The notes under the pieces were generated by a model. It saw only the letters and a program-made list of their open reading frames with translations, was not told where the DNA came from and ran no database searches. From positions 1 through 30,163 of the IMG/VR virus record IMGVR_UViG_3300025652_000340: 30,163 nucleotides of DNA; one strand, given 5' to 3'. Shown one piece after another: positions 1 through 30,163 of the stretch (its first letter is position 1; each line of letters starts with the position of its first letter). The stretch comes from a virus. Made by a program: the position numbers and the translations under genes.

Positions 1-43
1 GAACTGCTGGAGCTGGAACATTTGATGGTTTTGCCACATTATT
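1..43. repeat. Terminal redundancy, left copy
   Basis: These 43 bases are identical to the last 43 bases of the window (30121-30163), and the capsid reading frame runs through the joint without a break. An overlap of this kind is what an assembler leaves when it closes a circular or circularly permuted molecule. It is not evidence of a real physical end of the phage DNA. Without the overlap the unit is 30,120 bp. Confidence 0.9.
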
Positions 44-497
44 AACTGCTGCTACTTTACCAGCTGGTCAAGACATTACTGGAGTTGCAATTACCGCTGA
101 AAACGTTGTTGAAGAATTAGGAAAAGTTGTTGATGCTTTACCATCTTCTTTATACGGAAACGAAGATTTATATATTTATGTTTCTCAAAACGTATTAAGA
201 GCATACAAAAGAGCAATTGCTGCTTCTGGTGGAAGTGTACAAGGTAACAACCAAGATTTAAACGTTGAGTTTTTTGATGGTATTAAAGTTGTTGCAGCAA
301 ACGGATTAGCAAATGATACAATAGTATCTACTTTGAAATCTAACTTATATTTTGGAACTGGTTTATTAAATGACCAAAACGAAATCAAAGTTTTAGATAT
401 GGCAGATTTAGATGGAAGTAAAAATGTGAGATTTATCGCACGTTATACTGCATCAGTTCAAATAGGAATTTTAGAAGACGTTGTTTTCTATTCTTAA
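1..497 (+). CDS. Major capsid protein, 3' part (continues from the right end of the window)
   Basis: This is the C-terminal half of the HK97-fold-type major capsid protein that starts at 29721. The first complete codon begins at base 3 and the stop is TAA at 495-497. Joined across the circle the protein is 298 residues, a usual size for siphophage capsid subunits. The visible half has alternating hydrophobic strands and a C-terminus ending in VVFYS, typical of a compact shell domain. It follows a scaffold-like gene and an XkdF-type protease, the expected order of a procapsid module. A strong intrinsic terminator lies 22 nt after the stop, as expected for a gene that must be expressed very highly. 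The capsid call rests on context, size and recognised resemblance to Bacteroidota phage capsids. Confidence 0.85.
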   Translation, partial: TAGAGTFDGFATLLTAATLPAGQDITGVAITAENVVEELGKVVDALPSSLYGNEDLYIYVSQNVLRAYKRAIAASGGSVQGNNQDLNVEFFDGIKVVAANGLANDTIVSTLKSNLYFGTGLLNDQNEIKVLDMADLDGSKNVRFIARYTASVQIGILEDVVFYS

Positions 498-518
498 TAA
501 CAAATAAATAATAACAAT

Positions 519-556
519 AAAGGAGTAGGTGGTTAATCTGCTTACTCCTTTTTTTT
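519..556 (+). terminator. Intrinsic terminator after the capsid gene
   Basis: An 11-bp stem (AAAGGAGTAGG at 519-529 against 541-551, with one G-T pair) closes an 11-nt loop and runs into a tract of T. It should limit read-through from the capsid gene and stabilise the 3' end of its message. Confidence 0.9.
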
Positions 557-580
557 ATAACTTAAAAAAAAATAATACAT

Positions 581-1105
581 ATGGCTTGTTTACTTACATC
601 TGGCAGAAAGTTACCTTGTAAAAATTCAGTTGGTGGTTTGAAAGCAGTTTATTTTACAGACTATGGTACATTGGGAGATGTTACAATAGTAGCTGGCGAA
701 ATTACTGCGATTGCTGGTACACCAGATTTTTACAAATACGATATTAAAGGTTCTTCTTCTTTAGAAACTGCAATTAATAGTTCAATAGAAAACGGAACAA
801 CTTTTTACACACAAACTTTAAATTTAACTTTGACTACTTTAGACAAAGCTACACAAGAAGAAATTAAATTATTAGCTTCATCAAGACCACACGTTGCAAT
901 TGAAGACTATAACGGAAACTTCTTTTTAGTTGGTTTAGTTCACGGTGCAGAGGTTACTGGAGGTACTATTGTTAGTGGTGCAGCAATGGGAGATTTAAGT
1001 GGTTTTACTTTAACTTTAGAAGGAATGGAAACATCTCCAGCTAATTTTACAGTTTCAACTGTTGTTACTGCAAATGTAAGTGATACACAAATTGACCCAG
1101 CATAA
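581..1105 (+). CDS. Putative major tail tube protein
   Basis: This 174-residue protein lies between two intrinsic terminators and so forms its own transcript segment, right after the capsid gene. That fits a structural subunit made in many copies. The composition is rich in Thr, Ser, Gly and Val, and the pattern suggests beta strands (for example LNLTLTTLDKATQEEIKLL in the middle), as in tail tube folds. The N-terminus MACLLTSGRKLPCK contains two Cys. There is no signal peptide or membrane segment. I recognise it as a conserved structural protein of Bacteroidota phages. Tail tube is the best guess from size, position and expression layout; a head decoration protein is the alternative. Confidence 0.55.
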   Translation: MACLLTSGRKLPCKNSVGGLKAVYFTDYGTLGDVTIVAGEITAIAGTPDFYKYDIKGSSSLETAINSSIENGTTFYTQTLNLTLTTLDKATQEEIKLLASSRPHVAIEDYNGNFFLVGLVHGAEVTGGTIVSGAAMGDLSGFTLTLEGMETSPANFTVSTVVTANVSDTQIDPA

Positions 1106-1127
1106 TTTTTAGTTCTAATTTATTTAA

Positions 1128-1160
1128 AAAGGGTAATCTTAATTGGTTATCCTTTTTTTT
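1128..1160 (+). terminator. Intrinsic terminator after the putative tail tube gene
   Basis: A 10-bp stem (1128-1137 against 1146-1155, two wobble pairs) with loop CTTAATTG is followed by eight more or less continuous T. With the terminator at 519-556 it isolates the 581-1105 gene as a separate unit. Confidence 0.88.
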
Positions 1161-1190
1161 TGCTTTAATATATAAATAATGTGTTTTTTT

Positions 1191-1203
1191 TTATTATATA
1201 TAT
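1191..1203 (+). promoter_or_regulatory. TATTATATA box before a late gene
   Basis: TTATTATATATAT lies directly against the ATG of the next gene. Because a terminator sits just upstream, this gene needs its own promoter. Similar boxes lie before the genes at 21111, 27964 and 29145 and upstream of the terminase genes. It lacks the Bacteroidota TAnnTTTG element, so a phage-specific factor is possible. This is an inference from repetition. Confidence 0.35.
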
Positions 1204-1665
1204 ATGAAACATTTGTTACCCACACCTGATGTACAAACTATTAATATTATACCAAGAGTATATTCTACATCTGTAACAATAAGTTTACGAGATGACAGTA
1301 CAAACAATGTGGTTTCTTTTGTGCTTCCTACTTCTGAAATTAAAGGTAATTATTTAGAACTATCTAATATCTTTTCTTTAAAAGAGGGACATTTTTATGA
1401 TTTAAAAGTTTATGAAATAAGAGGAAGTTATAAGCAATTTAAAGAAAGAGTTATTGCTTTAGGTGGAACGTTTGAAGACAACACTTGTTTATTGAGTTCT
1501 TTAGAAGCGGATGGATTAGTTAATACTACTGATTTAGATATCATTTACAGAGATAAAGTATTTTGCACTGCACAATCAACAAACCAATCAAATAACGAAA
1601 GCTATTCAGTCAATAAAGACGAATACAAATCAAAGAGTGGTAATAACGATTTTATAATATTATGA
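1204..1665 (+). CDS. Conserved phage structural protein, unknown role
   Basis: This is a 153-residue protein with an N-terminal beta-rich half and a polar C-terminus rich in Asn, Ser and Lys that ends in NNDFIIL. It overlaps the portal start by 4 nt (ATGA), so the two are translationally coupled and probably belong to the same particle region. Residues 79-99 (FKERV, then GTFEDNTCLLS) resemble residues 191-210 of the tail protein at 22803. I recognise it as a family found beside portal genes in Bacteroidota phages. A head-tail or tail accessory protein is likely, but no function can be read from motifs. A potential promoter box abuts its start. Confidence 0.6.
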   Translation: MKHLLPTPDVQTINIIPRVYSTSVTISLRDDSTNNVVSFVLPTSEIKGNYLELSNIFSLKEGHFYDLKVYEIRGSYKQFKERVIALGGTFEDNTCLLSSLEADGLVNTTDLDIIYRDKVFCTAQSTNQSNNESYSVNKDEYKSKSGNNDFIIL

Positions 1666-3485
1666 GTAAACACATAAATAAATACAGAAAGCCAACGGTG
1701 GCTAAAAAGAAAGATTCAAAGATTAGCTTTGTAAATCTATCAACTTATAGTTCTCCTAAAATTGTAGAATCTAAAAGTAAAGAGTGGGTTGAATTTGGTG
1801 CTAACAATAATTACTTTCAATTCTTAATTGATAGGTATAATGGAAGTCCAACAAATAGTGCAGTTATAAACGCTATTTCTCAAATGATTTTTGGTAAAGG
1901 TTTGGATGCTACAAACAGTTCTAAAAAACCAGAGCAATATGCTTTAATGATTTCTTTATTTAAAAAGGATGTTGTTAGAAGATTAGCTTATGATTTAAAA
2001 TTAGCTGGGCAATGTGCTATTCAAGTAATTTATTCAAAAGATAAAAAGACAATTCAAAGAGTTGAACATTTACCAGTTGAAACTTTAAGAGCAGAAAAAT
2101 GTAGTGCAGACGATAAGCAAGTACAAGCATATTATTACCATCCAGACTGGGCAAATGCAAAGCCAAGCGATGAACCTAAAAGAATACCAGCGTTTGGTGT
2201 TTCTAATAGTCCACAACCAATAGAAATTTTATATATAAAGCCCTATAAAGCTGGAATGTATTATTATAGTACACCAGATTATCAAGGTGGTTTACAATAC
2301 GCAGAATTAGAAGAAGAGGTTTCAAATTATCATTTAAACAACATTTTAAACGGACTTGCACCATCAATGTTAATTAATTTTAACAATGGAATACCAGATG
2401 AAAGTGCACAAACAATAATTGAAAATAAGATAAAGAATAAGTTTTCTGGAAGTTCAAATGCTGGTAAATTTATATTAGCTTTTAATGACGATAAAGAATC
2501 TGCTGCTGATATTACACCAGTTCAATTAAGTGATGCACACAACCAGTATCAATTTCTTTCAGAGGAATCACAAAAGAAAATAATGGTATCGCATAGAGTT
2601 GTTTCTCCTATGTTATTAGGTGTAAAAGATTCAAGTGGATTGGGTAACAATGCAGACGAATTAAAGACTGCAACTATCTTAATGGACAACACAGTTATTA
2701 GACCATTTCAAGAACTTTTAATAGATGCCTTTGACCAAATACTTGCATTCAATGGAATTGCTTTAAACCTATATTTTAAGACGTTACAACCTTTAGAATT
2801 TACAGATTTAGATAATGTAAAAGACAAAGAAACAAGAGAAGAAGAAACTGGTGTTAAAATGTCTAAAATGGATTCTGATTTAGAAGAGTTTGGAGAAGAT
2901 GAAGATTTAGATGAGTGGGAATTAATAGACGAAAGAAAAGTAGATTACGATTCAGAAGAAGAATTAGATAAAGAAGTTGAAGCGTTAAACAATCCTAAAT
3001 TATCTATCCTTTCTAAAATATACAATTTTGCAACTACTGGAACGGCAAGACCAAATGCAAAGAGCGAACAAGATGGAGAAGCAAACGGTTTTAAGTTCAA
3101 AGTAAGATACCAATACGCACCTTTAACTGCAAGTTCTGATAGTAGAGAGTTTTGCAAGAAAATGGTAGCGTCTAAAAAAATATATCGTAAAGAAGATATA
3201 CAAATGATGAGTAAAAGTAGCGTAAATGCTGGATGGGGATTAAATGGTGCTGATAATTACGACATCTTTTTATATAAAGGCGGAGGAGATTGTCATCATT
3301 TTTGGATGAGAAAGACTTATAAGTCAAAAAGAAAAGGTGGAACTGCTGATGCTAAAAATCCAAATTCAGAAATAAGCGTAAATAAGGCTAAAAAAGAGGG
3401 ATTTAAACCAGAAGTAAACGCTAAAGAGGTTGCAAAAAGACCAACAGATATGCCTAATAACGGATTTGTAAACAAAAAAAGATAA
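1662..3485 (+). CDS. Portal protein with an extra C-terminal domain
   Basis: A 607-residue protein. The first 400 residues look like a phage portal: an N-terminal basic arm, then WVEFGANNNYFQFLIDRYNG and SAVINAISQMIFGKGL, typical of Bacteroidota portals. The portal ring would sit at the capsid vertex and pass DNA. After an acidic linker at about 400-440 (many Glu and Asp), residues 450-560 form a second domain that ends with GGGDCHHFWMRKTY, a conserved-looking Cys-His-His-Trp cluster. The tail end is Lys-rich. The acidic linker and separate C-terminal domain suggest a fusion or a built-in accessory module. The next gene starts 1 nt after the stop. Confidence 0.8.
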   Translation: MSKHINKYRKPTVAKKKDSKISFVNLSTYSSPKIVESKSKEWVEFGANNNYFQFLIDRYNGSPTNSAVINAISQMIFGKGLDATNSSKKPEQYALMISLFKKDVVRRLAYDLKLAGQCAIQVIYSKDKKTIQRVEHLPVETLRAEKCSADDKQVQAYYYHPDWANAKPSDEPKRIPAFGVSNSPQPIEILYIKPYKAGMYYYSTPDYQGGLQYAELEEEVSNYHLNNILNGLAPSMLINFNNGIPDESAQTIIENKIKNKFSGSSNAGKFILAFNDDKESAADITPVQLSDAHNQYQFLSEESQKKIMVSHRVVSPMLLGVKDSSGLGNNADELKTATILMDNTVIRPFQELLIDAFDQILAFNGIALNLYFKTLQPLEFTDLDNVKDKETREEETGVKMSKMDSDLEEFGEDEDLDEWELIDERKVDYDSEEELDKEVEALNNPKLSILSKIYNFATTGTARPNAKSEQDGEANGFKFKVRYQYAPLTASSDSREFCKKMVASKKIYRKEDIQMMSKSSVNAGWGLNGADNYDIFLYKGGGDCHHFWMRKTYKSKRKGGTADAKNPNSEISVNKAKKEGFKPEVNAKEVAKRPTDMPNNGFVNKKR

Positions 3486-3486
3486 T

Positions 3487-3987
3487 ATGGCAACTGCATT
3501 ATTTATAAGTAGAACGGATTTAGTAAAAAACACTATCATAGATGGTAATGTTGATACTGATTTATTCATACAATATGTGAAGATTTCACAAGAGATACAC
3601 ATACAAAACTATTTAGGTAGTAAATTATATGATAAAATATCTGCTGACATTATAGCTGATAATTTAACTGGAGATTATTTAACGTTGGTTAACGATTATA
3701 TACAACCTATGTTAATACATTATGCTATGGTTGATTTTCTTCCATTTGCAGCGTATCAATTAAAGTCTGGAGGTATATTTAAACATTCTTCGGAAAACTC
3801 TGAAGCTGCTTCTAAAGATGAAGTTGATTATTTAGTACAAAAAGAAAGGGATTTTGCAGAACATTATACAAGAAGATTTGTAGATTATATTTGTTTTGAT
3901 AGTTCAAAGTTTCCAGAGTACAATCAAAATGTAAATTCTGATGTATATCCAGATAAAAATGTAGGTGGTTCAAATTGGGTAATATAA
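3487..3987 (+). CDS. Head-tail connector-like protein (DUF6712-like)
   Basis: The 166-residue protein begins MATALFISRTDLVKNTIIDG and continues with FIQYVKISQEIHIQNYLGSK. I recognise this pattern from a Bacteroidota phage family that takes the place of head-tail adaptor proteins next to the portal. It is mainly helical with many aromatic residues, and the C-terminus ends in GGSNWVI. It starts 1 nt after the portal stop and its own stop overlaps the next ATG, so it belongs to the head completion operon. The role as adaptor between portal and tail is inferred from position and family. Confidence 0.7.
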   Translation: MATALFISRTDLVKNTIIDGNVDTDLFIQYVKISQEIHIQNYLGSKLYDKISADIIADNLTGDYLTLVNDYIQPMLIHYAMVDFLPFAAYQLKSGGIFKHSSENSEAASKDEVDYLVQKERDFAEHYTRRFVDYICFDSSKFPEYNQNVNSDVYPDKNVGGSNWVI

Positions 3988-4070
3988 TGAAAGGATATAA
4001 ACCGAAAGCAGTAAACGTTGTTAAATTAGAAAAGTATTTAACTAAAAAAGAGAAAGCAAATGGCAAATGA
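3987..4070 (+). CDS. Tiny basic protein, 27 residues
   Basis: It starts inside the stop of the connector gene (TAATG) and overlaps the next gene by 11 nt, so it is tightly packed between two real genes and probably translated. The product is strongly basic (MKGYKPKAVNVVKLEKYLTK and more Lys). Nothing in it indicates a function. It could be a small head completion factor, or only a coupling peptide that carries ribosomes to the next gene. Confidence 0.5.
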   Translation: MKGYKPKAVNVVKLEKYLTKKEKANGK

Positions 4071-4236
4071 AATTTACAATAGTACTTGGTGGGGAAACAC
4101 AATTGATACTGCATCTTCAATAGGTACATCTACTGATATGATACAAGGGCAATTCAATATGAATGACAGACAAGAAGTAGAAGCAGTTAAATGTTTAGCA
4201 GATACAATACATACAATAGGATTAAAAAACATATAA
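4060..4236 (+). CDS. Small protein between connector and fibre genes
   Basis: The 58-residue product begins MANEIYNSTWWGNTIDTASS and has a helical C-terminal half (DRQEVEAVKCLADTIHTIGL). Its start overlaps the previous small gene and the LamG-like fibre gene follows after 10 nt. I recognise no family by motif. The packed position in the structural operon supports a real gene, perhaps a minor virion or fibre-assembly protein. Confidence 0.6.
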   Translation: MANEIYNSTWWGNTIDTASSIGTSTDMIQGQFNMNDRQEVEAVKCLADTIHTIGLKNI

Positions 4237-4246
4237 AACAAAGATA

Positions 4247-5407
4247 ATGGCGAAACCAAAATTAGCACTCATACCAGCAACGCAAGGAAGCAAGTTGTAT
4301 TCCGTATTACCAGCAGATGGTGTAGGAGATTTCAATTTTTCAAGAGGTACAACAGCTACAAGAATAAATAAAGATGGATTAATTGAAACAGTTGCAAGTG
4401 GTGTTTCAAGATTAAACTATCCTTTAATTGATGGTGTTGTAAATGGTTGTCCAAGTCATTTGTTAGAGCCGCAGAGGACTAATTTGATTACTTATTCGGA
4501 AGATTTTAGTCAATGGGTTTTATCTAATTCTGGAAATGGTCAAATACCTATTTTAACAAGTAATTATACTACTAATTTAGGTTTAAATGCTTCAAGAATT
4601 ATTTTCAATAGAACAAGTGCAAGTGCAAGTAATGTTTCTGCAATAAGAGGGAACGATTTTACGCAATCAACAAATACATTTTCTGTTTATATAAAATCAA
4701 ATACAAGTAATGTAAATATAGATTTTAGATTAGGTTCATCTATTTTAATTTATGAGATAACTACTGAATGGAAAAGAATAGAGATTAGTGGTTCTGACTT
4801 TTATCGTTCTTATTTTGGTTTGTTAGGTAATGATAGCAATGTGTATGCAGATATATCCATAGTTGCAGCACAAGTAGAACAAGGAAGCTACGCTACTTCT
4901 TACATACCAACAAGCGGTTCAGCAGTTCCTCGTTCAGCTGAAACTGCTTCGGGTTCTGGTGATGCGAATACGTTTAATGGTTCGGGTGTTTTTTTTGCTG
5001 AAATTAGTGCTTTATCTAATGATTTAACAAATAGAATTATTTCGATTAGCGATGGAACGGCAGATAATAGATTTTTATTGTCTTTTTCAACTAATTCTAA
5101 TGAAATAAGTGTTTTATTAAGAGTTGGAGGTGTTCCGGAAGGAAATTTTTCTTTTGTACTTAACAATATATTATCATTAAATAAAATAGCGTATAAATTT
5201 AGTGAAACAGAATTTGCATTATGGGTTAATGGCGTTAAAGTTGATTCTGTTACGGGTAATTTTGATGTTTGGAATAATAATGTAGTTAATAACCTACGTT
5301 TTTCAAGTAGAGACGGGTCTTATCCATTTTACGGAAACGTAAAACAAATTCAATACTTCGATTCAGTATTAACAGATGCAGAATTACAAGCATTAACAAG
5401 CAACTAA
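4247..5407 (+). CDS. LamG-like tail fibre or receptor-binding protein
   Basis: A 386-residue protein. The N-terminus (ALIPATQGSKLYSVLPADG, then DFNFSRGTTATRINKDG) is the attachment-type segment seen in many phage fibre proteins, followed by a carbohydrate-binding-like beta region at about 95-220. The C-terminal 150 residues have the pattern of a concanavalin/LamG fold: FFAEISAL, FALWVNGVKVDSV, NNLRFSSRDGSYPFYGNVKQ and a final FDSVLTDAELQAL. Such modules bind surface sugars, so host recognition is the likely role. It sits between head completion and lysis genes. The frame continues open for 86 codons after its TAA (see the next entry), which leaves open a longer read-through form. Confidence 0.75.
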   Translation: MAKPKLALIPATQGSKLYSVLPADGVGDFNFSRGTTATRINKDGLIETVASGVSRLNYPLIDGVVNGCPSHLLEPQRTNLITYSEDFSQWVLSNSGNGQIPILTSNYTTNLGLNASRIIFNRTSASASNVSAIRGNDFTQSTNTFSVYIKSNTSNVNIDFRLGSSILIYEITTEWKRIEISGSDFYRSYFGLLGNDSNVYADISIVAAQVEQGSYATSYIPTSGSAVPRSAETASGSGDANTFNGSGVFFAEISALSNDLTNRIISISDGTADNRFLLSFSTNSNEISVLLRVGGVPEGNFSFVLNNILSLNKIAYKFSETEFALWVNGVKVDSVTGNFDVWNNNVVNNLRFSSRDGSYPFYGNVKQIQYFDSVLTDAELQALTSN

Positions 5408-5425
5408 TCACTAATAGTTATAACC

Positions 5426-5668
5426 ATAAGGGTAACAAATACACACATTAAACCAACAAGAGTAAAATATAAAATTATTAATAAAATAGGCAAGTATAGC
5501 TTCGATTCAAGAGAACAAGCACAAACAAAGATTGATGCTTTAGGAACTGCAACTGATGAAGATGGTACTATTGACCATCCTTATGGTTGGAAATCTAAAA
5601 GTGTTAATATTGATGGAAATGGTGTACACGCTTTCTTTGGACTGAATTACGATTCTTTAAAATTCTAA
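5426..5668 (+). CDS. Coding segment without a normal start codon, downstream of the fibre gene
   Basis: Directly after the fibre stop the same frame is open for 86 codons (5408-5665) and ends at TAA. It contains no ATG, GTG or TTG. The encoded sequence looks real (KIGKYSFDSREQAQTKIDAL, then DEDGTIDHPYGWKSKSVN), compact and charged, ending FFGLNYDSLKF. The entry begins at an ATA codon (ATA AGG GTA ACA), which would give a protein of 80 residues starting I/M-RVTNTHIKPTRVKYK. Alternatives are read-through of the fibre TAA, an ATG lost by mutation or sequencing error, or a dead gene. Function unknown. Confidence 0.45.
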   Translation: MRVTNTHIKPTRVKYKIINKIGKYSFDSREQAQTKIDALGTATDEDGTIDHPYGWKSKSVNIDGNGVHAFFGLNYDSLKF

Positions 5669-5676
5669 CGTTGGAT

Positions 5677-5841
5677 ATGCAAGATATAAAAATAGGAGCA
5701 ATTAATCTACTAACTTTTACAGTTAGCTTTTCAAACATTGAACAATGGCTAAAAATAGCTTTATTAGTTGTTTCTATTGCATATACTGTATTGAAAATAT
5801 TTAAAATGAGTAATAATAATGAAACTAACAAAAAACTTTAG
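5677..5841 (+). CDS. Small holin-like membrane protein
   Basis: A 54-residue protein with one clear membrane segment (WLKIALLVVSIAYTVLKIF, residues 24-42), a short N-terminus and a polar C-terminus rich in Asn and Lys. It overlaps the endolysin start by 23 nt, the usual arrangement of a holin with its lytic enzyme. It would permeabilise the inner membrane or anchor a lysis complex. Length and a single membrane helix fit small class III-like holins. Another holin candidate lies 0.7 kb downstream, so the split of labour is unknown. Confidence 0.65.
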   Translation: MQDIKIGAINLLTFTVSFSNIEQWLKIALLVVSIAYTVLKIFKMSNNNETNKKL

Positions 5842-6202
5842 TAAGTCAGAATTTGAATGTTCTTGTGGATGTGAAATGCCTTTGGAAGTGTTTCACAATA
5901 TTCAAAAGGTCGCTAATCAACTTCAAATATTAAGAGATGCAACTGGTAAGTCAATTACTGTTAATAGTGCTTATAGGTGTGTAAAGCACAATAAAGCTAT
6001 TGGTGGAGTAGATTCATCACAACATATTTTAGGTAAAGCAGCAGATATTGTAGTTAAAGGAGTTGATCCAAGTATAATATTTGATTTAATTGATTTGTTT
6101 ATAAACGATTGTGAGATGCTTCAAGGTGGTCTTGGTAATTACAATTCATTTACACATTACGATATACGCAAAATAAAAGCACGTTGGGATTATAGAAAGT
6201 AA
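5819..6202 (+). CDS. M15-family peptidoglycan peptidase (endolysin)
   Basis: This 127-residue enzyme matches the peptidase M15 zinc-binding pattern: SSQHILGKAADI supplies His69 and Asp76, and THYDIR supplies the third ligand His113. The N-terminus SKSEFECSCGCEMPLEVF and the segment ITVNSAYRC are typical of the M15_3 group, which cuts peptide stems of the cell wall. There is no signal peptide, so release through a holin is expected, and holin-like genes overlap or follow it. The protein is a bare catalytic domain with no separate wall-binding domain. Confidence 0.88.
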   Translation: MKLTKNFSKSEFECSCGCEMPLEVFHNIQKVANQLQILRDATGKSITVNSAYRCVKHNKAIGGVDSSQHILGKAADIVVKGVDPSIIFDLIDLFINDCEMLQGGLGNYNSFTHYDIRKIKARWDYRK

Positions 6203-6203
6203 T

Positions 6204-6380
6204 ATGAAGCTATTAAAAGACTTATTACATTTTATAATGTTTTTATGTGGTGCAATAATAAGAATAGATAATATTAACTATCCAAATATACTAATGTTAA
6301 TTAACAGAATAATTATTACAATATTTTTAATAATATGTTTACAATTAAATTATTTTGTAAACTTAAAAAGGTACAATTAA
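6204..6380 (+). CDS. Small two-segment membrane protein in the lysis cassette
   Basis: A 58-residue protein made almost only of hydrophobic residues. Residues 6-19 (DLLHFIMFLCGAII) and 29-52 (a run of Ile, Leu and Met ending in NYF) could cross the membrane, separated by a polar turn IRIDNINYP. It starts 1 nt after the endolysin stop and ends 1 nt before the next gene. A holin, antiholin or spanin-like part is plausible from location only. No lipobox is present. Confidence 0.6.
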   Translation: MKLLKDLLHFIMFLCGAIIRIDNINYPNILMLINRIIITIFLIICLQLNYFVNLKRYN

Positions 6381-6381
6381 A

Positions 6382-6768
6382 ATGAAAAAGATATTAGATT
6401 GGTTTAGCGGTGGTGTAATTAAAGAGGTAGGTAAAGTAATAGATAATTTATTTACTACTAATGAAGAGCGTATAAAAGCTAAAAACGAAGTATTTAAAGT
6501 ACTAAAAGAACAACAATTAGAGTTACAGAAACTACAAACAGAAATAATATTAGCAGAAGCAAATGGTAATTGGCTACAAAGAAGTTGGCGACCAATACTA
6601 ATGCTTTCTTTTGGCTTTATAGTTATTTATGTAAAATTTATAGCACCTATGTTTAGTTTACCTATACCACCTTTAGAAGACCAATTTTGGAGTTTACTTA
6701 ATTTAGGTATTGGCGGATATGTAGTTGGTAGAAGTGCAGAGAAAGTTATGAAAGAATATAAAAAGTAA
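6382..6768 (+). CDS. Holin of the three-TM type (gene-transfer-agent holin family)
   Basis: A 128-residue protein with an amphipathic, coiled-coil-like N-terminal region (residues 20-62, rich in Lys, Glu and Gln). It continues with NWLQRSWRPILMLSFGFIV, a motif that I know from the Holin_3TM family, and then two or three hydrophobic stretches: 73-92, about 94-100 and 106-118. The C-terminus is basic (EKVMKEYKK). It is the last gene of the late operon, and convergent minus-strand genes follow. It would form pores that let the M15 peptidase reach the wall. Confidence 0.75.
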   Translation: MKKILDWFSGGVIKEVGKVIDNLFTTNEERIKAKNEVFKVLKEQQLELQKLQTEIILAEANGNWLQRSWRPILMLSFGFIVIYVKFIAPMFSLPIPPLEDQFWSLLNLGIGGYVVGRSAEKVMKEYKK

Positions 6769-6769
6769 A

Positions 6770-6789
6770 CCCCACATTAAAACGTGGGG
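6770..6789. other. Hairpin 1 of a three-hairpin array
   Basis: A perfect 6-bp stem (CCCCAC against GTGGGG) encloses the 8-nt loop ATTAAAAC. It begins 1 nt after the stop of the last late gene. No T tract follows on either strand, so it is not a textbook intrinsic terminator, though it may act as a barrier between convergent operons. The same loop occurs in the next two hairpins. Confidence 0.75.
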
Positions 6790-6797
6790 CAACAGTT

Positions 6798-6825
6798 GAT
6801 AAAAAGCATTAAAACGCTTCTTATC
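6798..6825. other. Hairpin 2 of a three-hairpin array
   Basis: A 10-position stem with one A-C mismatch (GATAAAAAGC against GCTTCTTATC) closes the identical loop ATTAAAAC. The stem sequence is unrelated to hairpin 1, while the loop is unchanged. This points to selection on the loop and on pairing rather than simple copying. Confidence 0.7.
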
Positions 6826-6828
6826 TTT

Positions 6829-6862
6829 GTGTTGGTAAAACATTAAAACGATTTTACAACAC
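6829..6862. other. Hairpin 3 of a three-hairpin array
   Basis: A stem of about 12 bp with two single-base bulges (GTGTTGGTAAAAC against GATTTTACAACAC) again closes the loop ATTAAAAC. Its 3' arm overlaps the inverted-repeat element at 6852-6878. A fourth ATTAAAACG, in a looser fold, lies at 7580-7588. Confidence 0.65.
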
Positions 6863-6878
6863 GGTATATAGTTAATGC
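6852..6878 (-). repeat. Cassette repeat, inverted copy (left boundary of a small gene)
   Basis: Read on the minus strand it gives GCATTAACTATATACC followed by GTGTTGTAAAA. It resembles, in opposite orientation, the element at 7125-7154 (GCACTAACCATATACC, then TATACGTTGTAAAT). The pair brackets the gene at 6879-7064, with the stop codon of that gene touching this copy. Confidence 0.6.
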
Positions 6879-7064
6879 CTAAGTCCGTGCCTTACCATCA
6901 TTTTCCACTTCTTTAGCCATAATTAAAATATTTTTTCTAGCCCATTCCACCCCAGCTTCAAAACCTTTTTTAAGTTCTTTATAACTATTTGTTTCGTGCA
7001 TATCAAAATAATTATGTGCATAATATTCAGATGCTTTTTCAATTTGTTGTTTTGTGTTTTCCAT
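6879..7064 (-). CDS. Small hypothetical protein bracketed by inverted repeats
   Basis: A 61-residue, mainly helical and charged protein. The stretch KELKKGFEAGVEWARKN is a motif often seen in short phage proteins, with a conserved-looking Gly-Phe-x-Ala-Gly and Trp-Ala. It has no membrane segment or signal. It is the last gene of the minus-strand cassette block and faces the late operon. Repeat copies in opposite orientation lie on each side. A long leader of about 60 nt separates the right-hand repeat from its start codon. Function unknown. Confidence 0.7.
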   Translation of the reverse strand: MENTKQQIEKASEYYAHNYFDMHETNSYKELKKGFEAGVEWARKNILIMAKEVENDGKART

Positions 7065-7124
7065 TTTATAAAATATTTTAATTATTACTTCTGTTCTTAA
7101 TTCAATCTTCGTACTATTTACACG

Positions 7125-7154
7125 GCACTAACCATATACCTATACGTTGTAAAT
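7125..7154 (+). repeat. Cassette repeat A1
   Basis: The plus-strand reading is GCACTAACCATATACC then TATACGTTGTAAAT. Copy A2 at 8388-8416 differs at only two positions in the first 26. It lies between two minus-strand genes, just after the stop of the upstream gene and before the leader of the downstream one. It also supplies one half of the 13-bp inverted repeat around the 7159-7548 gene. Confidence 0.75.
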
Positions 7155-7158
7155 AATA
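7146..7158 (+). repeat. Left arm of a perfect 13-bp inverted repeat
   Basis: GTTGTAAATAATA ends one base before the stop codon of the 7159-7548 gene. Its exact reverse complement, TATTATTTACAAC, lies at 7553-7565, four bases beyond the start codon of the same gene. The gene therefore fills the space between the arms almost exactly. Confidence 0.8.
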
Positions 7159-7548
7159 CTAAATAGGCTCAGCCATTAGGCAACAGTAAAATTTATCAAC
7201 ATCATAATCTTTTAAATGTGTTGTTTTTTTAGTCCTTAAGTTTTTAATTAAACAATATTCATATCTAATTTTAACCCTACTTGCATCATTAAATGCGTGT
7301 TTAAATTTATATTTTTTAATAATTTTAAACCTATCCTCTGGCAATCTTTTATAGCGTGCCATTTTTTTCAAGCACTCTTCAATATTAAAACCTCTCAATA
7401 TATCTGCATCTATTTCATACCAAGAAAACGGAAAATAAAACTCTTGACCAATTGCGTAATCTTCAAATTTATACCCACTACCCATAAAACACACAGTGTC
7501 TATATTTCTTGATTTTAATAATTCTAAATATTCTTTCTCTTTCCACAT
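7159..7548 (-). CDS. Hypothetical protein framed by perfect 13-bp inverted repeats
   Basis: A 129-residue soluble protein rich in Lys, Tyr, Phe and Asp. Residues 13-31 read RNIDTVCFMGSGYKFEDYA and 32-45 IGQEFYFPFSWYEI. It has five Cys and a basic middle (KMARYKRLPEDRFKIIKKYK). I recognise no catalytic motif. The inverted repeats at its edges, 0 nt from the stop and 4 nt from the start, make it look like an exchangeable unit. A defence or counter-defence role would fit an accessory cassette in a phage but is not shown by the sequence. Confidence 0.7.
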   Translation of the reverse strand: MWKEKEYLELLKSRNIDTVCFMGSGYKFEDYAIGQEFYFPFSWYEIDADILRGFNIEECLKKMARYKRLPEDRFKIIKKYKFKHAFNDASRVKIRYEYCLIKNLRTKKTTHLKDYDVDKFYCCLMAEPI

Positions 7549-7552
7549 AATA

Positions 7553-7611
7553 TATTATTTACAACACTATCCAAAGTGAATTAAAACGCCATTTTACACT
7601 AGACGTTGGCA
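7553..7611 (-). repeat. Composite repeat C with hairpin potential
   Basis: It starts with the right arm of the 13-bp inverted repeat. It then contains CAAC at 7562-7565 pairing with GTTG at 7605-7608, and AGTG at 7575-7578 pairing with CACT at 7597-7600, around ATTAAAACG. A nested two-stem layout of this type, with AAC and GTT ends, is reminiscent of integron attC recombination sites. The match to the attC box consensus is incomplete. Confidence 0.4.
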
Positions 7612-7622
7612 GTAACTAAGAA

Positions 7623-7886
7623 TTAACTCATTTTGCAACTACCTAAAACCCATTCAATTTTTCTAACAAGTTCTGGTTTTTTAAATCCATTTTTGCAATA
7701 ATTGTTTATTAATTTAAAAAGGTCTTTCTCAAATTCAGAGCCACTACTGCCAACACCAGATAAATTTAATTGCTCTAAATGGTATTTTTGCATATTTTCT
7801 GATATGTGTTCAATCATTCCATCGTCCATATAGTCATAATCAGATAATCCTTGCTTATATAAAAACTCTTTGGCTTTTTTGTTCAT
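7623..7886 (-). CDS. Hypothetical protein, 87 residues
   Basis: An acidic-to-neutral soluble protein starting MNKKAKEFLYKQGLSDYDYM, with a Gly/Ser turn (SGVGSSGSEF) and a helical second half ending EWVLGSCKMS. It contains no recognisable domain. Its leader (7889-7916) is almost identical to that of the Cys-rich gene at 8420-8599, so the two are probably expressed alike. It is one of six genes in the minus-strand cassette block. Confidence 0.7.
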   Translation of the reverse strand: MNKKAKEFLYKQGLSDYDYMDDGMIEHISENMQKYHLEQLNLSGVGSSGSEFEKDLFKLINNYCKNGFKKPELVRKIEWVLGSCKMS

Positions 7887-7887
7887 T

Positions 7888-7947
7888 GTTTATTTATTTA
7901 ATTTATTAATATTCTATCCGCAACTAACCTTAACCGTATACGTTACC
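7888..7947 (-). repeat. Cassette repeat B1 with its gene leader
   Basis: The leader part matches the leader at 8601-8628 at 27 of 28 positions (TTTATTTATTTA, then TTTATTAATATTCTA with one difference). The following CAACTAACCTTAACCGTATACGTTACC belongs to the same family as A1 and A2, all in one orientation. The duplicated leader sits directly against the start codon and may carry transcription or translation signals. Confidence 0.65.
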
Positions 7948-7959
7948 CACCATTAACCT

Positions 7960-8133
7960 CTATAAGTTGCTTAACATTCCAATAGGCTTGTGCGTAATTT
8001 GTAATTCATTCCAATGATGTGTAAAGTTTAAGGTTACTGTAGATTGTTTGGGTTGCACACAGCATTCTTTTTTTTCGCTGCAACGAGTTAAAAGCACGAA
8101 CGTTAAAATTAATAAACAGTATTTTTTTCTCAT
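7960..8133 (-). CDS. Small putative lipoprotein
   Basis: A 57-residue protein that starts MRKKYCLLILTFVLLTRCSE: three positive residues, a hydrophobic core and Cys18 in a lipobox-like LLTRC. Arg at -1 is not ideal for signal peptidase II. The mature part would be about 40 residues, with two further Cys (ECCV) and the ending KPIGMLSNL. It would be anchored in the inner or outer membrane. In phages such proteins act as Rz1-like spanins or as superinfection exclusion factors. It is far from the lysis genes, so exclusion is the more natural guess. The only support is the signal sequence. Confidence 0.6.
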   Translation of the reverse strand: MRKKYCLLILTFVLLTRCSEKKECCVQPKQSTVTLNFTHHWNELQITHKPIGMLSNL

Positions 8134-8146
8134 TTTATTTGAATGA

Positions 8147-8365
8147 TTAATCCATCTGAAAACCCTTTGTTTTCAGGAATGTCTCCATCTTCACTACTGC
8201 TTTCTCCAACGGCAATAATTGTTTTGTTAATTCAATTATAAAAGTTTTATAACAACTCTCTTTTGTAGCTAATCTCGCTTCTTTCTCAATATTTAAAGGG
8301 CAGTCTTTTAATTCCGCTAATACTGTTTTTAATCTACGCTCGTAATCTTCTTTTAATTCTTTCAT
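8147..8365 (-). CDS. Small coiled-coil protein
   Basis: A 72-residue protein that is almost entirely charged helix: MKELKEDYERRLKTVLAELK is followed by two more amphipathic stretches with Leu heptads around 50-65. Two Cys are present, at 22 and 38. Its start lies 22 nt past the A2 repeat, and the lipoprotein gene follows it after 13 nt, so the two share a cassette without a repeat between them. Function unknown. Confidence 0.65.
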   Translation of the reverse strand: MKELKEDYERRLKTVLAELKDCPLNIEKEARLATKESCYKTFIIELTKQLLPLEKAVVKMETFLKTKGFQMD

Positions 8366-8387
8366 AATGTTTTGTTTTTAAATTTTC

Positions 8388-8416
8388 GCACTAACCATAT
8401 AACCATACGTTGTAAA
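8388..8416 (+). repeat. Cassette repeat A2
   Basis: The plus-strand reading is GCACTAACCATATAACC then ATACGTTGTAAAC, nearly identical to A1 (7125-7154). It begins four bases from the stop of the Cys-rich gene and ends 22 nt before the start of the coiled-coil gene, the same between-gene position as A1. Confidence 0.75.
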
Positions 8417-8419
8417 CAA

Positions 8420-8599
8420 TTATGCCCTAGAATAAATGTTATCAAAACACTCATTGCAAAAACCTAACTTTTGTGTTGGCTTACAAAGACAGTTAGCGCA
8501 TAACTGCTCGCTATCGCTTTCACAACAACGTGTATAATTATCATCTTCTACTGTTTTAACACATTCTATTACTAAATTAATTAGTTCTTTTTGGTTCAT
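8420..8599 (-). CDS. Small Cys-rich, probable zinc-binding protein
   Basis: A 59-residue protein with seven Cys in CC-x(7)-CxxCxC and CxxC arrangement: Cys25, 26, 34, 37, 39, 48 and 51 (TRCCESDSEQLCANCLCK, then GFCNECFD). Pairs of CxxC at this spacing usually hold one structural zinc. It has no membrane segment. It is the first gene of the minus-strand operon and lies closest to the control region, so it may be among the earliest proteins made. Regulation or protein binding is possible. Confidence 0.65.
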   Translation of the reverse strand: MNQKELINLVIECVKTVEDDNYTRCCESDSEQLCANCLCKPTQKLGFCNECFDNIYSRA

Positions 8600-8600
8600 C

Positions 8601-8662
8601 TTTATTTATTTACTTTATTAATATTCTACACATCTAACCTTAACCTTACAAGTACGTTAAGC
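8601..8662 (-). repeat. Cassette repeat B2 with its gene leader
   Basis: It combines the duplicated leader (8601-8628) with a repeat core. Read on the minus strand the core is GCTTAAC, a spacer, then GTTAGAT. These two ends fit the integron attC box patterns RYYYAAC and GTTRRRY exactly, but the gap between them is about 16 nt, far shorter than in known attC sites. The minus-strand -7 element overlaps its outer end. Confidence 0.55.
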
Positions 8663-8707
8663 AAATATACAAAATAATTTAATAAGTAAATGTTAAAGTT
8701 TGTTAAA
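8662..8707 (-). promoter_or_regulatory. Promoter of the minus-strand cassette operon, with two boxes
   Basis: Read leftward, TATATTTG at 8669-8662 matches the Bacteroidota -7 element TAnnTTTG. No clean TTG lies 19 nt further out. Instead two TGTTAAA boxes (8691-8697 and 8701-8707, spaced 10 bp) occupy the -33 region, so a bound regulator could block or replace normal contacts. The promoter faces the Cys-rich gene. Confidence 0.5.
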
Positions 8708-9103
8708 GTATTTTTTAATTGAACATAGTTATTCTATTATACGAGTAAATATTTTTTGATAATAATGTTTTCTAATATTTTTTGATAAATATATATTTGT
8801 AATATCCAAGCCAATTATTAAAAAGTAATGCTTTAGTTTTATTATGGGATAAATTTACGGGTATTTTTTTTGATAATTGCTATATTTCAACATTACTATT
8901 TATTTATTTATTAACAAGTCTTATTTTATAAGGCTTTCTTTAATGTGTTAACAAGTAAATTATTATTCAACTATATATATACTGTATATTTGAATAGGGA
9001 TTGATTAACCTTACTATCTTGTTTTTTTTCATTAACACTTGTTTTAAATAGAGGTCAGAAATGGCTTCTATTTTTTTTAACATTTTTTTAACATCTTAAA
9101 TAG
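8708..9103. other. Gene-free control region, possible replication origin
   Basis: About 400 nt without a credible gene between the diverging operons. It holds three copies of TATTTTTTGATAA (8750-8762, 8776-8788 and, with two extra T, 8862-8876), two of TTAACAAGT (8911-8919, 8948-8956), a possible extra plus-strand -7 element TATATTTG (8985-8992), and paired TTTAACA boxes at 9076-9093. Repeats plus AT-rich DNA at the switch of transcription direction would suit an origin or a regulator-binding region. Neither is proven. Confidence 0.5.
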
Positions 9104-9133
9104 TTGTAGAACTAAAAAGAGGTTGTAAGTTTG
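9104..9133 (+). promoter_or_regulatory. Early plus-strand promoter P1
   Basis: TTG (9104-9106), exactly 19 nt, then TAAGTTTG (9126-9133) is a full match to the Bacteroidota sigma-A promoter. Two TTTAACA boxes 11 bp apart lie 10 nt upstream. It drives the early operon from 9163. The promoter at 15311-15340 shares most of the spacer (AACTAAAAA, then AGGTTGTA). Confidence 0.8.
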
Positions 9134-9162
9134 CTTCATAATTAATCACTAAAACAAATAAT

Positions 9163-9303
9163 ATGGAAGAATCATTAACAATTTTACAAGAGTACGCAAT
9201 TGCATCTGATAATTTATGGCTTGCTGGCAAATTACAATTATTAGAAAAAGAAATTGAAATAGACATATTAAATGCAGAAATAAAAATGCTTGACAAATTT
9301 TAA
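9163..9303 (+). CDS. Small acidic early protein
   Basis: A 46-residue helical protein, MEESLTILQEYAIASDNLWL followed by a Leu/Glu/Ile-rich helix (KLQLLEKEIEIDILNAEIKM). It is the first gene after promoter P1, with a 30-nt A-rich leader typical of Bacteroidota translation starts. Its position as first early gene suggests a host-takeover or regulatory role. No domain is recognisable. Confidence 0.6.
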   Translation: MEESLTILQEYAIASDNLWLAGKLQLLEKEIEIDILNAEIKMLDKF

Positions 9304-9306
9304 ATT

Positions 9307-9852
9307 ATGAAAGAAAGTAGAAAAGATTTTATTAAGAAAGCGCACAAGAACGCTTGTAGTGAGTGGAAGACTAATATTGAAAAAGAGTTTCCTAAGTTAT
9401 TTAAAAAGGATGCTTTAGTGGTTGGGAAATGGTATAAACTAGCTAATTCAGGAGACCATATAACTGGGTTAGACCGAGACCATAACCTTATATTTGTAGA
9501 AGAGTTTAATAAATGTAATATAGCTAAAAGGTTTAATGAATTATTCGAAGAAAACGTACATTTATTATATGAAAATCATTTATTTGGACACAATCCTAGC
9601 GGTAAAAAAGTTTGCTATTTGGGATGTAAAACTACTATTAAAGGTCTAACACTAGCAACCGACAAAGAAGTAGAGCAAGCACTTATTAAAGAAGCTAAGA
9701 AGAGAGGGTTTAAAAAAGGGGTTTACTCTAAGTGTTTGTGGAACAAAATTACTAAAAAATTAGAGCAAGGTGGATTTCATAACGATAGAAATGAATTATG
9801 GTTTTGCGGAGCTCATATATTTGACAACGGTAAATGGGCAGAAATAATATAA
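9307..9852 (+). CDS. Early protein of unknown function, possibly truncated at the C-terminus
   Basis: A 181-residue basic protein. The N-terminus has a helical segment (SEWKTNIEKEFPKLFKKDAL) followed by VVGKWYKLANSGDHITGLDR, which resembles the small beta-barrel start of many short phage proteins. The second half carries KKRGFKKGVYSKCLWNKITK and LWFCGAHIFDNGKWAEII. I recognise no enzyme motif. After the stop the same frame continues for 17 codons (TITKEQAEKELGKTI and two more), a motif that often closes related Bacteroidota phage proteins. The TAA may therefore be a recent truncation. Confidence 0.7.
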   Translation: MKESRKDFIKKAHKNACSEWKTNIEKEFPKLFKKDALVVGKWYKLANSGDHITGLDRDHNLIFVEEFNKCNIAKRFNELFEENVHLLYENHLFGHNPSGKKVCYLGCKTTIKGLTLATDKEVEQALIKEAKKRGFKKGVYSKCLWNKITKKLEQGGFHNDRNELWFCGAHIFDNGKWAEII

Positions 9853-9906
9853 ACCATTACAAAAGAACAAGCAGAAAAAGAATTAGGTAAAACAATTTTA
9901 AATTAA
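9853..9906 (+). other. In-frame coding remnant after the 9307-9852 gene
   Basis: Seventeen sense codons in the same frame as the preceding gene, directly after its TAA, ending at another TAA. The peptide TITKEQAEKELGKTILN has the look of a conserved C-terminal helix. There is no start codon. It is either a lost C-terminus or reached by read-through. Confidence 0.4.
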
Positions 9907-9909
9907 ATT

Positions 9910-10071
9910 ATGAAAGTAAATGAAGTAGCTTGGGCAAACTTAAAAAAGCAAATAGAAATGCACTTAAAAGAAGATCCTAATTTAACAGATGTAAAAATTA
10001 ATTATCAAATGAAAATACCAACTTTTGGAACAAGAAACTATTTAAACTTAAATGTTTCAATTAATAAATAA
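9910..10071 (+). CDS. Small early protein
   Basis: A 53-residue protein, MKVNEVAWANLKKQIEMHLK then EDPNLTDVKINYQMKIPTFG. The pattern is one helix followed by two beta strands. It starts 3 nt after the coding remnant and precedes the ERF gene by 35 nt. No family recognised; the steady codon use and operon location support a real gene. Confidence 0.55.
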   Translation: MKVNEVAWANLKKQIEMHLKEDPNLTDVKINYQMKIPTFGTRNYLNLNVSINK

Positions 10072-10106
10072 AAATTAACTATATTTACAAAAACAAATTT
10101 AAACAA

Positions 10107-10658
10107 ATGAACAAATTAAGAAAGATTCAAGCCGAATTAAAAGCACCCAAATCACAACGCAATTCGTTTGGTAAATACAACTATCGAAGTTGTGAAGATA
10201 TTTTAGAAGCAGTTAAACCGCTTTTAGATAAATACGAATGTACATTAACAGTTTCAGACGAAATTAAACAATTAGGAGATATTATATTTGTAGAATCAAT
10301 TGCAATTATATCTGATGGAGAAAACCAAGTACACACTAAAGCACAAGCTGGAATAGACCCAAATCGTAAAGGTATGGACATTGCACAAAGTTTTGGTAGC
10401 AGTAGTTCATATTCAAGAAAGTATGCTTTAAATGGCTTATTTTTGATTGATGACACTAAAGATGCTGATAGTACAAATACTCACGGAAAGGAAGGTAAAG
10501 CACCAAAAGCAACTGCAACTTCTGATAAAGAATGGCTAAATAAGGGTACTGCTGAATTTACAAAAGTACAAGCATATTTAAAAGGCGGTGGTACACTTTC
10601 AAACGTAGAAAAGAAATACAAAGTTTCAAAAGAAACAAAGGAATTATTAACTAAATAA
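10107..10658 (+). CDS. ERF-family single-strand annealing protein
   Basis: A 183-residue protein of the ERF superfamily, which anneals complementary single strands in phage recombination and genome circularisation. The signature features are visible: LKAPKSQRNSFGKYNYRSCE near the N-terminus, the central GMDIAQSFGSSSSYSRKYAL (residues 90-109) and LFLIDDTKDADS just after. The C-terminal 60 residues are a linker and a small helical region. The SSB-like gene next door and the RecE-like exonuclease 2 kb on form the usual partner set. Confidence 0.9.
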   Translation: MNKLRKIQAELKAPKSQRNSFGKYNYRSCEDILEAVKPLLDKYECTLTVSDEIKQLGDIIFVESIAIISDGENQVHTKAQAGIDPNRKGMDIAQSFGSSSSYSRKYALNGLFLIDDTKDADSTNTHGKEGKAPKATATSDKEWLNKGTAEFTKVQAYLKGGGTLSNVEKKYKVSKETKELLTK

Positions 10659-10684
10659 ATTAGAAATCAATTAAAATTAGAATT

Positions 10685-11050
10685 ATGAGCAACAAAAGTT
10701 ATTTATTAGGAGATGTAGAATTACATTTAGAAGAAATTAAACAGTTATCACAATACTTTGAAAGTATTTTAACTTACAATTCTCAAAAAAAGTTAGTACC
10801 AAAGAAAGATGAAAACGGAAAAGAGTTGAAGAAACTTAAATTAAACTTTTCAATTTTTGAAGAAGGTAACTACGGTAAAAATGTATCTTTTACAATTCCA
10901 CAAAGCAAAGAGCAAAGGGGTTTTTCGAAGAAAAGGTACGTTGCAAATGGTAAAATTTATTATGCATCAGATGACTTACAGGGTTTTGTACAAAAGTCAG
11001 AAGCTAAAGTAGAAGTTCAACAAGAAGAAACAGTAGATTTACCATTTTAA
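10685..11050 (+). CDS. SSB-like protein with an acidic C-terminal tip
   Basis: A 121-residue protein. Its last residues, QQEETVDLPF, closely copy the acidic tip of bacterial single-stranded DNA-binding proteins (DDxxPF), which recruits replication and repair partners. The body has KLNFSIFEEGNYGKNVSFTI, consistent with beta strands of an OB fold, but I do not see a clear SSB family match. It lies between the ERF annealing gene and the SegE-like gene, and an intrinsic terminator follows 12 nt after the stop. Single-strand binding is therefore the best guess. Confidence 0.6.
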   Translation: MSNKSYLLGDVELHLEEIKQLSQYFESILTYNSQKKLVPKKDENGKELKKLKLNFSIFEEGNYGKNVSFTIPQSKEQRGFSKKRYVANGKIYYASDDLQGFVQKSEAKVEVQQEETVDLPF

Positions 11051-11061
11051 TTAATTAATTC

Positions 11062-11089
11062 AAAGGGGTGTTAATAGCATCCCTTTTTT
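11062..11089 (+). terminator. Intrinsic terminator within the early operon
   Basis: A 9-bp stem (AAAGGGGTG against CATCCCTTT, one G-T pair) with loop TTAATAG runs into six T. It ends five bases before the ATG of the nuclease gene. No promoter of the known type lies between them, so downstream expression depends on read-through or antitermination. Confidence 0.85.
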
Positions 11090-11094
11090 ATTCT

Positions 11095-11526
11095 ATGTGG
11101 ATATATAAAGACCAAATTATAAAAGAAATAACTGATTTTCCAGAAGATGCAATAGGCTTCGTTTACAAGATATTTAACAAAAAAATAGACAAATACTATA
11201 TAGGTAAAAAGATATTGCTTAATAAGCGTACTAAACCACCATTAAAAGGATATAAGCGTAAAAGAGTTGAATGGGTAGAAAGTAATTGGTTGAAATATAC
11301 TGGAAGTAATTCAGAAACAAAAAAATGGTTAGTTGAAGATTGTGAAAGAAGAATAGTTTACATTTGTTATAATCGCACAATGATGACTTATTACGAAACC
11401 GATTTACAATTTCAAGAAAAGGTTTTAGAAAGGGATAATTTTCTAAACGATAATATTTTAGGTAAATTTTTTAAAACAAGAATAATCAAATATAAAGAAG
11501 ATGAATCAAACAAGTATACAAGATGA
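11095..11526 (+). CDS. SegE-like GIY-YIG endonuclease
   Basis: A 143-residue protein if started at the first ATG after the terminator. An upstream GTG inside the terminator stem is less likely. The GIY-YIG core is clear: IGFVYKIFNK (residues 20-29) and KYYIGKKIL (33-41), then WLKYTGSNSETKKW around 63. This group includes T4 SegE-like homing nucleases, which cut DNA and bias inheritance of nearby markers. It overlaps the helicase gene by 26 nt, so it sits in the operon rather than in an intron. It may be a free-standing homing nuclease or a recruited recombination nuclease. Confidence 0.8.
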   Translation: MWIYKDQIIKEITDFPEDAIGFVYKIFNKKIDKYYIGKKILLNKRTKPPLKGYKRKRVEWVESNWLKYTGSNSETKKWLVEDCERRIVYICYNRTMMTYYETDLQFQEKVLERDNFLNDNILGKFFKTRIIKYKEDESNKYTR

Positions 11527-12361
11527 TAGTAAAGAAGTTAAAAGAATGGAGATGCAACTTTTGTATGATGATGCTTATGTTGACATATCAGAAGAAGTAA
11601 AATACCCACCAGTAGCAATTAGTTGTGGTTCTTACACAGAAAAAAATACAGATGGAACAAGTTCAGAATATCCAATACCTTTAGGAACTTACGGAAACTT
11701 CAGTTTCGTACAAGCACAACCAAAAGTTGGTAAATCATTTTTTACAAGTTTGTTAACATCTGCTTACTTAAATAACGGAAACAAATTTACTGGTAAAATA
11801 AAAGGGCATAGAAAAGGTAGAAACGTAATTCACTTTGATACAGAACAAGGAAGATTTCACGCTCAAAAGGTTTTTATAAGACCGATAATGATGAACGGTT
11901 TAGAAACTGATGATAAATATTATACTTACGCTTTAAGAAATATGAGTCCATCAGATAGGATTGATTTTATTGATTACGTTTTAAGTGATGTTTTAGATGG
12001 AAAGAATATAGGTTTAATAATTATTGATGGAATTGCTGATTTAGTTGCTGATATAAATAATCTTGAACAATGTTCTATGGCAGTTCAAAAATTAATGAGT
12101 TGGACTGATGAATATAAATGCCACATTGTAACGGTTATACATTCGAATTACGGAAGTGATAAACCAACTGGACATTTAGGAAGTTTTTTAGAAAAGAAAG
12201 CAGAACTTCAAATTAAGTTAGAAGCAAATCACGTTAACAAGGGCTGGGTTTCAGTTGAATGTAAAAGAAGTAGAAATAGAGGTTTTGAACCTTTTAGCTT
12301 TTTAATAAATGAAAACGGTTTACCAGAATTTGTTGACAATTCTTATGAATTTTACCATTAA
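11501..12361 (+). CDS. RecA-fold P-loop ATPase, probable replicative helicase (RepA/DnaB type)
   Basis: A 286-residue protein with a Walker A motif AQPKVGKSFF (residues 72-81), a strand NVIHFDTEQ (108-116), and a Walker B GLIIIDGIADLV (171-182). HIVTVIHSNYGS further on is a sensor-like strand. The layout fits the AAA_25/RepA group of hexameric DNA helicases and related loaders. No primase domain is attached. It lies among ERF, SSB-like and nuclease genes, so replication and recombination is the likely setting. The start overlaps the nuclease gene; an internal ATG at 11546 is an alternative. Confidence 0.75.
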   Translation: MNQTSIQDDSKEVKRMEMQLLYDDAYVDISEEVKYPPVAISCGSYTEKNTDGTSSEYPIPLGTYGNFSFVQAQPKVGKSFFTSLLTSAYLNNGNKFTGKIKGHRKGRNVIHFDTEQGRFHAQKVFIRPIMMNGLETDDKYYTYALRNMSPSDRIDFIDYVLSDVLDGKNIGLIIIDGIADLVADINNLEQCSMAVQKLMSWTDEYKCHIVTVIHSNYGSDKPTGHLGSFLEKKAELQIKLEANHVNKGWVSVECKRSRNRGFEPFSFLINENGLPEFVDNSYEFYH

Positions 12362-12385
12362 TATATTTTCAGTATATTAGCATAT

Positions 12386-12778
12386 ATGCAAAACTGGAAA
12401 GAGAAAGACTTATTCGAATGGTTAAGTAACAACCATTACAAAACATTAGTAAATAGTAAAAACCCAATTTCAAGATGGGATTGCTATGATATTGAAACTC
12501 AAAATAGAATAGAATTAAAATGTAGACGAAAACATTATAGCACTTTAATTTTAGAAAAGAGCAAATACGATGCTATGCTATTGGAATCAAATAAAAATTT
12601 AGATATACCAATTTACATTAATAGCACACCAGAAGGTGTTTACTTATTTAACTTAAATGAAATAGATATAAAATGGTTTACAAAATCATTACCAGCAACA
12701 ACTGAATTTAAAAAACGTATTTGGGTGAAAAAAGAAATAACAGAATTACAAGTAGTAAAAGCAATTAAATTAAAATAA
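12386..12778 (+). CDS. Small PD-(D/E)XK-type nuclease
   Basis: A 130-residue protein with a recognisable restriction-endonuclease-like core: SRWDCYDIETQNRIELKCRR gives Asp35 on one strand and Glu43-Leu-Lys45 on the next, the D and ExK parts of the motif. It is followed by a helix YSTLILEKSKYDAMLLE. Basic residues are plentiful. In phages such single-domain proteins act as Holliday-junction resolvase-like or other structure-specific nucleases. Its place between helicase and exonuclease genes supports recombination or replication. Confidence 0.6.
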   Translation: MQNWKEKDLFEWLSNNHYKTLVNSKNPISRWDCYDIETQNRIELKCRRKHYSTLILEKSKYDAMLLESNKNLDIPIYINSTPEGVYLFNLNEIDIKWFTKSLPATTEFKKRIWVKKEITELQVVKAIKLK

Positions 12779-12783
12779 AAACA

Positions 12784-13617
12784 ATGGAATCAATCACACT
12801 ATTAAATAAGGAAGTATTTAACAAAGAAGAAATATTAGTTAAAATGATGGATGATACGTTTTACTACGGTTATCTTGGTAAACACGCTTTATCTTCATCA
12901 AGTTGTAAAAGTCTTTTAGAATCTCCAGAAGCATACGTTGCAATGTTAAATAAACCACCAAAGGAGAAAGAACCTCAACCGTTTAGGGATGGCAGACTAA
13001 TTCATTTGTTAAGTTTAGAACCACATAGAATAGACGAATTAACAATTATAGAAAGCACCAAAGGAAGTAAAGCATATAAGTTAGCAGTTGAAGAACAATT
13101 ACCACAAACAGTTTACACTTTAGCAGAACTAAACAGATGTAAGGCAGTTGCAGAAGCGGTGCTAAACAATAAAGATTTTAATAGGTTAGTTAAACAAGCA
13201 GAATTTGAAGTGCCAGAAATAGGCTATTATAACGATTTACCATTTAGGGGAAAAGCTGATATACTTTTACAAGGTATTGTTGTAGATTTAAAAACTACAA
13301 GTGATATAAGTAAGTTTTCAGAATCTGCTTTACTTTACAATTATGATTTACAAGCTGCACTATATTTAGAGTTGTTTGGAGCGTTTGAATTTAATTACGT
13401 TGTAGTTGATAAACAAACAAAGGAAGTTGAATTTGTTACATTATCAGATGAATTTATTGCTGGTGGTTATGAAAAGTTAAAAATAGCAACTGACAATTAT
13501 AAAAAGTATATTGATAATAAAAAATTTTACGAACAATATTATTATAATAATTTAGAAGCGAGTAGTAAAGCTTTAAGTTTAAGTGAGTCTATCTTAAAAA
13601 GAATAAAACATATATGA
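12784..13617 (+). CDS. RecE/YqaJ-like PD-(D/E)XK exonuclease
   Basis: A 277-residue protein of the DUF3799/PDDEXK group that supplies 3' tails to annealing proteins. The motifs are in order: HALSSSSCKSLLESPEAY near residue 34, FRDGRLIHLLSLEP with His74, GKADILLQG with Asp159, VVDLKTTSD with Asp168 and Lys170, and YDLQAALYLE with Gln190. These match the exonuclease active-site layout. With the ERF protein it forms a recombination pair. Pieces of its 5' and 3' ends reappear fused together 1.1 kb downstream (13984-14048), so this locus has been duplicated and deleted. Confidence 0.85.
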   Translation: MESITLLNKEVFNKEEILVKMMDDTFYYGYLGKHALSSSSCKSLLESPEAYVAMLNKPPKEKEPQPFRDGRLIHLLSLEPHRIDELTIIESTKGSKAYKLAVEEQLPQTVYTLAELNRCKAVAEAVLNNKDFNRLVKQAEFEVPEIGYYNDLPFRGKADILLQGIVVDLKTTSDISKFSESALLYNYDLQAALYLELFGAFEFNYVVVDKQTKEVEFVTLSDEFIAGGYEKLKIATDNYKKYIDNKKFYEQYYYNNLEASSKALSLSESILKRIKHI

Positions 13618-14057
13618 TGAAAGAAGCAAAAGCATTTCTAATATCTAATTTAAAAAAAATATTTTTAAAATTAGAGAATGTTGAAATTTCTTATGAATTC
13701 AGAGATTCGTCTCAAACACACATAGTTGAAGTTAAGCCTAACTCAATTTATAAAACTTGTGAAAAATATATAAAACAAGAAATAGAGCTTGAAGATTCTT
13801 TTTACAAGAATTTCCCAGCTGAAACAATGCTTTTTATTACTGAAGATTCTTTAACTAAAATAAAGTCTCCTGATTTAGTTCTAAAATATAAGTTGGCATA
13901 CAACATATCTAATTCTTACACACCAATTTTATTAAGTTCACTTTTGACTAAAAATCAATTAGCAAACGCTGGTGAAAATAATTACGCTTTATCTTCATCA
14001 AGTTGTAAAAGTATATTGATAATAAAGAATTTTACGATAATAATTTTAAATCAATAA
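13614..14057 (+). CDS. Unknown protein with a C-terminus built from exonuclease gene debris
   Basis: A 147-residue reading frame overlapping the exonuclease by 4 nt. The first 120 residues are helical and charged (for example ETMLFITEDSLTKIKSPDLV) and match nothing I know. From residue 124 the product reads YALSSSSCKS, copied in frame from the exonuclease N-terminus, and then ILIIKNFTIIILNQ, which is the exonuclease 3' end read in another frame. The gene was probably inserted or shuffled next to the exonuclease, and its original C-terminus is lost. It may be functional or decaying. Confidence 0.5.
   Translation: MMKEAKAFLISNLKKIFLKLENVEISYEFRDSSQTHIVEVKPNSIYKTCEKYIKQEIELEDSFYKNFPAETMLFITEDSLTKIKSPDLVLKYKLAYNISNSYTPILLSSLLTKNQLANAGENNYALSSSSCKSILIIKNFTIIILNQ
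13984..14048 (+). pseudogene. Chimeric remnant of the exonuclease gene
   Basis: Bases 13984-14012 are identical to 12884-12912, the 5' part of the exonuclease gene (29 of 29). Bases 14007-14037 match 13502-13532 near its 3' end (30 of 31). The two matches overlap in AAAAGT, the micro-homology at which about 595 bp were deleted. This is the scar of a second exonuclease copy. Confidence 0.85.
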
Positions 14058-14066
14058 CTAAATAAT

Positions 14067-14447
14067 ATGGAAGCAAAAGAATTAAGGATTGGGAATTTGT
14101 TTAGATTTATTTCTACTAATTCCATTGAATATGTGTCAGATATTAAAACTAATGGATTAAAAACTCCAGTAATTAATAATGTTAGTATAAAAGATACTGA
14201 ACCAATACCACTAACAGAAGAATGGTTGGTTAAGTTTGGGTTTGTTTTAGATTTAGACTCACACCGAATCACCTACCTAAGCAAGCACATAACAATCTAT
14301 ATGCAAGATGGTATTTTTTGGTGTGATATGCTATGGGGTTGTTTAGAATTAAAACACGTACACCAATTACAAAACTTATACTTTGCATTAACTAACGAAG
14401 AATTAACAATTAAATGGTTATGGAAGATAGACAATGCAATCAATTAA
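14067..14447 (+). CDS. Conserved Bacteroidota phage protein
   Basis: A 126-residue protein starting MEAKELRIGNLFRFIS, with EPIPLTEEWLVKFGF in the middle and KHVHQLQNLYFALTNEELTI at the end. I recognise this combination from many short proteins in Bacteroidota phages and prophages, always without an assigned function. The N-terminal part looks like a small beta barrel, and the C-terminal helix is amphipathic. It overlaps the next gene by 34 nt. Confidence 0.7.
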   Translation: MEAKELRIGNLFRFISTNSIEYVSDIKTNGLKTPVINNVSIKDTEPIPLTEEWLVKFGFVLDLDSHRITYLSKHITIYMQDGIFWCDMLWGCLELKHVHQLQNLYFALTNEELTIKWLWKIDNAIN

Positions 14448-14644
14448 ATTCAGTTGCTTATAATAGTTGTGTAGATAGTTACTATCAAACAAAAGATAAA
14501 AATGATGTGTACGAATATTGGCTTTACCTTGTAGAAGCTGGTAGGGTTTGCGAAGCAAAAGGTGTTGAAAAGGCATTGGAATTAATTACATTACTTGAAG
14601 ACTTGAATATATATGGCAAAGGCAAAGAAGAAGATAACGATTAA
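14414..14644 (+). CDS. Small hypothetical protein
   Basis: A 76-residue protein (74 if the second Met at 14420 is used), helical and acidic, with VYEYWLYLVEAGRVCEAKGV in the middle and an acidic tail KGKEEDND. It overlaps both neighbours by about 33 nt in different frames, which suggests translational coupling in the early operon. It has three Cys but no zinc-binding spacing. Function unknown. Confidence 0.6.
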   Translation: MVMEDRQCNQLNSVAYNSCVDSYYQTKDKNDVYEYWLYLVEAGRVCEAKGVEKALELITLLEDLNIYGKGKEEDND

Positions 14645-14852
14645 AAACTGCAATTACGATGCAATGCTTTACTGTTTCAGAAAAGGCTTTAGGATTTATC
14701 CAAAGGTTTCTGGTTCTAAATTTAAAGTGTTTTATACTTTAGGAGGTAACGGACAGTTTTATATGAAAGGCAAAGAATTTAGTGCAGGAGAATCTTATCA
14801 AGCAATTTGGGATTTATACACAAAGATTTACGAATACGATAAAAACAAATAA
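14613..14852 (+). CDS. Small conserved basic protein
   Basis: A 79-residue protein beginning MAKAKKKITIKNCNYDAMLY. The body, RIYPKVSGSKFKVFYTLGG and EFSAGESYQAIWDLYTKIYE, suggests a beta hairpin followed by a helix. I recognise similar short proteins in Bacteroidota phages. The N-terminal Lys cluster may contact nucleic acid. It overlaps the previous gene by 32 nt and is followed after 3 nt by the next. Confidence 0.65.
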   Translation: MAKAKKKITIKNCNYDAMLYCFRKGFRIYPKVSGSKFKVFYTLGGNGQFYMKGKEFSAGESYQAIWDLYTKIYEYDKNK

Positions 14853-14855
14853 AAG

Positions 14856-15206
14856 ATGAATAGTTTAGAAAAATTATTAGAAATTACAGAAACATTTAAC
14901 AGAGAGTTAGAACTTGAAGAACAGAAAGACGACAGAAAAGGTATGCCAGTTTACTCTGGTGTTCTTACTTATTTTCCAGATGCTTTAAAAGAAGTTGCTA
15001 AATGTAGTTTAGCTGGACAGAAACAACATAATCAAGGAGATAAATTATATTGGGATAAAAATAAAAGTTTTGATAATGAAGATGCTTTAGTCAGACATTT
15101 AATAGACCATTCAAAGAATCCAGTTGATGAAGATGGTGTATTGCATTTAGCAAAAGTAAGTTGGAGGGCATTAGCATCGTTGCAAATATATTTAGAGAAT
15201 AGATAA
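14856..15206 (+). CDS. DUF5664-like protein (dATP/dGTP diphosphohydrolase N-terminal domain)
   Basis: A 116-residue helical protein. YFPDALKEVAKCSLAGQKQH, then GDKLYWDKNKSFDNEDALVR, HLIDHSKNP and a final KVSWRALASLQIYLENR match the pattern of the DUF5664 family, described as the N-terminal part of dATP/dGTP diphosphohydrolases. The His, Asp and Glu residues could bind a metal. No MazG domain follows, so catalysis is uncertain. It might adjust the nucleotide pool for this AT-rich genome. It is the last gene before a terminator. Confidence 0.6.
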   Translation: MNSLEKLLEITETFNRELELEEQKDDRKGMPVYSGVLTYFPDALKEVAKCSLAGQKQHNQGDKLYWDKNKSFDNEDALVRHLIDHSKNPVDEDGVLHLAKVSWRALASLQIYLENR

Positions 15207-15229
15207 TAAAAACGTTTAATAAAGTTTAT

Positions 15230-15257
15230 AAGGGTGGCAAATAGCTATCCTTTTTTT
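15230..15257 (+). terminator. Intrinsic terminator ending the early operon
   Basis: A 9-bp stem (AAGGGTGGC against GCTATCCTT, two G-T pairs) with loop AAATA is followed by seven T. It closes the early operon that begins at P1. A new promoter follows after about 50 nt. Confidence 0.88.
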
Positions 15258-15277
15258 ATGCCTAAATTTTATTTAAA

Positions 15278-15304
15278 TGTTAAATTATGTTAAAGTTTGT
15301 TAAA
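15278..15304 (+). promoter_or_regulatory. Three TGTTAAA boxes spaced exactly 10 bp
   Basis: TGTTAAA occurs at 15278, 15288 and 15298, so all three present the same face of the helix. The last ends 6 nt before the -33 position of promoter P2. The same box, paired, lies beside P1 and the minus-strand promoter. It is probably an operator for a phage or host regulator. Confidence 0.55.
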
Positions 15305-15310
15305 AGATAG

Positions 15311-15340
15311 TTCATAAACTAAAAATAGGTTGTATCTTTG
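15311..15340 (+). promoter_or_regulatory. Promoter P2
   Basis: TATCTTTG (15333-15340) matches the Bacteroidota -7 element. The -33 position, 19 nt upstream, reads TTC rather than TTG, so basal strength may be reduced and dependence on an activator is possible. The spacer shares AACTAAAAA and AGGTTGTA with P1. It drives the genes from 15364. Confidence 0.7.
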
Positions 15341-15363
15341 GTGTATAATTAAAAACAAACAAG

Positions 15364-15459
15364 ATGAAAAAAAGTAAACAAGACCAAGTATTATCAAACC
15401 AAGTGCATTTAGTAGTAATGACAATTATAGTAATAATATTAATCACAACAAACTTTTAA
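15364..15459 (+). CDS. Tiny single-pass membrane protein, 31 residues
   Basis: First gene after P2, with an A-rich leader (AACAAACAAG) and ATG. The product is a charged N-terminus MKKSKQDQVLSNQ followed by a membrane segment VHLVVMTIIVIILITTNF. Small membrane proteins of this size at the head of phage operons may alter the host envelope or block other phages; here this is only a guess. Confidence 0.55.
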   Translation: MKKSKQDQVLSNQVHLVVMTIIVIILITTNF

Positions 15460-15460
15460 T

Positions 15461-15577
15461 ATGAAAAGAGCAATAGAGTACTTTGCAGAGTTTATGGTAT
15501 ATTTAGTTATGACAATGTCAGTATGTTTTTTAGTGCTAACGTTTATATCAATGATCATTAAATTATTTACAAGGTAA
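15461..15577 (+). CDS. Tiny membrane protein, 38 residues
   Basis: It starts 1 nt after the previous stop. The product MKRAIEYFAEFMVYLVMTMS continues with a hydrophobic stretch VCFLVLTFISMIIKLF and a basic end TR. One long membrane helix is likely. With its neighbour it forms a pair of small membrane proteins from promoter P2. Function unknown. Confidence 0.55.
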   Translation: MKRAIEYFAEFMVYLVMTMSVCFLVLTFISMIIKLFTR

Positions 15578-15579
15578 TT

Positions 15580-15894
15580 ATGACAGAAGCAATACAAGTT
15601 CTTATAGAAACAATTGAACCATCATACGAAACAACTGGTAGTTATCAATATCCGCTTCCTAATGAAGTAACTTTATCTATTGATAGTAGTACTTATGTTA
15701 TAGACTTAAACCTTAAAGAGAGTGTTTTAAAAGCTGAAATATGGAACGCTGAAGATGAAATAGAATTGACAAGTGAAGATGTAGATTTTATTTACAATTA
15801 TCTTGATGGCTTATTAGAAGAAGAAATTGATTTAACTAAAAGATATTACGAAGAAGAAAAGTATCAAGAACAAACATCATATTATATAAGATAA
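15580..15894 (+). CDS. Conserved acidic phage protein
   Basis: A 104-residue strongly acidic protein. The first half is beta-like (YPLPNEVTLSIDSSTYVIDL), the second half a helix rich in Glu and Asp (VDFIYNYLDGLLEEEIDL). The high negative charge could mimic DNA, but similar short acidic proteins are common in Bacteroidota phages without known roles. Its stop overlaps the ATG of the methyltransferase fragment by 1 nt. Confidence 0.6.
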   Translation: MTEAIQVLIETIEPSYETTGSYQYPLPNEVTLSIDSSTYVIDLNLKESVLKAEIWNAEDEIELTSEDVDFIYNYLDGLLEEEIDLTKRYYEEEKYQEQTSYYIR

Positions 15895-16121
15895 TGGAAA
15901 ATATAACAAACGAGTGCAATATGGAATTAATGGCAAGGTATGAAGATAACCACTTTGATTTAGCTATTGTAGACCCGCCTTATGGAATTGATGTTACTAA
16001 AATGACTTTGGGAAACGGAAAAAAGAAAATAGACAGAGGCACTACAAACTGGGATAGCAACACTCCTACAAAGGAGTATTTTGAAGAATTAAGGAGGGTT
16101 TCTAAAAATCAAATTATATGA
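15894..16121 (+). CDS. DNA methyltransferase, N-terminal part (split gene)
   Basis: A 75-residue frame carrying the catalytic motif IV of amino-methyltransferases: FDLAIVDPPYGIDV, with Asp27-Pro-Pro-Tyr30. The frame stops right after RRVSKNQII, where intact enzymes of this type continue with WGGNYF. The rest of the enzyme is encoded in another frame from 16118, with an ATGA overlap. A deletion of about 16 nt explains the break. The fragments may be a dead gene or, through coupled translation, a two-part enzyme. The intact form would methylate adenine or cytosine amino groups, often to escape host restriction. Confidence 0.75.
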   Translation: MENITNECNMELMARYEDNHFDLAIVDPPYGIDVTKMTLGNGKKKIDRGTTNWDSNTPTKEYFEELRRVSKNQII

Positions 16122-16504
16122 CTGAAAACTTACCTCCAAGTATGGGTTGGATTTATTGGGATAAAGGAACTGGTGCAAATGATTTTAGTGATGGGGAACT
16201 TGCTTACACCAGCTTTAACAGAGCATTAAGAAGTTATAAAGTTAGTTGGGTAGGTGCTAATGCAAATAATGGCACACCAAGAATACACCCAACGGAAAAA
16301 CCTATTAAATTGTATGAATGGATTTTAGATAAATATGCCAAAGAAAATGATAAGATATTAGACACTCATTTAGGTAGTGGCTCAATTGCTTTAGCGTGCC
16401 ACAATTTAAAGTTTGATTTAACCGCTTGTGAATTAGATACAGAATATTATAACGCAGCAATGAAAAGATTAAAAGAACATCAACAACAATTAACAATGTT
16501 TTAA
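16118..16504 (+). CDS. DNA methyltransferase, C-terminal part (split gene)
   Basis: A 128-residue frame that continues the enzyme from TENLPPSMGWIYWDKGTG. It holds the conserved RIHPTEKPIKLYEWIL (residues 55-70) and the AdoMet-binding motif I ILDTHLGSGSIALAC (80-94), with acidic ELD at 105-107. DPPY before the AdoMet motif is the beta-class order. The ATG overlaps the stop of the N-terminal part, so ribosomes could restart here. Everything needed except the short WGGNYF segment is still present, and the reading frame is well kept, which suggests a recent break or retained use. Confidence 0.75.
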   Translation: MTENLPPSMGWIYWDKGTGANDFSDGELAYTSFNRALRSYKVSWVGANANNGTPRIHPTEKPIKLYEWILDKYAKENDKILDTHLGSGSIALACHNLKFDLTACELDTEYYNAAMKRLKEHQQQLTMF

Positions 16505-16507
16505 AAT

Positions 16508-16882
16508 ATGGAATTAACAAAAAAACAATTAATAAAAGTAAGTGGTGCAATATTATCAAGTTACATCAATAATCATTACCTTGAAGAAACAAAGCATTTA
16601 GGTGTGTTTAGGCAAACAACTAAAAAGAATGTTTCAAGAACATTAGAAGACTTATTAAAAATAGAATTAGAGTTCTTTGATAAAGTTTATGATTTAGATG
16701 ACGATAAAGTAGGAAGCACAATAATACAAAACAATTTAGTTTTTATAGATGAATTTTTAAAGTTTGACTTTAACGAGTTCAGTAAACTACAAGAAGTATT
16801 TGTTGCTTACACAAAAGACCCAAAAAGAATTACAAGTATATCAGATAAAATATTAATCAAAGCTGGTGCAGAAAAAATATAA
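16508..16882 (+). CDS. Conserved helical phage protein
   Basis: A 124-residue all-helical protein: KKQLIKVSGAILSSYINNHY, then TTKKNVSRTLEDLLKIELEF and FIDEFLKFDFNEFSKLQEVF. There are no Cys or membrane segments. I recognise it as a common neighbour of small regulators in Bacteroidota phages, but the role is not known. It starts 3 nt after the methyltransferase part and precedes the helix-turn-helix gene by 13 nt. Confidence 0.65.
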   Translation: MELTKKQLIKVSGAILSSYINNHYLEETKHLGVFRQTTKKNVSRTLEDLLKIELEFFDKVYDLDDDKVGSTIIQNNLVFIDEFLKFDFNEFSKLQEVFVAYTKDPKRITSISDKILIKAGAEKI

Positions 16883-16895
16883 ATAAAAAACAATT

Positions 16896-17453
16896 ATGGC
16901 AAACAAGAATAAAGATTACAGTATTGCAGATGCAAATAAAATATTAGAAGACTTTCAAGAACTATCTGGAGTTGATGCATTATCATTATCAAGAAAACCA
17001 ATAGATGCTTATTTTAGAGCATTACTTTATAAAGTATTAATGTATTTCAATTATATGAATGACAGACAAGTTGAAGATTTCTTTTGGACTAAACGAGTTA
17101 AAAGAACAAGAGTTGCAGTATACCACGCAATTCGTAAAATTGATTTATATTATCATAACTATTCAGATTTTAGAAACGTTTACAATATTTACTTTGATGA
17201 CAAAATAGAAGAGTTTAAATTACTTGATAATAAGATTAAAGGCAGAGCAGATGAATTAAATAATAGAGTTAAAGGTAAATTACCTAAAAAAGAAAACGAT
17301 GCCTTACAACTGCTTATAAATAGTTTACCATCATACAGAAGAGATGAAGTATATGAAATGGTTAATTTGAGAGTTAAGTCTTGGAGTTGGAAGTCTAAAG
17401 ATAAATGTGAAGTAATTGAAAGCAGTGATGGTATAACAAGTAGTGCTTGGTAA
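16896..17453 (+). CDS. Protein with a DnaA-domain-IV-like helix-turn-helix
   Basis: A 185-residue protein. Residues 41-85 follow the pattern of the DnaA C-terminal DNA-binding domain: FRALLYKVLMYFNYMNDRQV for the first helices, TKRVKRTRVAVYHAIRKIDL for the recognition helix region. No AAA ATPase domain is present. The rest is helical and charged, with an RRDEVYEMVN segment near the end. It could bind phage or host origin-type sequences as an initiator, regulator or DnaA competitor. It is the last gene before a gene-free gap and the sigma-like gene. The match is by pattern only. Confidence 0.5.
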   Translation: MANKNKDYSIADANKILEDFQELSGVDALSLSRKPIDAYFRALLYKVLMYFNYMNDRQVEDFFWTKRVKRTRVAVYHAIRKIDLYYHNYSDFRNVYNIYFDDKIEEFKLLDNKIKGRADELNNRVKGKLPKKENDALQLLINSLPSYRRDEVYEMVNLRVKSWSWKSKDKCEVIESSDGITSSAW

Positions 17454-17727
17454 TAACTATAAGTTTTATTTATAGTATAATGTTTAACTATAAGAAAATA
17501 ATATAGTAAAAAGAATAAATTGTGGTTTTAAAAGCATTATATAATTATACTTATATATTAAGTTATATGTAATAGCTACATACATATTTATCAAAATATA
17601 TTAGAACATATAAATACAATGATGTGTTTTGGGTATATTATATTCTTTTTTCAAATCAACCTTTCTGTTAATAAGTAAATAACTTTTTGCGTTTAATATA
17701 TTGTATATTTATATAAATATATATTAT
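17454..17727. other. Gene-free AT-rich gap before the sigma-like gene
   Basis: No credible frame is seen. A perfect 7-bp hairpin (ACTATAA at 17456-17462 against TTATAGT at 17470-17476) follows the preceding stop and could end transcription weakly; no T tract follows. Farther right are runs of TA and a TATATTATAT box just before the next ATG, similar to the late boxes elsewhere. A promoter for the sigma-like gene must lie here, but no clean TAnnTTTG with a TTG at 19 nt is visible. Confidence 0.5.
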
Positions 17728-18204
17728 ATGTTAGAAAAGATTTACGCTTCACACAATAAATGGATTAATACAGTTTTAAAATTTGGATGCACTCAAAATG
17801 AAGCAGAAGATATTGTTGGCAATATGTATGTTATTATAGGTACGATGCTTAAAAAAGGTTTAAACATTGCTTACGGTGAAGATGTAAATTATTACTATAT
17901 ATACTTAACTCTTAAAACTTCATTCCTACAAATGAAAAATAGACAAACAAAAGAAAAAAAGGTTTCAATTGATTTAATTTTAGATATTGAAGCTGGTTCT
18001 TGTGTAGATTTTGATGCAGCAAATGATATAGTACTTGAAGAATTAGATAATGTTCATTGGTACGATAAAAAAGTATTTGAATTAATACAAGGAGAATATT
18101 CAATTACGGAACTATCAAACAAAACAAATATAACGTATCATTCTTTGTACAATACCTATAAAAAAACAAAACAAAAGTTAAGAGATAAAATAATAGAAAA
18201 ATAA
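17728..18204 (+). CDS. Sigma-70-like RNA polymerase factor
   Basis: A 158-residue protein from the ATG at 17728; an in-frame TTG at 17701 would add nine unlikely residues. The N-terminal half resembles sigma region 2 (WINTVLKFGCTQNEAEDIVG, then NMYVIIG). The C-terminal part, KVFELIQGEYSITELSNKTN followed by ITYHSLYNTYKKTKQKLRDK, fits the region 4 helix-turn-helix. The size fits a minimal two-domain sigma factor. It heads the block that leads into terminase and tail genes, so control of late transcription is a reasonable inference. Confidence 0.7.
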   Translation: MLEKIYASHNKWINTVLKFGCTQNEAEDIVGNMYVIIGTMLKKGLNIAYGEDVNYYYIYLTLKTSFLQMKNRQTKEKKVSIDLILDIEAGSCVDFDAANDIVLEELDNVHWYDKKVFELIQGEYSITELSNKTNITYHSLYNTYKKTKQKLRDKIIEK

Positions 18205-18209
18205 ATATT

Positions 18210-18317
18210 ATGAAAAAAAAACAAAAAACATTAACAATACTTGAGTTTATTTCAATAGGTTTTATTGCCTTTTGTATGGTCGCAGTTTTAGTAGATGCTA
18301 TTTTAAAAAACAAATAA
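18210..18317 (+). CDS. Tiny single-pass membrane protein, 35 residues
   Basis: A Lys-rich N-terminus MKKKQKTLTILE followed by a membrane helix FISIGFIAFCMVAVLVDAIL and a basic end KNK. It starts 5 nt after the sigma-like gene and its stop overlaps the next ATG by one base. Function unknown. The tight packing supports a real gene. Confidence 0.55.
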   Translation: MKKKQKTLTILEFISIGFIAFCMVAVLVDAILKNK

Positions 18318-18448
18318 TGAAGTTAGGAGATTTAATAGAACGCATTACATATTATACTGGAATCAAATGGTTGTTTAAAAAAGTGTTTGGTAATGATTGT
18401 GGATGTGATGAAAGACAAAATAATCTAAACGATATTGAACTATTTTAA
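18317..18448 (+). CDS. Small conserved CGC-motif protein, 43 residues
   Basis: It begins MKLGDLIERITYYTGIKWLF and has VFGNDCGCDERQNNLN. I know this combination, a short amphipathic helix and then D-C-G-C-D-E-R-Q, from many small proteins encoded upstream of terminase genes in Bacteroidota phages. The CxC could bind metal or form a disulfide. No function is assigned to the family. Confidence 0.65.
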   Translation: MKLGDLIERITYYTGIKWLFKKVFGNDCGCDERQNNLNDIELF

Positions 18449-18450
18449 TT

Positions 18451-18639
18451 ATGGTAGAAGATAAACTAATATGGAACGGAATTAAAGAAAGGATTACTTC
18501 TAAAATGAGTAATGAAGACTTTAAAACAATGTGTAGATTACATTCAAAATACTTCAATCATAAGTACCAAGAAATTTGCACTTGCAATAAGAATAGATTA
18601 AGACAATGGATTCAAGAATTAACTGATAAATTAATATAA
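18451..18639 (+). CDS. Small protein with a CxCN motif
   Basis: A 62-residue protein, basic and helical: NGIKERITSKMSNEDFKTMC, then YFNHKYQEICTCNKNRLRQW. CTC followed by a basic helix is also typical of a small family found beside the previous gene. It follows after 2 nt. A nucleic-acid or partner-binding role is possible but not shown. Confidence 0.6.
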   Translation: MVEDKLIWNGIKERITSKMSNEDFKTMCRLHSKYFNHKYQEICTCNKNRLRQWIQELTDKLI

Positions 18640-18641
18640 AT

Positions 18642-18857
18642 ATGACACCAAAAGAAAAAGTAAAAGAGTTGGTAGAAAAGTATACACTTTATTTAGGTAC
18701 TGATGTTAACGGTGACGAATGCTATGTAGATATAATGGAAGCTAAAAGATGTGCATTAATTTGTGTAGATGAGATATTAGAAGCATTAGAACACCACACG
18801 TGGCAAAATAAAGATTGGGTAAGATTCTACAAAGAAGTTAAAGAAGAAATAAATTAA
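18642..18857 (+). CDS. Small protein, tandem paralogue 1
   Basis: A 71-residue protein beginning MTPKEKVKELVEKYTLYLGT and including CALICVDEILEALE and a final VRFYKEVKEEIN. The next gene shares this plan. At DNA level 33 bases encoding ALICVDEILEA are identical (18753-18785 and 18961-18993), so the pair arose by recent tandem duplication or conversion. The repeated helix pattern suggests dimer formation. Function unknown. Confidence 0.65.
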   Translation: MTPKEKVKELVEKYTLYLGTDVNGDECYVDIMEAKRCALICVDEILEALEHHTWQNKDWVRFYKEVKEEIN

Positions 18858-18858
18858 T

Positions 18859-19113
18859 ATGAAAGCAAAAGAAAAAGCAAAAAAGTTAATGGAAAAGTAT
18901 CAGTTTAATGGAGATATGATTGATGATATTAGAATGAGTGAAGAGTCTGCAATAGAATCTGCATTAATTTGTGTAGATGAGATATTAGAAGCAAACGAAA
19001 AAATATCATTAAAAGATTTAAGAGAGACAATAGAAACAAATGATATACTTTGTCAACTAACAGATAACGCTATGTATTGGCAAAAAGTTAAAAAAGAGAT
19101 AAATAAAATATGA
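18859..19113 (+). CDS. Small protein, tandem paralogue 2
   Basis: An 84-residue paralogue of the previous gene: MKAKEKAKKLMEKYQFNGDM, the shared ALICVDEILEA, and a C-terminal YWQKVKKEINKI. The variable middle (ISLKDLRETIETNDILCQLT) is longer than in its twin. It starts 1 nt after its twin's stop. Its own stop overlaps the following ATG. Confidence 0.65.
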   Translation: MKAKEKAKKLMEKYQFNGDMIDDIRMSEESAIESALICVDEILEANEKISLKDLRETIETNDILCQLTDNAMYWQKVKKEINKI

Positions 19114-19250
19114 AGAAACACACAATAAAAAAACATACAATAAATGAAAGAATAGCATTATTAGAAAAGATGTGCTATAAATTAGCATTAGAAGTTCAAG
19201 CAATTGTTGCTGCTATTAATATGACAGTTGAAAAAGATAAAGAAATATGA
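19110..19250 (+). CDS. Small helical protein, 46 residues
   Basis: It begins MKKHTIKKHTINERIALLEK, with a repeated KKHTI, and continues with a mostly hydrophobic helix LALEVQAIVAAINM. It overlaps both neighbours by 4 nt (ATGA type), so translation is coupled on each side. No known family. Confidence 0.55.
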   Translation: MKKHTIKKHTINERIALLEKMCYKLALEVQAIVAAINMTVEKDKEI

Positions 19251-19468
19251 AATTAAAAGATAAGACATTAGAAAGAATTATTGAGAACGAAAATACTATT
19301 ACTAAATTAGAATCTATTTGTAATAGTATGGTGCAAGAATTAGGTGGTTGCGAACATCATATTTTAAATTCAAGTGATGCCAGAAAGTATGGTGTTGAAC
19401 TTGGCAGTTTAATATCTTGTTTATTGGGATGCTATGGTAAAATAAAAGACATTAGAAAGAATTATTGA
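19247..19468 (+). CDS. Small protein bounded by a 30-bp direct repeat
   Basis: A 73-residue protein, MKLKDKTLERIIENENTITK at the start and ELGSLISCLLGCYGKIKDIR near the end, with four Cys (one in GGCEHH). The 30 bases that encode residues 6-15 recur exactly at its 3' end, in another frame, and form its last codons. The C-terminus is therefore a product of recombination. Function unknown. Confidence 0.6.
   Translation: MKLKDKTLERIIENENTITKLESICNSMVQELGGCEHHILNSSDARKYGVELGSLISCLLGCYGKIKDIRKNY
19262..19291 (+). repeat. 30-bp direct repeat, copy 1
   Basis: AAGACATTAGAAAGAATTAT and the next ten bases are identical to 19446-19475, 184 bp downstream. In this copy the frame reads KTLERIIENE inside the gene. 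Direct repeats this long can recombine to delete or duplicate the interval. Confidence 0.85.
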
Positions 19469-19475
19469 GAACGAA
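19446..19475 (+). repeat. 30-bp direct repeat, copy 2
   Basis: Identical to 19262-19291 but used in a different frame. It provides the last residues and the stop codon of the overlapping gene. Beyond the repeat both copies continue with ATACT a few bases later, so the original homology was longer. Confidence 0.85.
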
Positions 19476-19493
19476 TAAAATACTTTATATTTC

Positions 19494-19505
19494 TTATTAT
19501 ATAAT
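19494..19505 (+). promoter_or_regulatory. TATTATATA box upstream of the terminase genes
   Basis: TTATTATATAAT lies 23 nt before the ATG of the small terminase gene. It repeats the box found directly before several later structural genes. A role as late promoter is inferred from repetition and location only. Confidence 0.35.
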
Positions 19506-19528
19506 TAGTAAACTAATTTAAACTGATT

Positions 19529-19774
19529 ATGGACAAAAGAGAAAACAACAAAGGTACAATAGGTAATAAAGGAGGTAGACCATCTAAAGCAGAAGAAGTT
19601 AAGATGATTGAAAGATTAACTCCATTAGAACCAAAGGCATTTAAAGCATTAGAAAAAGGAGTGGAACAAGGCGATTTTAAATATGTTCAAATGTTTTATA
19701 ATTACTATGCTGGTAAGCCAAAAGAAACAAAAGATATTTCAATTACATCAGAGCAACCTTTATTTGATTTATAA
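19529..19774 (+). CDS. Putative terminase small subunit
   Basis: An 81-residue protein with a basic N-terminus (KGTIGNKGGRPSKAEEVKMI) and a helical core LEPKAFKALEKGVEQGDFKY, followed by MFYNYYAGKPKETKDI. The GRPSKAEE segment and the GKPKET ending are common in short small-terminase proteins of Bacteroidota phages. It touches the large subunit gene with no gap. It would recognise phage DNA and load the packaging motor. It is shorter than most small subunits, so the DNA-binding part may be minimal. Confidence 0.65.
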   Translation: MDKRENNKGTIGNKGGRPSKAEEVKMIERLTPLEPKAFKALEKGVEQGDFKYVQMFYNYYAGKPKETKDISITSEQPLFDL

Positions 19775-20938
19775 ATGTTTCAGACTACAACTGCAATAAA
19801 GAAATTACACGCACTTACAAAACGTAAGAAAGTAATACAAGGAGGTACATCAGCTGGTAAAACATTTGGTATACTTCCTATTCTTATTGATAGATGTATT
19901 AGAAATCCTATAACAGAAACGAGTGTAGTATCTGAATCAATTCCACATTTACGTAGAGGTGCAATAAAAGACTTCTTAAAGATAATGATTGCAACTGGTA
20001 GGTTTAGGGATAACCAATGGAATAGAAGTACCTTAAAATACACATTTACAAATGGTTCTTATATTGAGTTCTTTTCAGTAGAGCAACCAGACAAATTACG
20101 TGGTGCAAGAAGAAATGTATTGTATGTAAATGAAGCAAACAATATACCTTTTGAAGCTTACAATCAATTAGCAATTAGAACTTCTGGAGATATATGGATC
20201 GACTTTAATCCAACTGCAAACTTCTGGGCTCATAAGGAGGTCGCTAATCAATCGGATGCAGATTTCATTACACTTACTTATTTAGATAACGAAGCGTTAC
20301 CACAAACCATTGTAGACGATATAGAATCAGCAAGAGAAAGAGCAAAGACATCTGACTATTGGAGCAACTGGTGGAAAGTTTACGGACTCGGTCAAGTAGG
20401 TTCTTTAGAGGGTGTATGTATTAAAGAATGGAAAAGTATTAAGTTACCAATTGAAGCAAGATTATTATGTTACGGAATGGATTTTGGTTATAGTAATGAC
20501 CCAAGTACATTAATAGCATTATACAAATACAACAATGCTTATATCTTTGATGAAATAATATACCAAAAGAAGCTGTTAAATAGTGATATATCAAATCTAT
20601 TTAAAGAACACGATATAAGAGAAATAGTTTATGCAGATAGTGCAGAGCCAAAATCAATAGCAGAATTAAAAACATACGGACATAAAGTGTTGCCTTGTAC
20701 AAAAGGTAAAGATTCAATTGTTTATGGTATCAACTTAATAAATCAAAATCAAATATACATTACAGAAAGAAGTAAGAACTTAATTAAGGAGTTACAAAGT
20801 TATACTTGGATGAAAGACAGAGAGGGCAACACTATTAATAAACCAATAGACGCTTTTAATCATTGTATAGATGCAGCACGTTATGCAATTACATCACAAT
20901 TAAAGAATCCAAATAAGGGGAGCTATAATATAAGATAA
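19775..20938 (+). CDS. terL: Terminase large subunit
   Basis: A 387-residue packaging motor with ATPase and nuclease domains. Walker A is GGTSAGKT (residues 23-30). Walker B is VLYVNEAN (115-122) with Glu120 as catalytic base. The nuclease triad is Asp236 in GMDFGYS, Asp288 in YADSAEP and Asp366 in HCIDAARY. Length and motif spacing fit the PBSX/XtmB-like group, which is often associated with headful packaging. A circularly closed assembly is compatible with that. The gene follows the small subunit without a gap and its stop overlaps the next ATG. Confidence 0.93.
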   Translation: MFQTTTAIKKLHALTKRKKVIQGGTSAGKTFGILPILIDRCIRNPITETSVVSESIPHLRRGAIKDFLKIMIATGRFRDNQWNRSTLKYTFTNGSYIEFFSVEQPDKLRGARRNVLYVNEANNIPFEAYNQLAIRTSGDIWIDFNPTANFWAHKEVANQSDADFITLTYLDNEALPQTIVDDIESARERAKTSDYWSNWWKVYGLGQVGSLEGVCIKEWKSIKLPIEARLLCYGMDFGYSNDPSTLIALYKYNNAYIFDEIIYQKKLLNSDISNLFKEHDIREIVYADSAEPKSIAELKTYGHKVLPCTKGKDSIVYGINLINQNQIYITERSKNLIKELQSYTWMKDREGNTINKPIDAFNHCIDAARYAITSQLKNPNKGSYNIR

Positions 20939-21090
20939 TGAATAACGAAACAATGATAGCAATAGTTGAATGCTATATACATCATAGAACAGATAAAAAG
21001 GTAAGGATTAGAAAACCAATAACACACAATGAATTTTTCTTACTTACAAAGGCTTATGAAAATTGTAAGGACTTTTTCATAAAACATTAA
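20938..21090 (+). CDS. Small protein after terminase
   Basis: A 50-residue basic protein, MNNETMIAIVECYIHHRTDK followed by KVRIRKPITHNEFFLLTKAY. Its ATG overlaps the terminase stop. The mix of His, Arg and Lys suggests contact with nucleic acid or with the terminase, but no family is recognised. Confidence 0.55.
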   Translation: MNNETMIAIVECYIHHRTDKKVRIRKPITHNEFFLLTKAYENCKDFFIKH

Positions 21091-21110
21091 CAAAAAACTA
21101 TTATATATAT

Positions 21111-21764
21111 ATGAAGATTAAAATAAACGTACCTACATCAATAAACGAAATAACATTAGGACAGTATCAAAAGTATTTAAAGATAGCAGAAAACAATCCA
21201 GATGGTAATTTCTTGGATGCTAAAATGATTGAAATCTTTTGCGGTATTCCTTTATCTGAAAGCTATAAATTAAAGATGAGTAGCGTTACTGCAATACTTG
21301 ATATACTAAATGAATTACTTAACCAAACACCTCATCATATAGAACGTTTTGAAATGGATGGCACTGAATACGGTTTTGCACCAGACTTGAACGAATTAAG
21401 TTTAGGTGAATATATTGATTTAGATAACAATGTTTCAAATTGGGATTCTATGCACGTTGCAATGAATGTATTATACAGACCAATCAAAGTAAGTAAGGTT
21501 GGTAAATATAATATACAAGACTATGATGTAGCTAATCCAGAAGCAATGAAAGATATGCCTTTAGGGGCAGCAATTGGTTCAGTTTTTTTTTTGTACAATT
21601 TAGGGATGGAGTTATCGAAGCATACGATTCTTTATTCCAACAATCAAACGGAGATGGAGGTTATTCAAAATCAGCTAACTTCGGAGCAAAATGGGGTTGG
21701 TATCAATCAATTTATGGACTCGCTGGCGGAGATATTACAAGATTTGAAGATATCACTAAACTAA
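21111..21764 (+). CDS. Tail assembly chaperone, unshifted product
   Basis: A 217-residue protein starting MKIKINVPTSINEITLGQYQ, with LNELSLGEYIDLDNNVSNWD in the middle. These are typical of the first of two tail assembly chaperones in Bacteroidota siphophages. The position before the tail completion and tape measure genes is the same as for lambda G. A run of ten T lies at codons 158-161. Without a shift, translation goes on for 57 codons (YNLGMELSKHTILYSNN and so on) and ends DLKISLN. A TATTATATAT box lies directly before the start. It should coat or guide the tape measure protein. Confidence 0.75.
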   Translation: MKIKINVPTSINEITLGQYQKYLKIAENNPDGNFLDAKMIEIFCGIPLSESYKLKMSSVTAILDILNELLNQTPHHIERFEMDGTEYGFAPDLNELSLGEYIDLDNNVSNWDSMHVAMNVLYRPIKVSKVGKYNIQDYDVANPEAMKDMPLGAAIGSVFFLYNLGMELSKHTILYSNNQTEMEVIQNQLTSEQNGVGINQFMDSLAEILQDLKISLN

Positions 21765-21847
21765 ATGTGCATCAATGTTTTACGATGCTATCATTTATGA
21801 AAGAAAAAGCAGAGATAGAAGCACAACAAATAAAAAGTAAGTTTTAA
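21111..21847 (+). CDS. Tail assembly chaperone, -1 frameshift product
   Basis: If ribosomes slip back one base on the T run at 21583-21592, the new frame stays open to TAA at 21845-21847 and gives a product of 245 residues. The shifted part includes GYSKSANFGAKWGWYQSIYG and GGDITRFEDITKLNVHQCF, then LSFMKEKAEIEAQQIKSKF. FGAKWGWYQSIYGL is the kind of motif I know from the second chaperone in related phages. A shifted fusion at this place parallels lambda G-T. This frame has no ATG suited for separate expression upstream of the motif. Confidence 0.75.
21583..21592 (+). other. Slippery run of ten T, -1 ribosomal frameshift site
   Basis: In the zero frame it is read GTT TTT TTT TTG. Both tRNAs could re-pair after moving back one base, to TTT TTT TTT GTA. 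It lies inside the chaperone gene exactly where the two conserved segments change frame. A sequencing length error in the T run is the main alternative. Confidence 0.75.
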
Positions 21848-21848
21848 A

Positions 21849-22304
21849 ATGAAAGGATTTTATCAAGTAACCGAAACAATAAAGAACCAACTGTTAGCAG
21901 ATGTAAATGTGAATACAGTAACAACTGGAGATATCACAAAAATAGATTTATCGAAGCAAACAATGTTTCCTTTATCACACATTATAGTTAATAATGTAGG
22001 TAACGAAGATAATATATTGCGTTTTAGTTTATCAGTTTTAGCTATGGATGTAGTAAACATTTCTAAAGAAAAAATTGTAGATGTATTTATAGGTAATAAT
22101 AACGAGCAAGATATATTAAACACACAATTAGCAGTATTAAATAAGTTGGTGCAAGTTTTAAGAGGTGGTACATTATATCAAGATTTATACCAATTAGATG
22201 GCACACCAAACTTTGAACCTTTTTACGATAGGTTTGAAAATGAAATGGCTGGTTGGGCATTAACATTTGATGTGATAATACCAAACGATATAAGTATATG
22301 TTAA
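21849..22304 (+). CDS. Tail terminator or completion-like protein
   Basis: A 151-residue protein, MKGFYQVTETIKNQLLADVN, then TTGDITKIDLSKQTMFPLSH and a beta-rich remainder ending WALTFDVIIPNDISIC. I recognise this as a conserved gene that follows the chaperone in Bacteroidota siphophages. The helix followed by a beta sheet and the C-terminal strand fit tail terminator proteins such as lambda U, which cap the tail tube. It begins 1 nt after the shifted chaperone stop and overlaps the next gene by 7 nt. Confidence 0.6.
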   Translation: MKGFYQVTETIKNQLLADVNVNTVTTGDITKIDLSKQTMFPLSHIIVNNVGNEDNILRFSLSVLAMDVVNISKEKIVDVFIGNNNEQDILNTQLAVLNKLVQVLRGGTLYQDLYQLDGTPNFEPFYDRFENEMAGWALTFDVIIPNDISIC

Positions 22305-22801
22305 GCAATGTTAAAGACGAACTAAATAGATTTGCGAAGTATGTAATATCACAATCAAGGGCAAACTTAACAAGACAGAAAAAGAACAGTTCTAAAGAAC
22401 TTTATAACAGTTTAGATTCAGAAGTAAAGGTAAGTGCTAATAGTTTTTCTTTGAGTTTCTTAATGGCTGAATACGGAGTGTTTCAAGATAAAGGTATAAG
22501 TGGTGTAAAAAAGAAATATAATACAAAGTACGCATATACAACTAAAATGCCACCACCATCAAAAATGGATAAGTGGATTGTAAAAAAAGGTATTGCACCA
22601 AGAGATAAAGATGGTAAGTTTATAAGTAGAAAGTCTTTACAATTTATGATTGCAAGAAGTATATTTAACAATGGTATTAAACCAAGTTTATTTTTTACTA
22701 AACCATTTGAAAAAGCATTTAAAGGATTGAATAAAGATTTAGTAGAAGCATATAAATTAGATGTTGAAGCATTAATGAAAAACAGTATAAATAATAAATA
22801 A
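22298..22801 (+). CDS. HK97 gp10-like tail completion protein
   Basis: A 167-residue basic protein. It has a helical N-terminus (RFAKYVISQSRANLTRQKKN), a central AEYGVFQDKGISGVKKKYNT and a late RSIFNNGIKPSLFFTKPFEK. The gp10 family pattern, with a conserved E-x-G turn and a final G-x-x-P/F motif before a helix, is visible. This family joins tail and connector. Spacing of 1 nt to the next gene keeps it in the tail operon. Confidence 0.65.
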   Translation: MLSNVKDELNRFAKYVISQSRANLTRQKKNSSKELYNSLDSEVKVSANSFSLSFLMAEYGVFQDKGISGVKKKYNTKYAYTTKMPPPSKMDKWIVKKGIAPRDKDGKFISRKSLQFMIARSIFNNGIKPSLFFTKPFEKAFKGLNKDLVEAYKLDVEALMKNSINNK

Positions 22802-22802
22802 G

Positions 22803-23948
22803 ATGGCAATAAATTTAAGAGGTCCATATTACGTAAGCACATCAATACCAAATACTGCTTACGCTACATTGGATATATCTGTTTGGAGTGGAGATAAAAA
22901 CACACCAGTAACTGCACAATATAGTTTAAGAAAGAATGTAGTTGGTTCAAGCGTAATAGTGCTTTTTGAAATATCAGAATTAGTTAGAGATTATTTAGAA
23001 ATTACATTTGATGGGGATTATACTGGACAAACTGTATGGGTGCAATTAGCACATACTGCTTACGCTACATTGGATTCATCTGATGTTGTTCTTTATGCAA
23101 ATACTGGTACAAGTATTGCTTTTGATGGATATTCTTATTTTGAAGAAGGGTCTTTACCTTTAGATTATATTTCTTTATTTATTAGTAATAGAGAATTATT
23201 TGTTTTAGAAGATAATACTTTTAGAATACCTATTAACACAAATAACAATCCAACAGTTGTTTTTTATAAAGATGGAGAAGTAATTGCATTTCAAACATTT
23301 AGTTCAAGTACTGAAAGTTCTGAGCAAATAAAGTATGTTTCTATTTATGAAGATGATTTTAATTACGATACATTTCAAGAAAGAGTTACAGATGCTAATG
23401 GAACTTACGAATCAAACGCTTGTTTACTATCATTCTTTGACAATTACTCAATTGGTGCAGTTGATAAAATAACTGTTTCAAATGATATAGGAATAGAAAC
23501 TATAAAAGTAAACGTAATTGAAGAATGTAAATATGAGCCAAAGAAAGTAACATTTATAAATAAGTTTGGTGCTTTACAAGATATGTACTTCTTTAAAAAG
23601 TCTAAAGAAAATTTAAGTATTAAAAAAGAATCTTATAAATCTAATATAATAGGTGCTTTCGGACAGTATAGTAAAACCAATCACGTTAACAGAAATTTTA
23701 ATGTTGTAGGTAGCGAATCAATTTCTTTAAGTAGTGGTTATTTAAGTGAAGAATATAACGAAGTATTTAAACAGTTGATGCTTTCTGAAAAGGTTTGGGT
23801 AACAAACATATTAGAAACTGGCGAACAAGTATTACCAATAAATGTTAAAACAAGTAGCATTGCTTATAAGACATCTGTTAATGATAAATTAGTAGAATAT
23901 ACAATAAAATTTGACAAATCATTTGATACTATAAACAACATTAGATAA
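22803..23948 (+). CDS. Large tail protein, Bacteroidota phage family
   Basis: A 381-residue beta-rich protein starting MAINLRGPYYVSTSIPNTAY. The second half, ECKYEPKKVTFINKFGALQD followed by MYFFKKSKENLSIKKESYKS, is a pattern I know from conserved tail proteins located between gp10-like and hub genes in these phages. A role as distal tail or baseplate component is likely. The segment TAYATLD occurs twice (from residues 18 and 84), coded by an identical 23-nt stretch. Residues 191-210 resemble part of the 1204-1665 protein. Confidence 0.6.
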   Translation: MAINLRGPYYVSTSIPNTAYATLDISVWSGDKNTPVTAQYSLRKNVVGSSVIVLFEISELVRDYLEITFDGDYTGQTVWVQLAHTAYATLDSSDVVLYANTGTSIAFDGYSYFEEGSLPLDYISLFISNRELFVLEDNTFRIPINTNNNPTVVFYKDGEVIAFQTFSSSTESSEQIKYVSIYEDDFNYDTFQERVTDANGTYESNACLLSFFDNYSIGAVDKITVSNDIGIETIKVNVIEECKYEPKKVTFINKFGALQDMYFFKKSKENLSIKKESYKSNIIGAFGQYSKTNHVNRNFNVVGSESISLSSGYLSEEYNEVFKQLMLSEKVWVTNILETGEQVLPINVKTSSIAYKTSVNDKLVEYTIKFDKSFDTINNIR

Positions 23949-25991
23949 ATGCAACAAATACAACTATATATTGAGGGGCAAAGAGTTGATATGTTTAAAG
24001 ATGAAAGTGTTTCTATAACGCAATCTATTCAGAATGTAAAAGACCCATCAAAGATATTTACAGACTTTTCTAAAACGTTTAATTTACCAGCATCTAAAAC
24101 AAATAATAAGATTTTTAAACACTATTATAATTTTAATATTGTTGGGGGTTTTGATGCACGTACAAAAAAGGATTCAAATATAGAATTAAATAATACACCA
24201 TTTAGAACTGGTAAAATAAAACTTGAAGGAGTTGATTTAAAAGACAATAAACCACATACATATAAGATAACATTCTTTGGTAATACGGTTACTTTAAAAG
24301 ATACTTTAGGGGAAGATAAACTTGGTAATTTAAGTTGGTTAGATAATTTCGTTCAATCTTATTCAAGTGCAAATGTAAAAAACATTTTACAAAATGGTAC
24401 AAATATAACTGTTGGAGGAACATCATATCCAAACGCAATTACTTGTCCGTTAATATCTGTAACAACAAGATTGTTTTATGATAGCGTAGCACATACAAAC
24501 GGAGATGGGAATCTTTATTATCATACTGGAGGTGGAAACAATTTACACGGAGTTTTATGGAGTGACTTAAAATACAGTATACGTTTAGATTTAATCGTAA
24601 AAGCTATTGAAGAAGAATATCCAACCATTCAATTTAGCGATGACTTTTTTAATCAAACAAATTCTGCGTATTACAACTTGTATATGTGGATGCACAGAAC
24701 AAAAGGAGTTGCAAAAAGTTCTACAACCTCTACACCATTATATTCTGAATTAGTTAGTAATTTATTTGCACCAACTGGTACTTTTATACCAAACATAAAT
24801 AATAACGGAACATCGGTTAATTTATCTGTACCAAGCCAATTTTCAACACCAGTTACAAATTCAACTGTTACAGTAAACAATGCTTCTATTAATGCTTATA
24901 ATGTAGTTGTAAGACTAAACGGTAGTATATACCGAACAGAATCAAATGAAATAGGAAATCATTCTTTTAGTTTAAATAATATGCCAAATGGAAGTTGGAC
25001 AATAACTTTAGAAAGTGTAACATCAAATACTTTAACTGTTGATTGGGCTTTTACAAGTGTACAAGAAGAGGGTTCTTATAGTGCTACTTTAAATTCTTCA
25101 ACTGTTCAAATAAATGAAATATTTTCTTTTTACCCAACACAACAATTACCAGAATTAAAAGTAATAGATTTTCTTACTGGTCTTTTTAAGATGTTTAATT
25201 TAACTGCCTATGTAGTTGATGACATTATAAAAGTTACCACGTTAGATGCTTTATATGCAACGTTTGAAACCTATGATATTACTAAATATGTAGATGTTAA
25301 TTCTTCAATAGTAAATATAGCGCTTCCATATAAACAAATAAACTTCAATTATGCAGATTACAAAACTTATTTGGCAAGTGTTTTTAATCAGTTAAATAAT
25401 AAAGAGTTTGGAGAATTAGAATACAAAGGAGAAGGTGATTTAACTTGGGTTGGTAGTGATTATAAAATAGACTTACCATTTCAAAAAATGATGTATGAGA
25501 AGCTAACAAACCAAAATGGTGGATGGGCAACAAGCATTCAATATGGTTTAATGAATGACGATAATTTAGAACCTTACATTGGTAAGCCTTTAATTCATTA
25601 TGTAAATTTAAGACCAAACGGAAGTACAATTATTTCTTTTAGAGATTCAGAGACTACTCACTCACAAGTTACAAGGTATTACATTCCTTTAAATAGTAAT
25701 GGTATAACTGGAACACAGCAATCTTTACATTTCAGTGCTGAGATTGATGAATATGCTTTAATTCAAAACAACGAAACCTTGTTTAAAAATTACTACAAAA
25801 ATTATATCAAAGATGTATTTAATGAGAAGCGAAGAATATCTAAGGTAACAGCTTACTTACCATTGCGAATTTTACTGAAGTACACATTAGCAGATCGGTT
25901 TATAATCGCTGGACATTCCTATAAAATCAATTCAATAACAACAAATTTAGAAACTGGAAAGTCTGAATTAGAACTACTAAATGAAGTATGA
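23949..25991 (+). CDS. Large tail hub or baseplate-like protein
   Basis: A 680-residue protein, the longest in the window. It starts MQQIQLYIEGQRVDMFKDES and has DPSKIFTDFSKTFNLPASKT (residues 32-51), a conserved start of Bacteroidota phage tail proteins that may bind the tail end. The middle (about 260-390) is Thr/Ser/Asn-rich beta structure like a carbohydrate-binding insert. The C-terminus, LADRFIIAGHSYKINSITTN, is a beta domain of the hub type. It follows with no gap. It could combine hub and host-binding functions. Enzymatic motifs are not visible. Confidence 0.6.
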   Translation: MQQIQLYIEGQRVDMFKDESVSITQSIQNVKDPSKIFTDFSKTFNLPASKTNNKIFKHYYNFNIVGGFDARTKKDSNIELNNTPFRTGKIKLEGVDLKDNKPHTYKITFFGNTVTLKDTLGEDKLGNLSWLDNFVQSYSSANVKNILQNGTNITVGGTSYPNAITCPLISVTTRLFYDSVAHTNGDGNLYYHTGGGNNLHGVLWSDLKYSIRLDLIVKAIEEEYPTIQFSDDFFNQTNSAYYNLYMWMHRTKGVAKSSTTSTPLYSELVSNLFAPTGTFIPNINNNGTSVNLSVPSQFSTPVTNSTVTVNNASINAYNVVVRLNGSIYRTESNEIGNHSFSLNNMPNGSWTITLESVTSNTLTVDWAFTSVQEEGSYSATLNSSTVQINEIFSFYPTQQLPELKVIDFLTGLFKMFNLTAYVVDDIIKVTTLDALYATFETYDITKYVDVNSSIVNIALPYKQINFNYADYKTYLASVFNQLNNKEFGELEYKGEGDLTWVGSDYKIDLPFQKMMYEKLTNQNGGWATSIQYGLMNDDNLEPYIGKPLIHYVNLRPNGSTIISFRDSETTHSQVTRYYIPLNSNGITGTQQSLHFSAEIDEYALIQNNETLFKNYYKNYIKDVFNEKRRISKVTAYLPLRILLKYTLADRFIIAGHSYKINSITTNLETGKSELELLNEV

Positions 25992-26131
25992 TAAAAGAAA
26001 TATTAGATTTATTAAAAGATACAGACTGCAAAGCAAAAGTTGTTCAATTAGCAAAGGGAAAAAATAAGTTTCCAGATAGTTTTAAAGAAGTATTTACAAG
26101 ACAAAAACAAGAAATAGAATGGAAAAAATAG
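25988..26131 (+). CDS. Small protein between hub and tape measure genes
   Basis: A 47-residue basic helical protein, MIKEILDLLKDTDCKAKVVQ then LAKGKNKFPDSFKEVFTRQK. It overlaps the previous gene by 4 nt and the tape measure gene by 13 nt, so translation is coupled on both sides. It may aid tail assembly. No family recognised. Confidence 0.6.
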   Translation: MIKEILDLLKDTDCKAKVVQLAKGKNKFPDSFKEVFTRQKQEIEWKK

Positions 26132-27927
26132 TTGTTGAATTAGAAGCAAAAACAGACAAGGCTATAAAAGGAATTGATGACATTGCAAAGAGTGTAAAAG
26201 ACTTAAATAAAACAGTTACAAAAGGCAACAAAGATACTGCTGATGGTTTAAAGAGTGTTGAGAAGTCAAGTAATTTAGTTGGTAAAGGAATTAAAGGAAT
26301 TGGTACTGCAATAAAGGCTGCTGGTATTGGTTTGGTTATTGGATTACTTGCTACTTTAAAAGACTTATTTGAGCAAAATCAAAAAGCAGTTGATTTATTT
26401 AATGTTGTTTTTGAAACTTCTGCAAATGTAGTTGGTCAAGTTGTAAATGCTTTCACAGATATTTATGACGCACTAACACAATCAAGCGAACAGTTTGATT
26501 CACTTGGAAAAGTAATGAGTGGTTTAATGACAATTGTATTAACTCCGTTTAAAAATACGTTTTATGGAATTAAATTGGCTTTACAATCAGCACAATTAGC
26601 TTGGGAAGAATCTTTCTTTGGAGATAAAGACCCAGCAACAATAAAAGCCTTAAATGATTCTATATTAGAAACAAGAACTAATATTTTTGAAGTTGGAGTT
26701 GCAGCAAATAAAGCTGGTTCTGATATTTATAATAACTTCAGTGAAGCAGTAACAGAAGTTGGTAATGCTGGAAAAACAGTAGTAAAAGAATTAAGTGAAA
26801 TTAGTGTATCTGCTGCATATAATACTGCAAAAGCAAATGTTGAATTACAAAAGTCTGCTGAATTAGCTGCTGCAAGACAAGGATTAATATTTGAAACTTT
26901 TGACAGACAAGCAGAAAAGTTAAGACAAATAAGAGATGACGAAACACGATCTATAACAGACCGTAAAAAAGCAAATGACGAATTACTTATAAAGATTCAA
27001 GAAGCGGAACAAAGTATGTTGGCACAAGCTAAAATGCAATTAGATTTAGCAAATCAAAATCTTCAAAAAGACAAAGACAATATAGAATTTAAAACTGCAC
27101 AAATAGAAGCTACAAAAGAATTAGCTGGTATTGAAGCGCAAATAGAGGGTATTCGTTCAGAGCAAAAATCAAACGCTTTAGCATTAGATAGAGAGTCTTT
27201 AGAATTAACAAATTCAAAGATTGATGCTGATGCAGAGTTAAATGCAAATAAAAAACAGTTTGAAGCAGAGCAAATAGAAAGCGAATTTGCAAGATTAGAA
27301 AGACAAAAAGTATTAAACGAACAAGAATTAGCTTTAGAAACTGAACGTTTAGAAAATAAAAGAAATTTATATAAAGAGGGTACAATTGCTTTTCAAGATG
27401 CACAGAATGAATTAACTGCATACCAACAAGCCAACGGACAAAAACAAACTGAAATTGATAAGGCAATAGGAAAGTCTAAAGAAAAAATTGCTTTAGATTC
27501 TCTTGGTGCAATTGCTGGTGTATTAGGACAAAATAGTAAGTTTGGAAAAGCGTTAGCGATTACAAGTGCTATTAGAGATACATATACTGGAGCAAACAAA
27601 GCTATTGCACAAGGTGGTATTTGGGGAGCAGTTGCAGCCGCTGGAGTTATAGCATCTGGGTTTGCAAACGTTAAACAAATAGTTGGTACAAAAGAACCAG
27701 CAGCACCATCATTTGCAAGAGGTGGCGGAGGAAGTTCTGCATCAGCACCTACAACAACACCATCTTTACCACCAGCTTTCAATATAGTCGGAGCAAGTGA
27801 TACAAATCAATTAGCATCTGCAATAGGTGGACAATCACAAGAACCGGTTAAAGCGTATGTAGTTTCTGGAGATGTAACCTCTGCTCAATCAATGGATAGA
27901 AATATTGTTGAGGGTGCTTCAATTTAA
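26119..27927 (+). CDS. Tape measure protein
   Basis: A 602-residue protein with the features of a short tape measure: a helical N-terminus (VKDLNKTVTKGNKDTADGLK), a hydrophobic segment AIKAAGIGLVIGLLATLKDL (about 64-83), long coiled-coil stretches from 240 to 450 rich in Gln, Glu, Lys and Ala, and a second Gly/Ala hydrophobic part near 470-520 (GIWGAVAAAGVIASGFANVK). The tail is Gly/Ser/Pro-rich. At about 1.5 Angstrom per residue it would set a tail of roughly 90 nm. It follows the tail hub genes, not the chaperone directly, as in other Bacteroidota phages. Confidence 0.8.
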   Translation: MEKIVVELEAKTDKAIKGIDDIAKSVKDLNKTVTKGNKDTADGLKSVEKSSNLVGKGIKGIGTAIKAAGIGLVIGLLATLKDLFEQNQKAVDLFNVVFETSANVVGQVVNAFTDIYDALTQSSEQFDSLGKVMSGLMTIVLTPFKNTFYGIKLALQSAQLAWEESFFGDKDPATIKALNDSILETRTNIFEVGVAANKAGSDIYNNFSEAVTEVGNAGKTVVKELSEISVSAAYNTAKANVELQKSAELAAARQGLIFETFDRQAEKLRQIRDDETRSITDRKKANDELLIKIQEAEQSMLAQAKMQLDLANQNLQKDKDNIEFKTAQIEATKELAGIEAQIEGIRSEQKSNALALDRESLELTNSKIDADAELNANKKQFEAEQIESEFARLERQKVLNEQELALETERLENKRNLYKEGTIAFQDAQNELTAYQQANGQKQTEIDKAIGKSKEKIALDSLGAIAGVLGQNSKFGKALAITSAIRDTYTGANKAIAQGGIWGAVAAAGVIASGFANVKQIVGTKEPAAPSFARGGGGSSASAPTTTPSLPPAFNIVGASDTNQLASAIGGQSQEPVKAYVVSGDVTSAQSMDRNIVEGASI

Positions 27928-27950
27928 AAACACAAAAAATAACAAATAAA

Positions 27951-27963
27951 GTATTATATAATT
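27951..27963 (+). promoter_or_regulatory. TATTATATA box before the protease gene
   Basis: GTATTATATAATT touches the ATG of the protease gene, with TAAC 8 nt upstream (ATAACAAATAAAG). The same layout occurs before the genes at 21111 and 29145. If it is a -10-like element the message would have almost no leader. Confidence 0.35.
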
Positions 27964-28551
27964 ATGAAAATAATAGAATTAATTTTAGATGAAGATGAAG
28001 CAATCGGAGTAGAAGCAATTTCAGTTGTAGAAAATCCAGCAATTGAATCTGATTTTATAGCACTTAATAATCAAGAAATTAAACTTGCAGAGATAAACAA
28101 AGAAAAACGTTTATTAATGGGTGCTTTATTAATACCGCAAAAACCTATTTACAGAAAAAGTGGTAAAGAAGAATACTATATTTTCTTTTCAAGAAAGACA
28201 GTAGAAAGAGCATCACAAATGTATTTGCAAAATGGTAACCAATCAAATTCAACATTAGAACACGATTCACAATTAAAAGGATTAACATTAGTTGAAAGTT
28301 GGATAGTTGAGGACAAGGTAAAAGATAAGACTGCATTGTATGGTTTAGATGTACCAGTAGGAACTTGGATGGGTTCTGTAAAAGTTGACAATGATGAAGT
28401 TTGGAATGACTATGTGAAAAGTGGTAAAGTAAAAGGTTTCAGTATTGAGGGATATTTTGCGGACAAATTAGAAAGACCAAACGAAGAAATAGAAGAAAAC
28501 CTATCAGCAGAAGAAAAGCTAATTGAAGAACTTAAAAAAGCATTGTCATAA
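27964..28551 (+). CDS. XkdF-like prohead protease
   Basis: A 195-residue protein. KRLLMGALLIPQKPIYRKSG, YYIFFSRKTVERASQMYLQN and NSTLEHDSQLKGLTLVESWI are the hallmark stretches of the XkdF family. The likely active-site residues are His100 (TLEHD) and Ser160 (GFSIEG). Such enzymes trim scaffold and capsid during head maturation. The C-terminus is a Glu-rich helix. Two scaffold-like genes and the capsid gene follow, the standard order of a head maturation module. Confidence 0.8.
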   Translation: MKIIELILDEDEAIGVEAISVVENPAIESDFIALNNQEIKLAEINKEKRLLMGALLIPQKPIYRKSGKEEYYIFFSRKTVERASQMYLQNGNQSNSTLEHDSQLKGLTLVESWIVEDKVKDKTALYGLDVPVGTWMGSVKVDNDEVWNDYVKSGKVKGFSIEGYFADKLERPNEEIEENLSAEEKLIEELKKALS

Positions 28552-28682
28552 TGAGGGCGGTTTATTGTAAATGTTTAAACACTTACTCAATAGAGTGTAA
28601 AACAAATCCAGTAAAAGGATGTGAAACCCCAGAGTATTGGAAGCAAGGAATAGGAAACATTAGCAACACAGACGAAGAATAA
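28551..28682 (+). CDS. Small Cys-rich protein
   Basis: A 43-residue protein with four Cys: YCKC near the start, EC at 15-16 and GCETPEYW around 24. Four Cys could hold one zinc ion. Its ATG shares a base with the stop of the protease gene. It may be a minor assembly factor. The acidic end NISNTDEE carries no known motif. Confidence 0.55.
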   Translation: MRAVYCKCLNTYSIECKTNPVKGCETPEYWKQGIGNISNTDEE

Positions 28683-28701
28683 ATTTAATTAATATATAAC
28701 T

Positions 28702-29085
28702 ATGAACACACAAAGAGAAGTATTTAAAAAATTATTTAAGGAAGAGAAAACAGAATTGGCAACGCAGAAAGTTGAGTTGGCAAGAAAGCCTCAATCTATT
28801 TTAAAAGATGTAAAAAAGTTAGATTCAAAACTAAAATCAGAAGAAGGTAAAATTGATAAAATTTATTTAAACTACAAAAACGCTCAAAAGGAATTTGTGA
28901 AATTAATGGATAGTATAAATTCTGACCTTGATAAATATGAAGATGATTTAAAAGATATTATGGATGTCGCTCAAGAAATAGGTTTAGATGGTAGACAAAT
29001 AGATGGATTTACAGAAACTGCTAATTTGATATTAGAAATTACAAAAATATCAAATCAAAATAAAAAGTTATATCCAAGTGTTTAA
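28702..29085 (+). CDS. Coiled-coil protein in the head module, possible scaffold component
   Basis: A 127-residue, nearly all-helical protein rich in Lys, Glu and Asp: QREVFKKLFKEEKTELATQK, then LDSKLKSEEGKIDKIYLNYK and DKYEDDLKDIMDVAQEIGL. Location between the protease and the second scaffold-like gene, and the lack of any rigid core, suit a scaffold or assembly factor. A tandem TATATA stretch lies before the start. No family is recognised. Confidence 0.55.
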   Translation: MNTQREVFKKLFKEEKTELATQKVELARKPQSILKDVKKLDSKLKSEEGKIDKIYLNYKNAQKEFVKLMDSINSDLDKYEDDLKDIMDVAQEIGLDGRQIDGFTETANLILEITKISNQNKKLYPSV

Positions 29086-29130
29086 TTTTAGACATTAATT
29101 AAAAACCAAAACGCAAAATATTAACTAAAT

Positions 29131-29144
29131 TTTATTATATAACT
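29131..29144 (+). promoter_or_regulatory. TATTATATA box before the scaffold-like gene
   Basis: TTATTATATAACT lies directly before ATG, preceded by TAAC and a 7-nt AT spacer (TTAACTAAATT). It belongs to the same set as the boxes near 1191, 19494, 21100 and 27951. It would give the scaffold and capsid genes their own late transcript. Confidence 0.4.
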
Positions 29145-29717
29145 ATGAACACAAATCAAACATTAAACAAAGTTAGAACTTTGCTCGGTATCGAAGTGAA
29201 GTTGGAACAAATGAAGCTTGATAATGGTGCTGTTTTAGAAGCAGAAGTATTTGAAGTTGGTGCAGAAATCTTTGTCGTTGCAGATGAAGAAAGAGTTGCA
29301 GTACCAGTTGGAGAATATGTTGCAGAAGATAGTTCTACTATCGTAGTTTTAGAAGAGGGCGTAATTGGAGAAATCAAAGAAGTTGGAGCAGAAGAAGAAG
29401 CACCAGTAGAAGATGAAGCACCAGTTGAAGAAGATTTATCTACGGAAACTGCAACACCTAAAAAAGTTGTTGAATCAATAAGTAAAGAAACTTTCTTTTC
29501 TGAAATTGAAAAGTTAAGAAATGAAATCAACGAACTAAAACTTGCAAAGGTTGAAGTAAAAGAAGTTAAAGAAGTATCTGTTGAATTATCTTCTGATGAA
29601 GTTGAGGGAATATCTCACAATCCAGAAAACGAAACAAGTAAAAAAGAGTTAAACCTTTACTCTCAAAAAGGTAAGAATAACACAATTAATAGAATTTTTA
29701 ACAAATTAAATAAATAA
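29145..29717 (+). CDS. Scaffold-like protein before the capsid gene
   Basis: A 190-residue acidic protein. The first 75 residues (LLGIEVKLEQMKLDNGAVLE, AEIFVVADEERVAVPVGEYV) form a small beta domain that I know from genes just before the capsid in Bacteroidota phages. A linker with repeated APVE(D/E)E follows, then a coiled coil (SEIEKLRNEINELKLAKVEV) and a basic tail ending INRIFNKLNK, which could dock to capsid subunits. The whole is typical of scaffolds that a protease removes. It ends 3 nt before the capsid start. Confidence 0.7.
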   Translation: MNTNQTLNKVRTLLGIEVKLEQMKLDNGAVLEAEVFEVGAEIFVVADEERVAVPVGEYVAEDSSTIVVLEEGVIGEIKEVGAEEEAPVEDEAPVEEDLSTETATPKKVVESISKETFFSEIEKLRNEINELKLAKVEVKEVKEVSVELSSDEVEGISHNPENETSKKELNLYSQKGKNNTINRIFNKLNK

Positions 29718-29720
29718 AAA

Positions 29721-30163
29721 ATGAGTTTATCAATTACAAGTACTTACGCTGGGGAATTTGCTGGGAAATATATTTCTGCTGCACTTTTATCTGGAAACAC
29801 AATTGCAAATGGATTAATCGAGGTTAAGCCAAATGTAAAATTTAAAGAAGTTTTAAAAAGAGTTAGTTTATCTGGTGCTATTGCAAACGCAAGTTGTGAT
29901 TTTATAGATGCTGGAGCAGTTGTTTTGACTGAAAGAATTATAGAGCCAAAAGAATTACAAATCAATTTAGAACTTTGTAAGACACCTTTTCAATCTGATT
30001 GGGATGCAATTGAAATGGGATATTCTGCTCACGACAATATGCCTAAAACTTTTTCTGATTACTTTATCGGTTTAATGGCTGCTGAAATTTCTGCACAAAC
30101 AGAGACTGATATCTGGAGTGGAACTGCTGGAGCTGGAACATTTGATGGTTTTGCCACATTATT
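29721..30163 (+). CDS. Major capsid protein, 5' part (continues at base 1)
   Basis: The first 147 residues of the capsid protein, beginning MSLSITSTYAGEFAGKYISA. The segment GLIEVKPNVKFKEVLKRVSL and FQSDWDAIEMGYSAHDNMPK are recognisable from Bacteroidota phage capsids with the HK97 fold. The frame leaves the window inside codon 148 and resumes at base 44, after the 43-nt overlap. No long N-terminal delta domain is present, which agrees with a separate scaffold gene just upstream. Confidence 0.85.
   Translation, partial: MSLSITSTYAGEFAGKYISAALLSGNTIANGLIEVKPNVKFKEVLKRVSLSGAIANASCDFIDAGAVVLTERIIEPKELQINLELCKTPFQSDWDAIEMGYSAHDNMPKTFSDYFIGLMAAEISAQTETDIWSGTAGAGTFDGFATL
30121..30163. repeat. Terminal redundancy, right copy
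   Basis: Identical to bases 1-43 and inside the capsid gene. It marks the place where the circular sequence was opened. Confidence 0.9.

Follow-up and report, generated by a model that had tools for sequence, protein, structure and literature searches.

A block of small genes and its repeated element

The window (the whole 30,163-nucleotide stretch of viral DNA analysed here, IMG/VR record IMGVR_UViG_3300025652_000340) holds six small ORFs on its minus strand between positions 6879 and 8599, which run against the late genes as an earlier, sequence-only reading of this DNA had described. A short plus-strand element, CTAACCwTAnnnnnATACGTTr, has exact copies at 7128, 7924 and 8391 and a diverged one at 8634, bearing out the claim of at least four copies in one orientation (7128-7149, 7924-7945, 8391-8412 and the diverged 8634-8659). 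The pattern CTAACCNTANNNNNATACGTTR gives three exact matches in the window, while shuffled sequences average 0.58 even with three mismatches allowed. On the gene strand the 22-nt element reads YAACGTATnnnnnTAwGGTTAG, and we refer to it as the left arm (L). Compact copies (L104, L114, L127, L138, L119, L126 and L135) show what comes after L: a right arm (R) that is complementary to it, TTAAyTATAnn..GTGTTr. The features of the block are as follows.

8656-8696, minus strand: array start border, a possible attI-like end (GTACGTTAAGCAAATATAC...), common to the relative L005
8634-8659, minus strand: L, diverged copy, at the array start
8420-8599, minus strand: small gene, 59 aa, with N-module, in-frame joint NYTRCC and Cys-rich C-module
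8523-8541, minus strand: R, ATAATTATACACGTTGTTG, within gene 8420-8599; arm and phase identical in L005, L121 and L139
8391-8412, minus strand: L, exact pattern match
8147-8365, minus strand: small gene, 72 aa; N-module also in L088
7960-8133, minus strand: small gene, 57 aa, Cys-containing, with a signal-peptide-like start
7924-7945, minus strand: L, exact pattern match
7623-7886, minus strand: chimeric gene, 87 aa, with N-module, joint QLNLSGV (in phase, codon 39.00) and C-module
7751-7769, minus strand: R, TTAAATTTATCTGGTGTTG, within gene 7623-7886
7742-7754, minus strand: R box GTTGGCAGTAGTG, start of the C-module cassette; complements the L box 7605-7616 at the cassette's other end over the first 10/10 nt
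7553-7616, minus strand: two-armed site, compact and decayed, with boxes at 7605-7616 and 7553-7565
7159-7548, minus strand: whole-gene cassette, 129 aa, with complementary boxes 7553-7565 and 7147-7159 (GTTGTAAATAATA, 13/13)
7128-7149, minus strand: L of the complete hairpin, exact pattern match
6879-7064, minus strand: small gene, 61 aa, in the hairpin loop
6857-6875, minus strand: R, pairing with 7128-7149
6770-6834, minus strand: array end border, which includes a hairpin and is conserved in L005

The single complete hairpin in the window is formed by 7128-7149 and 6857-6875. Positions 6852-6878 had been taken for an inverted copy of the element, but they are the complementary right arm of the 7128-7149 copy, and inverted gene cassettes at 6852 were thereby ruled out. 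The minus-strand fold, of 17 + 7 bp, encloses gene 6879-7064; a 5/2-nt spacer separates its 17-bp stem from the outer stem of 7 bp. Folds were predicted for both strands of 6848-7152, giving -24.7 kcal/mol for the minus strand (shuffles -18.0, z -2.2) and -16.0 kcal/mol for the plus strand. The loop also holds a second, nested palindrome, a perfect 16-bp inverted repeat (ATAATTAAAATATTTT, 6919-6934 and 7070-7085) around most of gene 6879-7064.

At 7553, where a diverged copy had been reported, lies a two-armed site (7553-7616), compact and decayed, whose fold is weak and no better than that of shuffles. The proposal that the element always sits between the stop of one gene and the leader of the next holds for the left arms only; right arms, which that reading had missed, lie within genes 7623-7886 and 8420-8599. 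The C-module of gene 7623-7886 is bounded by GTTGGCAGTA, a 10/10 match. In the L088 copy of the N-module of gene 8147-8365, the ORF terminates within the R arm (LTI*). One complete hairpin is left, and at both coding joints of the window the L arm differs in type from the R arm, so part of the array may have lost its activity. Protein family searches with the six block proteins gave nothing above cut-offs, a tblastn search with the window's chimera found the same phage only, and tblastn of the window gave no recombinase homologue, in agreement with the remark that none lies nearby.

In the relatives L006, L010 and L011 the block is absent, and the holin gene (84-89% identical) leads straight into DNA matching the window from 8711/8722 onward. 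Between the same borders (left flank 95% identical to the window, right flank 80%), L005 carries one different chimeric gene, MNILHKTSKDF..LEKA-INYTRCC-TELKQKYTKEINNL; by local alignment its array start border is 80% identical over 121 nt and near-identical from GTACGTTAAGC on. With the block absent or replaced in relatives, a case of the gain and loss that the sequence-only reading had proposed to look for, and with variable flanks at a recurring element, the suggestion of exchangeable gene cassettes inside a phage is sustained; the alternative pattern, with the six genes in fixed order among relatives and the element absent elsewhere, was not what we found. The array-end border (6790-6863) is similar (84.6%) to DNA of Cellulophaga phage phi39:1 that adjoins gp02, a coding-joint gene of that phage.

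Hairpin sites in phages and Flavobacteriaceae

Scanning IMG/VR with the element returned 60 contigs, about three quarters of them with recognisable recurring leaders; the leader is constant and the sequence beyond ACG|TTR varies. The element recurs in many flavobacterial phage contigs as well as in host genomes, and its variable flanks change over at ACG|TTR. A pure promoter or leader repeat was rejected: leaders do recur, but the flanks switch at this point and pairing arms are present.

A looser definition of the arms made the pairing statistic too noisy and was replaced by a stricter hairpin test, which recovered 283 viral sites in 117 loci, against 8 in a swapped-complement control, and 42 host sites. 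The viral and host sites have the folded form of an attC site (paired R and L boxes, a spacer and a variable loop), with viral loop lengths clustering near 45, 85 and 140-179 nt. Covarying stem columns are found in viral and host sites alike, and G.T occupies two fixed columns (259/283 and 252/283 viral sites, 42/42 host sites). The 22-nt element is the left arm of an attC-like hairpin, probably an integron-type recombination site.

The outer boxes of the sites read TTGnnnnYAAC and GTTRnnnnCAA. Boxes around one gene are complementary, perfectly so over the six variable positions in 19/73 host and 50/603 viral pairs (0.6 and 0.9 in the shuffled control), and they match better than boxes belonging to one site. 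Such complementarity is characteristic of integrons, where it stems from circular cassettes. On sequence comparison the flanks switch at G|TTR, the putative point of cutting, in a box GTTRnnnnCAA instead of GTTRRRY / RYYYAAC.

With the strict L pattern, a genome scan yielded ten contigs, mostly from marine Flavobacteriaceae (Winogradskyella, Psychroserpens, Polaribacter, Wenyingzhuangia, Aquimarina and Hyunsoonleella); the host-type pattern was present in 73 of 199 sampled Flavobacteriaceae genomes, with no control matches. In host arrays each gene is followed by a site of ~125 nt and every gene is on the same strand; a tyrosine recombinase, typically of 355-401 aa, adjoins the arrays (L166 of Psychroserpens, recombinase at 7698-8861, and L168). 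Among 18 recombinase regions, 12 contained sites, two did not and four ended at or near a contig end. The sites followed the recombinase, within ~6 kb and in fixed orientation, in 10 of the 12 regions and lay on its other side in two. The best models for the array-linked enzyme were XerA (NF040815; PDB 5hxy); it is without the IntI insertion and matched TIGR02249 only at 2-178 and 239-315, below the integron-integrase cut-off. In Polaribacter vadi (L168, 8575-9882) a second, different tyrosine recombinase of 435 aa lies directly after the array-linked one.

Recombinases of phage Leef_1 and of the phage loci L264 and L279 are encoded 0.2-0.65 kb after a coding site. They group with the host enzymes, apart from XerC/D (100/99), in a tree that was built without canonical IntI and in which L279 is long-branched. 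With respect to the site, genes in phages are oriented the other way round from genes in hosts.

Coding joints and the exchange of protein modules

In phage contigs L lies ~30 nt before the start codon and R often falls within the ORF near codon 40, in phase. An ORF begins in the loop and reads through R at 160 of the 283 viral sites (phase 137:20:3) and at 1/42 host sites; the coding-joint pattern had two matches in 397 host genomes, both excluded as unrelated housekeeping genes. Several genes end at the TAA of the following TAAC box, which serves as their stop codon. Where the loop is non-coding, viral cassettes have the site at the gene's 3' end, an arrangement from which the coding-loop viral cassettes depart. 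Deposited genes with a coding joint include Leef1_37 of Polaribacter phage Leef_1, followed by integrase Leef1_38, P12002L_0037 of Polaribacter phage P12002L and gp02 of phi39:1 (MKLYKK..YEQLSIQRVVSSACKCG..).

Three R-arm scans gave 586 joints, 293 within an ORF, and 212 well-formed coding joints were clustered. Of 23 multi-member N-clusters, 17 had at least two C-modules; two of these (L010/L011) were spurious and left uncounted, so that 15 genuine N-modules each pair with 2-4 different C-modules. In the other direction, 14/21 multi-member C-clusters had at least two N-modules, each with 2-3. The N-module 'mknkqdilklhpmigrltp..teqLTLTDV', for example, leads into four C-modules (SQQRELLLAY, VGRSEQLKAL, SKCNCDGNDD and SQQRELLLGF). 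Switch pairs numbered 44 at the joint compared with 0-6 at offsets of 70-90 nt; offsets of 15-50 nt were disregarded, as the conserved arm itself contaminates them. In 8/20 same-N pairs the sequences part at the R stem, 12-14 nt short of the joint. Some switches therefore took the R arm with them and may be due to homologous recombination.

The pN/pS ratio was 0.15 in N-modules and 0.16 in C-modules; at the joint pS was only 0.06, with a ratio of 1.33. These values indicate protein-level selection on both halves and conservation of the joint at the DNA level. An AlphaFold prediction for one chimera (16 sequences; moderate confidence, pLDDT 75.5, pTM 0.45) shows helices and places the joint in a loop between them, but is too weak to assign a fold. 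C-modules are often Cys-rich and zinc-knuckle-like, with CxxC pairs (gene 8420-8599 of the window, L096, L097 and phi39:1 gp02).

A proposed system and its alternatives

We consider the block to be probably a short CALIN-like cassette array without its own recombinase, based on flavobacterial attC-like hairpins, in which swaps produce N-C chimeras. More broadly, and with greater reserve, we favour the view that marine flavobacterial phages assemble small proteins combinatorially through translated, in-frame integron-like joints, using a XerA-like/attC-like system, widespread in Flavobacteriaceae, that differs from classical integrons. Recombination itself we infer from the patterns described above. 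Points against the proposal are the same-N switches that stop short of the joint, the lone complete hairpin and the mixed arm types in the window, the missing IntI insertion and sub-threshold score of the host recombinase, and the opposite orientation of phage and host genes. In each site L is paired with R over ~16 nt; two G.T mismatches are conserved, the asymmetric spacer stays unpaired, and boxes lie on the outside. Cassettes would be exchanged by a tyrosine recombinase cutting at G|TTR, presumably a host or phage XerA-like enzyme that acts on folded single strands. In Flavobacteriaceae the sites come after whole genes, beside a XerA-like recombinase. In phages the site often stands at the front of the gene instead, with L before the start codon, the start codon and first 35-45 codons (the N-module) in the loop, and R translated in frame as Q-L-x-x-x-x-V. 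The cassette after R supplies the C-module, its next site in several cases providing the stop codon (TAAC box), and swapping this downstream cassette would therefore make a new N-C chimera. The chimeras might be selected accessory proteins, perhaps for host takeover or anti-defence.

Modules could also be shuffled by homologous recombination between the short conserved arms, catalysed by a phage single-strand annealing recombinase, with the hairpins as relics or regulatory structures. The ~19 nt shared among R arms, the 8/20 switch points that fall on the R stem's 5' edge and not on the joint, and a window contig without a recombinase of XerA-like type would all fit; yet complementary boxes at both cassette ends, covariation of the arms with fixed G.T columns common to host arrays, and the linkage between integrase and array are not predicted, and we regard this explanation as unlikely. 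Lower still is the probability of an ordinary phage CALIN that captured host attC cassettes, its in-frame ORFs being a by-product of dense coding. While integrase-free attC clusters are published for phages, including P12002L (PMC9892861), such an origin is at odds with the phase distribution of 137:20:3, with purifying selection on both halves and constraint on the joint as DNA, with reciprocal N/C swapping, and with hosts in which coding joints are missing apart from the two housekeeping matches.

Least probable of all, in our estimation, is that the structures are not recombination sites but palindromic selfish elements within genes, or leader or terminator structures of mRNA. Palindromes translated in frame are known from Rickettsia, and the pairing is G.U-rich on the phage mRNA strand. 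However, hosts show the same strand asymmetry with the gene on the other strand, so that host mRNA would have A.C mismatches, and module swaps and cassette-end boxes also speak against this explanation.

The CALIN-like array that we favour shares with integrons and CALINs a hairpin site with outer R boxes, an unpaired asymmetric spacer and a variable loop, arrays of small cassettes with complementary ends and, in hosts and at viral non-coding loops, at least two sites around single-gene cassettes with the site 3' of the gene. The flank switches also suggest a crossover point at G|TT, the one used in integrons. As with phage CALINs, the sites occur in flavophage P12002L. Unlike these systems, the phage site stands at the gene's 5' end, and its loop encodes the N-terminal half from the start codon on; the reading frame continues through the R arm, which links up with exchangeable C-modules; two fixed G.T mismatches are present, with no extrahelical bases in the L stem; and the R box conforms only loosely to RYYYAAC/GTTRRRY. 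Canonical attC sites have described extrahelical bases and loops that tolerate replacement (PMC2727003).

Clusters of attC sites without an integrase have been published in phages, including P12002L (Qi et al. 2023, PMC9892861), of which one site, P12002L_attC2, is recombined by IntI1 (PMC9892861). The expectation of an undescribed system held only in part: phage attC clusters were already known, but the in-frame coding sites, which the sequence-only reading had not noticed, and the module exchange at them appear to be new. The terms 'in-frame' and 'coding sequence' are absent from PMC9892861, and no report of natural coding attC sites or of module exchange at them was found in searches of open-access full texts. 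Few integrons were found in Bacteroidetes by IntegronFinder 2.0 (PMC9024848).

Sedentary chromosomal integrons resemble the host arrays in having one gene per site, genes on one strand and an adjoining tyrosine recombinase, but the host recombinase here is XerA-like (NF040815 best) without the IntI insertion and points the same way as the cassettes. Nivina et al. reportedly designed synthetic attC sites inside coding sequences in 2020; there too an attC lies within an ORF and recombination fuses protein parts, whereas the sites described here occur naturally and are found widely among phages. Shufflons and HsdS exchange systems also replace C-terminal parts of proteins site-specifically, by inverting segments at one locus, in contrast to the exchange of independent cassettes in arrays of many different genes. 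A diversity-generating retroelement, defined by a reverse transcriptase and a template/variable repeat, would make adenine-directed substitutions, unlike the whole-module swaps seen here.

What integrons are known to shuffle is whole genes. The sites described here lie inside genes and would shuffle protein parts, in a natural equivalent of exon shuffling and of attC sites engineered into coding DNA. Such an arrangement would explain how phages continually make new small accessory proteins, suggests that an integron-like system of Flavobacteriaceae has been overlooked, and is directly testable in the cultured phages Leef_1, P12002L and phi39:1.

Among minor observations, DNA methyltransferase-like proteins are encoded in or near viral cassettes of L098, L110, L114, L104, L108 and L120, those of L108 and L120 belonging to the phrog_116 family. 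Elsewhere in the window, the adenine methyltransferase gene at 15894-16504, similar to the one in Cellulophaga phage Nekkels_1 (77% DNA identity), is split into two overlapping ORFs (15894-16121 and 16118-16504) and looks frameshifted. In L048, L050, L054 and L061, near 600-2500, L- and R-like matches, possibly due to chance, flank a 179-aa ORF beside portal-like genes.
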